Origin: Sulfurimonas sp.
Lineage (GTDB): Bacteria > Campylobacterota > Campylobacteria > Campylobacterales > Sulfurimonadaceae
Reading direction: 5' to 3'
DNA: 64,000 nucleotides
NCBI RefSeq assembly: GCF_028713515.1
Contig: NZ_JAQTOD010000003.1
Coordinates: 1 to 64,000 of the forward strand
Of this stretch, positions 1 to 64,000 are shown in pieces (positions within the stretch are counted from its first letter, which is position 1; each line of letters starts with the position of its first letter). Below the pieces are notes generated by a model. That model did not search any database and was not told where the DNA came from. It saw only the letters and a program-made list of their open reading frames with translations. The position numbers and the translations under genes were made by a program.

Positions 1-96
1 GGTTGTTGTTATTTATTAGTTATTTCTAAGTAAACTTGTTACGAATAAAAAACTTAACAACTTTTGAAAAAGTTATTAGTCGTTCGTTCTATTTAC

Positions 97-116
97 TTGC
101 TTAGTTTTCAATGATC
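97..116 (-). promoter_or_regulatory. rRNA operon leader, boxA-like element
   Basis: Read on the minus strand this is GATCATTGAAAACTAAGCAA, close to the (G/T)TTCTTTGAAAACT-type leader/boxA sequences found ahead of and between rRNA genes. It lies 75 bases downstream of a perfect -10 box on the same strand, with two small inverted repeats between (135-147 and 153-167). No coding frame occupies 1-317. I infer that an rRNA operon starts just left of the window and reads leftward; no mature rRNA sequence is visible here. Confidence 0.55.
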
Positions 117-187
117 TCAAACGAAGTAATTTCAGCTCTTTTAGAGCGTTAAACCTAAACTTTAGGTCGCTTTGTTTGTGGATGGGA

Positions 188-193
188 ATTATA
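188..193 (-). promoter_or_regulatory. -10 box (TATAAT), probable rrn promoter
   Basis: The minus strand reads CCTATAATTCCC here. A perfect TATAAT sits upstream of the boxA-like leader and points leftward. There is no clear TTGACA at the usual distance, as is normal for Campylobacterota promoters. It is divergent from the promoter at 264-269. Confidence 0.45.
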
Positions 194-263
194 GGTAAGA
201 GTTGCTTAGAGAGGGCTTAATTGGTGGGGGGAATTGGGAATGTTGCTGTCTATTAACCCTTTA

Positions 264-269
264 TATAAT
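264..269 (+). promoter_or_regulatory. -10 box for the BI-1 family gene
   Basis: TATAAT in an AT-rich context, 48 bases before the start codon at 318, with an AAGGAG ribosome site (306-311 region) just ahead of the ATG. It is the only good -10 box between the leftward promoter and the gene. Confidence 0.5.
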
Positions 270-317
270 AAAATTCATATCTATAAAGAGATAGCACTAT
301 GCTAAGAAGGAGAAAAA

Positions 318-1016
318 ATGGGACTTTATGATCGTGATTATGCAAGAGGTGGGGAATACACCTATGGAAATGCTGCAAAAAGTGATACTCAAATAGTATC
401 TTTTGTGAAGGAAACATATAAGCTGTTTGCTGCTTCTATGATGGCAGGAGCAGTTGGCGCCTATGTTGGAGTACCTTTGTCAGGAGCGATTGTATCATAC
501 TTCTGGCCTTTAGTTATTTTAGAAATAGGTTTACTAATAGGTTTACAATTTGTAAAACATAAGCCTGGGATTAATCTAGCTGTTATGTTTGGTTTTGTTT
601 TTATGACGGGATTAATGTTGGCACCACTATTGGCTCGTACACTTGGTATGCATGGCGGAGGAGTTATTATTGGCAATGCATTTATGATGACATCTGTAAT
701 TTTTGGTGCTATGAGTTTTTATGCAATTAAAACGACAAAAGATTTTTCCGGATATGGAAAACCCTTGATGATTGCGCTATTTGTGATTATTGCATTTTCT
801 ATAATTAATATATTTATGGGAAGCCCTCTAGTGTCAATAGTTATCTCAGGCGCAGTTGTTATCTTGTTTAGCATACTTGTTACTTATGATACTCAAAATA
901 TCATTAGAGGTGCTTACGAAACTCCAATTGATGGAGCTATTGCACTTTATCTAGATTTCTTAAATATATTTACAGCTCTTCTTCAACTGCTTGGAATATT
1001 TGGAAATGATGACTAG
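318..1016 (+). CDS. Bax inhibitor-1/YccA family membrane protein
   Basis: Inner-membrane protein of the BI-1/YccA/YbhL family, 232 residues, the usual length. After a soluble N-terminus of about 30 residues there are about seven hydrophobic segments. The family signature is visible near the C-terminus: VTYDTQNI (about 188-195) followed by ALYLDFLNIF and a final LLGIFG. Bacterial members such as E. coli YccA modulate the membrane protease FtsH, and others are proposed calcium-leak channels; which applies here cannot be told. The ATG has a strong AAGGAG site. The next gene starts inside its last codons, so the two are probably co-transcribed. Confidence 0.9.
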   Translation: MGLYDRDYARGGEYTYGNAAKSDTQIVSFVKETYKLFAASMMAGAVGAYVGVPLSGAIVSYFWPLVILEIGLLIGLQFVKHKPGINLAVMFGFVFMTGLMLAPLLARTLGMHGGGVIIGNAFMMTSVIFGAMSFYAIKTTKDFSGYGKPLMIALFVIIAFSIINIFMGSPLVSIVISGAVVILFSILVTYDTQNIIRGAYETPIDGAIALYLDFLNIFTALLQLLGIFGNDD

Positions 1017-1407
1017 TCAACTCTCACCCGAACTTTATCGGGTGATTGATGCAAATTTAAATCGTCTCAAAGAGGGGATTAGAGTTGTTGAAGATATACT
1101 CCGCTACAAAGATAACAATAAAGCAATCGCCTCAAAATTAAAACTACTACGGCACAAATCACAAATCAAAGAGACAATTGAGCTATTAAAATATAGAGAT
1201 AGTATAAATGATGTTCTTCGAAAAACTACAAAAAGCGAACTAGATCGTGTTGATATTAATGACATAATTATTGCTAATTTAAAAAGAGCTCAAGAGTCTT
1301 CAAGAGTACTTGAAGAGCTTTATAAACTAAGCAATGCTGAATATAGCGAAAACTTTAAACAGATTAGATATGAGCTCTATACAATCGAAAAGGATATTTT
1401 TTGGTGA
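1006..1407 (+). CDS. Stand-alone ThiD2-like protein (thiamine-phosphate synthase N-terminal-type domain)
   Basis: About 134 residues, all helical in character, with IDANLNRLKEGIRVVEDILR near the start and NLKRAQESSRVLEE in the middle. These match the ThiD2 domain normally fused ahead of ThiE in cyanobacterial-type thiamine phosphate synthases, where it is thought to act on hydroxymethylpyrimidine phosphate. Here it stands alone with no ThiE domain. The frame opens at a TTG at 991, but ATG codons at 1006 and 1009 overlap the BI-1 stop and fit better, so I start at 1006. A role in thiamine synthesis or salvage is inferred from the family; no other thi gene is in the window. Confidence 0.7.
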   Translation: MMTSQLSPELYRVIDANLNRLKEGIRVVEDILRYKDNNKAIASKLKLLRHKSQIKETIELLKYRDSINDVLRKTTKSELDRVDINDIIIANLKRAQESSRVLEELYKLSNAEYSENFKQIRYELYTIEKDIFW

Positions 1408-1542
1408 AGTTACTTATGAAGATTTCTATTTAAAGAATATTAACAAATTTTTATTCTTTCAAAACTAAAAATAATAATAGTAGTATATTTTATATGAAGT
1501 AAAAAAAATTACGATTTGATTATTGAAAATATGATTATTTTA

Positions 1543-1576
1543 TACAAAAAGATATTTGGCACAAAAGCCAAATATC
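1543..1576 (-). terminator. Rho-independent terminator of the sox operon
   Basis: A perfect 10-bp stem (1551-1560 paired with 1567-1576, six-base loop), followed on the minus strand by CTTTTTGTA. It begins 7 bases past the stop codon of the soxH-like gene and ends the leftward sox transcript. The rest of 1408-1582 is AT-rich, without a convincing gene. Confidence 0.85.
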
Positions 1577-1582
1577 ACTACT

Positions 1583-2560
1583 TTAAAAACTTAATTCGTC
1601 GTATGCTCTTGAAACATTTATTGAATTTAACAATTTATACATTGCTTTATCTTTAAATTCTAAAAGTGGAACAGCTTCAACTATACCTGTACTATCTATA
1701 CCATTTTTCATTGCTTCTAAGATTCTATCTTTTGTTAAAGTAAAATATTGAACAGATTCATTCGCAGCAGTCTTATTGATTATAAATCCGTGCCCTGGAA
1801 TAAGAGTATTCCATTCTTTTGAATTAATCATCTCCAACGCTTTAAGTTGGCCTAAAACAGAACCATCTCTATTTGATGTAATTCTACCATTCATAACCAA
1901 GTCTCCAGCGAAAATAAGTTTATTTTTTGGCATATACATAAAGAAGTCTTCAGCAGAATGTCCATTACCAACAGCAACGTACTCAAGCTCAACACCATCT
2001 ACTTTGAATTTTATACCTTCTTTATGCCACTCATCAACATGAATAATTTTTGTTCCTCTTATAGCGTTTTCCGAAAGAGTTTGAAACATTCTTGTATCAG
2101 TTTGACCAACTTTATAGTTTTTGTTTATTGACTCAGGTCCAATTAGTTTTGCATTATGAACTTCTTTGTAATAATTATTTCCTAACCAATGATCATCGTG
2201 TTCATGACTTAAAATTACAGTTGAAACTGGTAATTTTGCAATTTTACTCATTGCAGCGTAGGCTTGCTTAGCATATACATACGAAGGACCAGTATCCCAC
2301 AAGATATATGAACTATCTGCTTTTATATAACAAGAATTTGACATATTACCAGCATTTTCTTTTGTTGGTGCCTCTAATGCCCCAAAGAAACACCATACAT
2401 TATCACTAACTTTTTTTGGCACTAAATTATACTGGAACTCTTTAGTTGATTTTTTTGATTTTGATACTTTTGCTTTATTATCACTTGCTGAACTTACAGT
2501 TGTAATAGACAAAAGAGCAATTGCTGAAATCATCAGTGGACTTAATATCTTTTTAATCAT
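1583..2560 (-). CDS. soxH: SoxH-like exported metallo-beta-lactamase-fold hydrolase
   Basis: 325 residues with a signal peptide (MIKKIL, then a hydrophobic run to about residue 25), so periplasmic. The metallo-beta-lactamase metal site is present: HEHDDHWLG in the middle, a later NGHS, an AGDLV and a PGHG motif, the ligands for a two-metal centre. It is the last gene of the sox operon, separated from soxZ by 154 bases holding two strong hairpins. SoxH of Paracoccus and relatives is a similar protein whose substrate is not established and which is dispensable for thiosulfate oxidation in vitro. The name rests on fold plus context. A second exported protein of this fold lies at 25293-26267. Confidence 0.75.
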   Translation of the reverse strand: MIKKILSPLMISAIALLSITTVSSASDNKAKVSKSKKSTKEFQYNLVPKKVSDNVWCFFGALEAPTKENAGNMSNSCYIKADSSYILWDTGPSYVYAKQAYAAMSKIAKLPVSTVILSHEHDDHWLGNNYYKEVHNAKLIGPESINKNYKVGQTDTRMFQTLSENAIRGTKIIHVDEWHKEGIKFKVDGVELEYVAVGNGHSAEDFFMYMPKNKLIFAGDLVMNGRITSNRDGSVLGQLKALEMINSKEWNTLIPGHGFIINKTAANESVQYFTLTKDRILEAMKNGIDSTGIVEAVPLLEFKDKAMYKLLNSINVSRAYDELSF

Positions 2561-2637
2561 AACATCTCCTTTTGTGATTTATTTTTTCAAAGAATAGACT
2601 TGTTTTTTAGTTTTAGATAATTCAAATCTACGCTTAA

Positions 2638-2686
2638 TAGCTGATCTTACGCACTCAAATTAAATTTTAGTGCGTAAGATCAGCTA
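2638..2686 (-). repeat. Perfect 18-bp inverted repeat between soxZ and soxH
   Basis: Arms 2638-2655 and 2669-2686 are exact reverse complements, separated by 13 bases. As RNA on the minus strand this is a very stable hairpin in the soxZ-soxH spacer. No T-run follows directly, so it looks more like an mRNA-stabilising, processing or attenuating element than a plain terminator. Confidence 0.85.
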
Positions 2687-2690
2687 ATAA

Positions 2691-2710
2691 TATCCCCAAA
2701 ATAGGGGATA
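2691..2710 (-). repeat. Second hairpin directly after soxZ
   Basis: TATCCCC (2691-2697) pairs with GGGGATA (2704-2710) across six bases. It begins four bases after the soxZ stop codon and only four bases from the 18-bp inverted repeat, so the soxZ-soxH spacer folds as a tandem hairpin. Confidence 0.75.
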
Positions 2711-2714
2711 AAAT

Positions 2715-3011
2715 CTATTTAATTTTAGCAGTTCCTGTATCTTTTTTACCTTTATTGTCAACAGAGTCAACAACAATCTCATCACCAGCTTTCGCACCAT
2801 TTATATCAAATTTGAAATAAGGATCTTTTGATAGGAATGGCCCAGTAGAAGCCTCCCACACAGTTTTTCCATTTAATTTCGCAGTAATATGAGTAATATA
2901 TTCTTCAGCTGGCAATTTTTTTGCTGCTGCTTCTTCTTTACCTGCCATCAAACTCTCTGCCATAATCTTAACTTCTGCAGAATCGCCTTTTAAAGTTGCT
3001 TTTACTTTCAT
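2715..3011 (-). CDS. soxZ: Sulfur carrier partner SoxZ
   Basis: 98 residues, the family's normal size, with no signal peptide. SoxZ forms a heterodimer with SoxY; the pair carries sulfur intermediates covalently in the periplasm, SoxZ being co-exported with SoxY through the Tat pathway. Visible family traits are a start of the type MKVKATLKGDSAEVKIMAE, then ITHITAKLNGKTVWEA and a C-terminal GDEIVVDSVDNKGK. It follows soxY by 63 bases with its own AAGGAT site. Position next to soxY and downstream of soxCD makes the call secure. Confidence 0.93.
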   Translation of the reverse strand: MKVKATLKGDSAEVKIMAESLMAGKEEAAAKKLPAEEYITHITAKLNGKTVWEASTGPFLSKDPYFKFDINGAKAGDEIVVDSVDNKGKKDTGTAKIK

Positions 3012-3074
3012 AATAATCCTTTTATTTTTATTTTTATTTTATTGACTTATACGATAATTATTGAGGGGTTTAAA

Positions 3075-3524
3075 TCAACCTCCACAACCACCAATTGAAA
3101 CTTCTACTTTTTGAGCAGTTTTATATAATTTACCATCTGCACCTTTTGCAACAATAGTTACTTCAGCAGTTTTTTTCATTTTGATTTTAGTCATAAGGTC
3201 TATTTTATTACCATATAATTCAAATACAACTACAGCACTTCTAGGGTTTGCATCTTGAAAAACAGCAACAGTTGTTAACTCTATATCTGACTTGATACCG
3301 ATTGGCACAGCACCACCGTTTTCTGCTAATTTAGGAGCTTTAATCTCAATTTTGCCTTCAATCATAGCACCTTTTCCAAATAGTGCCTCAATAGCTTCCT
3401 TGCTTGATGGAGCTTCCCATGCGCTAGCATTAGTTGCTCTGAAATCCGTAGCACTTAAGCCAACTGGTAATACTGTTGCAGCAGCAGCTACTGCACCTAA
3501 AGTTAAAAATTTTCTTCTTTGCAT
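3075..3524 (-). CDS. soxY: Thiosulfate-oxidising carrier protein SoxY
   Basis: 149 residues. It has a Tat signal (RRKFL at 3-7 and an Ala-rich hydrophobic stretch) and ends exactly in GGCGG (145-149); Cys147 on the swinging C-terminal arm is the covalent attachment site for sulfur intermediates in SoxY. The protein partners SoxZ, encoded next. The ATG has a GGAAAAAAAATG context. In this cluster the carriers sit with SoxCD rather than with SoxXAB, a split known in Sulfurimonas; a second SoxYZ pair is therefore expected elsewhere in the genome (inference). Confidence 0.96.
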   Translation of the reverse strand: MQRRKFLTLGAVAAAATVLPVGLSATDFRATNASAWEAPSSKEAIEALFGKGAMIEGKIEIKAPKLAENGGAVPIGIKSDIELTTVAVFQDANPRSAVVVFELYGNKIDLMTKIKMKKTAEVTIVAKGADGKLYKTAQKVEVSIGGCGG

Positions 3525-3550
3525 TTTTTTTCCTTTTTTTAATGTGAGTA

Positions 3551-3578
3551 AATCTAGTAAGCTTTTACTTACTAGATT
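3551..3578 (-). repeat. Perfect 11-bp hairpin spanning the soxD stop codon
   Basis: Arms 3551-3561 and 3568-3578 are exact reverse complements with a six-base loop; the soxD stop codon (3565-3567) lies in the loop. In the minus-strand mRNA it would sit between soxD and soxY, 26 bases from the soxY start. Confidence 0.75.
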
Positions 3579-4719
3579 CTACCATATAATTAACAATCTC
3601 TGACATCTGTGCATCAGTTAAGTCCATTGCGCCGCCTTTTGGTGGCATACCACCAACACCATTGATTGCATTGTGATTTACCTTATCCATGCCTTTTGCT
3701 GTTACTTTAGCCCAAGCATTCTTGTCTCCAACAGGTGGTGCACCCATAGCATCTGTTTTATGACAAACAGCACATGAAGCATCATATAGTTTTTGACCCT
3801 CAGAAACTGCTCCGCCTTTAGATGCATCTTCTTTTGGTAAATCTCTTACTACAGAGTATGCAGGAACAACCGCAGTAATCTCATTTACAATTTTTGCAAC
3901 AGATTCTTTTGGACAGTTTTTCATACAACGAGTACCAACTGCACCAAAGTTTTTAGGATTCTTGAAGAATGCTCTTACATTTTCAACACCTTTTGCTCCA
4001 TCAATATTTGGATAGAAACCATTACGATTTGGCATAACAATTTTCATGATTGACTTTTTATCTAAAACAAAATCATCATCCATTTTTTTGCCATCTATCT
4101 TGATTTCACTTTGAGCCAATAAGTAAGCTGTTACAGCATACATTTGGTCAGGTGAGTAGCTTTTTGGATGTGCGTACGGCATAGCATCACGAATATACCA
4201 AATAAGAGTACTTACTTGTGGCCAATATGAGCCAATAGTTCTATTTGGAGCATCTTTGCCTGGGCAAGTTCTTTGGTTTTTAAGTGAAGCTACACTTCCA
4301 CCTGTTAGTGTTGGATAACCTTTGCCGCCAGCACCAAACTCTCCGTGACAAACAGCACAGTCTTTATCGTAAAGCGCTTCTCCATCTGAAGGAGTTCCAG
4401 CACCCTCTGGTAATCCTGTACCATCTGGCATAATATCTGTATCCCAAGCTTTTAACTCAGCAGCAGTTGGTGTTCTACCAAAATTTACACCTTTAGTAGC
4501 TTGTGTATTGTAACGATATGCAGCATATGTGCCATTCGCTCTCTTGTAAGTAACACCACCGTCCAAAGCATTTTTAATTGGACTATACACACCTGCGGCA
4601 GCAGGATTTACCTTTGATTTATCGGCACTTGTTGTGGCAGCAAAACAGTTTGTAAACAAAACAGTGCTAGCAACTACAGAAGCTCCTAAAACAATTAATT
4701 TATTATTTAATTTAATCAT
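3565..4719 (-). CDS. soxD: Sulfane dehydrogenase dihaem cytochrome c subunit SoxD
   Basis: 384 residues with a signal peptide (hydrophobic 8-22, cleavage near FAA at 26-28). Two c-type haem sites are visible: CAVCH at 121-125 and CAVCH at 316-320, the second followed by a likely axial Met in GGMPPKGG. A pair of extra Cys (CMKNC) lies between them. SoxD accepts electrons from the molybdenum subunit SoxC while sulfane sulfur bound to SoxY is oxidised in the periplasm. The gene follows soxC by 16 bases; the order soxC-soxD-soxY-soxZ supports the call. Confidence 0.95.
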   Translation of the reverse strand: MIKLNNKLIVLGASVVASTVLFTNCFAATTSADKSKVNPAAAGVYSPIKNALDGGVTYKRANGTYAAYRYNTQATKGVNFGRTPTAAELKAWDTDIMPDGTGLPEGAGTPSDGEALYDKDCAVCHGEFGAGGKGYPTLTGGSVASLKNQRTCPGKDAPNRTIGSYWPQVSTLIWYIRDAMPYAHPKSYSPDQMYAVTAYLLAQSEIKIDGKKMDDDFVLDKKSIMKIVMPNRNGFYPNIDGAKGVENVRAFFKNPKNFGAVGTRCMKNCPKESVAKIVNEITAVVPAYSVVRDLPKEDASKGGAVSEGQKLYDASCAVCHKTDAMGAPPVGDKNAWAKVTAKGMDKVNHNAINGVGGMPPKGGAMDLTDAQMSEIVNYMVESSK

Positions 4720-4735
4720 AATCTATGCTCCTTCC

Positions 4736-6076
4736 TTATTTACTTGCACAATTGTCTGTTCTAACTTGAACATTATGAACTGAACCATCTTGTCTAACTT
4801 CCCAAGTACAAATTGAGTTTCTGTGATAAACACCCTCAACACCAATAATATCTTTTTCTTGAGTAACTGAAGGCTGAACAAATCCAGCATCATCTATAGC
4901 GCGAGATTGTAACAGTAGTGGCTTACCTTCGTATTTGTACATATACGAGAATCTAGTCCAAGATTTAGGAAGAATCAGACCTTTTAGGTTTGCTTCAACA
5001 TAGTTTTGTCCACCATCAAATGATATATCTACAGTTTTAATAGTTCCATGCCCACTCCAAGCAAGTCCTTCAATTTCCACCAAATCACCTTTTTTAAGGT
5101 CTGACCATGGTTTTTCAGGACATGGGCTAGTTATGATTGAATTTACTTCTAATGGATAAAAGTGTTGGATTGCTCTACCATCTTTTGTAAGAACAGTATA
5201 TTTAGAAGTCTCTTCTTTACAGTACCAAGGCTCCGCACCGAATTCTAAACGCTTAAGATATTTAATACATAAGTTAGCTTCCCAACCTGGTAGCATCAAA
5301 CGAACAGGATAGCCTTGCTCTGGACGAAGAGCTTCACCATTTTGAGCATAGACAATCATTGCGTCATCTAAAACTTTTTCAACTGGAATAGTTCTGCTCA
5401 TTTCTGAACCGTCAGATCCCTCAGCTAGCATCCATTTTGCAGTTGGCTTAAGGCCTAATTCATCAAGAATTACTGACAAACGAACACCAGTCCATTCAGC
5501 ATTACTCATCATACCTTTTACAAATTGTAAAGAGTTGAATTGAGGACCTTTCCACTCAGCAGCACCATTTGCAGGACACTCCATAAAAAGAATTCTACTC
5601 TCAGATGGGTATTTTTTTAACTGCTCAAGAGTTAAAACGATTGGTTTTTCAACAAGACCATGAATCATAAGTCTGTATTTGTTAGGATCAACATGTGCAA
5701 CACCATTGTGAGTTCTAGTAAAGTGCAAACCGTTTGGTGTGATAATACCACTTAACTCATGGATTGGTGACATTGAAACAGCAGCATGCATATCTCCAGC
5801 GGATGACATAAGACTTGAAGTTCTTCTTACAACATTATGCTCATAAGCAGATGGGATTCCATATGGATGCTTATTAAGCTCATCACCTAAAGTTGTTCCC
5901 CATTTTGTATGATGAACGATATTTTCATCATCGGCCAATAATTTAGCAGGCGCCAATATGCTTGCAGCAGCGATAGCGCTCACAGAATAAGCAGCAGTTC
6001 TTTTGAAGAATTCTCTTCTACTAGATTGCTCTGCGTTTGTAGTTGTTTCTAAACTATTTTCAGAAATTTTACTCAT
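4736..6076 (-). CDS. soxC: Sulfane dehydrogenase molybdopterin subunit SoxC
   Basis: 446 residues, sulfite-oxidase fold. A long N-terminus carries a Tat motif, SRREFF at 19-24, followed by a hydrophobic segment ending near residue 48, as expected for export with bound cofactor. Cys167 in FMECPANG is the molybdenum-ligating cysteine of this family; downstream are GYPVRLMLPGWEANLCIKYL and a C-terminal dimerisation domain. With SoxD it oxidises SoxY-bound sulfane sulfur, releasing six electrons per turn and preventing sulfur storage. First gene of the leftward operon, with an AAGGAGGTAGGT ribosome site. Possible operator repeats lie just upstream. Confidence 0.96.
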   Translation of the reverse strand: MSKISENSLETTTNAEQSSRREFFKRTAAYSVSAIAAASILAPAKLLADDENIVHHTKWGTTLGDELNKHPYGIPSAYEHNVVRRTSSLMSSAGDMHAAVSMSPIHELSGIITPNGLHFTRTHNGVAHVDPNKYRLMIHGLVEKPIVLTLEQLKKYPSESRILFMECPANGAAEWKGPQFNSLQFVKGMMSNAEWTGVRLSVILDELGLKPTAKWMLAEGSDGSEMSRTIPVEKVLDDAMIVYAQNGEALRPEQGYPVRLMLPGWEANLCIKYLKRLEFGAEPWYCKEETSKYTVLTKDGRAIQHFYPLEVNSIITSPCPEKPWSDLKKGDLVEIEGLAWSGHGTIKTVDISFDGGQNYVEANLKGLILPKSWTRFSYMYKYEGKPLLLQSRAIDDAGFVQPSVTQEKDIIGVEGVYHRNSICTWEVRQDGSVHNVQVRTDNCASK

Positions 6077-6105
6077 TTAATACCTACCTCCTTCTATTTT
6101 TATAG

Positions 6106-6139
6106 TATGCAAAGTACAAGATTTATATGCATAGTACAA
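6106..6139 (-). promoter_or_regulatory. Direct repeat upstream of soxC
   Basis: TATGCAAAGTACAA (6106-6119) recurs as TATGCATAGTACAA (6126-6139), 13 of 14 bases identical and exactly 20 bases apart, about two helical turns. It lies 30-63 bases before the soxC start. A near palindrome, GATGAT-TATAT-ATCATC, follows at 6150-6166. The spacing suits a dimeric regulator; no regulator can be named. The rest of 6167-6323 is AT-rich and would hold the divergent promoters of soxC and the MOSC gene. Confidence 0.45.
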
Positions 6140-6323
6140 AATGCAATGTGATGATTATATATCATCTTTTCTTAAACTATCAAGAAAAAATATTAGAATA
6201 TAATTATTTTCTCACATTTTTGCTATTATTACACATTGATATGAATTATATTTCTTATTTGTGAAATTAATAATAATTTAAAATATGTTAAGATTTCTAA
6301 TAAAAAAATAATAGGGTTAATTG

Positions 6324-6797
6324 ATGACAGATCACAAAGTTGACAAAGTTTTAAAGCTTTTTATTTCACAATCAGGAACCTCTGATAGATTCGAAAGAGA
6401 GGTTATTGCTTTAGATGGTGGTGGTGTTGTTGAAGATAAGTTTCATAACAAAAACTCTCAAAGATCAGTTCTTATTGCTTCAACTGCGAGCTATAATCTA
6501 GTCAGTATATATGGTATAGAGATGCCATTTGGCTATCTTGGTGAAAATATACTTCTAGATTTTAATCCATACAATTTAGAGATTGGAACAAAAATAAAAA
6601 TTGGCGATGTCATTTTAGAAATATCCCAGCAGTGTACAATATGTAATCACTTGGGGGTTATAGATGTAAAGATACCGACGCTTCTAAAAAACGATAGAGG
6701 AATTTTTGCTAAAGTCATCTCAGGCGGAGAGATAAAAGTAGATGATGATGTTTATATACTACAAGAGCAGATAAAAACCACTTCAAACTCCAGATAA
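6324..6797 (+). CDS. MOSC domain protein
   Basis: 157 residues, matching a short single-domain MOSC protein. The family is built on the C-terminal domain of molybdenum cofactor sulfurase and includes the YiiM/YuaD-type proteins. Visible are GGVVEDKFH, a central YLGENILLD and Cys104/Cys107 in SQQCTICNH, the conserved Cys region. No signal peptide, so cytoplasmic. It is divergent from soxC, a molybdenum enzyme, which fits a role in molybdenum cofactor handling, but this is inference. The frame opens at a TTG at 6321; the ATG at 6324 is preferred. Its last 46 bases overlap the converging bioC-like gene. Confidence 0.8.
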   Translation: MTDHKVDKVLKLFISQSGTSDRFEREVIALDGGGVVEDKFHNKNSQRSVLIASTASYNLVSIYGIEMPFGYLGENILLDFNPYNLEIGTKIKIGDVILEISQQCTICNHLGVIDVKIPTLLKNDRGIFAKVISGGEIKVDDDVYILQEQIKTTSNSR

Positions 6798-7444
6798 CTT
6801 AGAGGATACTCATTTAAGAGCTTTTTACTCTCTTTATAGCTTAATATTCTCCTTGCTCCGCTAACTCCACTTCTCTTTATGTACCTAAACGCTTCTCTAG
6901 TGGATTTGAACTCTAACTTATAACTTTGAAGTTCAAAATTTGCACCAAAGTATTTTTTGTTAAGTGCTTCTATCTCGTCTGCACTTCTTAGCATGGAACT
7001 TATAGATGCTGTCTTATTTAGAGTTTTAAAGGTGTTTGCCGTAAAAATAGCCAAAGCAATCGGTGCATCTAACCTTTTGATATTTTTAAAAATAGCCTCT
7101 AAATCAGCTGCCCATTGCAAGGCGGATGCCGAGGTAATAAGGTCATATTTGGATGCAAGTAGAGTTTCAAAAAAAACTTCATTGCCAAAATCCCCATATA
7201 CACACTCTATCTTTTGTGACTTTGGATGCAACTCTAACATTTTTGGCGCAAAATCAACTCCAACAAAGTGTTCATACTCCCAATCTATCGCCTTGCAGAC
7301 ACCACCATCTCCACAGCCTAAATCTAGGATTTGTTTTGGTTTTTTGACTATCTTGCCCAGCAGATGTTTTAGCACTTGATTTTGTATGGTGTTGTAACTC
7401 CCATACTCTGGTGCAAACTTAGAAAACTCTGAGCTTATTTTCAT
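6752..7444 (-). CDS. bioC: BioC-like SAM-dependent methyltransferase (malonyl-ACP O-methyltransferase type)
   Basis: 230 residues from the ATG at 7444, which overlaps the znuB stop as ATGA. An N-terminal FSKFAPEY with a Q-rich helix precedes the SAM site DLGCGDGG (41-48), then a DFAPKML acidic loop and SASALQWAADLEAIF, which parallels the SNLALQW segment of BioC. The C-terminus has RILSYKESKKLLNEYPLSY, like the BioC tail. BioC methylates malonyl-ACP to start pimelate synthesis for biotin. No other bio gene is nearby, so a related methyltransferase is possible. The gene ends inside the converging MOSC gene, a 46-base tail overlap. Confidence 0.65.
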   Translation of the reverse strand: MKISSEFSKFAPEYGSYNTIQNQVLKHLLGKIVKKPKQILDLGCGDGGVCKAIDWEYEHFVGVDFAPKMLELHPKSQKIECVYGDFGNEVFFETLLASKYDLITSASALQWAADLEAIFKNIKRLDAPIALAIFTANTFKTLNKTASISSMLRSADEIEALNKKYFGANFELQSYKLEFKSTREAFRYIKRSGVSGARRILSYKESKKLLNEYPLSYLEFEVVFICSCSI

Positions 7445-8238
7445 TTTCTGTTTATTAGCAGAGATACTATGAAAATTGTTAGTACACATAAAACTATGGT
7501 TGCACCTGATGGAAGAGAGAAGTAAAACGAGAGTGTCATACCAGAGCCAACGCTAAGAAGCGCTATAACCAAAGAGATGATTATCGTCTTTAAAAAACCT
7601 ACTTTAAATTGAAGCGCTGAGATAGTTGGGATAACCATAAGTGCACCTATAAGTAAACTTCCAACTACTCTTATGGAGAGAGCTATGATTACTGCAACGA
7701 CGCTAACCAACAGAAAGTTTAGAAGTCTCACTTTTATGCCACTAACTTTTGCAACCTCTTCATCGTATGCTATAAAATAAAGTTCTTTTGAAAAAAGTAG
7801 CAGTGAAGTAAGCGCAATGGTTCCAAAAATGGAAATTGTATAGACATCTTCTATGCTCACAGAGAGAATTGAACCAAAAAGGTAGGAGAAGAGAGAGTTG
7901 TTAAAAGCTCCTCCCAATGAGACAATTATAACTGCGATTGCAAGAGAGCCTGAGAGTAAAATTGCAAGGACCGCATCGCTATAGAGTGAAAATTCACTTC
8001 TAAGATACTCTATAAGCCAAGCGGAGATTATGGCAACTAATACCGCCATCCACAAAGGGTTGAATCCAGCAACCAAACCAACGGCAACACCAACTAATGC
8101 TGAGTGAGCAAGCGTTTCGCTTATCATGGAATAGTGACGAAGAACAACAAATGTACCGCTTATAGAAGCGAGCGTGGCAATGATCATCCCAGCGATAAAA
8201 GCTCTTTGCATAAAATCGTACTCAAACATCTCTAACAT
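7441..8238 (-). CDS. znuB: Zinc/manganese-type ABC transporter permease (ZnuB family)
   Basis: 265 residues with about eight hydrophobic helices, the standard ABC-3 permease size. HYSMISETLAHSALVGVAVG near residues 30-50 is the cytoplasmic coupling region typical of ZnuB/MntB/TroC. It would form the membrane channel for the ATPase encoded directly upstream (no spacer) and the binding protein before that. Its stop overlaps the start of the bioC-like gene. Zinc is favoured by the His-rich binding protein, but Mn or Fe is not excluded. Confidence 0.88.
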   Translation of the reverse strand: MLEMFEYDFMQRAFIAGMIIATLASISGTFVVLRHYSMISETLAHSALVGVAVGLVAGFNPLWMAVLVAIISAWLIEYLRSEFSLYSDAVLAILLSGSLAIAVIIVSLGGAFNNSLFSYLFGSILSVSIEDVYTISIFGTIALTSLLLFSKELYFIAYDEEVAKVSGIKVRLLNFLLVSVVAVIIALSIRVVGSLLIGALMVIPTISALQFKVGFLKTIIISLVIALLSVGSGMTLSFYFSLPSGATIVLCVLTIFIVSLLINRK

Positions 8239-9003
8239 TTAGTGCTCATGCTTGTGATTATGAAGTAGATGTGCATCTATACCGTAAAGCGTGCTCATCT
8301 CCTCACAACTCAGTGTCTGTTTTGGGTTGTTGCAGATTATAGCTTTTTGATTTATGGTGAAAAGTCTCGCTATGTCATCCGCTATTACGCCTACATCGTG
8401 AGTTATAAACACAATAGTAATTTTTTCTTCTTGATTTAGCGTTCTAAGAAGTGCGTAAAATCTTTTTTGCGACGCCATATCTACGCCAGTGTTTGGCTCA
8501 TCCAAAATCAAAATCTCTGGCTTTGATGCGAGCGCTCTTGCAATCATAACCCTCTGTCTTTGCCCACCTGAAAGCGTTCCAATCATCTTATCTTTCAGAT
8601 CTAGCACATCCATTTTTACCATCGCATCATGAACTAAAGCTCTGTCTTGCTCACCAAATGATGAAAAAATAGTTTTTTGTGAACTTCTCCCCATCTTAAC
8701 AATATCTAAAACAGTCGCAGGAAAAGAGGAGTCCACATGTGATGCTCGCTGTGGAACGAAGCCTATTTTATACCACTCTTTGAAATCATTTAACTTTTTG
8801 CCAAAGATTTTTATCTCGCCACTTGTTGGCTTTTCTAATCCCAAAAGCATTCGGATAAGTGTTGTTTTTCCGCCACCGTTTGGGCCTATGATGGCTATAT
8901 ACTCAGAGCTAAAAATTTCCAAAGAGATATTCGATAAAACCTTTTGACCTTTGACACTAAAGTTTAAGTTTTTTATATCAAAAATTGGGATTTTAAACTT
9001 CAT
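8239..9003 (-). CDS. znuC: Zinc-type ABC transporter ATPase (ZnuC family)
   Basis: 254 residues with a complete ABC ATPase: Walker A GPNGGGKTT (40-48), Q-loop in FVPQRA, signature LSGGQ (144-148), Walker B ILILDEP and the switch His in FITHD. The last residues are HNHKHEH, a His-rich tail that may bind metal. It powers uptake through the adjacent ZnuB-like permease. It starts in the last four bases of the znuA-like gene and abuts the permease gene, so the three are translationally coupled. Confidence 0.92.
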   Translation of the reverse strand: MKFKIPIFDIKNLNFSVKGQKVLSNISLEIFSSEYIAIIGPNGGGKTTLIRMLLGLEKPTSGEIKIFGKKLNDFKEWYKIGFVPQRASHVDSSFPATVLDIVKMGRSSQKTIFSSFGEQDRALVHDAMVKMDVLDLKDKMIGTLSGGQRQRVMIARALASKPEILILDEPNTGVDMASQKRFYALLRTLNQEEKITIVFITHDVGVIADDIARLFTINQKAIICNNPKQTLSCEEMSTLYGIDAHLLHNHKHEH

Positions 9004-9908
9004 CTACACTCTAATGATTTTGAAATTTTAGTTAAGTTGTCTCTCATAATATCTTCAAAACTCAGTTTTTTTACAACTTCATCCGCAGTAATATTTTCTA
9101 GTGGCTGAAGAACCCAAACTCCGACTTTAGCCTCTTTTGCAATACTTTTCATAACTTTATCACTTGTAAAATTTTCAAAAAAAATAGTTTTTTGTTTATA
9201 TTTTTTTATAAATTCTATCAAAGCAGCCATATCTTTGGCGCTTGGCTGGACTTCTGTGGAAAAACCACTTAGAGCTTTAACGCTAAAACCGTAGTTGTTT
9301 GAGAGGTATGAAAAAGCATTATGATTGACTATGATTGTGTCAAGCCTACATGATTTGAGTCTGCTTTTATAATCACTATCCAGTTTTTTAAGCATCGTCA
9401 CATAAGCGTCTCTATTTTTTGCATAAAACTCTCTGTTTTGTGGGGATAATGCGGCAAGTTCTTTTGTGATTTGCTCTGTCGCTTTTATCATATTTTGCAA
9501 ATCTTGCCAGTAGTGTGGGTCCATTTCAGAGTCATGATGATGGTGTCCATGCCCTTCATTGTCCTCTTTTAGTTTTATTAGTTTCACATACAAACTCATG
9601 TTTATAACTCTTTTTTTAAACTCAAAATTTTTAATCCAAGGCTCCAACCCTGCCCCGCTATAAATAACTAAATCACTTTTGTATAGTTTAATCATCTCTC
9701 TTGGGGTTGGTTCATAACTATGGATATCCACGCCAACTGGCAAAATCATATAAGTATCAACCCTGTCCATTGCGATATGCTTTGTGATGTCATAAAGTGA
9801 AAATGTACTAGTTGCAACAAGCGGTTTTTGGCTTGATGCGTATAAAATTTGATTTGTAATAAATAGTTGAAAAATTGTAAGTGCAATAACTATATTTTTA
9901 AAACTCAA
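9000..9908 (-). CDS. znuA: Metal-binding periplasmic protein (ZnuA family)
   Basis: 302 residues with an N-terminal signal sequence (to about residue 25, ending ASS). Cluster A-I metal-binding protein fold: VDIHSYEPTPRE supplies the first His, then a charged His-rich loop (GHGHHHHDSEMDPHYWQD) typical of zinc-specific members, then NHNAFSYL and a late acidic site. It would capture Zn2+ in the periplasm and deliver it to ZnuB/ZnuC. It lies 29 bases after gpsA, so it may be transcribed with the upstream genes or from an internal promoter; no clear Zur box was recognised. Confidence 0.88.
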   Translation of the reverse strand: MSFKNIVIALTIFQLFITNQILYASSQKPLVATSTFSLYDITKHIAMDRVDTYMILPVGVDIHSYEPTPREMIKLYKSDLVIYSGAGLEPWIKNFEFKKRVINMSLYVKLIKLKEDNEGHGHHHHDSEMDPHYWQDLQNMIKATEQITKELAALSPQNREFYAKNRDAYVTMLKKLDSDYKSRLKSCRLDTIIVNHNAFSYLSNNYGFSVKALSGFSTEVQPSAKDMAALIEFIKKYKQKTIFFENFTSDKVMKSIAKEAKVGVWVLQPLENITADEVVKKLSFEDIMRDNLTKISKSLECR

Positions 9909-9937
9909 TGATTTCTCCGATTTTTTGAAATTATACC

Positions 9938-10828
9938 TTATCTCTCTATCAAATCTTTCAAGCTCTGTCTAGGGGGTTTTCCCTCCAAAATTGCATACAC
10001 CTCTGCCGCGATAGGAAGATAGATGCCTTTTTGCCTTGCAATCTCATGAAGAGCGTAAGCCGTTCCTATGCCTTCGCTTACCTCTCCTATTTCAGTGCAT
10101 ACGGCATCTTTACTCATTCCTCGTGCTAAACCAAGTCCCACGCGATAGTTTCGTGACATCGAAGAGCTTGCCGTTAAAAATAGATCGCCTGCTCCACTAA
10201 GTCCTAAAAAAGTCTCGCTTGTTGCCCCATAGCTGCGACCAAATCGCTCCATCTCAACTAATCCTCGCGATATCAAGCTCGCCGCCGCATTATGTCCAAG
10301 CGCTAAACCCTCACAAATCCCTGCCGCAATTGCGATAACATTTTTATACGCACCAGCAATCTCTGCTCCGATCACATCTCTACTTAGATATGTTCGGATA
10401 AAACTAGGAAACAGTGCGGCAAACTCCTCTGCTGTGGACGATGAAACAGAATTTATGACAAGCGCAGTTGGGAGCGAGCTAATCACTTCCGATGCAAATG
10501 ATGGACCTGAGAGAAAAGCTAGATTTTCATTTGGCAAATAAGCTGCATAAATCTCATTTAAGAACTTTCCGCTTGATGCTTCAATCCCTTTTGATGCTAC
10601 CAAAACTTTTTGTCCAGAAAAAATAAAATTACTTTGTAACCACTCTCCGATTTCTTGCGCAGGAACAGTTATAATGAGATATTCGCACTCCAAAACTTCA
10701 CTTAGTGTTTTAAAGTTACTCCAATCTCTTGGGGTGCGAGAAGTAATAACTACTTCATTTTTCTCACTCATCGCAAAAGCTAGTGCTTCTCCCCACTTAC
10801 CGGCGCCTATCACTCCAACTCTAACCAT
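9938..10828 (-). CDS. gpsA: Glycerol-3-phosphate dehydrogenase [NAD(P)+]
   Basis: 296 residues, slightly shorter than E. coli GpsA (339). The NAD(P) site is GVIGAGKWGEALA at the N-terminus; SKGIE, GPSFASEV, then GAYKNVIAIAAGI carrying the catalytic Lys, and the C-terminal GLSGAGDLFLTASS all match. It reduces dihydroxyacetone phosphate to sn-glycerol 3-phosphate, the backbone for phospholipids, in the cytoplasm. Its start overlaps the end of the RCK-domain gene by 8 bases. Confidence 0.95.
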   Translation of the reverse strand: MVRVGVIGAGKWGEALAFAMSEKNEVVITSRTPRDWSNFKTLSEVLECEYLIITVPAQEIGEWLQSNFIFSGQKVLVASKGIEASSGKFLNEIYAAYLPNENLAFLSGPSFASEVISSLPTALVINSVSSSTAEEFAALFPSFIRTYLSRDVIGAEIAGAYKNVIAIAAGICEGLALGHNAAASLISRGLVEMERFGRSYGATSETFLGLSGAGDLFLTASSSMSRNYRVGLGLARGMSKDAVCTEIGEVSEGIGTAYALHEIARQKGIYLPIAAEVYAILEGKPPRQSLKDLIER

Positions 10829-11528
10829 TATTCTCTCCTCTTACAACTCTAATCAACTCATCTAATTTTTCTTGATAACCCATAACAACTAAAATATCTC
10901 CTGCATCTATGTGGTGGTTAAGCCCCTTAGATGCAAAGTTAAAACTTGTTCCTAGCTCTTGATCTACGATGCCCAGTAAAATAACATCATAATCTCGTCT
11001 AAAATAGATATCGTTTAGATATTTTCCACATAAAAATGAGTCTTCTCCTAGCTTAACCTCTATCACATTCAACAGATTATCTTCATATATTACACTATGC
11101 AACACCCTTGTGACAATTGGTTTCTCAAGCATATCAAAGATAATATTTGCGGCAATCTCAACGCTTGGTAGCACCTTATTTGCACCAGCGCTTTTCATCT
11201 TAAGAACGCTTTCGGCGTTTTGAGCCAACGCTATAATATGCAGATGCTCAAAGGTTGCTCTCAAAGAGATAGTCAAAAAAACATTTTCGGCGTCATCGGC
11301 TAAAGCACAAAAAACAACAAGTCTCTGCATACTAAAGCGCTCTTGAATCTCATCCCAATCGTCACTTAAGTCAATCAACTCTGCGCTATATCCAGCTTGA
11401 AGAGCCGCTATTTTCTCCTCTTCACTAATTACAAATATAGCAATATTTTTATACTGCAATCCCGCGTGTTTTATAATCTGATGAGCATACTCATTAAAAC
11501 CAAATATAGCAGCACTATACAAACTCAT
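10821..11528 (-). CDS. RCK (TrkA-N/TrkA-C) domain protein, probable partner of the adjacent K+ channel
   Basis: 235 residues. The N-terminal half is a Rossmann-like TrkA-N domain (AAIFGFNEYAHQII, later CALADDAENVFLTISLR) and the C-terminal half a TrkA-C domain (DSFLCGKYL through GDILVVMG). The nucleotide-binding glycine motif is reduced (GFNEYA rather than GxGxxG), so ligand binding may differ from classical KTN domains. It overlaps the channel gene by four bases (ATGA), which suggests that the two proteins assemble. No membrane segment. Function as a gating subunit is inference. Confidence 0.75.
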   Translation of the reverse strand: MSLYSAAIFGFNEYAHQIIKHAGLQYKNIAIFVISEEEKIAALQAGYSAELIDLSDDWDEIQERFSMQRLVVFCALADDAENVFLTISLRATFEHLHIIALAQNAESVLKMKSAGANKVLPSVEIAANIIFDMLEKPIVTRVLHSVIYEDNLLNVIEVKLGEDSFLCGKYLNDIYFRRDYDVILLGIVDQELGTSFNFASKGLNHHIDAGDILVVMGYQEKLDELIRVVRGENNG

Positions 11529-13081
11529 AAAACCCTCTTTTTGTGTAAAAGATTGCGAAATTCACTAATTAAAGAGTGATTTGCAACCACTATTGCCACA
11601 TCCCCTGAAATTATCTTAAAACTTGAATCGGGGTTAAAAACAAAATTCTCTAACCTAGTCTGATAAATCCCAAGCATGCTTAAACGCCTATAAAACAGCG
11701 GATGAAGAAGCAACTCATAAAAACGCTCCGACATATCATTATCTAACACAATCTCATCAACAATCGTTCCGCCATGCCCAGACTGCAAGGCATGTATAAC
11801 ATCTACTACGACCGGTTGAGTTCCTACTCTTCTGCTGATTATCCCAACTAGCTCATGTGGATTTACAACTTGGTCAATCCCCGCAAGAGAGAGTTTTTTA
11901 CGATTTTTTGGTGAGTGAAGAACTGAACACAGCGGCACATGCTTGCTTAATCCGCGGATTGTTAGCGCCGTATAGATATTTGCCACATCGCTTTCTTGTA
12001 GCAGTATCACGGCAATAACTTGCTTATCAAGATGAATCTGCATCGAGTGATAAGCGTGAAGTGATGCTGAGTCAAAATTTAAAACAACCATTCCCTCATT
12101 TTGCGCCTGCTTGATTTTAACTGGGTCCGTCTCAACGATTATTATCTGTTTGTTTGTTTTTTTAAAGCGCTCCACAACGGCGTAAGTCAGGTTGGAATAG
12201 CCACATATTAGGTAAAATCTCTCCATCCCTCGCACATCATCAATGAGTCTATCCTCTTTAATCTCATCTAGTTTTTCAGTAAAAGCTGACACTACGATTG
12301 ATGTTGCAAATGAGATAACCGCGATACCAGAGACAATTACAAGCATCGCAACCACTCTTCCTTCTGGAGTAATCGGAACTATATCTCCATATCCAACGGT
12401 AAAAATTGTTACCACCGACCAGTAAACCGCTTCAAAAAGAGTGTTAATCGGTGATTTGGGATTTGTTGCTTCCATGACATAGATTAAAACCGATGAAACA
12501 ACAATAACAATCATAGTAATCATACCTAGTATAAGCAGTTCAAACCTTTTGGAGGAGAGTATTGAGATTAGTCGTTGCACCCCTTTTGCGTAACGAAAGA
12601 TTTTTAGAACCCGAAAAAGGATAAATACACGAAAAACTCTAAATTCGTGAAAAAATGGCATGATGGCGAGCAAGTCGATAATTGCCGCAGGAGAGACTAT
12701 AAAAGCCATCTTCTGCTTGGTGATTGTCTTTATAGCGGCTGATAGGTTAAATTTTCGGTGCAAAAAGAGATCGCTTTCGTACTGCTCAATAATAATTTTA
12801 GAATTATTACTATATGCCCATAGTCGTAAAATATATTCGCACAAGAAAAACAGAGAGATGATATAGTTGTTAAAAAAAACCCAAGAGGAAGAGACTTCAT
12901 GCTTTACATGGCGGATAAGGATATAGATACTAAGGATAACCATAAGCATCATCAAGTAATCAAAATATTTTTTATATGGATATTTGTTGTTTTCTAAAAT
13001 GTTATAGATAAATTTTTTTGTTTTACAATAAGGAGCGTAAGAATCTAGAAAATAGGCAAAATTTACTATCCATTGATTCAA
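11525..13081 (-). CDS. Kch-type potassium channel with S4-like helix and RCK domain
   Basis: 518 residues. Six membrane segments precede the selectivity filter TVGYGD (228-233) and its pore helix. The fourth segment (about 147-170) carries basic residues every third position (R148, R151, R157, K160, R163, K166), the pattern of a voltage sensor. From about residue 285 there is a TrkA-N domain (FYLICGYSNLTYAVVERF), then a second regulatory region to the end. Similar to E. coli Kch and archaeal RCK channels but longer. It heads a leftward run of overlapping genes. Confidence 0.85.
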   Translation of the reverse strand: MNQWIVNFAYFLDSYAPYCKTKKFIYNILENNKYPYKKYFDYLMMLMVILSIYILIRHVKHEVSSSWVFFNNYIISLFFLCEYILRLWAYSNNSKIIIEQYESDLFLHRKFNLSAAIKTITKQKMAFIVSPAAIIDLLAIMPFFHEFRVFRVFILFRVLKIFRYAKGVQRLISILSSKRFELLILGMITMIVIVVSSVLIYVMEATNPKSPINTLFEAVYWSVVTIFTVGYGDIVPITPEGRVVAMLVIVSGIAVISFATSIVVSAFTEKLDEIKEDRLIDDVRGMERFYLICGYSNLTYAVVERFKKTNKQIIIVETDPVKIKQAQNEGMVVLNFDSASLHAYHSMQIHLDKQVIAVILLQESDVANIYTALTIRGLSKHVPLCSVLHSPKNRKKLSLAGIDQVVNPHELVGIISRRVGTQPVVVDVIHALQSGHGGTIVDEIVLDNDMSERFYELLLHPLFYRRLSMLGIYQTRLENFVFNPDSSFKIISGDVAIVVANHSLISEFRNLLHKKRVL

Positions 13082-13197
13082 AAACGGCTCCTTTTTATTT
13101 GTAAAATACAGATGTTCAAATTTTATCGACTATTTCTTTTAAATTCTCTAAAGCTCTAAAATAGCTAACACTATTTTGTAATAGACTATTTTTTGGG

Positions 13198-13203
13198 TAC
13201 AAT
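13198..13203 (+). promoter_or_regulatory. -10 box for secG
   Basis: TACAAT in TTTTTTGGGTACAATTCGC, 29 bases before the secG ATG. The T-rich tract just upstream is typical of Campylobacterota promoters. The rest of 13082-13232 shows no gene. Confidence 0.55.
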
Positions 13204-13232
13204 TCGCAACTTTTAAAACTTTAGGATATACA

Positions 13233-13553
13233 ATGACAGCTAGTTTTTTACTTATAGTTCAAATAATTCTAGTCGTAATGTTAGTAATAGCAGTACTTCT
13301 TCAAAAAAGCTCAAGCATCGGTCTTGGTGCATATAGTGGCTCAAATGATTCTGTTTTTGGGGCAAAAGGTCCAGCTAGCTTTTTATCAAAAACAACTTTT
13401 TTTATTGGGTTTTTATTTGTTGCTAACACAATCGCTCTTGGGTATGTTTACTCAAAAGCTTCTTCATCATCGGTTGTTGATAATATGGTCCAATCAACAA
13501 ACATAACAGCTCCAGTCGCTCCAAAAAACAACCCTACAACACCACTGAGATAG
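13233..13553 (+). CDS. secG: Preprotein translocase subunit SecG
   Basis: 106 residues, two membrane helices (about 3-22 and 50-70) with the conserved cytoplasmic loop between them: LLQKSSSIGLGAYSGS and FGAKGPASFLSKTTFFIG. SecG is the small auxiliary subunit of SecYEG that eases SecA-driven protein export. A Pro/Thr/Asn-rich tail follows. Single gene with its own promoter and terminator. Confidence 0.93.
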   Translation: MTASFLLIVQIILVVMLVIAVLLQKSSSIGLGAYSGSNDSVFGAKGPASFLSKTTFFIGFLFVANTIALGYVYSKASSSSVVDNMVQSTNITAPVAPKNNPTTPLR

Positions 13554-13582
13554 TTGCATTTTGCAGCTATTTCTTCTTTTTT
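13550..13582 (+). terminator. Rho-independent terminator after secG
   Basis: ATAGTTGCA (13550-13558) pairs with TGCAGCTAT (13562-13570) with one G-U pair, followed by TTCTTCTTTTTTTT. It begins at the secG stop codon and lies before the frr promoter. Confidence 0.8.
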
Positions 13583-13597
13583 TTAAATATTTCTCGC

Positions 13598-13603
13598 TAC
13601 AAT
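13598..13603 (+). promoter_or_regulatory. -10 box for frr and the following genes
   Basis: CTCGCTACAATTACGCC holds a TACAAT 34 bases before the frr ATG, just after the secG terminator, so it probably drives frr and the linked pyrE-nagZ-symporter-anmK-amgK genes. Confidence 0.5.
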
Positions 13604-13637
13604 TACGCCACTATTTTCATCAAACAAGGACAAACAA

Positions 13638-14195
13638 ATGCTAACAGAGATACATAACGAGTGTGAAGTAAATATGAAATCAAGCATTGATCATATGCTT
13701 AGAGATTTTAAAACACTCAGAACTGGAAAAGTTACAACATCTGTTTTAGATAATGTAAAAATTGACTATTATGGAACTATGACGGCTCTTGATCAAGTTG
13801 GCTCAATCATAGCAACAGATGCTACTACAATAGTTATAAACCCTTGGGAGAAAAATCTTTTATCTGTTATTGATTCTGCGATACTAAAAGCAAATATTGG
13901 AGCAAATCCAAATAACGATGGCAATCAAATCAAACTATTTTTTCCAGCCATGACTGTTGAACAGAGACAAGAATCTGCAAAACAGATGAGAGGAATGGGG
14001 GAGTTTGCAAAAGTTTCAGTAAGAAATGATAGAAAAAATGCAAATGACAAGATAAAAAAACTTGAAAAAGATAAGATTATAACAACCGATGAATCTAAAT
14101 CTGCTCAAGAAAACATACAAAAAACCACAGATAAATATATTGCACAAATTGATACTATTTTAAAAACAAAAGAAGCAGAAATACTAAAGGTTTAA
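13638..14195 (+). CDS. frr: Ribosome recycling factor
   Basis: 185 residues, exactly the family length. With EF-G it splits post-termination ribosomes. Visible are the N-terminal helix, [23 protein letters not shown], the [10 protein letters not shown] segment, [13 protein letters not shown] and the long final coiled helices. It precedes pyrE by two bases. Confidence 0.97.
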
Positions 14196-14197
14196 AG

Positions 14198-14806
14198 ATG
14201 GATGTTAAAAAAATTTATATGGACGCTAACGCACTTTTAGAGGGGCATTTTAAACTTAGCAGTGGAAATCATTCACAATTTTATCTTCAATCTGCAAAAG
14301 TTTTAGAAGATCCAAAAACTGCAAAACTTTTAGCTGATGCTTTAGCTGTGCAAATAAAAGAGAGCGGACTTAAGATTGATACAGTTTGTGCACCTGCTCT
14401 TGGTGGGCTTATAGCTGGCTTTGCGCTTGCTCAAGCACTTGATTGTCGTTATATATTTGCTGAGAGAGTCGGTGGTGAAATGTCTATCCGCCGTGGCTTT
14501 GAGGTGAGTAAGGGCGAGAGAGTTTTGATGTGTGAAGATATCATCACAACTGGCGGTTCTGCTATGGAAGCAGCGGCAGTTGTAGAGAGTTTTGGCGGAG
14601 TGATAGTTGGTGTTGCCGCACTAGCAAATCGTGGTTTTTGTAAACGCGAAAATAGCAGTGTTACAACAAAGCCAAACTGCAAACTTCCACAAAATATACC
14701 ATTTTTTGCACTTGATGACTTTGAATTCGAAATGTATGCACCAGAAGATTGTCCTCTTTGCAAAAGCGGTAGCGAAGCTATAAAACCAGGCTCTAGAGGT
14801 AATTAA
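14198..14806 (+). CDS. pyrE: Orotate phosphoribosyltransferase
   Basis: 202 residues. Transfers ribose phosphate from PRPP to orotate in UMP synthesis. The PRPP-binding motif is [32 protein letters not shown] near the start is the family's N-terminal signature, and [18 protein letters not shown] follows. Length and layout resemble the longer PyrE type common in Campylobacterota and Aquificota. Two bases separate it from frr and 22 from nagZ. Confidence 0.95.
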
Positions 14807-14828
14807 CAAAACCAAGCAAGGCATCTTT

Positions 14829-15932
14829 TTGAAACAAATTACACTTTTTTTAACTCTCTTTTTTTACGCCCAAATCTTAGGAGCAGCCAATCTTCCAGAT
14901 GATGGAGAGCTCAAAAAAATGATTGGCAGGATGCTTGTTGTCGGATTTGAGGGTGAGAGCTTAAACGATAACAACAAAATCATAAAAGATATAAAAAATT
15001 ACGAACTCGGCGGTGTTATACTTTTTGACCGCTTTTACAATGACAAGACAAAAATAAAAAACATAAGCTCCCCAGAACAGCTAAAATCACTAACCTCAAC
15101 ACTTAACTCATCTGCAATCAAACCTCTTCTTATTGCTGTGGATCAAGAGGGAGGAAAAGTCACAAGACTAAAACCAGCTTATGGATTTGGGGCAACTCCC
15201 TCAGCCAAAGTAGTATCAGAACTCTCGGATTATGAGACAAAAAATATCTATACAGCTCTAGCAAACACACTTCATGAAGCAGGAATAAACTGCAATTTTG
15301 CTCCGGTTGTTGATTTGGCACTAAACCCAGAAAACAAGGTAATCTATGGGTTAAATCGCTCTTATGGAAGTGATGGTAAAACGGTTACTAGATACGCAAA
15401 GATATTTATGGATGCGCAAAAAAATAAGCAGATTATCTCTGTTTTAAAACATTTTCCAGGGCATGGCTCTTCGCTTGATGATTCACACAAAGGCTCCGTT
15501 GATATCTCTAAAACATGGAGCACGGTTGAACTTGAACCATATATAACGCTCATAAACAGCGGTGATGCCGACATGATAATGACAGCTCATGTCTTTAACT
15601 CAAATCTTGATGCAAAATACCCCGCGACACTTTCATACAACACAAACACAAAACTGCTGAGAGAAAAACTTGGCTTTAACGGCGTTATCATCAGTGATGA
15701 TATGCAAATGGGTGCAATTTCTAGCTCTTTTTCACTGCAAGAGAGTGTGGCACTTGCCATAAATTCTGGTGTTGATATGCTACTTTTTGGCAATCAGTTG
15801 GGTTTTGTGGATACCGATAAACTAGTAGAGGTTATTTTAGGTGAAATCAAAAGCGGAGCGATACCATTTGAGAGAATTCAAGATTCAAACAAAAGAGTAG
15901 AACTTCTTCTTAAAAAATTAAAAAAACCATGA
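14829..15932 (+). CDS. nagZ: Beta-N-acetylhexosaminidase, NagZ-like (GH3), with signal peptide
   Basis: 367 residues, glycoside hydrolase family 3, single catalytic domain. KHFPGHGSS...DDSHKG (197-212) contains the Asp-His general acid/base region special to NagZ, and Asp290 in ISDDMQMGA is the expected nucleophile. NagZ removes GlcNAc from GlcNAc-anhydroMurNAc peptides. Classical proteobacterial NagZ is cytoplasmic; this one begins with MKQITLFLTLFFYAQILGAA, a plausible cleavable signal, suggesting periplasmic action. Start is a TTG with AAGG eight bases ahead; no better start exists before the conserved part. Its stop overlaps the symporter start (4 bases), and anmK and amgK follow. Confidence 0.88.
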   Translation: MKQITLFLTLFFYAQILGAANLPDDGELKKMIGRMLVVGFEGESLNDNNKIIKDIKNYELGGVILFDRFYNDKTKIKNISSPEQLKSLTSTLNSSAIKPLLIAVDQEGGKVTRLKPAYGFGATPSAKVVSELSDYETKNIYTALANTLHEAGINCNFAPVVDLALNPENKVIYGLNRSYGSDGKTVTRYAKIFMDAQKNKQIISVLKHFPGHGSSLDDSHKGSVDISKTWSTVELEPYITLINSGDADMIMTAHVFNSNLDAKYPATLSYNTNTKLLREKLGFNGVIISDDMQMGAISSSFSLQESVALAINSGVDMLLFGNQLGFVDTDKLVEVILGEIKSGAIPFERIQDSNKRVELLLKKLKKP

Positions 15933-17401
15933 TACACAGCGCTTTTTCAGCTCTTGATTGGTTAGTCTTTGGTACCTATTTTTTTATCTTAATCGCCTCA
16001 TCCATATATCTAAGCCGTACTAAAATAAAGACTTCAAGAGACTATTTTCTAGGCTCAACCTCTCTGTCTATGTTTGCCGTTGCTATCTCAGTTCTTGCAA
16101 CCTCCCAATCAGCCGCCACATTTTTAGGCGCTCCGGAGTACTCTTACACCAAAGATTTTACATTTATAGGATTTTACTTCTCGGCTTTAATTGCTGTCAT
16201 TTTTATAGCAGTTGTGTTTATCCCAAAATTTTACGAGATGAGAGCAATTACAGTTTATGAGTTGCTAGAAAAAAGATATGGAGCGAGGGCAAAAAGAGGC
16301 GCTGGGATAATGTTTCTCATCGGGCGAGTACTTGCTAGTGGAGCCAGACTCTACATTGGCGCAATCGCTATCTCTATGATTTTGTTCAGCGATATATCAT
16401 TCTCTCATGTAGCTATCTCCATAACTGTTCTAATGCTGGGCTCCCTTGCTTACGCCTATTTTGGTGGTATTCGCTCCATAGTTTTGAGTGATATTTTTCA
16501 AGCAACTGTCTATATAGGGGCAGGTGTTGCGGTTTTAGTTTTTCTCTACTACTCACTAGGAAATATCCAAATCATAGAGACACTCCAAACAAACAATAAA
16601 CTAAACTTTATAGATAATTCACTTGATGGTAATTTTAGCCTTATCGGACTCTTTAGTGGTTGGCTTCTACTTAACATCGCTGCATTTGGCTTAGATCAGG
16701 ATATGGCTCAGAGAATTTTGTGTTGTGAAAACAAAAAAGAGGCAACAAAATCACTTATTCTCTCAATCCTTATAACAATTCCAGTCGTACTTCTTTTTCT
16801 AACTATTGGTGTATTTTTATATCTTTTTTACCTAAAAAGTGGTGTTGTTCAAAGTTTCAATGGTGAGAAAATTACCGTTTTTATGTACTACATCTTAAAT
16901 GAGATGCCAGATGGTCTGCGTGGTTTGGTTACTGTTGGAGCCGTTGCAGCAGCACTTGCCAGTACAAGTTCAGTGCTTGCAGCCATGGCATCTGTCGCGG
17001 TTGAAGATATTTACAAGCCGTGGAAGCTAAAACAGGGAGAAATAGATGATATGCATTTTGTTAAAGTCTCACGATTTTCTGTGCTATTTTTTGCCCTGAT
17101 TTTATCGCTTATGGCTATGGTTAGCTATTTTTGGCAGCGATATAGCGACCTTCCTCTTATCTCGTTTGCTCTTGGTGTTATGGCGTTTGCTTACACTGGA
17201 CTTTTAGGAGTTTACTTCTCTGCCATTTTTACAAAACGCGGCAACGAAACAACTGTCTTACTTGGTCTAGCTGGTGGTTTTTTTACCGTTTTAGCACTTC
17301 AGCCATACACTCTTGGATTTAATATCAGCTTCTCATGGCAAATGGTTATCGCAACTGCTGTGGCATTTTCTATAGTACAACTAGGAGGCAAAAATGAGTG
17401 A
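15929..17401 (+). CDS. Sodium:solute symporter family protein, candidate amino-sugar importer
   Basis: 490 residues with about 13 membrane helices and the SSS family layout: LVFGTYFFILIASSIYLSRT at the start, TSQSAATFLGAPEY, VYELLEKRYGARAKRGAG, and AAALASTSSVLAAMASVAVEDIY, where the sodium-site serines normally lie. Members take up sugars, amino acids or sialic acids with Na+. It is wedged between nagZ (4-base overlap) and anmK (8-base overlap), so I infer transport of anhydroMurNAc, MurNAc or a related muropeptide sugar. The substrate cannot be read from the sequence. Confidence 0.85.
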   Translation: MIHSAFSALDWLVFGTYFFILIASSIYLSRTKIKTSRDYFLGSTSLSMFAVAISVLATSQSAATFLGAPEYSYTKDFTFIGFYFSALIAVIFIAVVFIPKFYEMRAITVYELLEKRYGARAKRGAGIMFLIGRVLASGARLYIGAIAISMILFSDISFSHVAISITVLMLGSLAYAYFGGIRSIVLSDIFQATVYIGAGVAVLVFLYYSLGNIQIIETLQTNNKLNFIDNSLDGNFSLIGLFSGWLLLNIAAFGLDQDMAQRILCCENKKEATKSLILSILITIPVVLLFLTIGVFLYLFYLKSGVVQSFNGEKITVFMYYILNEMPDGLRGLVTVGAVAAALASTSSVLAAMASVAVEDIYKPWKLKQGEIDDMHFVKVSRFSVLFFALILSLMAMVSYFWQRYSDLPLISFALGVMAFAYTGLLGVYFSAIFTKRGNETTVLLGLAGGFFTVLALQPYTLGFNISFSWQMVIATAVAFSIVQLGGKNE

Positions 17402-18479
17402 GCTATACATTGGTGTAATGTCTGGAACGAGTTTAGACGGCTTAGATATAGTACTTTGCAATGTTACCTCAAACTCGTGCGAGTTGATATTTTCAGCTGA
17501 ATATCCTTTTGATGCTAAACTAAAAGAGGATATTTTAAATGCCATCAATGGCCAAACAACGCTAAGAGTCATAGGTCAAATAGATGCTCGTTTAGGCAAA
17601 TTATATGCTAACGCAACAACAGCTTTTATGACTCACAATAACATAAAAAAAGAGAGTGTTAGAGCTATCGGTTTGCATGGTCAAACCCTCTGGCATGAGC
17701 CTTTTGGCGAGTATCCATTTTCTATGCAACTGGGTAACGCTAACATACTAACAGCACAAACAGGTGTTAGTGTTGTTAGCGATTTTAGACAAAAAGATGT
17801 AGCCCTTGGCGGTCAAGGTGCTCCTTTTGCTCCAGCTTTTCATCAAGAGATGTTCTCAAAATTAGCTCGTAAGGTAGCTGTTATAAATATTGGTGGATTT
17901 TCAAACATCACCATTTTAGGAGAAAATCTTATCGGCTACGATAGCGGTACTGGAAATGTTTTAATGGATTTGTGGATCTTCAAGAGAAAAAACAAAACTT
18001 ACGACAAAAACGGAGAGTGGGCATCAAGTGGACATGTGGATGCTAATTTGCTAAACAAAATGTTAAGTGATCCATACTTTCAAAAAGAGCCTCCAAAAAG
18101 CACTGGTCGTGAGTATTTCAATGAAAAATGGTTAGAAAAAAAGTTAGAAGGGTTTGGGCATCTGATAGATGAAGATATTCAAGCCACACTTTTGGAATTC
18201 ACTGCAGAAACTATAGTCAGTGAGGTGAAAAAAAGCTCGGCTGATTTGGCAATCATTTGTGGTGGTGGAGTTAAAAACATAGCTCTTATGCAAAAACTCC
18301 GCGCTTATCTGAGAGATATTGAAGTCTCGCCTAGTAATAAATATGGTGTAAATAGTGATTTTATGGAAGCTATGGCATTTGCGTGGCTTGCGTATAAACG
18401 AATCCACAAAGAGAGCGTAAATCTCAAATCCGTTACAGGGGCTAGAGAAAATTCCATTTTAGGGTGTATTTATGAATAA
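17394..18479 (+). CDS. anmK: Anhydro-N-acetylmuramic acid kinase
   Basis: 361 residues, usual family length. The ATP-site motif GVMSGTSLDGLDI is at 6-18; QTLWHEP, SDFRQKDVALGGQGAPFAPAFH, INIGGFSNIT, DSGTGNVLMD and the late CGGGVKN are all classic AnmK features. It opens the 1,6-anhydro ring and phosphorylates, giving MurNAc 6-phosphate in the cytoplasm. It overlaps the symporter upstream and amgK downstream by 8 bases each. Confidence 0.96.
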   Translation: MSELYIGVMSGTSLDGLDIVLCNVTSNSCELIFSAEYPFDAKLKEDILNAINGQTTLRVIGQIDARLGKLYANATTAFMTHNNIKKESVRAIGLHGQTLWHEPFGEYPFSMQLGNANILTAQTGVSVVSDFRQKDVALGGQGAPFAPAFHQEMFSKLARKVAVINIGGFSNITILGENLIGYDSGTGNVLMDLWIFKRKNKTYDKNGEWASSGHVDANLLNKMLSDPYFQKEPPKSTGREYFNEKWLEKKLEGFGHLIDEDIQATLLEFTAETIVSEVKKSSADLAIICGGGVKNIALMQKLRAYLRDIEVSPSNKYGVNSDFMEAMAFAWLAYKRIHKESVNLKSVTGARENSILGCIYE

Positions 18480-19419
18480 GATAAAAGAGTGGTTATCTCA
18501 AACAGAGTATAAAAACCATAGCGTAGAGATTGCATCTGCCGATGCTAGTTTTAGAAAATATTATAGATTAAAAAATGGTAGCGATAGTGTACTTTTAATG
18601 GATTCATCACTAGAGAAATACTCGCTAAAACCATTTTTGGACATAACAACAAGACTTTTAAACGCAAATATTAATGCACCAAAAATCTTACTAGAAAACC
18701 TAGAAGATGGATTTTTAATAATTGAGGATTTTGGCAATATACACTACTTAAATATACTAACTCAAGCCAACTATAAAACTCTCTATTCAAATGCGATTAA
18801 CTCCATCATGAATATGCAAAATACAGATACAACTGATTTACCGCTGTATGATGAAAAATTCTTACATGTAGAGATGAATTTGATGAGAGAGTGGTATTTA
18901 GAAAAACTTTTAGGTGTAAAACTAACTGCTTCTCAAGCCGAACTAATCGCAACAACACTCAAAGCAATCTCCAAAGTTGTGCTTGAGCAACCTCAGGGCA
19001 TTTTTGTGCATCGCGATTTTCACTCAAGAAATATTATGCTTTATGATGAGAGTAAAATCGGTGTGATTGACTATCAAGATGCCATGAGTGGGGCGATTAC
19101 ATACGATTTAGTTTCACTTTTAAAAGATTGTTATATCTCTTTTGATGAACAAGAGATAAAAAAACTCGCGTTAGAGTTTCGAGATAAAAAAGGGTTAAGC
19201 TTTAATGATGAGACATTTATAAAATGGTTTGATTTCATGGGACTTCAAAGACACATAAAGGTTCTCGGTGTATTTTCTCGCCTATCCATCCGGGACACCA
19301 AAGATGGCTACCTAAAAGATATACCGCTAACACTAAAATATGTGCTTGATGCTGCAAATAAATATAGTGAAACAAAAGAGTTGGCTATGCTACTAAGAGA
19401 ACTAGCAGATCATAACTAA
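18472..19419 (+). CDS. amgK: AmgK-like N-acetylmuramate/GlcNAc anomeric kinase
   Basis: 315 residues, aminoglycoside-phosphotransferase fold. An N-terminal SADASFRKYYRL, then LIIEDFGN, the catalytic loop VHRDFHSRNIML (179-190) and the metal site IDYQDAM (199-205) match AmgK, which makes MurNAc 1-phosphate for MurU. The DASFR...Y and RDFHSRN patterns are better than for homoserine or choline kinases. Position right after anmK and the presence of a murU-like gene at 43266-43928 support the call. Last gene of the run; it converges on the outer-membrane protein gene with 12 bases between. Confidence 0.85.
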   Translation: MNKIKEWLSQTEYKNHSVEIASADASFRKYYRLKNGSDSVLLMDSSLEKYSLKPFLDITTRLLNANINAPKILLENLEDGFLIIEDFGNIHYLNILTQANYKTLYSNAINSIMNMQNTDTTDLPLYDEKFLHVEMNLMREWYLEKLLGVKLTASQAELIATTLKAISKVVLEQPQGIFVHRDFHSRNIMLYDESKIGVIDYQDAMSGAITYDLVSLLKDCYISFDEQEIKKLALEFRDKKGLSFNDETFIKWFDFMGLQRHIKVLGVFSRLSIRDTKDGYLKDIPLTLKYVLDAANKYSETKELAMLLRELADHN

Positions 19420-19431
19420 TACCATGTCTTG

Positions 19432-20253
19432 TTAGTTAAAACGATACTTTAACTGAACTCCTATCTCTTTTGTCTCATTCCTTGGCTCCATAACGCTCCA
19501 TACACCATAGTAATTTATCTCTGAATCATCTATTTTCCAGTAGTTAAAAAAGAGTCCCGCCGACCAATATTTCTCTTCGTATGCAGTGCTTGCACGAATT
19601 CCATAGCCACTCTTCTGCTTATTTACGGGATCACCAAAAAGCGCTGCATCGGCAGGACTTATATCAGAAAGATAGCTCTTTTGTTCAGCCTTTAACAAGT
19701 AATCATACTCGATTGTAGTGGAGATGCGTGATGAATTGTCAATCATAAAACGATGTGTAACACCGATAGGCAGATAGAGATATTGGCTAGTTCTTCTATA
19801 TCCGCCACTCCCCAAATCTCTTAAATCATTGTCCAAACGACGATATCCAAGACCAGCAAAAGTTGAAAGAAGATAACCATCAACAACCACTTCTTTTCCT
19901 GCAGCTAATCGAACTTCGTACATATTATCACTTACATCTCCTGTTCCTGAAGCACTCTTATACTCGACATTTCCAGTTGCATAACGGACATCTCCAATAA
20001 TAAAATAGTCGCTTCCTAAACTCTTGGTCCCAGTAAGCGAGGCTCCATATTTACTACCCTTGTTTGACATAAAAAAGGCCCCATTAACTTTCTCTTCATA
20101 CTCATACCAATAACTCTGAACTCCTATCTCTAGCGCATCTGTTGTCTTTAGAGAAATTTTACTTTTATCTGCAAAATACTCCTCCTGTGCAAAAAGAGTT
20201 AGGGCAAAAACAGATGAAGCAAGAAGATAACAAATAAATATACTCTTTTTCAT
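19432..20253 (-). CDS. Predicted outer-membrane beta-barrel protein
   Basis: 273 residues with a signal peptide (MKKSIF, hydrophobic to about 22, ending LFA). The mature part alternates polar and aromatic/hydrophobic residues, as in beta strands (EIGVQSYWYEYEEKV, YWSAGLFFNYWKIDD), and ends in KYRFN, close to the aromatic C-terminal signature of barrels. I do not recognise a specific family. Single leftward gene between converging amgK and divergent mtgA; function unknown. Confidence 0.7.
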   Translation of the reverse strand: MKKSIFICYLLASSVFALTLFAQEEYFADKSKISLKTTDALEIGVQSYWYEYEEKVNGAFFMSNKGSKYGASLTGTKSLGSDYFIIGDVRYATGNVEYKSASGTGDVSDNMYEVRLAAGKEVVVDGYLLSTFAGLGYRRLDNDLRDLGSGGYRRTSQYLYLPIGVTHRFMIDNSSRISTTIEYDYLLKAEQKSYLSDISPADAALFGDPVNKQKSGYGIRASTAYEEKYWSAGLFFNYWKIDDSEINYYGVWSVMEPRNETKEIGVQLKYRFN

Positions 20254-20361
20254 GGTAAACCTTTTTTAAAAAAATCGCTTATATTATAACAGTTAAATTT
20301 ACTATTACATGTTATTTTCAATAAAGCAATATATGCTATCCTTTCAAAAAAGTGGAGTAAT

Positions 20362-21228
20362 ATGAAAATCTTTTTAAGAGTTATTTTTGTTATTTTTATC
20401 GTTATGCTTTTGGATATTCTTCGCTACTTTGTATATCCATCAGTAGATTCTCTTAAGACAAACAACCCAATTCCTACAGCATTTATGGAATACCGCACTG
20501 CTGAGTGGGCAAATGAAAATAGAGATATAAAGATTAACCAAAAATGGGTTAGTATAAAAAATATCTCTCCAAATCTTATAAAAGCTGTACTTATTGCCGA
20601 GGATGATGGTTTTTACAAACATGATGGTTTTGATATTAAAGGCATGGAAAATGCAATAGAGCGGAGTATAAAAAAAGGGGTGCTTGCAGGTGGTAGCACC
20701 ATCTCTCAACAACTCTCAAAAAATCTATATCTCTCTCCTAGTAAAAACCCTATTCGTAAGGTTAAAGAGGCAATTATCACATACAGAATTGAAAAAAGCC
20801 TCTCAAAGCGCCGTATTTTAGAGATATATCTAAATATCGCAGAGTGGGGAGATGGGATTTTTGGCATAGAGGCAGCATCTCGCCACTACTACGGCAAAAG
20901 TGCGAAAAATCTTAACGCAAAAGAGGCAGCACGACTAGCCACAATCCTTCCAAATCCAATCAAATACAATCCTCTTGGAAACCAAAAATATGTTATTAAT
21001 CGTTCCGCAATTATCTACAAAGTTATGATGCGTCGCGGTATTGTGATATCTGCCTTTAAAGAGGTAATGGCTCTGCCAAAAATTGATGAGATAGTAAAAG
21101 ATGAAAACCAAAGTGCTCAAGCCGTGGATGAGACAAATATACAAAACGACGAGCAAAAAATAGATAAAGATATAGCTCAGGATGAACCTAAGGCAGATGT
21201 GGAAATACCAGCAGCAAGTGAACAATAA
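20362..21228 (+). CDS. mtgA: Monofunctional peptidoglycan glycosyltransferase
   Basis: 288 residues. One N-terminal membrane anchor (4-22), then the GT51 domain: IAEDDGFYKHDGFD holds the catalytic Glu80 (AED), GGSTISQQLSKNLYLS is motif 2 (110-125), RKVKEAI motif 3, and RRILEIYLNIAEWG motif 4. It polymerises lipid II glycan strands at the outer face of the inner membrane and has no transpeptidase domain. Unusual is a Glu/Asp/Gln-rich tail of about 40 residues (about 246-288), likely disordered. Confidence 0.93.
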   Translation: MKIFLRVIFVIFIVMLLDILRYFVYPSVDSLKTNNPIPTAFMEYRTAEWANENRDIKINQKWVSIKNISPNLIKAVLIAEDDGFYKHDGFDIKGMENAIERSIKKGVLAGGSTISQQLSKNLYLSPSKNPIRKVKEAIITYRIEKSLSKRRILEIYLNIAEWGDGIFGIEAASRHYYGKSAKNLNAKEAARLATILPNPIKYNPLGNQKYVINRSAIIYKVMMRRGIVISAFKEVMALPKIDEIVKDENQSAQAVDETNIQNDEQKIDKDIAQDEPKADVEIPAASEQ

Positions 21229-21329
21229 GATGTTCATAATATGTCATTGGCTTGAGTATAAAACCAATTTCGCCATTTTCTCAGCTACTTATTGATACTC
21301 TTACAGTAATAAAAAGTTTGAGGTAAAAA

Positions 21330-21914
21330 ATGTCCAAAGAGAAGAATTTAGAGTTTGAAAATGCTGTAAAAAGTATGATGTTTTATGTTGGAGAAGATCC
21401 AACCAGAGAAGGTCTGCTAAAAACTCCTCAGAGGGTCAGAAAAGCGCATGAGTTTATATTTGGCGGATATAAAGAGAATGCTCAGGAGATTTTAGAGTCT
21501 GCTATGTTTACAAGCTCAAATGATGAAATGGTGCTTTTAAAAGATATAGAGTTTTATTCAACTTGCGAGCATCATCTTTTGCCAATCATCGGAAGAGTTC
21601 ATGTTGCCTACATACCTGATGGCAAAGTTGTTGGGCTCTCAAAAATTCCAAGAGTAGTAGATGTTTTTGCTAGGAGAATGCAGATTCAAGAGCAGCTTAC
21701 AGAGCAGATTGCGGACGCTATTATGGATTCTATCAAGCCAAAAGGTGTGGCGGTTGTAGTTCAAGCTCGTCATATGTGCATGGAGATGAGGGGGGTTGAG
21801 AAGATAAACTCAACAACGACATCATCAGCTCTTCGTGGACTTTTCAAAAAAGATGAAAAGACAAGAAGTGAGTTTTTCTCGCTTATAAACTCTCCAACTG
21901 GGACAAGATACTAA
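21330..21914 (+). CDS. folE: GTP cyclohydrolase I (FolE type)
   Basis: 194 residues. Converts GTP to dihydroneopterin triphosphate for folate and possibly queuosine synthesis. Visible are [15 protein letters not shown], the zinc ligands in [11 protein letters not shown] and RHMCMEMRG, and the catalytic His in that segment. Normal length. RBS GAGG eight bases ahead. It is followed by fliI after four bases. The 101 bases before it hold no gene. Confidence 0.96.
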
Positions 21915-21918
21915 GCAG

Positions 21919-23226
21919 ATGCCACTCTCTTCCCTAAAAAAAAGAATCTCATCAACAAATCATTCAGAGATGTTTGGCGAAGTTGTAAAGATTAACGCAA
22001 CCGTCATCACGGGAACTGGGCTGAAAGTCAGCATCAGCGATATGGTAAGGATAGTCTCAAACGACACAGCTCAAGAGATTACAGGAATGATTACAGAGAT
22101 AGACGGTGCTACTTTTTTTATAACACCATTTAGTTTTGTAGAGGGATTTTGTTCAGGCGATAGAGTTTTTCTAGATCAGGCTGGTATGAATATCCCAGTC
22201 GGCGAGGGTCTGCTTGGAAGAGTTGTAGATCCATTTATGCGACCAATTGACGGCAAAGGTCCCATCATCTCAACAAAATTATCTCCAATCATAAAAGCTC
22301 CCATTGCTGCGATGAAGCGAGGAATGATTGATGAAGTTTTTAGTGTTGGAGTAAAGAGCATTGATGGACTCTTAACTTGCGGAAAAGGGCAGAAGCTCGG
22401 TATTTTTGCAGGAAGTGGTGTTGGAAAATCTACTCTAATGGGAATGATTGTAAGAGGAGCTGATGCACCCATAAAGGTAGTTGCGCTTATCGGCGAGAGA
22501 GGAAGAGAAGTTCCTGAGTTTATAGAGAAAAATCTAGGCGGGAATCTAGAAAATACCGTGATAATAGTTGCGACTTCGGATGATTCTCCACTCATGAGAA
22601 AGTATGGTGCGTTTGCTGCGATGAGTGTTGCTGAGTATTTTAAAGATAAAAATTTAGATGTTCTTTTTATTATGGACTCTGTCACAAGGTTTGCTATGGC
22701 TCAGAGGGAAATTGGACTAGCTCTAGGTGAACCACCAACCTCAAAAGGTTATCCACCATCATCCCTAACTCTTCTTCCCCAACTTATGGAGCGAGCAGGG
22801 AAAGAGGAGGGAAAAGGCTCTATTACCGCCTTTTTCACAGTCTTAATTGAGGGAGATGATATGAGTGACCCAATCGCCGATCAGTCTCGTTCTATCTTAG
22901 ATGGACATATTGTCTTGTCTCGTGAAATGACAGATTTTGGAATTTATCCACCTATCCATATACTAAACTCCGCATCAAGGGTTATGAGCGACATTGTAAC
23001 TCCTGAACACCTAAGGGCTATTTTAAAATTTAGAAGACTCTACACGCTCTTGAAAGAGAACGAGGTGCTTATCCGCATTGGAGCGTATCAGAAAGGGAGT
23101 GATCCTGAATTAGATGAAGCGATAAATAAAAAAAAGGAAATGGAAGAGTTTATGACACAAAGCTCAACACTTCAAAATCCATTTCAAGATAGTGTTAATT
23201 CGCTTTTGAGTATAGCTGATAGCTAA
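21919..23226 (+). CDS. fliI: Flagellum-specific ATPase FliI
   Basis: 435 residues, type III export ATPase. Walker A AGSGVGKST (164-172), VVALIGERGREVPEF, Walker B region LFIMDSVTRFAMAQREIGLALGEPP and SITAFFTVLIEGDDMSDPI, the FliI/F1-beta signature, are all present. It energises export of flagellar proteins with FliH and FliJ, which are not in this window. Only fliI is found, coupled to folE. Its stop codon overlaps that of the converging 686-residue protein. Confidence 0.95.
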   Translation: MPLSSLKKRISSTNHSEMFGEVVKINATVITGTGLKVSISDMVRIVSNDTAQEITGMITEIDGATFFITPFSFVEGFCSGDRVFLDQAGMNIPVGEGLLGRVVDPFMRPIDGKGPIISTKLSPIIKAPIAAMKRGMIDEVFSVGVKSIDGLLTCGKGQKLGIFAGSGVGKSTLMGMIVRGADAPIKVVALIGERGREVPEFIEKNLGGNLENTVIIVATSDDSPLMRKYGAFAAMSVAEYFKDKNLDVLFIMDSVTRFAMAQREIGLALGEPPTSKGYPPSSLTLLPQLMERAGKEEGKGSITAFFTVLIEGDDMSDPIADQSRSILDGHIVLSREMTDFGIYPPIHILNSASRVMSDIVTPEHLRAILKFRRLYTLLKENEVLIRIGAYQKGSDPELDEAINKKKEMEEFMTQSSTLQNPFQDSVNSLLSIADS

Positions 23227-25283
23227 TTTTGAGTTATTGCGAGCTTTCGAGCTGAGCAACTCTCATAGCTTCTCATTATTTGAGCTATCTCCAAATCATA
23301 TCCGTAGGTGTCTATATATGTATAAATTATCACCTCTGCACCATCAAAATTTTGTTTCTCTAAAAGCTGCGAAACTCTTGCATAAAAACCAACTTTTATA
23401 AGCTCCTCAACCTTAACTCGTCTCTCTTTTATTTCTGCAAGTTCACCTAATCTACTTTTAATATCTTTTATATTTCCACTCAAAGCAAACTCTTCGCACT
23501 CGCCCATGATAAAAAACCAGTGTTTTTCAAGAAGTACTCCCAACACACTGCCTTTAAGCGAGCTATTTTCATCCAAAATCTCATAGCATAACCTAAAGTT
23601 GTTATTTTGATATGCTTCTTGAAGTTTTTGCGCATTTATATACTCTAGCTTCAATTTTTGCACTCTATTTTCAATCCCAAATGCTGATTCTAGTGCTTCA
23701 ATCCTACTATCCAATAAACTTAGCTCACCACTTTTTATGAAACTCTCAATGCGCTCCAGCTCTATTTCAATCTCAGAACTTAATGTTTTAAAATTTGGAA
23801 TCTCTCTTAATTCTGGATTTGAAGCTATAAGCTGATCTATTTTTTTATAATCTTTATCATTTACTGCTCTTAAAAACTCAATAAAATCCGCGTTGTGAGC
23901 TAAGATTAACTTAACAATATTCCTCTTTGAAGGAACTGCTTTATAGCTACTAAGCAGAGCTTTTGCTTCACTTTTTTCTCCCCTTATAAGTAATTTTTGT
24001 GCACTTAAAAGTGTATCTTTAAAAATCTGTTCTGTTTTTTTATACTCTGTTGTTTCTCTTAATTGTATAAATTTATCAGAAATAAGATAGATAAGTGCGT
24101 ATTTTTCCTCTCTATAAAGCTCTTTAAATCTTGGGTAGTTTTTAAACGCCAAAAACAGCTCTTTAACCTGATTTTTTTTACTCTCCACATCATCATATAT
24201 TTCTAACATCTGTTTTGCTTTTGCAGTGTCATTTTTCTCTAATGCCTTAGTTGCCTCTATATATCTCTTTCTGTAGCGTTCTTCTAGAGTCTTAAATGTT
24301 TGGGAATTCCGAAGCATAGGCTCTTTTGTAACAAGCTCATACGCCTCTTTTATGCAGTTATGAAGAGCTAATGATTTTAGTTTCTCTTCAGTTGGAAGCT
24401 TTATGGTTGAAATTTTGTTATTTTGCAGAAGAGCCACCAAAAAACCATTATCGGCGATATCTATCTTAATTGGTTTTGAGCTAAACTCAATATACTTTTT
24501 TATGACCACTTTTAAATTTTTTATATCAATAATAGAGACAAATTTTGCATCTGTGATTATCATTGCGAAATCTCTGTTTTGCATCATAATAATCTCTTTT
24601 ATAGATGAAAATGTTGTTTTGATAACTCTTTTTGAGTTTGGATTTTCTAGTGAAATTATCTCTATTCCACCATTTTTATCTCCACAAATTAAGTTATTCT
24701 CATCTATAAAAGAGAGTGCAGTTATACGATTGTAAACTATTTTTAGCCTAGCCACTCTGCTACTCATATCAATCACTTCTAGCGTGCCGTCAGAAAAACT
24801 AAGTGCGATATAATTTTTATAAAATGTAAAAAGATTTATATATTTATTGTTACTAAAACTGTGGATAACATTTCGTAGCGGATATAATCTGGATATCAAA
24901 AATTGCTGTTCATATCTATATTTTAAAACTTGTAAATTATTAATTACAACTATTACATATTTTGAAGATGCGTCAAAGCTTAATTTTGAAATTGGGTTAC
25001 TTGCAACAGAGATTGTTTGAATAAGTTCTCTCTTTTTTATGTTGATTATATAAATATATTGATTATCAACAAAAGCAAACAGTTTATGATTTGGACTAAA
25101 GCAAAAAAATTTTGTATCTTGATTTAAAAATTGACTTTTTTTCTCTTTTTTTTCTTGGAATGTGAGAAAGTTATAGAAGTTTATACCATCATTTTTTGTG
25201 CTGTAAACTATATTTTCATCATCCAGGATTGCAAAATCCGTTATATCGGACTTTGCAACTAGATACTCATCTATACCAAACAC
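23223..25283 (-). CDS. Cytoplasmic WD40-like beta-propeller plus 84-residue helical repeats
   Basis: 686 residues, no signal peptide, no membrane segment. Residues 1 to about 295 are short beta blades with WD40-like spacing (FCFSPNHKLFAFVDNQYIYII, LSFSDGTLEVIDMSSR, LICGDKNGGIEIIS). From 330 the sequence is helical and repeats with an 84-residue period: units start near F330, Y414, F498 and G582, with a half unit before (about 294-329). Each unit has a helix hairpin, a KNxxKxL turn and an LRE...F end. The layout, propeller then alpha-solenoid, recalls coat and IFT proteins. Function unknown; a scaffold role is inference. Its stop overlaps that of fliI. Confidence 0.8.
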   Translation of the reverse strand: MFGIDEYLVAKSDITDFAILDDENIVYSTKNDGINFYNFLTFQEKKEKKSQFLNQDTKFFCFSPNHKLFAFVDNQYIYIINIKKRELIQTISVASNPISKLSFDASSKYVIVVINNLQVLKYRYEQQFLISRLYPLRNVIHSFSNNKYINLFTFYKNYIALSFSDGTLEVIDMSSRVARLKIVYNRITALSFIDENNLICGDKNGGIEIISLENPNSKRVIKTTFSSIKEIIMMQNRDFAMIITDAKFVSIIDIKNLKVVIKKYIEFSSKPIKIDIADNGFLVALLQNNKISTIKLPTEEKLKSLALHNCIKEAYELVTKEPMLRNSQTFKTLEERYRKRYIEATKALEKNDTAKAKQMLEIYDDVESKKNQVKELFLAFKNYPRFKELYREEKYALIYLISDKFIQLRETTEYKKTEQIFKDTLLSAQKLLIRGEKSEAKALLSSYKAVPSKRNIVKLILAHNADFIEFLRAVNDKDYKKIDQLIASNPELREIPNFKTLSSEIEIELERIESFIKSGELSLLDSRIEALESAFGIENRVQKLKLEYINAQKLQEAYQNNNFRLCYEILDENSSLKGSVLGVLLEKHWFFIMGECEEFALSGNIKDIKSRLGELAEIKERRVKVEELIKVGFYARVSQLLEKQNFDGAEVIIYTYIDTYGYDLEIAQIMRSYESCSARKLAITQN

Positions 25284-25292
25284 GAAATAAAA

Positions 25293-26267
25293 TTATTTAT
25301 CTTTTTCTTCTACTTCTGAGTAAGCTTTCATAAGGTGTTTACCCATTTGACGCTCAAATTCATCCCAGTTGTGGTAATCTTTCAACTCCGCAGATGCATC
25401 CGGCTTAACTTCATAACTCTCTTTACCATCAGCATAACCTTTTTGTGCCCACTTTAAAACAACTTTAAAATAGTTTAAAAATGGATCAATAGTTTTATGC
25501 ATTTCACCTGATGGGCCATGTCCTGGAACATAAAGGTCATATTTTTTGTAACCTTTTTTTTGAGCAAGGATATCTTCAAGAAGCTCAATATTTCCATATA
25601 TACTAGAGCTTTCATCCATACCTCCAAGACGACAATCCATTAGGTTATCACCTAACCATAATGTATTAGACTCAACATGCTCTATTAGGATGTCTGTATC
25701 AGTGTGTGCTCGTTCAGGATGAAAAACTCTAAAAGTTTGCCCATCAACTTTAAGAACATCTCCATCTTTTAAGACTTTTGTCGGGAAAGGAAACGGTCCA
25801 TCTGTGCCTTTTAAATTTTTTGAAAGACCCTCTAGAATGTTATACCATACTCTAGCTTCCCCATCTTTTGCAGCCTTAATCATATTTGGATGAGCATAGC
25901 TCTGCGCGTTAGGAAATGCTTCTTGAAATGCCTTGCCAGCAAACCAATGATCCCCATGTTTATGTGTATTTAAAATAGCAAGTACTGGTTTTTTTGTAAC
26001 TTTTTTATATTCAGCGACAATTTTTTTACCAACATTATAGTTCCCACCTGGGTCAATTACAATAGTACCGTTTTTACCCTCTACAAATGAGGGATTATTC
26101 ATGAAACCTTCATTCTCAACACTTGGATTCTCTGGCGGGCCATGCATAATCCATACATTTTTAGTAACTTTTTTAAACTTGAACTCTCCAAGCTTTCCAA
26201 GCGTAAAAGCATTTAGTGATAGCGAAAGTGCAATTACTGCTGTGATTATAAAACTAATTTTTTTCAT
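25293..26267 (-). CDS. Exported metallo-beta-lactamase-fold hydrolase, SoxH-like paralogue
   Basis: 324 residues with a signal peptide (to about residue 20, LNA). Metal ligands are in NTHKHGDHWFAG, the later HTDTD, WLGDNLMD and YVPGHGPSG. Related in fold, length and periplasmic location to the protein at 1583-2560, and like it opens with a WxMHGPPENPSVENEGFMNN-type segment (there WCFFGALEAPTKENAGNMSN). It lies 650 bases downstream of the SQR-like gene on the same strand. Substrate unknown; persulfide, thiol-ester or other hydrolase activity are possibilities for this fold. Confidence 0.75.
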   Translation of the reverse strand: MKKISFIITAVIALSLSLNAFTLGKLGEFKFKKVTKNVWIMHGPPENPSVENEGFMNNPSFVEGKNGTIVIDPGGNYNVGKKIVAEYKKVTKKPVLAILNTHKHGDHWFAGKAFQEAFPNAQSYAHPNMIKAAKDGEARVWYNILEGLSKNLKGTDGPFPFPTKVLKDGDVLKVDGQTFRVFHPERAHTDTDILIEHVESNTLWLGDNLMDCRLGGMDESSSIYGNIELLEDILAQKKGYKKYDLYVPGHGPSGEMHKTIDPFLNYFKVVLKWAQKGYADGKESYEVKPDASAELKDYHNWDEFERQMGKHLMKAYSEVEEKDK

Positions 26268-26348
26268 CTTTTTCCTATTTGTGTTAATTTTATGAGCCTA
26301 ATTTTAATACCAAATTTAACTAACTGAATATATAAAATATGCTCCAAG

Positions 26349-26359
26349 GATTCTACATT
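26349..26359 (-). promoter_or_regulatory. Motif shared by two leftward sulfur-related genes (copy 1)
   Basis: The minus strand reads AATGTAGAATC, 82 bases before the start of the exported hydrolase gene. The same 11 bases lie 103 bases before the SQR-like gene (28508-28518). It could be part of a shared operator or promoter. The remainder of 26268-26459 holds divergent promoters and no gene. Confidence 0.3.
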
Positions 26360-26459
26360 TTTAAGCCTTAAGGGCGTTTTAAATAAAAATTCATCCTACT
26401 GTTTTTATACAACTAAATTTTTATGTTATGATTTGCTTATCTAAAAATGGAGATTAAAT

Positions 26460-26792
26460 ATGAGCAGTAGTATCAAAAAAACTGGATTATTTTTTGGATC
26501 GATTGTGGCAATTTCGCTTTTAACATTTAGTGGATGCGCAAGGATAGGAAATGATTTTAATTCACACCGTGTAGAGCAAATTAAAGTTGATGAAACATCT
26601 CAAAGTGATATTGTTTTAATGTTTGGGCAACCTTGGCGCAAGGGAATGGAAAATGGCATCACAATGTGGACTTATGGTCGCTACACTTATCGTCTTATAG
26701 GCGAAACAGACACTAAAGATCTTGTTATTAAGTTTAATAAAGATGGAAAAGTAAGTTCATACACTTTTAATTCAACTGTGAATGAAAAATAG
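26460..26792 (+). CDS. BamE/SmpA-like lipoprotein
   Basis: 110 residues. Lipobox FSGC (Cys about 26) after a hydrophobic segment, so a lipoprotein. The mature part resembles the SmpA/OmlA fold: VDETSQSDIVLMFGQPWRKG parallels the BamE turn ...vxxLLGxP, then MWTYG..TYRL and a final LVIKFNKDGKVSSYTF strand. BamE-type proteins sit in the outer-membrane assembly machinery, but many small lipoproteins share the fold, so a Bam role is not assured. Divergent from the exported hydrolase. Confidence 0.75.
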   Translation: MSSSIKKTGLFFGSIVAISLLTFSGCARIGNDFNSHRVEQIKVDETSQSDIVLMFGQPWRKGMENGITMWTYGRYTYRLIGETDTKDLVIKFNKDGKVSSYTFNSTVNEK

Positions 26793-26814
26793 TTTGTCTG
26801 TAAAAATTAAATAA

Positions 26815-26838
26815 GAAGCCCTATAAATATAAGGCTTC
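26815..26838. terminator. Hairpin between converging genes
   Basis: GAAGCC (26815-26820) pairs with GGCTTC (26833-26838); the stem extends inward to about 10 pairs with one mismatch. On the minus strand TTATTTAATTTTT follows, so it would best end the leftward SQR-like transcript, and may serve both directions. Confidence 0.55.
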
Positions 26839-26923
26839 CTAAAAAGATTTACAAACTACTAACGCAGATATCTCGCGAAATAAAAAAGTTGCTCTATCTC
26901 TTTGCAGAGAATAGAGTCTTAAG

Positions 26924-28405
26924 TTATGCTCTACCTGAGAGCATTCCATACATAGTCATTGGTTTAAGTATATAAACTTTTAGTAACCACATTATCCATC
27001 TCTCTTTAGTTGGATCAAGAGGGAACGATGGAGTTGGTTTTTTAGTCCAATTGAACTCAGCCATCATAACTGTTCCAATGCCTGTAATTAATGGGCAAAC
27101 AGTATATCCATCATACTTAGATGTAGGCTCTTTGCCACCCATCGCAGAAATAACATTGTTGACCAATACCTTATATTGCTTACGAACTGAACCACCTGTT
27201 TTACCCATCGGAACACCGACAACATCACCTAAAGACCAAACATTTGGAAAGAAAGAAGATTTTAAAGTCTCTTTGTCAACAGTAACAAAACCAGGTCCCT
27301 GCGAACCAAGCTCCGATTGACCTACGACATCTGGAGCTTTCATGGGCGGAGAAACATGCATAAAGTCATATTTAACCTGTACTGGCTCACTAACTTTTAC
27401 CTCTTTTACGATTTTATCGCCCATCTCGTCTTCAACTTCTGTCTTCTCCATTCTCCATTTATCGAATGTTGCCGTTTTAGTTGCTGTATCTACTGCTACT
27501 AAATTGTGTTTATAGTTCCATTTAAAGCCTCTTGCCTCAAACTGCTTAACAATTGCATCATGATATTCAGGAACACCAAACATTTTTCCACCATCTGGAT
27601 AGAGAGTTAACTCAACCTTATCACGAACACCAGCTTCTACAAGACGAGCATGAGTTAAATACATAATTTTCTTAGGTGCACCACCACATTTAATAGGTGT
27701 ATTAGGCTCAGTAAATAGTGCTTGTAGTTTATCAGGGCCTTTGTGAGCTTTTGCCTTAGCGACTAACTCCTGAATACCAGCCCATGTTGCTACTGCACCA
27801 TCTTGAAAGTAGATTGAGTGCAATCCATCTTTAGTGATTGTGTTTTTAGTTGCGGCATTATCCTTGCCATTTGAAGTAATCACGCCATCAAGACCTTTAA
27901 TTGCCGCATAATTAAGCATAACACCAGTCGCAATAATAAGCTGATCGTAAACTATTACCTGTGTTCCATCAACAGTTACTTTGTTGTTTTTTGGATCAAA
28001 AGCAGTAACACTACCCTTAATTAGTTTTACGCCCTTAGGTACGAATTCATCTCTATTATATTGAATATCATCAATCTTCCAAATTCCACCAGCTACAAGA
28101 GTTTGCCCAGGCTGATAAGATACGGATAGCGGATCAGGTTCAATTACAGTAATATCTGCATTGTTAATTGAGTTGTTAAGGCGAGCTGCTGTACTCATTC
28201 CGCCTAAACCACCACCAACTATAACTATCTTTCCTTTAACATCGGAAGAAGCGCTAACTTCAGATGTTCCAATTGTAGTACCCGCTATTACAGATGCAGC
28301 CAATGGAGAGAGCGTTAAATATTTTAAAGCTTCACGACGAGACATAATCTCAGGATGTTTATCAACTTCTTTTAAAATCTCTTCTAAAATTTGATTTTTG
28401 CTCAT
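26924..28405 (-). CDS. sqr: Sulfide:quinone oxidoreductase-like FAD protein, Tat-exported
   Basis: 493 residues. A Tat-type signal, SRREALKYL (22-30) with a hydrophobic stretch, precedes the FAD site VIVGGGLGGM (61-70). SQR-like features are the YQPGQTLVAGG segment (98-107), Cys240 in PIKCGGAPKK and Cys437 in YTVCPLIT, the pair expected to form the active-site polysulfide bridge, a second dinucleotide region and WSLGDVVGVPMGKTGGS. The last 30 residues (WIMWLLKVYILKP) are amphipathic and may anchor it to the membrane. It oxidises sulfide and reduces quinone. A flavocytochrome c flavoprotein is less likely because no cytochrome partner gene is adjacent. Confidence 0.8.
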   Translation of the reverse strand: MSKNQILEEILKEVDKHPEIMSRREALKYLTLSPLAASVIAGTTIGTSEVSASSDVKGKIVIVGGGLGGMSTAARLNNSINNADITVIEPDPLSVSYQPGQTLVAGGIWKIDDIQYNRDEFVPKGVKLIKGSVTAFDPKNNKVTVDGTQVIVYDQLIIATGVMLNYAAIKGLDGVITSNGKDNAATKNTITKDGLHSIYFQDGAVATWAGIQELVAKAKAHKGPDKLQALFTEPNTPIKCGGAPKKIMYLTHARLVEAGVRDKVELTLYPDGGKMFGVPEYHDAIVKQFEARGFKWNYKHNLVAVDTATKTATFDKWRMEKTEVEDEMGDKIVKEVKVSEPVQVKYDFMHVSPPMKAPDVVGQSELGSQGPGFVTVDKETLKSSFFPNVWSLGDVVGVPMGKTGGSVRKQYKVLVNNVISAMGGKEPTSKYDGYTVCPLITGIGTVMMAEFNWTKKPTPSFPLDPTKERWIMWLLKVYILKPMTMYGMLSGRA

Positions 28406-28507
28406 TATGATTTCCTTTTTTTACTGGAGCTATTGCGCAACTTCTTTTTACCAAATCCATCTAAAAACTTTCATACTGTAAATGAATGGTAAATGAAATA
28501 TTCGATA

Positions 28508-28518
28508 GATTCTACATT
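28508..28518 (-). promoter_or_regulatory. Motif shared by two leftward sulfur-related genes (copy 2)
   Basis: AATGTAGAATC on the minus strand, 103 bases before the SQR-like start; identical to the copy at 26349-26359. The 208-base stretch 28406-28613 otherwise shows only AT-rich sequence. Confidence 0.3.
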
Positions 28519-28613
28519 TGAAAAACTTAAAATTTTCTAAAATACTAAGTTTTTTGATAATTTTATCTCTTTTTCAGTGCTTTTGTATCAATAAAACCTA
28601 GTTAATTATTTAC

Positions 28614-30206
28614 TTAATAATTATAGATTTTATTTATAATAAGCTGTGGTGATACAGCCCCGTTATACTCATTTTTTGTAACTCTGTAGCTACAAGTAAG
28701 TTTTCTATTTTCGGGCATCTCTAGGAGTTGATAAAAGAGTATGAGCTCCAAAGTTTTTCTCTCATGCGAGAATTGTCTGATTGTTATTTTTGAGTGAGAT
28801 CTATCTCTTCCCATACTATTTATGCTTATGATTTCGGCCTCTTTTACTAAAAAAAGTGGGCGCAGGTTTGCCTCACCGTAGGGCTCAAAACTCTCCAATA
28901 ACTCTAAAAATTCTATATCTATCTCATCGCTAGACACTATTCCGATAAACTTCTCTTTGGGTATAAAATCTTTCTTGTCTAAAGACAATGCGCTTTTGTT
29001 TATGGCAACTCTAAACTCATCTATATTTTTTACCTCAAGCCCAAGTCCTGCTGCCATTTTATGACCGCCAAACTTTGTTAGATAGCTCTCATTTGCTTTG
29101 ATAAGCTTGTAAATATCGACTTCGCCTACGCTTCTTGCACTTCCTTTTGCGACACCATCTTTACAGCTTAGCACGATTGCTGGTTTTTCAAACTGGTTTA
29201 CAACTCTTGATGCAACAATTCCTACAACGCCCTCATGCCAATTATCTCCGGCGACAACAATGACACTATCATTCTCGTTTACGCACAAGAGTGCCTCTTT
29301 CGTCGTCGCTGATTCGTTCTCTTTTCTAAGCTCATTTAGAGAGTTTAGTATCTCAAACTGCACAAACGCCTTCTCGACAGTTTTGGCAGTCAAGAACTCT
29401 AAGGCAATGCTCGCATCTTCAAGTCTTCCTGCTGAGTTTATCCGAGGTGCAATCTGAAAACCAATATCTTCGGAACTAATGACGGATTTATTTAAAAAAT
29501 CTCTTATAATGATAGAAGATGGCCTGTTTGAGTGCATCAAAAGCTTTAATCCCTCTTTTACAAGAATTCTGTTTATATCAACAAGAGGCATAATATCTGC
29601 GATAATAGCAACACATAAAATATCCAAAAATAATCTCATATCTATATTTAGATTTAGCTCTTTTTTCAGAAGTCCAAGAAGTAGCCAAGCGACTTGCGCT
29701 CCGCAAATCTCTTTAAATGGATAGTCGCAATTTGGGAGTTTTGGGTCAATGATGGCGTAAGCATCTGGCAAGAGATCTGATGGTGTATGATGATCAGTAA
29801 TGATAAGCTCAATGCCTCTTTGTTTGCAGATATTTGCTGCTTCAACTGCAGTTATACCGTTATCGACCGTTATGATTAAATTAGCATCGATTCTCTCTAG
29901 CAAGTTTGGACTAACTCCATAGCCATCTCTAAATCTGTTTGGTATTATAACTTCAAGAGGATAAGGAATCTGTCTAAAAAAATCAACCATTATTGCACTT
30001 GAGCTTACGCCATCGACATCATAATCGCCAACAAGAACTATTTTTTTTCTCTCTTTTATAGCTTCTGCAATTTTTTTTGCTGATTTTGTTGCATCTTGAA
30101 GTAGATTTGGATCTGGGATTTGTGATAGTTTTTTATCACCATCACCAAACCTCTTTGAAAGCAGTTCAAAGAGAGTCTGTTTTGTTAGTAGTGGAGCATT
30201 TTCCAT
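28614..30206 (-). CDS. recJ: Single-stranded-DNA exonuclease RecJ
   Basis: 530 residues, within the family's range. DHH phosphoesterase: motif I VGDYDVDGVSSSAIM, motif II VDNGITA, motif III DHH in ITDHHTP, then the DHHA1 half with GRLEDASIALEFLTA, VVAGDNWHEGVVGIVASR and GGHKMAAGLGL. Degrades 5'-ended ssDNA in recombination and mismatch repair. It follows pyrG by nine bases on the same strand. Confidence 0.95.
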   Translation of the reverse strand: MENAPLLTKQTLFELLSKRFGDGDKKLSQIPDPNLLQDATKSAKKIAEAIKERKKIVLVGDYDVDGVSSSAIMVDFFRQIPYPLEVIIPNRFRDGYGVSPNLLERIDANLIITVDNGITAVEAANICKQRGIELIITDHHTPSDLLPDAYAIIDPKLPNCDYPFKEICGAQVAWLLLGLLKKELNLNIDMRLFLDILCVAIIADIMPLVDINRILVKEGLKLLMHSNRPSSIIIRDFLNKSVISSEDIGFQIAPRINSAGRLEDASIALEFLTAKTVEKAFVQFEILNSLNELRKENESATTKEALLCVNENDSVIVVAGDNWHEGVVGIVASRVVNQFEKPAIVLSCKDGVAKGSARSVGEVDIYKLIKANESYLTKFGGHKMAAGLGLEVKNIDEFRVAINKSALSLDKKDFIPKEKFIGIVSSDEIDIEFLELLESFEPYGEANLRPLFLVKEAEIISINSMGRDRSHSKITIRQFSHERKTLELILFYQLLEMPENRKLTCSYRVTKNEYNGAVSPQLIINKIYNY

Positions 30207-30215
30207 ATAGAAAAA

Positions 30216-31835
30216 TTACTCAGCGTCTAGTGTTGCTTGAACAAATGCCAATATTGAAGGGTTTGGAGTTTGCAGTCTTGAAGTAAACTCTGGATGAAAT
30301 TGAACTCCTAAAAACCAAGGATGCCCTTTTATCTCAACAGTTTCAATAAGTCCATCAGACTCACCAGTTACAATCATACCAGCACCCTCAAGAGCTTCTC
30401 TGTAAATTGGATTTGCTTCGTAACGGTGACGATGTCTTTCAAATATAGTTTTTGCCCCACCGTAAGCCTTTCTAAGCAGTGAACCATCTTTTGTATCACA
30501 AGGATATTCACCAAGTCTTAGAGTTCCACCCATTGGTGATTTATGAGTACGAAGTTGTGTGTTCCCACTTTGATCTAAAAAGTTGTCTATTAGATAAATC
30601 ATAGGATATGGTGTATTTTCATCAAACTCTACAGAGTTCGCACCCTCAAATCCAAGAACATTTCTTGCATACTCAACAAGTGTTAGCTGCATTCCAAGAC
30701 AGATACCGAGATATGGGATTTTATTTTCTCTTGCATATTTTATAGCCTCTATTTTACCCTCAACTCCGCGATTGCCAAATCCGCCTGCAACTAAAACACT
30801 ATCACAATCCTTCAAGAGCTCCTGTGCCCCTCGTGCTTCTATAGCTTCGGAGTCTACCCAGCATATTTCAACACGAGTATCCAAATGAGCACCGGAATGT
30901 ATAAGTGACTCTGTTAATGATTTGTAAGACTCTTTTAGTTGAAGATACTTTCCAACAAATCCAACTACAACTCTTTTTTTAGGCTGAACTATCTTTTTAA
31001 CCAGAGCATCCCACTCTTCCATATTTGGATTCAACTCATCAAAACCAAGCTCTTTTGCTATAGGACCCAAAATATTTTGTCTTAAAAATGACATCGGTAC
31101 ATCATATATGCTAGCTGCGTCAAGTGCTTCTATGACGCTATTGCTTGAGACATCACAACTCATGGCAAGTTTCTTTCTAAATGTTTTTGGAAGAGGAAGT
31201 TCACTTCTAGCAATTATCATCTGAGGAGTTATACCGATGCGACGAAGCTCTTGAACAGAGTGTTGTGTTGGTTTACTCTTTAACTCGCCAGCAGCTTTTA
31301 TGAAAGGAATAAGCGTTACATGAATAAAAAATGTTCCCTCAACCTCATCATCATGCTTCATTTGACGAATCGCTTCCATAAACGGAAGTCCTTCTATATC
31401 ACCAACTGTTCCACCAAGCTCTACAATTAAGACTTCATGCCCTTCTCCAGCCTCTTTTATGCGTTTTACAATCTCTCCGACAATGTGCGGAATAACTTGA
31501 ATAGTTTGCCCAAGATAGCCACCTGAACGCTCTCTCTCAATTACGCTTGAGTAAACTTGACCGGTTGTAAAGTTACTTGTCTTTAAAAATGATGTATCTA
31601 AAAACCTCTCATAGTTTCCAATATCAAGGTCAGTTTCGGCACCATCTTTTGTAACAAAAACTTCTCCATGCTCTAGGGGGCTCATGGTTCCCGGATCAAC
31701 ATTTATATATGGATCTATTTTTAACATACCAACATTTTTGCCGGAGTGTTTAAGCAAAGTACCAACACTAGCTGCCGTTATCCCTTTTCCAAGAGAACTC
31801 AAAACCCCACCAGTAACGAAGATATATTTAGTCAT
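30216..31835 (-). CDS. pyrG: CTP synthase
   Basis: 539 residues, typical length. N-terminal synthetase domain begins [17 protein letters not shown] with the ATP site, then [23 protein letters not shown]. The C-terminal glutamine amidotransferase has the nucleophile Cys in YLGICLGMQ and the His-Glu pair in [10 protein letters not shown]. Makes CTP from UTP with glutamine-derived ammonia. Promoter TATAAT at 31869-31874 on the minus strand. Confidence 0.98.
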
Positions 31836-31868
31836 AAAATGGCTCCAGAATGTTAAATTAAAGTAGGA

Positions 31869-31874
31869 ATTATA
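31869..31874 (-). promoter_or_regulatory. -10 box for pyrG-recJ
   Basis: The minus strand reads CCACTATAATTCC, 34 bases before the pyrG ATG. A small GTGG-AAA-CCAC inverted repeat lies just upstream. Confidence 0.55.
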
Positions 31875-31927
31875 GTGGAAACCACCTTAAAATGTAGAGT
31901 ATCTGCTAGGCTAAAAGAATGTTTTGC

Positions 31928-31933
31928 TACAAT
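31928..31933 (+). promoter_or_regulatory. -10 box for the antiporter operon
   Basis: GTTTTGCTACAATGAT gives a TACAAT 30 bases before the antiporter ATG at 31963. It is divergent from the pyrG promoter. Confidence 0.45.
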
Positions 31934-31962
31934 GATAAAATAATATAATCTGAAAGAATTCT

Positions 31963-33588
31963 ATGGATTTTGTACTTTTTTATATCGTTGCTGCGCTGGG
32001 CATTTCAACTGTTTTAAATCTTATTTTAAAGCGTTTTGGTGTTTCTCAAATCATAGGCTATATTTTTACGGGTACTATTATAGTCTATGCTTTTGATTTG
32101 AAAGAGATGAATGACTCTGCCCTTTTAGAACATATTGCTGAGTTTGGTATAGTATTTTTGATGTTTACTATCGGACTTGAGATATCTTTAGCAAAAATGA
32201 ATAGCATGAAAAGGGAGATATTTTTAAATGGATTTTTACAAGTCAGCCTAACCGCCTTTGTTGTTTATATAATTAGTCATTATTTTTTTAATCTCGGATC
32301 AACTCCGGCCATAATCATATCACTCGCATTCGCACTCTCATCCACTGCCGTTGTCTTGAGCTATCTAAAGAGTTCAAAAGAGATACATAATCCCTATGGA
32401 CAAAAAGCAACCGGAATACTTATTTTTCAAGATATTGCTGTTATTCCGATTCTGATTCTACTTAGTTTTTTATCAAATGAGGGGCATCAATCAATAGGCA
32501 TTATCTTAAGAGACACGGCAATAAGCGCGATAGTAGTTATCGGGCTTTTGTTTGTTGTCGGAAAAAGAGTGATGACTTGGCTTTTACATTTCTCGGCTTC
32601 GAGCGAAGTTGACGAGTTGTTTATGGGTTCTGTTCTTTTTATAGTCGTAAGCGCTTCGCTGCTTGCTTCATATATGGGCTTTACCTACTCTCTTGGGGCT
32701 TTTGTAGCAGGAATGATTATAGCTGAAACAAAGTATCATCATAAAGTAGAATCTGATATAGCGCCGTTTAAAGATATTCTTCTGGGTACATTTTTCATAG
32801 TTGTCGGCATGAAGATAGATGTTGTCTTTTTTATAGACAATCTCTCGGTAATTGTGGGCATTTTTGCTCTTATTTTAATTTTAAAGACAACTGTTATTTT
32901 TGCGATTCTTCGCGTCAGTTCATCAACCACTCTATCTATAAAAACAGCTCTTGCACTCTCACAAGTTGGGGAGTTTTCTTTTGTAATTTTTGCGGTTGCA
33001 AACAGTGGAGGAATACTCTCTAAGGAGTTTGAATCACTCTTTATTCTTGTTGTAATTTTGTCTATGATTATTACCCCATTTTTTATCACCAGAATCAATA
33101 ATTTTGTAAACAACATAAGCAAGCGACCATACCTTGGGCTTAACACATCTGTTTTTGGTTCAAGACAAGACCATGTAATCCTGTGCGGATACAGTACAGT
33201 AGGAAAATTTGTAGCTAAAAATCTTGACGTTATAGGTGCTCCTTATGTTATCATAGACAACAATCCAAAGCATGTTCAAGAAGCGCTACGAAAAGGAAAA
33301 GAGGCATATCTTGGAGATATGTCAAAACTCTCTTTGCTAGAGGCACTAAATGCAAAAAATTCAGCAGCAGTGATTGTTACGCTTGACAATATTGACAAAA
33401 AAAGAGCAGTTTGTGAGGCAATTTTAAAACATACAAAAGATATAAATCTAGTTGTAAAGATATCTACACTAGATGACAAGAGAAATTTAAGAGATCTAAA
33501 AATCACATCAGTCGTTGATGAAAAAATTGAATTAGGGCGAATTCTTGTTGAGAGAATGCTCACATGCCAAATAGGAGCACATAGGTGA
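31963..33588 (+). CDS. KefB/YbaL-type cation:proton antiporter with TrkA-N domain
   Basis: 541 residues. About 12 membrane helices of the CPA2 family (ILKRFGVSQIIGYIFTGTII, FGIVFLMFTIGLEIS, ALSSTAVVLSYLKSS, FQDIAVIPILILL, GAFVAGMIIAE), then a cytoplasmic NAD-binding TrkA-N domain from about residue 403 (HVILCGYSTVGKFVAKNLD). Exports K+ or Na+ in exchange for protons or acts as a gated K+ efflux system. First gene of a four-gene overlapping operon whose other members handle sugars. Confidence 0.9.
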   Translation: MDFVLFYIVAALGISTVLNLILKRFGVSQIIGYIFTGTIIVYAFDLKEMNDSALLEHIAEFGIVFLMFTIGLEISLAKMNSMKREIFLNGFLQVSLTAFVVYIISHYFFNLGSTPAIIISLAFALSSTAVVLSYLKSSKEIHNPYGQKATGILIFQDIAVIPILILLSFLSNEGHQSIGIILRDTAISAIVVIGLLFVVGKRVMTWLLHFSASSEVDELFMGSVLFIVVSASLLASYMGFTYSLGAFVAGMIIAETKYHHKVESDIAPFKDILLGTFFIVVGMKIDVVFFIDNLSVIVGIFALILILKTTVIFAILRVSSSTTLSIKTALALSQVGEFSFVIFAVANSGGILSKEFESLFILVVILSMIITPFFITRINNFVNNISKRPYLGLNTSVFGSRQDHVILCGYSTVGKFVAKNLDVIGAPYVIIDNNPKHVQEALRKGKEAYLGDMSKLSLLEALNAKNSAAVIVTLDNIDKKRAVCEAILKHTKDINLVVKISTLDDKRNLRDLKITSVVDEKIELGRILVERMLTCQIGAHR

Positions 33589-34415
33589 AAAATATATATA
33601 TTACAGATTTAGACCACACATTTTTAAGGACAGATCTCTCACTAAGTAATTTTTCTAAAACTATTTGGAATGCCAAAGCAAAACACTCTATTATGAGTAT
33701 AGCAACTGCCAGAACCTATAAGAAAACAGTCCAGTTTTTAAAAGGTCTAGAGATAAATGCACCAATGATTCTTCTTGATGGTGCCCTGATAGCCACAGTT
33801 GACAAAAAGATAATTGATACAAAATTTATAGGCAAAAATATTGCGGACACCATCATTGATGAGGGGGCTAAATTTGGGATTTATCCTTTTGTTCTTGCTC
33901 TTGCTGATAAGAATCTAAATGAAGCGTTTTTGTACTCTAACATACTCAATACAAGTCAAAAAGAGGTGCTCACTCGATATGCAAACGATGACAATCTTAT
34001 GGAGTGTAAAAATATTCGCGCAATGGATAACAATTTTAAGATTGTCTACATGGGAGAAGAGACCATCTTAAGAGAATTAACTTTGCATATAGAAAAAATA
34101 TTTGGCAATAATTTAAAATATATTTTGGCTCCAGAAGCCTATATTGGATGTTATTTTTTAACAATTTTACATAAAGATGCGGATAAATCACATGGGATAA
34201 GAAGTGTGAGTGAATACATGGGGTTTGACTTGGAGAAACTTACTGTTTTTGGCGATAACTTTAATGATGTTGGAATGTTTGAGCTAGCAAAATATGCGGT
34301 AGCCGTAGCAAATGCTCAAGATGGTGTAAAAAAACTTGCAAATATTGTTCTTCCACATACAAATGATGAGGATGCTGTTGCAAAATATTTAGAAGGGTTG
34401 AATGATGTCAAGTAA
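33585..34415 (+). CDS. HAD-superfamily Cof-type (IIB) phosphatase
   Basis: 276 residues. Motif I is ITDLDHTFLRTD at the N-terminus (the nucleophile is the first Asp), a Thr in MSIATARTYK is motif II, and VFGDNFNDVGMF is motif IV. The IIB-type cap fits sugar-phosphate phosphatases such as the Cof/YbiV and sucrose-phosphate types. Overlaps the antiporter by 4 bases and the permease by 14. Between a sugar permease and a hexose-6-phosphate mutarotase, a sugar phosphate is the likely substrate, but this is inference. Confidence 0.85.
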   Translation: MKNIYITDLDHTFLRTDLSLSNFSKTIWNAKAKHSIMSIATARTYKKTVQFLKGLEINAPMILLDGALIATVDKKIIDTKFIGKNIADTIIDEGAKFGIYPFVLALADKNLNEAFLYSNILNTSQKEVLTRYANDDNLMECKNIRAMDNNFKIVYMGEETILRELTLHIEKIFGNNLKYILAPEAYIGCYFLTILHKDADKSHGIRSVSEYMGFDLEKLTVFGDNFNDVGMFELAKYAVAVANAQDGVKKLANIVLPHTNDEDAVAKYLEGLNDVK

Positions 34416-35676
34416 GTCAAATCTAGCTGCAATGAGCATTATTGGGGTTTTATTTTTTATATTTGGATTTGTCACATGGCTAAATGGTTCACTCATTCCA
34501 TTTTTAAAAGATATCTGTGAACTAAATGAGTTTGAAGCACTTTTTGTAACCTTTGCTTTTTATATAGCCTACACCGTTATGGCTCTACCGATGTCATTTA
34601 TCTTGCAAAGAGTAGGTTATAAAAACGGTATGGCTGTTGGCTTAACCATTATGGCTGTTGGTAGTTTGATTTTTATACCGGCTGCCATAAGTGCAAATTT
34701 CATAGTATTTTTGATTGCTCTGTTTCTTCTAGGAACAGGACTAACAATTTTACAAACAGCATCAAATCCGTTTGTGATTTATATAGGGCCGACAGAGAGT
34801 GCTGCCATGAGAATCTCTATTATGGGAGTCATAAACAAAAGTGCGGGGGTTCTTGCTCCACTTCTTTTTACGGCTTATGTGCTCTCTGGCGTTGGTAGCT
34901 TAGATAGCTTATCCTCAATAGACAAAGGAGCAGTCGCATCAAAACTTATAATTCCATATATAATTATGGCACTAGCGCTGAGTGGGCTTGCAATTTTAGT
35001 TAAATTCTCATCACTTCCAGAACTTGATTTTGAGAAAGATAAGTTGCTTGGTGAAAAAAGTATATTTGAATTTCCACGAGCAGTCCTTGGCGCTTTAGCT
35101 CTATTTTTTTATGTTGGCATAGAAGTAGTAGCAGGTGATACCATAGGACTTTATGGGCAATATCTTGGCATGGATAACTACACGGTACTGACCTCTTACA
35201 CAATGTCATTTATGGTTCTTGGCTACCTTGTAGGAATATTTTGCATCCCAAAATTTATCTCTCAAGAAAAAGCACTTATATCTTCCGCTGTTTTAGGATC
35301 ACTTTTTTTAGTCGGGGTTGTCACATCATCTGCAGATAGTTACATAATTTCAAAGACACTTTGGGGATGGAGTGGTATAGGGGCTATTCCAAATACTGTT
35401 GCATTTGTGGCATTTCTTGGTTTTGCAAATGCTCTAATCTGGCCAACTATCTGGCCTTTAGCACTAGAGGGTCTAGGAAAGTATACAGCTCAGGGAAGCG
35501 CACTCCTCATTATGGCAATAGCTGGTGGAGCGATTATCCCTCTACTCGTAGGTAAAATAGCCTCAGCAAGTGGCGATATGCAGTCAACATACCTAGTTGG
35601 TTTAGTCTGTTATGCGTTTATATTTTTTTATGCGACAAAGTGGCATAAAATAACAAAATGGAAGTCATTGTGGTGA
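34402..35676 (+). CDS. FucP-like sugar:proton symporter (MFS)
   Basis: 424 residues with 12 hydrophobic helices. The start (IIGVLFFIFGFVTWLNGSLIPFLKDICELNEFEA) and TGLTILQTASNPFVIYIGP are characteristic of the FucP/glucose-galactose transporter branch of the major facilitator family. Such proteins import fucose, glucose, galactose or N-acetylglucosamine with H+. Two adjacent ATGs at 34402 and 34405 are possible starts. The next gene starts inside its end. Confidence 0.85.
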   Translation: MMSSKSNLAAMSIIGVLFFIFGFVTWLNGSLIPFLKDICELNEFEALFVTFAFYIAYTVMALPMSFILQRVGYKNGMAVGLTIMAVGSLIFIPAAISANFIVFLIALFLLGTGLTILQTASNPFVIYIGPTESAAMRISIMGVINKSAGVLAPLLFTAYVLSGVGSLDSLSSIDKGAVASKLIIPYIIMALALSGLAILVKFSSLPELDFEKDKLLGEKSIFEFPRAVLGALALFFYVGIEVVAGDTIGLYGQYLGMDNYTVLTSYTMSFMVLGYLVGIFCIPKFISQEKALISSAVLGSLFLVGVVTSSADSYIISKTLWGWSGIGAIPNTVAFVAFLGFANALIWPTIWPLALEGLGKYTAQGSALLIMAIAGGAIIPLLVGKIASASGDMQSTYLVGLVCYAFIFFYATKWHKITKWKSLW

Positions 35677-36524
35677 CTATCGAGAAATTATCCAATGGTT
35701 TTGAGTATATTTTAGTACAAAACAGCTCAGCGGTTGCAAAGATTGCCCTTCAAGGTGCACATCTTTTTCACTACTGTAAAACTAACGAGGAACCTCTCTT
35801 GTGGCTTAGTGATATTAGCTACTATGAACAAGGCAAAGCAATCAGGGGTGGCATACCTATCTGCTGGCCGTGGTTTGGTTTTCATAAAGATAAAACTCTT
35901 CCTCAACACGGCTTTGCAAGAACTAGCATTTGGAAATTTGTTAGTAGTGATGAGCCAGACGCAAAAACATCATCAGTTATATTTAGACTAACTCATAGTG
36001 ATGAGACGCTGAAAATGTGGAATCATAAGTTTGATTTGGAGTTAAAAATCACAATAAACGACTCGCTAAAACTAGAACTAAAAACAACAAACTTAGATGA
36101 GGGCGAGTTCACGATAACCCAGGCGCTTCACACTTATTTTGCAGTTTCTGATATATCCGAAGTAAGCATAAACGGACTAAATAAAAAACCATATCTCGAT
36201 GCTCTCACGCTAAAACAAGAGATTCAAGATGGCGATATTTTCTTTAACTCAGAAGTTGACAGAGTTTACCAAAAAGTGGATGGCGAAGTGATTTTAAGAG
36301 ATAAAAACAGAGAAATTACTATTATGAACAGTTGTTCATCTTCAGTTGTAGTCTGGAATCCATGGATAGAAAAAACAAAAAGAATGAGCGCCATGAGAGA
36401 AGACGCATACAGAAATATGCTCTGTATAGAATCTTCAAATGCCTACGATGACGCGGTTGTAGTAAAGCCAAATAGTTCTCATACTTTAGAAGCCGTTATT
36501 TTATCTCTGCACAAATCTAGCTAA
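35658..36524 (+). CDS. D-hexose-6-phosphate mutarotase (YeaD family)
   Basis: 288 residues, galactose-mutarotase-like beta sandwich. Family marks: IALQGAHLFHY, then IRGGIPICWPWFGFH, QHGFARTSIWKF with the first catalytic His, QALHTYFAVSD with the second, and VVWNPWIEK. It interconverts anomers of glucose-6-phosphate-type sugars. The ATG at 35658 overlaps the permease by 19 bases; GTG at 35673 is an alternative start. Last gene of the operon. Confidence 0.9.
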   Translation: MEVIVVTIEKLSNGFEYILVQNSSAVAKIALQGAHLFHYCKTNEEPLLWLSDISYYEQGKAIRGGIPICWPWFGFHKDKTLPQHGFARTSIWKFVSSDEPDAKTSSVIFRLTHSDETLKMWNHKFDLELKITINDSLKLELKTTNLDEGEFTITQALHTYFAVSDISEVSINGLNKKPYLDALTLKQEIQDGDIFFNSEVDRVYQKVDGEVILRDKNREITIMNSCSSSVVVWNPWIEKTKRMSAMREDAYRNMLCIESSNAYDDAVVVKPNSSHTLEAVILSLHKSS

Positions 36525-36547
36525 ATCTACTTTAATAAACTGCCTTT

Positions 36548-37126
36548 TTATTTAAACAAAACTTTGTTGTTAAAAATAGGCACAGACTGAGTATTTATAT
36601 ACAAATATGCGTTTTTAGCCGAGAAAATCTGATATCCCAGTCCATCATCTAACAGACGGCACTCAGGAGCTTTATGGCTCTCTGCTCTATTATTGGTTAC
36701 TTTTGTTTTTTGAGAAGTTAAATCAAGCACTATCTGACTTGAGCCACCAAATCCTCGCCCTTCTCTATCCTCTAAAAATATCTTAGGAACTTTCCCCTCA
36801 ACAATTGCAATAGCTTTCTCAATATCAATTTTCTTCTCAATCTCTTGATCATTTTTAGCATCAAATATCTCTTGCGTAACCTGCATAGCTTCAATTTGCG
36901 CTGGTCCAGTTATGAGTTTTAAATTCCCTTGACTAATACCACCAAAATATCGCTCCAACTTGCACTCTTTGGGAATAAGATATATATTTTCCCCATCAAT
37001 CAAGAGTGGCTGTTGATATTTACTGCTTAGCATTTGAAGAGTTTCTGGCGCGGTATTACTAGATACAAAAATCAACTCACTAGCATAAGAAGTGATACAT
37101 AATAGACAAAAAATAACTATTTTCAT
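36548..37126 (-). CDS. Exported protein of unknown function
   Basis: 192 residues with a short signal peptide (MKIVIFCLLCITSYAS). The mature part has a plug-like start (VSSNTAPETLQMLSSKYQQP), a charged middle with KKIDIEKAIAIVEGKVP, and a C-terminal beta-rich stretch. Two Cys (about 55 and 152) could form a disulfide. I recognise no family. It overlaps the lipoprotein gene upstream by four bases, so the two are co-expressed and may work together at the outer membrane. Confidence 0.6.
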   Translation of the reverse strand: MKIVIFCLLCITSYASELIFVSSNTAPETLQMLSSKYQQPLLIDGENIYLIPKECKLERYFGGISQGNLKLITGPAQIEAMQVTQEIFDAKNDQEIEKKIDIEKAIAIVEGKVPKIFLEDREGRGFGGSSQIVLDLTSQKTKVTNNRAESHKAPECRLLDDGLGYQIFSAKNAYLYINTQSVPIFNNKVLFK

Positions 37127-37638
37127 CTGAAAATATCCTCATCACTCATCCATAAAATCCAAGAACGCTCTTTTATTTTACTAACATCCATCAAACCATC
37201 GCTGTTTAACTTATAATACTCATAAACAACTGAAATTTTTCCGCCCTTAACGGCATCAATATAGGGCTGAGGAATAACTATTTTATACGAATCAGTTCCA
37301 GGACCAATCCCATCTTTATCTGCTTTGTCAAGAGCTAAAATACCATATAGTTCTTTTTCTATGTTTGGCACTTTTACACGAACATGCTTTGCGTCTCTCT
37401 CTAACGCAACTCTATATGCGCCACAAAGCCTACTATCGTGCATCAGTAAAGTGTTATATCCAACAGAACTTTGAAATGGTGAGGTAAACTCGCCCTTAAG
37501 GATAAAACTTTTATCTACAGCCGTAATAATAATATCAGGATTATCTATTTTGCCTTTTAAAATCGGCCTGTTATAGGTGGTTAGCGAACAACCGGCAAAT
37601 GCAAAAATCAAAAGGGCAGAGAGTAGTAAAAAACGCAT
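37123..37638 (-). CDS. Lipoprotein of unknown function
   Basis: 171 residues. Signal peptide and lipobox LIFAFAGC (Cys17) make it a lipoprotein. The mature domain is beta-rich (IIITAVDKSFILKGEFTSPFQ, HVRVKVPNIEKELYG). No family recognised. First of a leftward two-gene unit with the exported protein that follows. The divergent gap to selD (37639-37763) holds promoters for both sides. Confidence 0.65.
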   Translation of the reverse strand: MRFLLLSALLIFAFAGCSLTTYNRPILKGKIDNPDIIITAVDKSFILKGEFTSPFQSSVGYNTLLMHDSRLCGAYRVALERDAKHVRVKVPNIEKELYGILALDKADKDGIGPGTDSYKIVIPQPYIDAVKGGKISVVYEYYKLNSDGLMDVSKIKERSWILWMSDEDIFR

Positions 37639-37763
37639 TGGATTCCTTTTTATATGTGGGGCTCTGTTTAATAGCTAAAAGTGTAACCAAAATAGTGTAC
37701 AAATTTCTTTTTTTTGGAGTATTCATTTATACTTTTAGCTATTATTAGAAAAAAAGAAGAATT

Positions 37764-38795
37764 ATGCAAGATATAAAACTAACACAATATAGTCACGGAG
37801 CGGGCTGTGGCTGTAAAATCTCCCCAAAACTCCTAGATACCATACTTACAAGCTCAAGAGAGAAGATTCACTATCCCTCCCTTCTTGTTGGAAACGAAAG
37901 CAGAGACGATGCTGCCTGTTTTGACCTTGGAAATGGTACCTCTCTTTTGAGTACAACCGACTTTTTTATGCCAATCGTCGATGATCCTTTTACTTTTGGA
38001 CGCATCGCCGCAACAAATGCGATTAGCGATATTTATGCCATGGGAGGAAAACCTTTGATGGCGATTGCTATTTTTGGTTGGCCTATAGAAAAACTCAGTG
38101 CGGAAGTTGCTCAAAGAGTCATTGATGGTGGTCGTTCTGTTTGTGAAGAGGCAGGGATTCCTCTTGCTGGCGGACATAGCATAGACTCTCCTGAACCTAT
38201 TTTTGGACTTGCTGTTAGCGGTTTGGTTGAGAACAAAAATCTAAAACAAAACAACACTGCAACCGTTGGTTGTGAGCTGTTTTTGACAAAACCTCTTGGG
38301 ATTGGGATTTTAACGACCGCACAAAAACAGGGTAAAATCAACGATGATGATATAAATGTTGCTATTGAAGCCATGTGTACTCTCAATAAAATAGGAGCCG
38401 ATATTTCAAAGTTTAAGGGTGTAACGGCGCTGACGGATGTAACAGGATTTGGTCTTTTGGGGCATCTGAGTGAGATTTGCGATGGAAGTGGCATCTCGGC
38501 ACGAGTTCGTTTTAATGATGTTCCTCTTTTGGCAAATGTTAAAAAATATCTAGCAATGGGATGCGTCCCTGGTGGAACTAGAAGAAACTTTGAGAGTTAC
38601 GGTCATCACATCAGCCCAATGAGAGAAGATGTTGAAAATATTCTTTGTGATGCACAAACTTCGGGCGGACTGCTTTGTGTTGTGAAAAAAGAGAGCGTAA
38701 AAGAGTTCCTTGAATTATGCTCCAAATCAGGCTTAGAACTTAGCTCAATAGGCGAGACTATTGAGAGTTCAAAACATCTTATAGAGGTTGTATGA
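37764..38795 (+). CDS. selD: Selenide, water dikinase
   Basis: 343 residues. Makes selenophosphate from selenide and ATP. N-terminal [19 protein letters not shown] carries Cys15 and Lys18, which match the catalytic Cys17/Lys20 of E. coli SelD; the active-site position is Cys, not selenocysteine. [43 protein letters not shown] and [11 protein letters not shown] follow. The next gene, mnmH, consumes its product and overlaps it by four bases. Confidence 0.97.
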
Positions 38796-39865
38796 GCCTA
38801 GTTTTAGTGGATGATTTTTTATCTGTCGTTTTAGAAAACAGAGCTTTACTAGATGTGCGAGCGCCCATTGAGTTTGAGGGTGGCGCATTTCCTACCTCAA
38901 CAAATATAGCTATTTTAGATGATGAACAGAGGCGTCTTGTTGGTACCTGCTATAAGCAAGATGGCAATGCAGCAGCCGTTAAACTTGGTCAAAAACTCGT
39001 AGATAAACAACAGAGAGTTTTGGCGTGGAAGGCTTACATAAAAGAAAATCCAGATGCGTATCTTTACTGTTTTCGAGGAGGACAAAGATCTCGCATCTCT
39101 CAAGCTTGGCTAGATGAAGCAGGCGTAGTGATTCCTAGGCTAAAAGGCGGATACAAGGCGTTTCGTAGATTTTTAGCGGAGCAATCTTTAGAGATTAGTG
39201 CTAACACAAAAACAGTAATTATCGGCGGACGAACTGGTTCTGGAAAAACTATTTTGCTTCAAAAACTAAGCAATGCCATCGACCTTGAGGCAATCGCCAA
39301 GCATAGAGGTTCATCATTTGGAAAGTTTATCTCACCTCAACCATCGCAAATTGATTTTGAAAATGCTCTTTATTATAAACTCATTAAGCACAACGCAGGG
39401 CAACATAAGCAGTTAATTATTGAGCACGAAAGCCACAATATAGGACGAGTTTATATCCCAAAACCTATTTTCGATAACTTCAACAAAGGCTCTCTCGTGA
39501 TTTTGCACACACCTTTGGCAGAGCGCATAGAAATTACACATGAAGAGTATATAACTAATGCAATCAAAGAGTATGAGGCTATTTTTAAAGAGGATGGAAA
39601 ACTCCTTTGGTATGAAAATATTGTTGCAGGCTTAGATAGGATACAAAAACGATTAGGAAGCGAGCGGCATCTAAATATAAAATCTATTCTAACTCAAAGT
39701 TATACAAACGACAATAACGAGGGACATAAAGAGTGGATTAAAATTTTACTCAGTGAATATTACGACCCAATGTATGATTATCAATTGGCAAAAAGTTCTC
39801 TACCTGTTTTGTTTGAGGGAAACGCGAAAGAGATAATTGACTTTTTACATAACACAACTATTTAA
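38792..39865 (+). CDS. mnmH: tRNA 2-selenouridine synthase
   Basis: 357 residues, also called SelU/YbbB. N-terminal rhodanese domain with catalytic Cys93 in YCFRGGQRS, then a P-loop domain with Walker [10 protein letters not shown] (about 145-152). It geranylates and then selenates the wobble 2-thiouridine of tRNAs for Glu, Gln and Lys. Coupled to selD by an ATGA overlap. 39866-40050 downstream is AT-rich with no gene recognised. Confidence 0.95.
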
Positions 39866-40050
39866 CTAAAATTAATTAATTTAAGAATGATAGTACTAAT
39901 AGTTTAGACATCTCAACTAGGACATTACTCGAAAATATTCTTAAGAAACAAACCTTAGCATGCTAAATGATACCAATTCTTAATATTAATATAATTTTAA
40001 GCTTACTTATTTATACTTCTAAAAATTAATACCTAAAATAAAGGCTTAGC

Positions 40051-41397
40051 ATGAGTAAATCTCTCCTCCTAAGTGCTGTTGCTACTATGGTTATTGCATC
40101 CACATCAGTGAATGCCGATGAAATAAGTAGCCTAAAAGCACAACTTCAAGAACTTAACAAACGCATTGAAACACTAGAAAACAATACTAAAACAAACACT
40201 GAACAAACACAGGCTCTTGCCGATGAATTAATCAATACACAAAATGCAACTTCTTTTGGTACAGTTGATATAAGCAAAACAGAAGCTGGACTTGGTGTTG
40301 CTGCTTCAAAAGTTTATTATTCGAAAAATCCTCTTTCTATTGGTGGGTATGGTGAAATTCATTTTTCACGCTATGCCAATAATGCCACTAATGAAACCGA
40401 GACTACTCGCTTTGTTCCTTATATCGGTTACAAATTTAGTGATAATATTATTCTAAACTCCGAAATAGAATTTGAACATGGTGGACAAGAAGTATCTGTA
40501 GAACAGCTTTATCTTGATTTTTTAATCGATCCAGCATTTAGTGTCAGAATCGGTCATCAAGTTGTTCCAATGGGATTAATCAATCTCAATCATGAACCAA
40601 TCCTATTTAACACAGTCAATCGTCCAGATGTTGAAACATACATCATTCCCTCAACATGGCATGAAAATGGAATAACCATTCATGGCAAAACAGATATATT
40701 AAACTATTATATTGGCGCTATTGTTGCCTTAGATATGGGATTGGCTGAACACGATGGATCTCTTGATAAAGATACATACGGTATCAACTGGATCAGAAAT
40801 GGACGCAGAGGAGGATATGAAAGAAATTCGCGGACTTCCAACCTAGGGTTTGTAGCGCGCATCGACTATACTGGCATCAACGGACTCCTTGTAGGCACTA
40901 GTCTCTATACCGGAGATGCTGGTCCATCTACAAATGGCAAAGAACCGGGACGATTAACTATTGGTGAGCTCCATGCTCAGTATCAAACAGATGGTTTTAA
41001 AATCAAAGGGCTCTATACTCAGGCGCATCTAAGTCATGCGGACGCTTATCTTGGAGTCCATACTGTTGGCGATACCTCTCTTGTTTTTCCGACCCATCCA
41101 AAATTAGCAGATGGAGGATATATCAATCTAGAATACAATATTCTCTCGCATCTAACACAAACAACTACGCAGTTACCTATTTTCTTTCAATACGAAAATT
41201 ATAATTTAGCCAATTCAGTGGTTGGAGAAGCCGCCTTTGGAACAACCGAAAGTTTCACATATGGTATGAACTATTTTCCTCATCCTCAAGTGGTGCTAAA
41301 AGGAGAATATACTATGCGTCACAATAAAAACGATAGTAATTCAGCTAATTATGCAAATGAAGGAATATACTCGTTTGCTTTAGGATTTATTTTCTAA
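40051..41397 (+). CDS. Outer-membrane porin with N-terminal coiled coil
   Basis: 448 residues. Signal peptide 1-22 (ending VNA), then a predicted coiled coil (about 24-60: ISSLKAQLQELNKRIETLE) as in trimeric porins of Campylobacterota, then beta strands of a 16-18-stranded barrel to a final FALGFIF, the aromatic barrel end. Contains RIGHQVVPMGLINLNHEP, a pattern seen in phosphate-selective (OprP/OprO-like) and related porins. Substrate unknown. Its stop overlaps the start of the FMN-binding gene (TAATG), so the two are coupled. Confidence 0.85.
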   Translation: MSKSLLLSAVATMVIASTSVNADEISSLKAQLQELNKRIETLENNTKTNTEQTQALADELINTQNATSFGTVDISKTEAGLGVAASKVYYSKNPLSIGGYGEIHFSRYANNATNETETTRFVPYIGYKFSDNIILNSEIEFEHGGQEVSVEQLYLDFLIDPAFSVRIGHQVVPMGLINLNHEPILFNTVNRPDVETYIIPSTWHENGITIHGKTDILNYYIGAIVALDMGLAEHDGSLDKDTYGINWIRNGRRGGYERNSRTSNLGFVARIDYTGINGLLVGTSLYTGDAGPSTNGKEPGRLTIGELHAQYQTDGFKIKGLYTQAHLSHADAYLGVHTVGDTSLVFPTHPKLADGGYINLEYNILSHLTQTTTQLPIFFQYENYNLANSVVGEAAFGTTESFTYGMNYFPHPQVVLKGEYTMRHNKNDSNSANYANEGIYSFALGFIF

Positions 41398-41918
41398 TGA
41401 AAACTCTTATATATTTACTCATCATTTTTAACAGTGGCTTTGCCCAGATTCTGGGTGATCCCGTTGCATTAACACAGCACGCATTTAATGCTAAATCAAT
41501 CGAACAGAAAACCATTATACTTAATGAAAAACAGGTGCAGCAGCTTTCGAAGAGTTCGCAACAAACTATTGATACAAAATTATATAGGGTTTATATAGCA
41601 AAAAATGGGTCGTCAACAATTGGCTATGGGGTTCTACTTAATAAGAAAGTGCGAACAAAGACAGCTATAGCTCTCTACTTAATCGATATGAAATCTAGTA
41701 TAAAATCAATTGAAATTGTAGCTTTCAATGAACCAATTGAGTACCTCCCTACAAAAACTTGGCTAGACGGATTTGCTAACAAGAATGGTACAAATGCGTT
41801 ACATTTAAATCAAGATGTTCCTACAGTAAGTGGTGCTACTCTATCCGCACACGCCATCACAGATGGAAGTCGTCTTGCACTATCCATCCTTAATATTATA
41901 AAACTTCAACTGGAATAA
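41397..41918 (+). CDS. Exported FMN-binding domain protein (covalently flavinylated type)
   Basis: 173 residues with a signal-like N-terminus (to about 16, GFA). The C-terminal half is an FMN_bind domain: ALYLIDMKSSIKSIEIVAFNE, then VPTVSGATLSAHAI (141-154), where the SGAT Thr (Thr148) is the residue to which ApbE attaches FMN. Related domains occur in RnfG, NqrC and periplasmic electron-transfer proteins. The first half is unassigned. Coupled to a porin gene by a one-base overlap, which suggests that they serve one process, perhaps periplasmic reduction of an imported substrate (inference). Confidence 0.82.
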   Translation: MKTLIYLLIIFNSGFAQILGDPVALTQHAFNAKSIEQKTIILNEKQVQQLSKSSQQTIDTKLYRVYIAKNGSSTIGYGVLLNKKVRTKTAIALYLIDMKSSIKSIEIVAFNEPIEYLPTKTWLDGFANKNGTNALHLNQDVPTVSGATLSAHAITDGSRLALSILNIIKLQLE

Positions 41919-41986
41919 CCTCAATTTTTACAGATGTACATCTATTCAATTAACCTACTTATTCATTAATATTCTACACTATTTAA

Positions 41987-42994
41987 CTAAAACCCTTTAG
42001 TTTCAAATGGCGAAATATCTTGTGATTTTAGCATTTTATGCGCATCATAAGCCAGACGGATTACGCCAACAGCGTAGTTTGAAGAGTTATTGTAACGCAT
42101 AATTTTTTTACTACACTCCCTAACAGAGTTCAATTCTGATTTATCGCAGGCATAACAATCCATTGGTTCATTTGATCTTGGATTTTTATCGTAACAAAAA
42201 GAGGCGTTGTCGTTGTTCTCCTGAAACTCATACCATTTTGATTCAAGCTCCGCAATATTTGGCATATTGTCCCAATCTATAAGTTGTGTAAAACTCCCTT
42301 TTTTATATAGATATTTACTTGTTGAGACGATAGCATCTGACATATTTGTCAAATCACCAATCTCTTTTTTATAGCCCTCAGCATACGCGAAATTATTTGG
42401 CATAAATTGTGGAATCCCGATTGCTCCGGCGTATGAGCTAGGAAGCGTGCACTCTTCTACCCCAATGCCTCTATCAAAACAGTGCTTTATTATTGAGACC
42501 ATATTTGATTTTCCCATGTTTATGAGCCATTTGTCTCTATCTGTCTCTGGCTTTGACTTTACAACCATCGTATTAAACACAGTAAAAGCGTCATGAGTAA
42601 GTTTAATCTTACCTAGTTTCGTCTCTTTCATGAGGATAGAAGCCACTATCTCACGATTTACTCCATACCTGCTCTCAGCATAATCATAAACCTCAGCATA
42701 CTCTTTTAGATGAGCAACTATTTCAGGAAGATACTTCTCAACAAGCGTATTATTTGCCTTTTTTTCATTCTTCTTGTGTAGTGGAATCAATGCTGGTTGC
42801 ATCGCATTTAGGCTAGCTTCATCAAACTTATCTATTTTTGATGGTGAAGTTAGAAACTCATTTACATATTCACCTGAAACACCGCTTTTTATAGCTCTTT
42901 GGCAAATTTCTAAATAATTTTTATTTTCAAATTCACAACCATAATCTGCAAAAAGCATAATACTAACAACTAATAATAAAAATATTTTAATCAT
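41987..42994 (-). CDS. mltB: MltB-type lytic murein transglycosylase
   Basis: 335 residues with a signal peptide (to about 16, LFA); Cys20 in the early mature part is not in a good lipobox, so probably soluble periplasmic. Catalytic Glu124 in LMKETKLGKI, VFNTMV, and GAIGIPQFMPNNFAYAEGYK are MltB family marks. It cuts glycan strands to 1,6-anhydroMurNAc ends, the substrate stream for the NagZ/AnmK route. Promoter TATACT at 43017-43022 on the minus strand. Confidence 0.88.
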   Translation of the reverse strand: MIKIFLLLVVSIMLFADYGCEFENKNYLEICQRAIKSGVSGEYVNEFLTSPSKIDKFDEASLNAMQPALIPLHKKNEKKANNTLVEKYLPEIVAHLKEYAEVYDYAESRYGVNREIVASILMKETKLGKIKLTHDAFTVFNTMVVKSKPETDRDKWLINMGKSNMVSIIKHCFDRGIGVEECTLPSSYAGAIGIPQFMPNNFAYAEGYKKEIGDLTNMSDAIVSTSKYLYKKGSFTQLIDWDNMPNIAELESKWYEFQENNDNASFCYDKNPRSNEPMDCYACDKSELNSVRECSKKIMRYNNSSNYAVGVIRLAYDAHKMLKSQDISPFETKGF

Positions 42995-43016
42995 ATAAGT
43001 TCCACCTCTTCCCCTT

Positions 43017-43022
43017 AGTATA
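43017..43022 (-). promoter_or_regulatory. -10 box for mltB
   Basis: TATACT on the minus strand, 22 bases before the mltB ATG. The leader would be only about 15 bases long. Confidence 0.4.
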
Positions 43023-43099
43023 ACAATTTTAGCGTCAAAATCTCATTAACCAAATAGTTGAGACTAGGCAAATCTATAAAATTTATCTATTAAATTTGT

Positions 43100-43105
43100 T
43101 ATAAT
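43100..43105 (+). promoter_or_regulatory. -10 box for the small Cys-rich gene
   Basis: TTTGTTATAATTCAAA contains a perfect TATAAT 30 bases ahead of the small gene's ATG at 43136. A second TATAAT is at 43116-43121 but is too close to the start to be the main box. Confidence 0.5.
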
Positions 43106-43135
43106 TCAAAAAAAATATAATAGATAGGATTTAAC

Positions 43136-43279
43136 ATGGTAGATAAAGCATGCGACAACAAAATATGTTTACAAAGTAAAGATTGCGCGAGATTTCAATC
43201 ATTTTTAGATGGAAACAAAGATTACAAAACATTCAAGGGTACCGAAGTAAAGGGGTGTGGACAGTTTATAGAGAAGTGA
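43136..43279 (+). CDS. Small Cys-rich protein, 47 residues
   Basis: ATG start with TAGGAT eight bases upstream and a TATAAT promoter. The product has four Cys (6, 11, 17, 41) in CX4CX5C...C spacing and is basic (KACDNKICLQSKDCARF). No signal peptide, so cytoplasmic; the Cys pattern suggests metal binding or a redox role. Its last 14 bases overlap the end of the converging murU-like gene. I know no named family. Confidence 0.65.
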   Translation: MVDKACDNKICLQSKDCARFQSFLDGNKDYKTFKGTEVKGCGQFIEK

Positions 43280-43928
43280 TGTTTGCTTCTTCTAGCCTTT
43301 GAACTGTTCCTATATCATGCCATCTTCCAGCATAAAATGAACCGCCTACTCTTTTATCTTGCATAACTAGCCGGAGCAGTGGTGCCAATGGTGCTTTTAC
43401 ACACTCTAAATCATTAAATAGTTTTTTTGAGTAGTATCCAATACCGCTAAATGTAAATTTCTCTTTTGCATCATTTAAAATTCTATTTTCGAGCAGAGCA
43501 AAATCCCCATTTTGGTTATGTTCTGGATTTTTTACCAAAATAAGATGCGCCAAATCTTCGCCCAAATCAAAACTATTTTTAAACTCATAATCAGACCAAA
43601 TATCGCCATTTACAACCAAAAATGTCTCACTTTTTATCAGCGGAAGCGCCTTTACAATTCCGCCAGCACTCTCTAGCCCTCCACAAATCTGCTCGTCGGA
43701 GTAGATGAGGCTAACTCCCCATCTTGAGCCATCTCCTAGTGCTTCTGGGATTTTGTATCCTAGATGTGCAATGTTTATGACAATGTCACTAAAGCCCAAA
43801 AAAGCGAGTTTTTCTATATGCCAAACTATCAGGGGTTTATTATGAACTTTAAGCAGGGGCTTTGGAAGAACATCCGTTAATGGACGCATCCTCTCCCCTC
43901 GTCCAGCCGCTAAAATCATTGCAGTCAT
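43266..43928 (-). CDS. murU: MurU-like MurNAc-1-phosphate uridylyltransferase
   Basis: 220 residues, single nucleotidyltransferase domain. The N-terminal MILAAGRGERMRPLTDVLPK with LLKV, HIEKLAFLGFSDIVINIAHLG, the SDEQICGGLESAGGI segment and VNGDIWSDY closely follow MurU of Pseudomonas (about 223 residues). MurU converts MurNAc 1-phosphate plus UTP to UDP-MurNAc. Its expected partner kinase AmgK is encoded at 18472-19419. General sugar-1-phosphate nucleotidyltransferases are longer or have left-handed helix tails, absent here. Confidence 0.82.
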   Translation of the reverse strand: MTAMILAAGRGERMRPLTDVLPKPLLKVHNKPLIVWHIEKLAFLGFSDIVINIAHLGYKIPEALGDGSRWGVSLIYSDEQICGGLESAGGIVKALPLIKSETFLVVNGDIWSDYEFKNSFDLGEDLAHLILVKNPEHNQNGDFALLENRILNDAKEKFTFSGIGYYSKKLFNDLECVKAPLAPLLRLVMQDKRVGGSFYAGRWHDIGTVQRLEEANITSL

Positions 43929-44055
43929 CTAAATCCCCTGTTGTTAATTCAAATATAGTACTAAATCCGCTCTTAATTTTGGTTTTAGTGAGAAATTTTA
44001 ATACAATAGCAAAAATATCAAATTACTCTCAACAACCACCAAAACAAGGAAAAGT

Positions 44056-45681
44056 ATGGATCTGCTATCAAAAAGTGCCCCACTTGAAGAGTCTATTTCA
44101 AAGATGAAGAGTGTTTTAGAAGCCGTTGGATGTGAGGTAATATTTTCTCATCAAAAGCATCCACTTCAAAACTGCTTCTCTGTAAATCTTGCCTCCGCTG
44201 AAGCTCCAAAACATATCTACTCAAACGGCAAAGGAGTTGTTGAGCAGGCTTCGGTTGCTAGTGCGCTTGGCGAATATATAGAGAGACTTCAGACAAATAA
44301 TTTTTTTACGGATTTTTATCTTGGTGGAGAAAAACACTATCCAGATGAGATCGCGTTTGAGTTTGGTGGGAATTATCTCAGCAATGAACTAACTCATATT
44401 TATGATCCACTTGAGCAGTTAACTTATGAAGATTTAGTGGATTTCAACAGTGATTTTACGGATAAAATTGTCGCACTTCCATTTGTAAAACACTCAACCA
44501 AAGAGAGCATCTATTTTCCAGTAAATATCTTAAATAATCTATATGTAAGCAATGGACTAGCAACAGGAAATACACCAAAAGAGGCGCAGGTTCAGGCTTT
44601 AAGTGAGATTTTTGAGAGATACGCGAAAATAGAGATTATCAAAAACGGCTACACTCTGCCAAAGTTTCCACAAGAGATACTTGAGCAATTTGAAAAAGTT
44701 AGCAACGATATTCTAGCTCTTAGAAACCTCGGCTATATAGTGGAAGTTCTTGACGCATCTCTTGGTGGGAAGTTTCCAGTTACAGCCATTTCTCTCATTA
44801 ATCAGAAAAATTCCACCATCTTTGTCTCATTCGGCTCTCATCCCATACTTGAAGTTTCACTAGAGAGAACTATGAGCGAACTTATGCAAGGTCGAAATTT
44901 AGACAATCTTGACACTTTTGAAACGCCAACATTTGACATGAGCGTAGTCTCAGACAGCTTTAACATTGAGTCTCATTTTGTTGACTCAAACGGAAAGCTT
45001 GGATTTGGATTTTTAAGTTCTAAAAAAAGTTTTGAGTACGCATCATGGGCGTATGCTGGAAGCTCCACCGAAGATGAACATAACTTTCTTTTTGATATCT
45101 TAGATAAAATAGGCAAAGAGCTGTATCTGCGAGAGTATGATTACCTTGGGTTTTACTCATGTCAAATGATAGTTCCCTCGCTTTCAGAGGTTTATCCTAT
45201 TGAAGATTTGATATACAACAATAAAAACAGTGGAAAATTTCTCCGTGATTTTGTCTTAAACTACTCAAATTATGACCCAGAAGATATACTCTTTGAAATT
45301 GAACAACTAGATGATTCTTTGGATGTTGGAAAGTATATTGGTGTGATATTTGAAGAGAGTTTTAGTATGCGCGAACTAAAAGCCCAAACTCATCTCTTGC
45401 TTGGCAATAAAGAAGAAGCACTGGAACTGTTACAATTTGAAACAAATAAGCTTGGATATATTGTCGCTGAACTTCTTAGAGCAGATGAGCAAAATCTATC
45501 TCTAGAGGATTATGAAGAGGGTATGATAGAGATTTTTACAAGCAAGAAGTACCAAAAAGCCCTAAAAGCAGTAACAAACGAAGGATTACTCTTTTGCACA
45601 AAATTTCATCTGGATTATTTAAATATTTTAGAGATGTATAAAAAATTGCAAAATCGTAAAGTTGCATATAGTAAAAAATAG
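44056..45681 (+). CDS. ycaO: YcaO-family protein (E. coli YcaO type)
   Basis: 541 residues, close to E. coli YcaO (586). Shared segments: NGKGVVEQASVASALGEYIERLQTN, PVNILNNLYVSNGLATGNTPKEAQVQALSEIFERYAK, SLGGKFPVTAISLIN, FVSFGSHPILEVSLERTMSELMQGR and a helical C-terminal domain ending LEMYKKLQNRKVAYSKK. YcaO domains activate amide backbones with ATP; the E. coli protein assists RimO in methylthiolation of ribosomal protein S12 by an unclear mechanism. No azole-peptide precursor or cyclodehydratase partner is adjacent, so a natural-product role is unlikely. Confidence 0.88.
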   Translation: MDLLSKSAPLEESISKMKSVLEAVGCEVIFSHQKHPLQNCFSVNLASAEAPKHIYSNGKGVVEQASVASALGEYIERLQTNNFFTDFYLGGEKHYPDEIAFEFGGNYLSNELTHIYDPLEQLTYEDLVDFNSDFTDKIVALPFVKHSTKESIYFPVNILNNLYVSNGLATGNTPKEAQVQALSEIFERYAKIEIIKNGYTLPKFPQEILEQFEKVSNDILALRNLGYIVEVLDASLGGKFPVTAISLINQKNSTIFVSFGSHPILEVSLERTMSELMQGRNLDNLDTFETPTFDMSVVSDSFNIESHFVDSNGKLGFGFLSSKKSFEYASWAYAGSSTEDEHNFLFDILDKIGKELYLREYDYLGFYSCQMIVPSLSEVYPIEDLIYNNKNSGKFLRDFVLNYSNYDPEDILFEIEQLDDSLDVGKYIGVIFEESFSMRELKAQTHLLLGNKEEALELLQFETNKLGYIVAELLRADEQNLSLEDYEEGMIEIFTSKKYQKALKAVTNEGLLFCTKFHLDYLNILEMYKKLQNRKVAYSKK

Positions 45682-45691
45682 TGCTATTATA

Positions 45692-45723
45692 GAAGCAGAC
45701 ACCATTGGTATGCGGTTTGCTTC
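45692..45723. repeat. Hairpin between ycaO and dacA
   Basis: GAAGCAGAC (45692-45700) pairs with GTTTGCTTC (45715-45723) with one G-U pair. Lies 11 bases after the ycaO stop and 28 before the dacA start. No T-run follows on the plus strand, so terminator function is uncertain; it could be a leader hairpin. Confidence 0.45.
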
Positions 45724-45751
45724 ATACAACTACAAAAATAAAAGGTAGCTC

Positions 45752-46555
45752 ATGAAAAAGAAAATATTACTACTCTCTCTACTTTGTTCTATTAGCCTAT
45801 TTGCTGATATAAACAAGGAAGAGTGCAATAAATTTGAAGTAAAAGCACTGCTCATTAAAGATATGAACACTCATAAATTACTATACTCAAAAGAAGCCAC
45901 AAAGAGAGTAGCTCCTGCTAGCCTTACTAAAATCATAACAGCTCTTTTAGCCATCGAGAAAAAAAGCCTTGGCAGAGAGGTGAAAATCACAAGAGAAATG
46001 ACAAGAGTTGAGCCAACAAGAGCCGGATACAGAGTCGGTGATGTTATTTTGATGGAAGATTTGTTAAAAGCCGCAATGATAGAGTCTGATAATGACGCAG
46101 CAAAATCAATTGCTATTGCCATTGGTGGAACTGAGGCTAAGTTTGTAGAGATGATGAATAAAAAAGTTAAAAAAATAGGCATGAAAAACACACACTTTAC
46201 AAACGCTTGCGGATTTGACAACAAAGAACACTACTCCACTCCACAAGATTTATTAAAAATGGCAGAGTATGCTATAAAAAATGAGAAATTTAACAGCGTT
46301 AGCTCACTAAATAGTCATAAATACGCTTCACTTGACAGCAAACATAGACCATTTCATGCAAACACTCACAACCATCTCTTAAGCAGTTATGAGTATGCGG
46401 TAGGAATCAAAACAGGCTACACTTCAAAGGCTGGACCTTGTTTGATAGCACGAGCGAAAAAAGGTAAAAAAGATTGTGTTATTGTAATGATGAATGCAAA
46501 AGAGAACCGCTGGAAAACAGCAAAAAATATATTTGAACAGGTTTTAGAGAGTTAA
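45752..46555 (+). CDS. dacA: Short D-alanyl-D-alanine carboxypeptidase (PBP5/6 family)
   Basis: 267 residues with a signal peptide (ending LFA at 18). Penicillin-binding motifs: SLTK (57-60), SDN (112-114) and KTG (220-222 in IKTGYTSKAG). It trims terminal D-Ala from stem peptides in the periplasm. Compared with E. coli PBP5 (about 400 residues) it lacks the C-terminal beta domain and membrane anchor, so it should be soluble; a DD-endopeptidase role like PBP7 is an alternative. Confidence 0.9.
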   Translation: MKKKILLLSLLCSISLFADINKEECNKFEVKALLIKDMNTHKLLYSKEATKRVAPASLTKIITALLAIEKKSLGREVKITREMTRVEPTRAGYRVGDVILMEDLLKAAMIESDNDAAKSIAIAIGGTEAKFVEMMNKKVKKIGMKNTHFTNACGFDNKEHYSTPQDLLKMAEYAIKNEKFNSVSSLNSHKYASLDSKHRPFHANTHNHLLSSYEYAVGIKTGYTSKAGPCLIARAKKGKKDCVIVMMNAKENRWKTAKNIFEQVLES

Positions 46556-46653
46556 TATTCGTTCATATTTATTGTTTTTATGGTTCTGTTACAAAGAACA
46601 AGCAACTAATAATTTGAGCTATAATATAGTGTAATTTATTTTAAGGAAATTAG

Positions 46654-47532
46654 ATGATAAAGATTGTTACTTTGGTAATGTCGTTGTATATTTTGGTTGG
46701 TGCTTCTGATTATAGTCGCGCGAATGCTGCTTCAAAAGAGGCTCTCAAAGGGCTAGATTGTGAATATGGAGATTGCCCAAAAGTTGAGGAGAAGATAGTC
46801 GAGAAACCGGTTATTATATTTGTTGAAAAGCCTGTAGTAGTAGAAAAAGTTATAGTTAAAGAAAAGATAGTTGATAGGCCAGTATACATTGAGCAAGAAG
46901 AAAAGCCAGTATCAAAAAAGAAATTCAGTCGTGATACGGCTGTCGTAAAAAGTGGCTATAGCTCTTGTGCGGAGATCAAAGAGTCCTTTCCTGAGTCAAA
47001 AAGTGGGTACTTTGATATTATCATTGACAACACAGACAATAAAGTATATTGTGAAATGTCAATCGCTGGTGGCGGATGGACTAGAGTTTGGCAAGCAACT
47101 GATAAAAATTACAATCAACCTCAATATGATTATGATGTCTCGTACAGTTTCACTGAACAATCATCTCAAACTATGATCTCTTTTGACAATAACGGCAGAC
47201 AGATAAGCCCATACTATTTCAGCACGCCAGCAGAGTGGAAAGTTCAACACCCAATGGCATATAACAGAGGCGAGAGTACAGTTGAGGCGATAGATGCTTA
47301 CACGAACAAAAGCTACAGAAACAGAAAAGTGTATTATGGTTTTGAGCAATTCTCAAGCAGATGTACGGATAATTTTTATAACGGAAAGTATGGAAAAGTT
47401 TGTATAGCTTCTACTGAGGCACCATTTTATTCAGGATTTAATACATCTTACGAGGATTACTGCAGTACATCTAACAAAAACTACAGTGAAGTTTCGTGTG
47501 GAAATATGAGATTTTCAATATTTATGAGATAA
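46654..47532 (+). CDS. Exported protein with fibrinogen-like domain segment and KPV/VEK-rich linker
   Basis: 292 residues. Signal peptide (to about 18), then residues 45-90 form a Val/Lys/Glu/Pro-rich linker with repeated VEKPV- and EKIV-type units, then a globular domain from Cys105. CAEIKESFPESKSGYFDI and VYCEMSIAGGGWTRVWQ (131-147) match the start of fibrinogen C-terminal domains, common in animals and scattered in bacteria. The rest has four more Cys (pairs likely bridged) but lacks the usual FReD end. The domain often binds glycans or acetyl groups; a surface adhesin is inferred. Single gene. Confidence 0.65.
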   Translation: MIKIVTLVMSLYILVGASDYSRANAASKEALKGLDCEYGDCPKVEEKIVEKPVIIFVEKPVVVEKVIVKEKIVDRPVYIEQEEKPVSKKKFSRDTAVVKSGYSSCAEIKESFPESKSGYFDIIIDNTDNKVYCEMSIAGGGWTRVWQATDKNYNQPQYDYDVSYSFTEQSSQTMISFDNNGRQISPYYFSTPAEWKVQHPMAYNRGESTVEAIDAYTNKSYRNRKVYYGFEQFSSRCTDNFYNGKYGKVCIASTEAPFYSGFNTSYEDYCSTSNKNYSEVSCGNMRFSIFMR

Positions 47533-47548
47533 GTGGAGTGCATAGCCA

Positions 47549-48526
47549 TCACATTATTGTGTATGGCTGAACCTCACCCCTTGAAGCAAATGGCGAGCTC
47601 TTAAACTCGCTACTATCACAAGATAGCGTATAAACAACATCCTCTTTTGCTTTACAGTAAGTAAGCACTATCTTCATCGCTAACTCTTTATCTGCACTGC
47701 TTGCATTTTTACTAAGTATTGCATGTGGAGCCGGAATCCCAATAGTTTTGATATGAACATATTTTTCACTCTTTATATTTTGAAGATGAACATTCTCATC
47801 TTGATTTCGACCAACCACAAGTTTTGCACCATCAGAGAGTCTTAGATGGCGACCGAATTTCATAAGTGGAATGTCTGAGACTTCAAACTTATCATATTTT
47901 ATAAAGTCGTACATTTTTTTGGCAAAATTTGCATCAGTTAAAAGACAACCACCGCCAGGGCTCTCAAAATTGTCAAGTCCTATCTCTTTTACAAGCTCAA
48001 GCTGTCTATCTCTGCTTCTTCCGACAATCTCTTCCAATTTTTCTCTATCTACCCATCCATTTAACTCCGCAATTGTTGGAGCCAATGCTTTAGCTGAGAG
48101 TGGACGAAGAAGCAGACCATCACAGTTACTCTCGTTTAGTACAAGTTGAAGAGAGTCTTTGTTTTGACTCATCGGTCTCTGCCCTAAAACTTCACCACTT
48201 ATAAGAAACGATGCTCCCTCCGCCTCCATAACTCTTTTTGCAACTGAAAACATCTTTGCATGACAATCTATACAAGGGTTAAAGTTTTTACCATATCCAT
48301 GCTTTGGGTCAAAGAGAACATCTTGCAAAAACTCACTCTCTATATCTATGATTTTTAGCTCTGCACCCACTTGCTTACACATATTTTGCATATGCTCTAG
48401 CCTATCTTTTGTACTTCCAAAACCAGTGTTTATGTTTACTGCTAGAACTTCTATACCCTGATCTATGATAAGTTTTATTGCCAAAGTCGAGTCTAATCCA
48501 CCGCTAAAAAGTGCGATTGCTTTCAT
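47549..48526 (-). CDS. PP-loop ATPase with C-terminal NFACT-R-like domain, predicted RNA-modifying thiolase
   Basis: 325 residues. PP-loop SGGLDSTLA at 8-16, a MnmA/ThiI-like domain with NPCIDCHAKMF (CxxC) and ISGEVLGQRPMSQ, a Cys in GGGCLLTD, then a C-terminal region (about 215-325) with MKFGRHLRLSDGAKLVVGRNQDEN, which resembles the NFACT-R RNA-binding domain. PP-loop enzymes of this type adenylate tRNA uridines before thiolation. Classical MnmA is longer and has other domains. Substrate unknown. 44 bases lie between it and the upstream helicase gene. Confidence 0.7.
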   Translation of the reverse strand: MKAIALFSGGLDSTLAIKLIIDQGIEVLAVNINTGFGSTKDRLEHMQNMCKQVGAELKIIDIESEFLQDVLFDPKHGYGKNFNPCIDCHAKMFSVAKRVMEAEGASFLISGEVLGQRPMSQNKDSLQLVLNESNCDGLLLRPLSAKALAPTIAELNGWVDREKLEEIVGRSRDRQLELVKEIGLDNFESPGGGCLLTDANFAKKMYDFIKYDKFEVSDIPLMKFGRHLRLSDGAKLVVGRNQDENVHLQNIKSEKYVHIKTIGIPAPHAILSKNASSADKELAMKIVLTYCKAKEDVVYTLSCDSSEFKSSPFASRGEVQPYTIM

Positions 48527-48570
48527 GTTTTTTCCTCTATCTAGTTTGCAAATTATATAAAAAAGTTGTT

Positions 48571-49833
48571 TTATCTTCGTTTAGAACTATCTTTTGATGA
48601 GCTTTGTGGTGAAGAGTTTCTAGGTCTTGAGCTTCTATTTCCACCTCTATTGCCTCCCCTATTTCCACCTTGATTTATCGGCTCTGCTTTTATGGCTGGG
48701 TCTGGCTTAAACGCTTTTAACCATACTTTTGGTATATCTTTTTTTATCAATTTTTCAATATTTGCAAGGTACTCATGTTCATCCACACAAACAAGCGAAA
48801 TTGCCTCGCCTTCATTACCAGCTCGCCCAGTTCGCCCTATTCTATGAACATAATCCTCTGGAACATTTGGCAGTTCAAAATTTACAACATGAGGAAGCTG
48901 GTCTATATCTATCCCCCTTGCTGCGATGTCTGTAGCAACTAAGACTCTAACTTCCCCGGCTTTAAAGTCTGCCAATGCCTTCGTTCTAGCATTTTGACTC
49001 TTGTTTCCATGGATTGCAACAGATGTTATACCATCTTTTTCAAGCTGTGCACTTAAACGATTTGCTCCATGTTTTGTTCTTGTAAAAACAAGAACTTGCT
49101 TCCACTTTCCATCCACAATAAGATGCAATAACAACTCTTTTTTACGAGTGCAGTCAACTGGATAAACGGCTTGCTTAACACTCTCTGATGCAGTATTGCG
49201 ACGAGCGACCTCTATGAGAACTGGGGAGTTTAAAAGAGTTTCCGAGAGCCTTTTAATCTCATCAGAGTATGTTGCTGAAAAGAGTAGATTTTGTCTATCT
49301 TTTGGCAGAAGTACAAGCACTTTTTTGATGTCATTTATAAAACCCATATCGAGCATTCTGTCCGCTTCATCAAGAACAAGAAATTTAACTTCCTTCAAAT
49401 CAATACAATCTTGAGATATAAGATCCAAAAGTCGCCCAGGAGTAGCAATAACTATGTCCACACCTTTGCGAAGTTGCGCTATTTGTGGGTTTATCTTTAC
49501 TCCACCAAAAATAACCGCTGATTTATACGGAAGATATTTTCCGTATGTATCAACACTCTCGCCAACCTGTGCAGCTAGCTCTCTTGTAGGTGTGAGAATA
49601 AGAGCTTTTACTGCGTACTTATTTCTAGTTGGCTTAACTTTTGTGAGCAACTCTAACAGTGGTAGAGTAAAACCTGCTGTTTTTCCAGTTCCTGTTTGAG
49701 CACCTGCTAAAATATCTCTTTTGCTTAATATAACTGGTATAGCTTGTTGCTGTATAGGCGTTGGTTCTGTGTAACCTTGGTCTTTAATAGCTTTTAGTAG
49801 TGGTTCCGATAGTCCTAATGTGGTAAATGACAA
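48571..49833 (-). CDS. rhlE: DEAD-box RNA helicase (RhlE-like)
   Basis: 420 residues. Q motif and [26 protein letters not shown] at the start, Walker [32 protein letters not shown], then RecA2 motifs [12 protein letters not shown] and [10 protein letters not shown]. The tail has [12 protein letters not shown] and Ser/Arg-rich sequence, as in RNA-binding tails. Unwinds short RNA duplexes in ribosome assembly or decay. Divergent from a degenerate helicase-like gene at 49944-50861. Confidence 0.93.
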
Positions 49834-49943
49834 TGTTTATCCTAATTTTTTGCCTATGGTAGCATAATTTATTAGATATAAGATACAATTCCTAGACTTC
49901 TTTTTTTGAGAGATCGACCATATCACTTCACTAGGATTTTCAC

Positions 49944-50861
49944 ATGTCAACTACTCAAATCAACATAAAACACAACAATCATCGTGTTCATCCTTGCCCA
50001 AACGAAAAAAAACTAGAACTACTTAACCTGCTTATTGCAAAAAATAGTAAAACAAAGATCACAATTGTTACAGCAAATAGTCTTGAGCTGTTAAAGGGTG
50101 CCATTTATGAAGAGAATATCACTGTTGTAGATGACAATGAACTTATAAAATCAAACGATTTAATCAGCGAACTTCTTATCAGTTATGACTTACCAGATAG
50201 AGCAATTATCTATATGGCGAGATTGGCAAAGGCAACTCAGACGGCACTTGTCTTGCTAGATTCAAGTGAGCAAAAAGAGCTGTACCCAATAGAGACGCTT
50301 CTTGGAAGAGCCATCAAACAAGAGATTATTACTGGTTTTGAGTATCAGAATATAGAGAAATTTAAAGTTATCCAAGAGAGCAAAAAGCCGAAAAAAGAGT
50401 ATGCATTTAACGCTTCATCTGGTGAAAAACCAAAATATGATAAGCCAAAAAGAGATGGTTTTAAATCTGAGAAAAAACCTTACGATAGGGCAAAGAGGGA
50501 TGATTCAACATCAGAAAAAAAGCCTTACGACAAAGCAAAAAAGGCTGACTTTAATTCTGAAAAGAAGCCTTATGGCAAAACAAAAAGAGATGATTTCAAA
50601 TCCGATAAAAAACCTTATGACAAGGCAAAGCAAGGTACTTTTTCAGATAATAAACCAAAAAAATGGGATGATAAAAATAGACCACAAAATAAATTTTTAG
50701 GTAAAGATGAAAATGGTAAAGCTATATTTTCAGGAAAGAGTAAAGATAGAAATCATCGCTATGATGGAAGCGCCAAAGAAGCACCAGAGACCGTGCAAAA
50801 AGTTGGAAGAAAAATAAATATCAAAGCGCTAAAACCAAAAGAAGATAAATCTAGCTCTTAA
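49944..50861 (+). CDS. Degenerate RecA2-like pseudo-helicase with 15-residue basic repeats
   Basis: 305 residues. Residues 1-140 align by eye with the second RecA domain of the divergent DEAD-box protein: HRVHPCPNEKKLELLNLLI ~ [25 protein letters not shown] ~ [23 protein letters not shown] ~ [15 protein letters not shown], then ALVLLDSSEQKELYPIETLL ~ [20 protein letters not shown]. The catalytic TxRxxRG and HRIGRTGR residues are lost. Residues 162-236 hold five tandem 15-residue repeats of the type KKPYDKAKRDDFKSE, followed by a basic tail. No ATPase half. An RNA-binding or helicase partner role is inferred. It overlaps converging dnaG by 11 bases. Confidence 0.7.
   Translation: MSTTQINIKHNNHRVHPCPNEKKLELLNLLIAKNSKTKITIVTANSLELLKGAIYEENITVVDDNELIKSNDLISELLISYDLPDRAIIYMARLAKATQTALVLLDSSEQKELYPIETLLGRAIKQEIITGFEYQNIEKFKVIQESKKPKKEYAFNASSGEKPKYDKPKRDGFKSEKKPYDRAKRDDSTSEKKPYDKAKKADFNSEKKPYGKTKRDDFKSDKKPYDKAKQGTFSDNKPKKWDDKNRPQNKFLGKDENGKAIFSGKSKDRNHRYDGSAKEAPETVQKVGRKINIKALKPKEDKSSS
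50427..50651 (+). repeat. Tandem 45-bp coding repeat (5 copies)
   Basis: Five in-frame units of 45 bases encode 15-residue repeats (residues 162-236) of the form KKPYDxAKxxxFxSE. Units vary at the DNA level, so the repeat looks old and kept by selection for a basic, Tyr-spaced linker. Confidence 0.85.
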
Positions 50862-52503
50862 AAGCTACCAGTTCACCCTGTTTTAGTCTTAAAATCTTCC
50901 CACGATACTTACGAATATGAAAAGCTTTCTCTTCAAATGAGATTGCTGAGTGACTATTTATCTTTTTTAACTCTCTTTCGTAGTACTTCACCAAAAAAGT
51001 AATTAACTCATTCTTTAGTGCCTCTTCGTCTTCTAATGCCCTTATCTGCTCATCTACCAAAATAGCCATAAGACTTGGTTCATTATATTCACCTTGAAGT
51101 GCAAGTAAAAATTCAGATGAGTGAAATTGTAAAAGTGATGGATCCAAAACATCCAAAATCCAATCAATAAACTGCGGTTTTTCTAAAACAGTTTTAATTA
51201 GTGTTAGCTCCCACATATCTCTATAACGGCTATTTTGTGTTATTGGTTTGTTTTGGTTAGTGTTTGTTTGAACGCCCACTCGAATGAACGATTGGCTAAC
51301 GCCTAGCCTTGATGCGAGATATGATTTATACTCCTCTGCTAAAAGTGGCGAGAGAGTTTTAAGATAACCAACTGCTTCGTGCATAGCACCCTCTTTTGCC
51401 TTTGGATCTCTTAAATCATAAAGCGAGAGAGTCTCATCTATAACAAACTCTATAAACGGAAGAGGAGTCCTAAACATAGATGCTAGCTCCTCAACAGCGT
51501 TAGCATTTACCATATCCGCTGGGTCTTTACCACCTTTAAAAATCACAACTCCGCCACTAAACCCACTAACACTTAGAAGCCTTGATGCCTTTAGGGCTGC
51601 CGCTCGTCCCGCATTGTCACCATCATAAGCCATGATAATTTTTGGCTCTCCTTTTCTAAGAAGTGGCAGATGCTCTAGCGTTAAAGCCGTTCCTAGGGTT
51701 GCAACAGCATTAGTAAAACCTGCTTGATGAAGCATGACAACATCCAGATAACCCTCTGTTATGATTATCTCTTTTGTTTTATGGATACTCTGCTTGGCAT
51801 GATGGTAGGCGTAAAGAAGGCGAGATTTGTTAAAAAATGGAGTCTCTGGAGAGTTTACATACTTTGCTTGATGCCCAGTTATGGTTCTTCCGCCAAAACC
51901 GACAATCACTCCATTTGCAGAGTGGATCGGAAAAGTTATTCGCTCTATAAATCTTGCAAAATATCTTCCATTATCATATCCAATAACACCCATTTCTATG
52001 GCTTCGTTCATATTAAAAAGACCATTTTTTATGAAATCTATTGTCGCGTTTGTATCTGGTGCATAACCTATACCAAATTTCTCCAATGCGCTCTCATAAA
52101 CTCCTCGCTCTTTTAAATATGCTAGTGCTGTTTGTTTTGTTGTTAGTTGGTTTTTGTACCAATCGTTGAGCTTTTGCATAAGTTTGGAAGCTGGTTTATT
52201 TTGTTTGTTCTCGGTATAACCGAGCGAAAAGTTGTTTGTTAGTGCTAGTTTTTCAAGTGCTTCAGGGTAGTTTAGCTTTTCATACTCCATCACAAATTTT
52301 ACGCTATCACCACCGGCACCACAACTAAAACAGTGGTATATTTGCTTGGATGGACTAACTACAAATGAGGGAGTTTTTTCACTATGAAATGGACAGTTTG
52401 CCTTATAATTTACTCCAGCTTTTCTAAGCTCAATATAGGAACCAACAACATCAACAATATCAAGGCGTGCTCTTAGGGCTTCTATGGAGTCTTGGGTAAT
52501 CAT
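50851..52503 (-). CDS. dnaG: DNA primase
   Basis: 550 residues. Zinc-binding domain CPFHSEKTPSF...YHCFSCGAGGD at the N-terminus, RNA polymerase domain with IITEGYLDVVMLHQAG and the TOPRIM acidic residues in MAYDGDNAGRAAALKA, then a C-terminal helicase-binding domain. Synthesises primers at the replication fork. Shorter than E. coli DnaG (581), usual for Campylobacterota. Probable start at 52503. Confidence 0.96.
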   Translation of the reverse strand: MITQDSIEALRARLDIVDVVGSYIELRKAGVNYKANCPFHSEKTPSFVVSPSKQIYHCFSCGAGGDSVKFVMEYEKLNYPEALEKLALTNNFSLGYTENKQNKPASKLMQKLNDWYKNQLTTKQTALAYLKERGVYESALEKFGIGYAPDTNATIDFIKNGLFNMNEAIEMGVIGYDNGRYFARFIERITFPIHSANGVIVGFGGRTITGHQAKYVNSPETPFFNKSRLLYAYHHAKQSIHKTKEIIITEGYLDVVMLHQAGFTNAVATLGTALTLEHLPLLRKGEPKIIMAYDGDNAGRAAALKASRLLSVSGFSGGVVIFKGGKDPADMVNANAVEELASMFRTPLPFIEFVIDETLSLYDLRDPKAKEGAMHEAVGYLKTLSPLLAEEYKSYLASRLGVSQSFIRVGVQTNTNQNKPITQNSRYRDMWELTLIKTVLEKPQFIDWILDVLDPSLLQFHSSEFLLALQGEYNEPSLMAILVDEQIRALEDEEALKNELITFLVKYYERELKKINSHSAISFEEKAFHIRKYRGKILRLKQGELVAFKS

Positions 52504-52553
52504 AGTGGATTATACTAAATTGTTAGTTAAGGGGAGTTTTAGTTATAGCACAA

Positions 52554-52600
52554 CGGGCAAAAGCCCGCTATAAAGTTTTAGAAGGAGAAAGAAAACTTTA
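52554..52600. repeat. Two adjacent hairpins between dnaG and the small secreted peptide gene
   Basis: CGGGC-AAAA-GCCCG (52554-52567) and TAAAGTTTT...AAAACTTTA (52571-52579 with 52592-52600). They lie just past the stop of the leftward peptide gene and ahead of dnaG. Either could end the peptide transcript; no long T-run follows. Confidence 0.55.
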
Positions 52601-52603
52601 TGA

Positions 52604-52735
52604 TTAATATAAATCTGTGCTTGGGTGGTTAGGTTTACTAATTGGACTCTGAGCATCTCTTACATCGTAGTGAACAGTATTATCAGCTTGAAGAGCACCT
52701 ATTGTTAACATAGCCATTAAAATGATCTTTTTCAT
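52604..52735 (-). CDS. Small secreted peptide, 43 residues
   Basis: ATG at 52735 with AAAGGAAACAAA ahead as a good ribosome site. The first 17 residues (MKKIILMAMLTIGALQA) are a classic signal peptide with an Ala-x-Ala-like end, leaving a mature peptide of about 26 residues rich in Asp, His, Pro and Ser, ending DLY. No family recognised. Its leader region is the 200-base gap shared with rpsU. Confidence 0.55.
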   Translation of the reverse strand: MKKIILMAMLTIGALQADNTVHYDVRDAQSPISKPNHPSTDLY

Positions 52736-52890
52736 TTTGTTTCCTTTGGTAAGAACGCATTACGCTCTATATTTTTAAATCAGAGGAATTTTATCCGATT
52801 TAGAATAATAATTATTGATATAAGTCAATTTTACACAATTTTTTTATGTTTATTATAAAAAAGAGCATAAATTAGTCAACTTAAGCTAGT

Positions 52891-52901
52891 TATGATATGA
52901 T
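52891..52901 (+). promoter_or_regulatory. -10 region for rpsU
   Basis: TATGATATGAT holds two overlapping TATGAT boxes, 37-47 bases before the rpsU ATG at 52938. AT-rich tracts upstream fit a strong promoter. 52736-52890 otherwise shows no gene. Confidence 0.45.
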
Positions 52902-52937
52902 TTCGGCTTATTTATAAAAGAAAGTGGGTGATTTATT

Positions 52938-53150
52938 ATGCCTGGTATTATACTACGCAGTGATGACAATTTTGAAGCATCATACCGTCGTTTCAAAAAG
53001 CAGACTGACCGTAACCTAACAGTTACTGAAGCTCGTGCTCGTCGTTATCACGAAACTGAAACAGACAAACGCAAAAAATTCAAAATTGCTTCTCGCAAAA
53101 AAATGCTTAAGCGTCTTTATATGATGAGACGCTATGAGTCTCGCCTCTAG
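52938..53150 (+). CDS. rpsU: 30S ribosomal protein S21
   Basis: 70 residues, the standard length, very basic. [21 protein letters not shown] at the start and AHRYETEADKRKKFK-like central sequence, ending in basic [16 protein letters not shown]. It helps base-pairing of mRNA with the 3' end of 16S rRNA. Single gene with terminator. Confidence 0.97.
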
Positions 53151-53156
53151 TAACAA

Positions 53157-53190
53157 ATGATATAGCCTTTTGGTTATATCATCTTTTCCT
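53157..53190 (+). terminator. Terminator after rpsU
   Basis: ATGATATAGCC (53157-53167) pairs with GGTTATATCAT (53172-53182) with one G-U, four-base loop, then CTTTTCCTT. It lies 7 bases past the rpsU stop, before the converging dgt gene. Confidence 0.8.
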
Positions 53191-53203
53191 TGCTTCTAAT
53201 TAT

Positions 53204-54298
53204 TTATCTACCGTACATTTCATTATGAAAACTAAATGCATATCTATCACTCATAGAAGCTATATAATCAGCTATTATCCTATGTTTTTCTCTACTACCC
53301 AACTGTTCATAGTAAAACTTCGGAAGCATCTTCTCTTCCTCTATTAGCCCTTTATATATCCCCTTAATAGACTGTTTACCAGCATACATCTTTATAACAA
53401 TCTTTTTATGCTGATAAAGTTTTATATATAGTATTTTCTTCAACTTTTTTATTTTTGTCTCTAACACATCATCAAAACCTATAGGGAGTTCACTTTTGCT
53501 GTCAATGCAAGCACTAAAAATCCTGCTGTTGTCAACTTTATCACTTGAATGCTCCAAAAGAGAGTAGATTAGATGATTTATGAGATGCGAGCTAAAGCGA
53601 TAACGAAACATCTCATCTTCATTTTCAGATATTTCCTCGTTTTTTACCTTCTCTAAAATCTCTTGAATCAACTCACTCTCTCGTAGATCATCAAAACTAA
53701 TAAGCCCAGAATTTATGCCATCATCAATATCATGGCTCATGTAAGCAATCTCATCAGCACGGTCAACAACCATCGCCTCAATGGAGGGATGAGTCCCAAA
53801 ATTAAACTGCTCATCAATGATAGGCGGTAAAAAGCTTTTTTTGTATGGATATGAGTGTTTTAAAATCCCCTCAAGCGTTGCAAATGTAAGGTTTAATCCA
53901 CTAAAGTTTTTGTATCTCTTCTCGATGGATGAGACAACTCTAAAACTCTGGAAATTATGCTCAAAGCCATTTGTATGCCCATCATGTTTTAGACACTCAT
54001 CAAGCGCATCTCCGCCAATATGACCAAAAGGTGTATGTCCTAGATCATGAGCCAGTGCGATAGCCTCCGCTAAAGATTCATTAAGTCCTAGATGCGAGGT
54101 AATGGAGCGTGCGATTTGAGAGACCTCTATAGAGTGAGTAAGACGAGTGCGGAAAAAATCACCCTCTTGATTTAAAAAAACCTGCGTCTTATACTCAAGT
54201 TTTCTAAAACTTCCAGAGTGAATAATCCTGTCTCTATCTCTTGCATAAGGATTTCTAAAATCTGCATCTATTTTATGAAATCTATCAGATGGATTCAT
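53204..54298 (-). CDS. dgt: dGTP triphosphohydrolase family protein
   Basis: 364 residues. HD-domain enzyme: RTRLTHSIEVSQIA gives the first His (55), HDLGHTPFGHIGGDAL the HD pair (84-85), and DEIAYMSHDIDDGI the last Asp. N-terminal RDRDRIIHSGSFRKLEYKTQVF is the family signature. Hydrolyses dNTPs (classically dGTP) to deoxynucleoside and triphosphate. Last gene of a tight leftward operon thyX-lipoprotein-phnA-dgt. Confidence 0.9.
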   Translation of the reverse strand: MNPSDRFHKIDADFRNPYARDRDRIIHSGSFRKLEYKTQVFLNQEGDFFRTRLTHSIEVSQIARSITSHLGLNESLAEAIALAHDLGHTPFGHIGGDALDECLKHDGHTNGFEHNFQSFRVVSSIEKRYKNFSGLNLTFATLEGILKHSYPYKKSFLPPIIDEQFNFGTHPSIEAMVVDRADEIAYMSHDIDDGINSGLISFDDLRESELIQEILEKVKNEEISENEDEMFRYRFSSHLINHLIYSLLEHSSDKVDNSRIFSACIDSKSELPIGFDDVLETKIKKLKKILYIKLYQHKKIVIKMYAGKQSIKGIYKGLIEEEKMLPKFYYEQLGSREKHRIIADYIASMSDRYAFSFHNEMYGR

Positions 54299-54305
54299 AT
54301 TTTGC

Positions 54306-54851
54306 CTATGCTTTTTTAAGAAATTCTGTTTTTAAGTAGATTTTTGTTCCATTTACGCGACCCTCTATATGACCATCAACATCTGATGGTATAGAGATAT
54401 TTTTAACGATTGTGCCTCTTTTTGCAGTAAAACCAGCGCCTTTTACTTCTAGGTCTTTGATAATAACAACGCTATCGCCAGCACTAAGTAAAACACCATT
54501 GGAATCTCTTACTGTTGCGCTAGATGAACTACTGTTCACCAAGGCGTCTGCCCAGATTTTCTCGCTATCTTCAAGGTAAATCATCTCTGATAAATCTTGG
54601 CGACCTAAAATGTTTAAAAGTCTATATGAAAGAACCTTAACAGCAGGGATTTCACTCCACATACTATCGTTTAGACAATTAAAATGGTTTTCATCCATAC
54701 TGTCTAAATTTTCAATTTGGCCTTTACATACACAGCAGACAAGAACGCCTTCTTCTGACGGTTCAACCTCAAAAACACTAAGTCCTTCACTAGAGCCACA
54801 AAGCTCACAAATCCCACCACTTCTTGCCATTAACTCTTTTTCTGTATTCAT
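54306..54851 (-). CDS. PhnA domain protein
   Basis: 181 residues. N-terminal zinc-ribbon-like part with CELC (14-17 region) and VCCVCK, then the C-terminal PhnA domain: DSNGVLLSAGDSVVIIKDLEVKGAGFTAKRGT, ending IYLKTEFLKKA. Despite the name, PhnA proteins are not part of the carbon-phosphorus lyase; their function is unsettled. 9 bases from the lipoprotein gene and 7 from dgt. Confidence 0.85.
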   Translation of the reverse strand: MNTEKELMARSGGICELCGSSEGLSVFEVEPSEEGVLVCCVCKGQIENLDSMDENHFNCLNDSMWSEIPAVKVLSYRLLNILGRQDLSEMIYLEDSEKIWADALVNSSSSSATVRDSNGVLLSAGDSVVIIKDLEVKGAGFTAKRGTIVKNISIPSDVDGHIEGRVNGTKIYLKTEFLKKA

Positions 54852-54860
54852 TTAAATCTC

Positions 54861-55082
54861 CTATTCATTCTCTTTTTTTACTTTTAAAAGCTCTTGATCA
54901 CTAACTTTAGTTTTGTCTTTAACTTTATCAAACGCTTTTTGCGCCTCTGCTTCTTTATAGTTTCTGCACTCTTGAGGAATTGACTGCTGGTCTGTGAAAT
55001 CTCTATCACACATTCCAACATTAAACTCAAACTGCGAACATCCACTAAATAAAAAAATAGCTACCAAGAGATACTTTGACAT
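54861..55082 (-). CDS. Small lipoprotein
   Basis: 73 residues. Lipobox FLFSGC with Cys15 after a short hydrophobic segment; the mature part has two further Cys (MCDRDF and ECRNYKE) and a Lys/Glu-rich C-terminal helix. No family recognised. Lies between thyX (6 bases) and phnA (9 bases), so co-transcribed. Confidence 0.6.
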   Translation of the reverse strand: MSKYLLVAIFLFSGCSQFEFNVGMCDRDFTDQQSIPQECRNYKEAEAQKAFDKVKDKTKVSDQELLKVKKENE

Positions 55083-55088
55083 ATTTGC

Positions 55089-55913
55089 CTACCTTTGTTT
55101 TATAATCAAATCTAAATATTTTTTTGGAGTAACTCTCATCATCTCTTCGGCTAACCATCTGATTTGAAAAAATGCAGCCCCATTGTATCTTAGTGTGAAG
55201 TAGTTCTTTAAGCTTCTAAGATTAAATGTTACGACCATATCAACTTTCCAATTATCGGTTACTATGTGCTTAAAGGCATCGCCGACATTCCGCTTTTTCT
55301 TACCAGACTCAAGCGCTAAAAATAGCCCCTCTTCGTCGTTAATATACTCATCTAAAAATATCAAAGAACTTTTTGCAACTGCAATCTCATAGAAATCATC
55401 AATAATTTTTGATTGATAGGCAAGCTTATCGTAAATCGCACCTAGCTCTATCTTGTTATACTCCTCATCAGTGGTCACCAGCATATCAAACCCTAAGACT
55501 TTATTTACAAAAAACTCTTTGTTACCAGTTGCTCCAGAAGCAACAAAAGCATTTATAAGTGAGCTCATAGTATAACGAGTACTTCGCACAGAGATGGCCT
55601 GTATGCGGTGTCTGGCGTGCTCTTGTAACACACCTCTTGAAGTTCCACGAATTAAAAAGCTAAGAGTTGCATGCTCCAAAATAGAGTGATGAAAATGTGT
55701 CCAAGCCAAATCCTCTAAAAGTGAGGATTCATCTATATTATTTATCTCATGGCACGCAGAATTATCTGGCATACTCTTTTGAATACACTTAATAGCCTCA
55801 TTTTCGCTATTAGCAAACGAGTCGTAGCAGGTTCTAGCCGCGACCTCAGCCACACCAATACCACTTTGTTGCATTAAAATTACTTCGGGCTTAGAGTACT
55901 CGATACCATACAT
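55089..55913 (-). CDS. thyX: Flavin-dependent thymidylate synthase ThyX
   Basis: 274 residues. The ThyX motif RHRX7S is present as RHRIQAISVRS (101-111), with HSILEHATLSFLIRG before it and VTFNLRSLKNYFTLR later. Methylates dUMP using methylene-tetrahydrofolate and FAD/NADPH, replacing ThyA. The first gene of the operon with a lipoprotein, phnA and dgt, which couples dTMP synthesis with dNTP removal. Confidence 0.95.
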   Translation of the reverse strand: MYGIEYSKPEVILMQQSGIGVAEVAARTCYDSFANSENEAIKCIQKSMPDNSACHEINNIDESSLLEDLAWTHFHHSILEHATLSFLIRGTSRGVLQEHARHRIQAISVRSTRYTMSSLINAFVASGATGNKEFFVNKVLGFDMLVTTDEEYNKIELGAIYDKLAYQSKIIDDFYEIAVAKSSLIFLDEYINDEEGLFLALESGKKKRNVGDAFKHIVTDNWKVDMVVTFNLRSLKNYFTLRYNGAAFFQIRWLAEEMMRVTPKKYLDLIIKQR

Positions 55914-56133
55914 AATGGACTCCTAAAAATTCCAAGATTAGTCAATGTTATTTTACAATAGAAATCTTTTAAGCTACCTGCGGACTTCAAAACAAATTCA
56001 TAAACTTTAATCAAAAAGTAAAAGGTGTACTCTTGCTTCTAAATGTAAATAAAAGAACCAAACCTTACTGATTTTTATAAAGGCAGAAGATAAATATTGC
56101 TATCCTAACAATATAACAGTAAATGAAGGATGT

Positions 56134-57558
56134 GTGTTGCCCAATAAACTACAAATAATTAAACGCCAGAATAGTGCACTTCATGAACTTAACGAAATTG
56201 CAGCAATATCAGATATAAACCCCAAAGAGACTCTTAGAAAAGCTTTGGAAATTGGGAAGAAATATTTTGGCTTAGAGTTTGGAATTGTCAGTCATATCGT
56301 AGGGGAAGATTATACGGTAGATGTCCAATCATCACCCACAGAAACACTATTTGATGGACAGCTGTTTGTACTTGGTTCAACATATTGTAAAACCACCATA
56401 GAAATAGATGATGTTTTAGCAATTACCGATGTTACAAAATCAAAATATGTTGGTCATCCATGCCATAGAGATTTTAATCTTGTATCTTATATCGGTGCAC
56501 CCATTAGAGTAAATTCTAAGGTATACGGTACTATAAATTTTTCTTCAGCGCAAGCAAGGCACTTGGAATATGACAAAATAGATGACGAATTTATGAAACT
56601 TCTCTCTAGGTGGGCGGGATCATTTTTAGAAAGACAATTTGTTGTCAATGAGTTCTCCCTAGAAAAACAAAAATTTGAAATGATTTTTGAAAATAACGGA
56701 TCGGGAACACTGCTTATAGATAACAGTTGTCAAATTTTAATGGTCAATAAACGATTCTGTGAAATAATAGGTTTTTCAAAATCTGAACTTGTAGGACAAA
56801 ATGCAATAATCTACTACCTAGACGAGCTCTCCTACCAAACGGCAAGAGATAAAATTTCAAAGACTGACAAAAGTTCTTATATAAATATGGAACATCAGCT
56901 AAAAAGAAAAGATGGCAAACTAATTTGGTGTAAATTTATTGGTTCTCAAATAGAGTTGGCAAAAGATTCAACCACTATGATTTGGAGCATATTAGATATT
57001 ACAATTCAGAAAGAGATGCAAGAAAAACTTGAAAAACAGGCAACAACGGACTTTCTGACAGAGCTTTACAATAGAAGATATTTTACAAGTCGTCTAGAAG
57101 AAGAGGTGTCTAAAATGAAACGGGATAAAACAACTAGGACTTCTTTGCTCATATTTGACTTAGATAAGTTCAAACATGTAAATGATACACTTGGGCATTT
57201 AACAGGTGATGTTGTACTAAAAGAGTTTGCTAACATTTTAAAAAAAGACCTGCGCAAAACAGATATTGTAGGAAGAATAGGCGGGGAAGAATTCGCCATG
57301 ATTTTGCCAAATACAGATGCAAAACATGCGACAATTTTAGCAAATAGAATCAGAGAAGAAGTTTGCAACAAAACAATAAATATTGACAACAAAAATATAA
57401 ATTTTACCGTCAGCATAGGTCTTACAACCATAATGCACGATGATATTAACTCTGATACTGCTTTTGCACGAGCCGATACTGCACTCTATAAGGCAAAAGA
57501 AAATGGACGCAATAGGGTTGAAGAGTATGACAAATCTTATAGCAGTCTACCCTTATAA
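56134..57558 (+). CDS. GAF-PAS diguanylate cyclase
   Basis: 474 residues, soluble. A GAF domain (about 25-170), a PAS domain (about 178-300, FEMIFENNGSGTLLIDN through MIWSILDIT), and a GGDEF domain from about 303. Active site GGEEF is 383-387 and an I-site RKTD (374-377) lies five residues before it, so an active, product-inhibited cyclase is expected. Makes cyclic di-GMP in response to a ligand of the sensory domains. GTG start with GAAGGA ahead. The 220 bases before it hold no gene. Confidence 0.9.
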   Translation: MLPNKLQIIKRQNSALHELNEIAAISDINPKETLRKALEIGKKYFGLEFGIVSHIVGEDYTVDVQSSPTETLFDGQLFVLGSTYCKTTIEIDDVLAITDVTKSKYVGHPCHRDFNLVSYIGAPIRVNSKVYGTINFSSAQARHLEYDKIDDEFMKLLSRWAGSFLERQFVVNEFSLEKQKFEMIFENNGSGTLLIDNSCQILMVNKRFCEIIGFSKSELVGQNAIIYYLDELSYQTARDKISKTDKSSYINMEHQLKRKDGKLIWCKFIGSQIELAKDSTTMIWSILDITIQKEMQEKLEKQATTDFLTELYNRRYFTSRLEEEVSKMKRDKTTRTSLLIFDLDKFKHVNDTLGHLTGDVVLKEFANILKKDLRKTDIVGRIGGEEFAMILPNTDAKHATILANRIREEVCNKTINIDNKNINFTVSIGLTTIMHDDINSDTAFARADTALYKAKENGRNRVEEYDKSYSSLPL

Positions 57559-57559
57559 T

Positions 57560-58207
57560 TTACTTCTGAACACCATCCAAAATAGGAACGAAGTCACACT
57601 CCTCTAGCTCCTCCCTTTGCAAAACGCCTCCAACTTTTTTAAAGCGGGTAATAACTTGTTTTAAACCTTTTTGCATCGGAGCCAGCAAAATGCCATTTTC
57701 ACTTAGTTGGTCAAAGAGTTTTTGTGGTATTTTTTGCGCTGTTGCAGAGAAAATGATTCTATCATAGGGAGCGTACTGAACCCACCCATTTTGCCCATCG
57801 TCTGTTCTTGTATGGATATTATTTATGCCAAGCTGTCTAAACCTTGCTTTTGCCTCAAGCATCAAAGACTCAATCCTCTCAATAGTAAAGACACCACGAA
57901 ACAGATGTGAGAGTACAGCGGCTTGATAACCACTTCCACAACCAATCTCCAAAACTCTATCCGCACCTTTTGATTCCAAATATTGTGTCATTTTGGCAAC
58001 CGTCAAAGGAGAGCTTATCCACTGCGCCGAGCCCATTGGTAGGGCATCTAGTTTGTATGCATTGTGTCTAAAACCAGCAGGCACAAAAACCTCTCTATTT
58101 GTATTGGCAATCGCATCTTTTACTTCACTCTGCAGTTTAAATATTTTGCCGCACTCTTCTGCCAATTTTGCGGTTTTTGTGGCCGTTATCCTATCCAATG
58201 CCAACAT
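57560..58207 (-). CDS. pcm: Protein-L-isoaspartate O-methyltransferase
   Basis: 215 residues. FVPAGFRHNAYKLDALPMGSAQWISSP, VLEIGCGSGYQAAVLSHLF (SAM site) and FSATAQKIPQKLFDQL identify PCMT. Repairs isoaspartyl residues of aged proteins. Its start overlaps the nitrilase-like gene by 17 bases. Confidence 0.92.
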   Translation of the reverse strand: MLALDRITATKTAKLAEECGKIFKLQSEVKDAIANTNREVFVPAGFRHNAYKLDALPMGSAQWISSPLTVAKMTQYLESKGADRVLEIGCGSGYQAAVLSHLFRGVFTIERIESLMLEAKARFRQLGINNIHTRTDDGQNGWVQYAPYDRIIFSATAQKIPQKLFDQLSENGILLAPMQKGLKQVITRFKKVGGVLQREELEECDFVPILDGVQK

Positions 58208-58931
58208 CCATATATCGTCTCATGGCAATTATCTCTTTTTTATCATACGCTATTTCTAAAAATTCCATATCCTCGTTTCTCACACTCTCACCGCTTGGTT
58301 TTACGATGCCACTCATCTTTGTACACTCTTCATTTAATGAATCACTTGCAATTACAAAACACTGATTCATAATGGCAAGAGCCGTTGTTAAGATTACATA
58401 ATTTTGCGTTCTTAAAACTCCCCACCATGAGGGAACCGCTATCACATCACACCCTTCTAATTTTTGCCATAAATCTTTAAAGCGAAGCTCAAAACAGATA
58501 AGAACGCCTATCTTTATCCCATCAACTTCTATGATTTCAACACTCTCATGACTATCCTCGGACATATATTTATGCTCATTGCCAAAGCGAAATAGTTTTG
58601 CTTTTCCTCTCTCATAAACTATCTCACCATTGAAAAATATCTTAGCAAAGTTAAAAACCTCACCATCTTTTTTCTCAATTATAGTGAGGATGATTATTTT
58701 GTTGTATGAAGCTTTTTTTATCTCTTTATTTGCAATATGTGCGAACTCCAAAACCTCTTCAAAATTATCATAATCATACCCAGTAAGACACACCTCGGGT
58801 GCTACAATTATCGAGTTCTCTTGAGACTCGTTTATCAGACCTAAGAGAGTTTGTAGATTGGCATTATAATCTGAGGTTGTTTTAAAGAGGAGTGAGCATA
58901 ACTTATGCTCACTATTTTTAGAAGTCATCAT
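58191..58931 (-). CDS. Nitrilase-superfamily carbon-nitrogen hydrolase
   Basis: About 246 residues. Glu-Lys-Cys triad: Glu in [11 protein letters not shown], Lys in [10 protein letters not shown], Cys in [13 protein letters not shown]. The frame is open up to 59015 but conserved sequence starts at about [13 protein letters not shown]; the ATG at 58931 (MMTSKN) overlaps the nrdB stop and is chosen. Hydrolyses an amide or nitrile; substrate unknown. Between nrdB and pcm, overlapping both. Confidence 0.85.
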
Positions 58932-59940
58932 CAAATGTAAGACTACCTTTTGAGTAGTTAGCAACTGTTCCCTCAAAGAAGTTAGTTTTTTGATCATTAA
59001 ATTTAGAGAAATCATCCACCCACTTTATAGGGTTTGTGACATTATAAAGTTTTTCAAATCCAACGGATGAGAGCCTATCATCCGCCAAATAATGAATATA
59101 TTGCTCTATGATGGTGTCTGTTAGACCCAGAATCTGTCCTGCAGTTATATATTTACCCCAAGCAACCTCAAGCTCAACTGCCTCTTTAAACATCTCTATA
59201 ACTTCTACAATTAGTCTATCAGTAAAGAGATCGGCTCTCTCTTTTCTTAGAGTGTTGATAAGGTTTTGAAATAGCACCAAGTGAGTTACTTCATCTCTTT
59301 GGATAAATCTAATCATCTGAGCAGAACCAAGCATCTTTCCACTTCTGGCAAGCGTGTAGATATATGCAAATCCACTATAAAAGTAAATTCCCTCTAGTAT
59401 CTGATTTGCAAAACACGCTTTTACGAAATTGTGTTCTGTCGGGTTTTCTGAGAGCTCTTCATAAACTTTTGCGATTGAATCATTTTTTGTCTTTAACATC
59501 ATGTCACGACGCCAAAGATCATAAATCTCTGCTGAATTTGTTGAGATGCTATCTACCATAACGGCATAACTTTGGGAGTGAAGCGCCTCTTCAAATGATT
59601 GACGAACTAAAATAAGGTTTATCTCTGGAGATGTAACATAAGGATTAATATTGTCAATTAGATTATTTGTTTGGAGCGAATCCATAAAGATAAGCTGTGA
59701 GAGAGCCTTGTCATAGGCAGTTTTTTCGGCTTCTGTAAGATTTTTATAGTCATTTACATCGCGAGTCATATCAACCTCTTTTGGGAACCAAGTGTTATTT
59801 AGCATCATTTCCCAAAGATTGTAAGCCCACTGATATTTGATATTATTTAACTCAAAAATACCAGTTGGATCCCCACCAAATATTTTTCTATCATTAACAC
59901 TCTCTTTAGAGTCGGGGTTGTATATTTTTTTTCTTTTCAT
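58918..59940 (-). CDS. nrdB: Ribonucleotide reductase beta subunit (class I)
   Basis: 340 residues. Metal ligands are recognisable in [23 protein letters not shown] and [11 protein letters not shown]...[11 protein letters not shown], and the C-terminus ends LTFDDDF, which docks to the alpha subunit. Houses the di-metal site that makes the radical for dNTP synthesis. The alpha subunit nrdA is not in the window. Promoter TATAAT at 59969-59974. Confidence 0.95.
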
Positions 59941-59968
59941 GCAAATACCTCAAACATTTTAATCCGTA

Positions 59969-59991
59969 ATTATACCGAGCTTTTTGAGCTC
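59969..59991 (-). promoter_or_regulatory. nrdB promoter with inverted repeat at the -35 side
   Basis: TATAAT (59969-59974 on the minus strand), 29 bases from the start, preceded by GAGCT/AGCTC arms (59977-59991) that could form an operator. It does not match the NrdR box. Confidence 0.45.
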
Positions 59992-60084
59992 CTTTATAGT
60001 AACTTTATAAAAATGTCTAGGCTAAAAAATCTATCATCTAAATAAAAAAATATTTTATAATTAAACAAAAAATAGGGGCAAAAT

Positions 60085-60948
60085 ATGGATTTAGTAAAAT
60101 GGAACGCCAATATAGAAAAACTTACTCAAGATGAAAAGCATGTTCTTATAAACAAAGGCACTCAAAGAGCCTTTGTTGGCGAGTATACAGAAGAGAGCAG
60201 AGATGGAGTTTATAGATGCAAGCTCTGTAAAGCACCACTTTATACTTCAAAAGATAAATTTAGCTCACACTGTGGATGGCCTAGTTTTGATGACGCCATA
60301 AAAGGAGCAATTAAATCGATTCCTGATGTAGATGGCAGACGGACAGAGATAGTTTGTGCAAATTGTGGTGCTCATATGGGTCATATTTTTAGTGGGGAAG
60401 GTTACACACCAAAAAACGAGAGGCACTGCGTAAACTCTATTTCTCTGGAGTTTATAGTGAAAGCAAAACTCTCAAAAGCCTATTTTGCCGGAGGTTGTTT
60501 TTGGGGAGTTGAGTATTACCTAGAGAAACTCCCAGGCGTAAAAGAGGTAACAAGTGGTTTTATGGGTGGAGAGCTAAAAAATCCATCTTATGAAGATGTT
60601 ATTTATAAAAAAACAGGGCACCTTGAAGCTGTCGAAGTTATTTATGACAATACTAAAATCTCATATAAAGAGTTAGCAAAAGCATTCTTTGAGATTCATG
60701 ACCCAACCCAAGCAAATGGACAAGGTCCAGATATTGGAGAGCAGTATCTAAGTGCTGTTTTTGTGTCATCGAAAGAAGAAAGAGAAATTATCTTGGAACT
60801 CATATCACTTCTTAAGGCAAAAAAATATGCCGTAGTTACAAAGATACTGGATAAAAAAGAGTTTTTTGCGGCTGAAGATTATCATCAAAACTATTACAAC
60901 AAAAAAGGTTCTAAGCCCTACTGTCATAGTTATACAAAAAGATTTTAA
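60085..60948 (+). CDS. msrBA: Fused methionine sulfoxide reductase MsrB-MsrA
   Basis: 287 residues. N-terminal MsrB (1-126): CKLC and CANC zinc Cys (45, 48, 91, 94), catalytic Cys115 in RHCVNS. C-terminal MsrA from 128: catalytic Cys138 in GGCFWG, and HDPTQANGQGPDIGEQY. Reduces both R and S forms of methionine sulfoxide. Order B then A is found in several Campylobacterota. No signal peptide, so cytoplasmic. Confidence 0.95.
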   Translation: MDLVKWNANIEKLTQDEKHVLINKGTQRAFVGEYTEESRDGVYRCKLCKAPLYTSKDKFSSHCGWPSFDDAIKGAIKSIPDVDGRRTEIVCANCGAHMGHIFSGEGYTPKNERHCVNSISLEFIVKAKLSKAYFAGGCFWGVEYYLEKLPGVKEVTSGFMGGELKNPSYEDVIYKKTGHLEAVEVIYDNTKISYKELAKAFFEIHDPTQANGQGPDIGEQYLSAVFVSSKEEREIILELISLLKAKKYAVVTKILDKKEFFAAEDYHQNYYNKKGSKPYCHSYTKRF

Positions 60949-60967
60949 AATAAGCTGGGAGATAGAC

Positions 60968-60992
60968 AGTCAAAAGGAAATCCCTTTTGACT
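60968..60992. terminator. Hairpin between msrBA and typA
   Basis: Perfect 10-bp stem (60968-60977 with 60983-60992) placed between converging genes; likely a shared bidirectional terminator. Confidence 0.6.
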
Positions 60993-61009
60993 AGAGGATA
61001 TTAAAGAAA

Positions 61010-62812
61010 TTATTTACGATCGTTTCTTTTTCTTTCGCTCTCTGTTAGGTATTTTTTACGAATACGAATACTAATAGGAGTAATTTCTAAAAGTTCATCA
61101 TCTTCAATCCACTCTAAAGCACGCTCTAGTGACATATCACGAGGTGGGATAAGCTTGATAGCTTCATCTGCGCCGCTTGAACGAACATTCGATTGAGCCT
61201 TACCTTTTATAGGATTTACAACTAAGTCATTTGAGCGAGAGTGTTCACCAACAATCATACCCTCATAAACTTTAGTTTGCGGTCCTACAAAAAGAACGCC
61301 GCGATCTTGAATATTAAATAGTGAATAAGCAAGTGTTTCACCATTCTCCATTGAAATAAGCGCGCCATAACTTCTTGACTCAACTGTTCCACTGTACGGG
61401 CGGAATTCCAAGAATGAGTGATTCATGATTCCCTCACCTTTAGTATCTGTTAGGAACTGTCCACGGAATCCAATTAGTGCACGAGCAGGAATCTCAAACT
61501 CGATTCTCTGGAAACCTTGACCCATTGGAAGCATAGATTTCATCTCAGCTTTTCTTTTTCCAAGGCGCTCAATAACACTACCGCTCAACTCTTCAGGGAC
61601 ATCGATAACAAGATGTTCAAATGGTTCACATTTAACACCTTCGATAACTTTAACAATAACCTCTGGACGGCTTACACCAAATTCAAAATTCTCACGACGC
61701 ATATTTTCAGCAAGAATAGTGATTTGTAACTCCCCACGACCTGAAACTTTAAATTTACCCTCACCAACAACTTCTAACTTCATTGCAACATTCGTTTGCA
61801 TCTCAGATTCAAGTCTATCTTTTAGTTTATTTGAAGTAACATGTTTACCCTCTTGACCGGCAAGTGGAGAGTCATTTACGGAAAATATAACCGTTAAAGT
61901 TGGCTCTTCGATGTGAAGTGGATCAAGTGGCATAGGTCTAGCTGGATCACAAACAGTATCTCCAACATCAACGGTCTCTAACCCAGCAAAAGCAACAATA
62001 TCGCCAGCTTCAGCTTCATTGATTTCCATACGGTTAAGTCCGTGGAAACCGATTAATTTAGAGATTTTACCTTTAACAAGTTCGCCATCAGCTTTTGCAA
62101 GCATAATGTTATCGCCTTTTTTAATTACACCATTAAAGATACGAGAGATACCGATTTTACCAACATAGTTATCATAATCAAGTGTAAATACTTGAGCTTG
62201 AGTTGGGTTTTCTCTATCGCCTTCTGGCTCAGGAATATGATTTATAATAGTTTCAAAAATACATTGAAAGTCACCACCCTCTTCACTCATATCAAGCTTA
62301 GCTATACCATCTCTTGCTGCAGCGTATATAACTGGGAAATCTTGCTGGTCATCAGTTGCGCCCATCGCTGCAAAAAGGTCAAACATCTCATCTACAACAC
62401 GATCTGGCTCAGCTGAAGGTTTATCGATTTTGTTAATAACAACAATTGGTTTTTTACCAAGTGCTAACATTTTTTTAACAACAAACTTAGTTTGAGGCAT
62501 AACACCTTCATAAGCATCAACAAGAACTAAAACACCATCTACCATCTTTAAAACGCGCTCAACTTCTCCACCGAAATCCGCGTGACCTGGAGTGTCGATA
62601 ATGTTGATTTTAAAATCTTTATAACGAATAGCTGTATTTTTAGAAAGAATCGTGATTCCTCTTTCTTTCTCTAGTGCATTGCTGTCCATAGCTCTTTCTG
62701 CGTGCTGCTCATGAGCACCAAATGTTCCTGACTGTGTTAACAGACCATCTACTAGTGTTGTTTTACCGTGGTCAACGTGAGCGATAACGGCAATGTTTCT
62801 AATCTTTTGCAT
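61010..62812 (-). CDS. typA: GTPase TypA/BipA
   Basis: 600 residues. GTPase motifs [22 protein letters not shown]; elongation-factor-like domains follow, and the C-terminal domain has [19 protein letters not shown] and the tail of BipA. Ribosome-associated GTPase involved in stress and ribosome assembly. Promoter TATAAT at 62845-62850. Confidence 0.96.
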
Positions 62813-62844
62813 TAGGTTTCCTTAAGGTGGGAAAATTTTTCGCG

Positions 62845-62850
62845 ATTATA
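62845..62850 (-). promoter_or_regulatory. -10 box for typA
   Basis: The minus strand reads TTGGGTATAATCGCG, 33 bases before the typA ATG, with an AAGGAA ribosome site near the start. Confidence 0.6.
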
Positions 62851-62898
62851 CCCAAGTAATTGTTATATATGAGTTAAAGCAGTGTTATACTTATGAAA

Positions 62899-64000
62899 TG
62901 ATTACATACCCTAAAAAATTAGAGCCTATTTTCTCTAAACTTATTTCTTATGGCATAAAGCCTATAATTGTTGGCGGGTTTATAAGAGACTCTATTTTGA
63001 ATATTACTGTAAATGATATAGATATTGAGCTATATGGGATTTCGTCTCTGGCGGAGCTAGAAAATATTCTAAAAGAGTTTGGCTCGGTTAATAGTGTTGG
63101 AAAGAGTTTTGGAGTCTGCAAGCTAAGCTATATGGGCTATGAACTTGACTTTACACTTCCAAGAATAGATAACAAAACAACCTCTGGGCATCGAGGATTC
63201 AGCATAAAAATAGACTCAAATCTTGATTTTAAAACCGCTGCTTCAAGAAGAGATTTTACAATAAACACGATTGGATATAATGTAGTTGAGAGAAAAATAG
63301 TTGATCCTTTTAATGGAACTCAAGATTTAAGCGACAAAATTTTAAGAGCTGTTAATCCAGAAACTTTTATAGAGGACCCACTTAGAGTTTTAAGAGCTGT
63401 TAGGTTTAGTGTTGTTTATGACTTTAAAATTGATAATGAACTCTACTTGCTATGTAGGCAAATGGTTAAAAATAGAGTGCTTGAAGAGTTGCCAAAAGAG
63501 AGAATTTTTGAAGAAATAAAAAAGATTTTGCTCATCTGCCAAAAACCATCCATTGCATTTGAGCTTTTAAAAAGTTTTGGAAGTGATATATTTACTGACA
63601 ATCTTTTAGTAGTTGATGAGATATCCAAACAACTAACAAATCAAGATCAAACAAAATTGGTTTTGATGCTAGCTGGCTTGTGTTATGATTTTACAAAAGA
63701 GCGAGCAGAACATTTTTTGTGGAAATTTACAAATGAAAAAGAGTTACTAAAAAGAGTTTTTGTACTTATAGAGTTACATGGCAAGATAGAAAAAATTTAC
63801 GCCAAGGAGTTTAGTGACTATGCACTCTATAAACTTGCCACAAAAGTAAATATAAGTGAACTCTTGATTTTAAGCAGAGCCGTATATTTTTCTAAAAATT
63901 ACTCTTTTGATTATGATATAGCGGACGCTATAGAAAAAAGAGCAAGGGAGTTAAACATACTAACTAAAAAACTCCCACCGCTCTTAAGCGGTAAAGATAT
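62899..64000 (+). CDS. cca: CCA-adding tRNA nucleotidyltransferase, 5' part
   Basis: Open from ATG 62899 to the window edge with no stop; 367 codons visible. VGGFIRDSIL (GGxxRD motif), then VNDIDIELYG (the DxD metal pair), SRRDFTINTIGYN and EDPLRVLRAVRFS are poly(A) polymerase/CCA enzyme signatures. It adds or repairs the 3' CCA of tRNA. The RBS is weak; the gene continues past the window. Confidence 0.88.

Follow-up and report, generated by a model that had tools for sequence, protein, structure and literature searches.

A propeller–solenoid protein family of Campylobacterota with a predicted 84-residue helical repeat and a possible role in signalling

A survey of 225 proteomes published in 2010 reported, in the parts of the article available, a propeller-then-solenoid protein layout only in eukaryotes and in bacteria of the Planctomycetes-Verrucomicrobia-Lentisphaerae group (PVC) (PMC2799638). 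As the survey found no other prokaryotes with this layout, the layout was cited in support of a possible contribution of PVC bacteria to the origin of eukaryotic membranes (PMC2799638). A separate survey of prokaryotic WD40 proteins described an enrichment in Cyanobacteria and Planctomycetes, along with hints of signal-transduction neighbourhoods for Cyanobacteria (PMC5587647); the available parts of its text do not mention Epsilonproteobacteria, Helicobacter, TPR or response regulators. A literature search found no paper describing the propeller-solenoid family presented here.

The gene investigated is located in a stretch of 64,000 nucleotides from Sulfurimonas sp., referred to here as the window. 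It has the following features:

23223..25283, minus strand: whole gene, 686 codons with a GTG start and a TAG stop; the 686 amino acids are encoded by 23226-25283
24393..25283, minus strand: predicted seven-bladed WD40-type beta-propeller with 28 strands, residues 1-297 (AlphaFold2, VIA-align, weak matches to the Pfam WD40 group and profile matches to WD40 chains in the PDB)
24303..24392, minus strand: half unit of two helices opening the solenoid, residues 298-327 (helices predicted at residues 299-307 and 311-320; likeness in sequence judged by eye)
24051..24302, minus strand: solenoid unit 1, 84 aa, residues 328-411 (self-comparison, AlphaFold2, profile-profile comparison)
23799..24050, minus strand: solenoid unit 2, 84 aa, residues 412-495 (same evidence as unit 1)
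23547..23798, minus strand: solenoid unit 3, 84 aa, residues 496-579 (same evidence as unit 1)
23295..23546, minus strand: solenoid unit 4, 84 aa, residues 580-663 (clear in structure, weak in sequence)
23226..23294, minus strand: last predicted helix (to ~677) and end of the protein, without the RDSW..SDIIM tail of the orthologues, residues 664-686 (alignment, AlphaFold2)

The gene starts at the same alignment column as its orthologues, and the encoded protein matches a profile of the whole family with an E-value of 7e-204. An earlier reading of the window, made from the letters alone (the sequence-only reading), had placed the gene tail to tail with fliI and had noted the lack of a signal peptide; the two genes are indeed convergent, with stop codons overlapping by 4 bp, and no signal peptide was visible when the N terminus was read by eye. 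The region between recJ and the family gene (25293-28405) encodes a protein of the metallo-beta-lactamase fold, which has an apparent signal peptide, as well as a flavoprotein resembling sulfide:quinone oxidoreductase.

The window gene is predicted to encode a propeller of seven blades, followed by a rod built from helical repeats of 84 residues each. AlphaFold2, using an input alignment of 62 orthologues, yielded a full-length model with a mean pLDDT of 87.3 and a pTM of 0.77, in which residues 5-295 form 28 strands arranged as seven four-stranded blades in a closed ring, and helices from the end of the propeller (residue 298) to residue 677 form an alpha-solenoid with complete repeats. When compared to closed seven-bladed WD40 domains (G-beta, LIS1 and TLE6), the modelled propeller gave VIA-align Z-scores of 24-26 and an rmsd of ~2.9 over ~280 residues, in line with the earlier assignment of residues 1-295 to WD40-type blades. 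No Pfam model reached its curated cut-off in the window protein, the best match from the WD40 group scoring 37.9 bits against a cut-off of 305, and no NCBIfam family matched it; its relatives match the WD40-group models with E-values down to 1e-44. The predicted fold is of the WD40 type, with a sequence that has drifted.

In the solenoid, which gave a pLDDT of 89.5 when modelled alone, the long predicted helices 328-349, 412-433, 496-518 and 580-601 start exactly 84 residues apart. An ungapped self-comparison of residues 300-686 scored +59 at an offset of 84 and +10 at 168, far above the best of 500 shuffles (-18), with all other offsets at or below -95. Profile-profile comparisons with HHalign gave 96.9% for units 1 and 2, 96.0% for units 1 and 3 and 96.2% for units 2 and 3, while unit 4 gave 62.7% with unit 2, 11% with unit 1 and 1.3% with unit 3, against a maximum of 4.6% in 60 column-shuffled control comparisons. 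The exact, gapless 84-residue repeat that had been proposed from the sequence therefore stands for units 1-3, beyond what shuffled sequences give; unit 4 keeps the spacing and the fold, but its sequence similarity is weak. The half unit preceding unit 1 was likened to the repeat by eye and by its helix pattern only.

Nothing in Pfam matched the solenoid of the window protein. TPR models gave no match in this protein, TPR_19 matched weakly in 6 of 63 orthologues, and the period is 84 rather than 34. A Foldseek search of the PDB with the solenoid alone returned no match with E < 0.02, the best weak structural match being the TPR-type P58IPK (Foldseek E 0.026, VIA Z 7-8). The highest VIA Z-score in any row was 8.1 with an rmsd of 18, which is not above the background for helical models, and COPII Sec31 (Z 6.8-6.9) was tied with unrelated rows; no Foldseek match of the solenoid reached E<=0.001. 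A sequence-based search for solved structures related to the solenoid retrieved only designed helical constructs and MukF (E 0.07-0.35), which were rejected.

Full-length relatives, mostly of ~700 aa, are found in many families of Campylobacterota and often number two or three per genome, and sequence comparisons indicate an undescribed family that is spread across the phylum and has paralogues. Several sampled genomes of four genera (g10, g27, g29 and g30) had no family match at all. The family profile matched 276 genomes, a number that cannot serve as a family count or prevalence since many of the matches cover the propeller only, in unrelated WD40 proteins. One member of the genus (genome G097, locus L033) encodes many extra WD40 proteins of ~1000-1500 aa whose similarity to the family is confined to the propeller. 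A pattern scan with the alignment of the window's own branch, which reaches close relatives only, returned only Campylobacterota or unnamed MAGs. A viral or plasmid origin was rejected, with no relative found in IMG/VR (pattern scan) or PLSDB (tblastn), as was a role in anti-phage defence, with the window protein unmatched in PADLOC and one paralogue matching a HEAT-ARM model in the propeller region only.

In a phylogenetic tree of the family (midpoint-rooted, with the root serving for drawing only), three groups were distinguished: branch A (~80 members), which includes the window copy and is found on the recJ side, facing fliI; branch B (~39 members), in which the family gene (FAM) follows ilvA and precedes ppx or ilvB; and a deep, divergent remainder. 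The housekeeping neighbours differ accordingly, with the arrangements recJ-FAM, ilvA-FAM-ppx, minD-X-FAM-dprA and polA-FAM-mobA, and others with ispG. In several other branch-A genomes the family gene directly follows recJ, with a gap of 11-25 bp. Family f2 (L174, L176, L178 and L180) has kept the order minD, a gene for a ~340-380-aa protein, the family gene, dprA and (ruvX); the ~340-380-aa protein has one apparent membrane span and is a candidate partner. That fliI is a common tail-to-tail neighbour in branch A could suggest a flagellum-associated factor, but in other branches the family genes have unrelated neighbours and fliI is absent, and being convergent, fliI and the family gene share no transcript and do not belong to the same operon; we consider this the least probable of the explanations discussed here.

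In the divergent remainder, the family gene is often tightly coupled to REC-PAS, REC, PAS or kinase genes. A REC-PAS gene overlaps it by 22 bp in most of the f10 lineage, gaps of 3-6 bp are found elsewhere, and REC genes are located 4-21 bp upstream in some loci. When family members were clustered at >35% identity, and neighbours were defined as genes on the same strand within 100 bp, REC, PAS or kinase neighbours were present for half or more of the members in 9 of 24 clusters, the rate among background genes of the same loci being 5% (binomial p 1e-6); this test counts related clusters as independent and uses loci fetched as family holders rather than a random sample of genes. The survey by cluster showed no signalling neighbour in branch A or branch B. 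Two f10 genomes (G318, L203:743-2889; G437, L205:1414-3566) carry the family gene as two separate frames downstream of an intact REC-PAS gene, reflecting either recent loss or sequencing error, and in G006 a second, tandem family copy (L050:9383-11218) is broken by a TAG stop and in fragments. The family-wide context, for which the sequence-only reading had called for a survey of genome neighbours, points to two-component/PAS signalling and not to coat or IFT function.

Most of the signalling neighbours end in a common C-terminal domain of ~125 aa with the motif IPLPSxIID..D.I...N..F...DWK. This is a divergent PAS-like domain, at the limit of what Pfam identifies as PAS. It was not found in the other ORFs of the family loci, was not seen in the REC neighbours of loci L056 and L066, and gave no significant match among solved structures. 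A profile search of 397 genomes found the domain in 22, every one of them with a family gene; of the 25 matches, 23 directly adjoin the family gene or stand in tandem before or after it. Two matches in genome G449 are exceptions, one being ~5 kb away in the same signalling island and the other elsewhere. In the same genome, a REC-PAS protein that matches the domain weakly is encoded 6 bp ahead of a short member of the family. This member (L290:9592-10911) consists of 440 aa with a propeller and approximately one repeat, overlaps the gene of a cache-domain histidine kinase by 77 bp, and is located in a dense signalling island beside its REC-PAS partner.

As the first partner-domain profile had been trained on neighbours of the family, a fair test of the linkage called for new data. 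Contig C56 of genome G294, outside the training set, carries a third family copy preceded by two partner genes in tandem, with 3 bp between them, and a search of 60 genomes with a rebuilt profile gave six strong matches (E < 1e-12) in five fresh genomes (G490, G488, G458, G456 and G487), each directly upstream of a family gene, either singly or in tandem. Weak cross-matches of the profile occur above ~E 1e-7, and since the domain is a divergent PAS, part of the similarity could be general PAS similarity. The partner domain is almost confined to neighbours of family genes, and in the signalling branches the family gene is closely linked to a REC/PAS protein carrying it. The front parts of these proteins differ and include degenerate receivers as well as PAS parts, some of them soluble and others apparently membrane-bound, as would be expected if the terminal domain is their common output.

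On balance, we favour the family being a cytoplasmic signalling scaffold that acts, in the signalling branches, with the REC/PAS protein encoded by the adjacent gene, the window copy being a derived member; the scaffold character proposed earlier for the 686-aa protein is supported. In the signalling branches, the scaffold would work with its neighbour, a protein with a receiver, a PAS sensor or both, in some cases membrane-bound, that ends in the PAS-like domain. Once phosphorylated or bound to a ligand, the REC/PAS part would bring about a change in this terminal domain, which may dock on the propeller or the solenoid. The receiver or sensor would control the docking, with the signal presumably running from partner to scaffold, and the scaffold would gather or release putative client proteins. 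A broader and more tentative proposal, to which we give somewhat less than even weight, is that Campylobacterota possess an undescribed two-protein system in which a receiver/PAS sensor signals via a dedicated PAS-like domain to a scaffold of coat-like layout, the layout having arisen outside PVC for signalling and the family having subsequently expanded into housekeeping operons, where members such as the window copy would act as stand-alone scaffolds. The most numerous branches are found in such operons without the partner domain, as would suit a scaffold with a general assembly or chaperone-like function for cytoplasmic complexes and no tie to signalling, with the sensory partner representing a side use in some branches. 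However, the housekeeping neighbours vary between branches, so that none of them is a common client, and among neighbour domains the sensory partner alone recurs in distant branches; a general scaffold is a rather unlikely, though substantial, alternative to the signalling scaffold. A large unannotated scaffold family now has a ready candidate binding partner.

The window genome holds a single family copy, the second paralogue being missing, and domain profile searches revealed no recognisable partner domain either in the neighbourhood or elsewhere in this genome; the window copy must thus use another partner, possibly in trans. Alignment showed that its C terminus (23223-23300) has also lost the tail seen in its orthologues, which reads RDSW..SDIIM in branch A and has a related W-containing counterpart in branch B. 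This element is well conserved among the orthologues and could be a binding motif. The end branch of the window copy in the tree is 0.97, compared to 0.11-0.37 in its nearest orthologues. Its identity to the orthologue at locus L103 is 42%, whereas the fliI and recJ of the two loci are 86% and 70% identical; between L103 and L105, the corresponding values are 70% for the family protein, 90% for fliI and 76% for recJ. Judging from these comparisons, the window copy evolves faster than its neighbouring genes. The long end branch, the low identity, the lost tail and the missing paralogue would all fit a gene decaying in this lineage, i.e. a functional family of which the window copy is losing its role. 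The 686 codons are nevertheless open, the start is conserved, the repeat register is kept, and a complete propeller and repeats are predicted at high confidence, leaving decay possible but improbable. We read the window copy as a derived branch-A scaffold working without a sensory partner.

Compared to known systems, the family most resembles in layout the PVC membrane-coat-like proteins, which are likewise bacterial, are 500-1500 aa long and occur in several copies per genome (PMC2799638). The predicted structure of the window protein shows an N-terminal beta-propeller and C-terminal stacked alpha-helix pairs within a length of 686 aa, i.e. the features for which that survey had searched (propeller, solenoid, 500-1500 aa). 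The likeness is one of layout, and the family differs in its occurrence in Campylobacterota, its 84-residue repeat and its signalling neighbourhood. Eukaryotic coat and IFT subunits (clathrin heavy chain, IFT-A, WDR11 and COPI beta') share the domain order and the WD40-type propeller, whereas the family has a single short solenoid of ~380 residues. IFT-A, clathrin and WDR11 were among the top full-length Foldseek matches, but with TM-scores of only 0.16-0.4, the whole chains failing to superpose, and no sequence relationship to coat or IFT proteins was found outside the propeller. Of the coat/IFT likeness in the sequence-only reading, the domain order thus holds, while the low TM-scores, the solenoid without a close PDB match and the missing sequence relationship speak against a closer kinship. 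The match to coat proteins is of layout only, and a shared layout makes no coat. A membrane-coat or vesicle/compartment scaffold, as the domain order might suggest, is very unlikely given these scores, a solenoid that resembles those of coats no more than other helical repeats, the lack of a sequence match and a neighbourhood pointing to signalling; a signalling scaffold is more likely, as relatives are often found beside a matching signal-receiving protein. With TPR and related alpha-solenoids the family has in common a stack of helix hairpins, although its unit comprises 84 residues and approximately six helices instead of 34 residues and two helices, and with the prokaryotic WD40 proteins, as described in the available parts of PMC5587647, it shares the seven-bladed WD40-type propeller. 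The presence of the layout in another phylum, tied to receiver/PAS proteins in many lineages, makes domain order a weaker marker of coat ancestry, and if the proposed signalling system is real, the propeller-solenoid layout would have arisen in bacteria outside PVC for signalling rather than for membranes.
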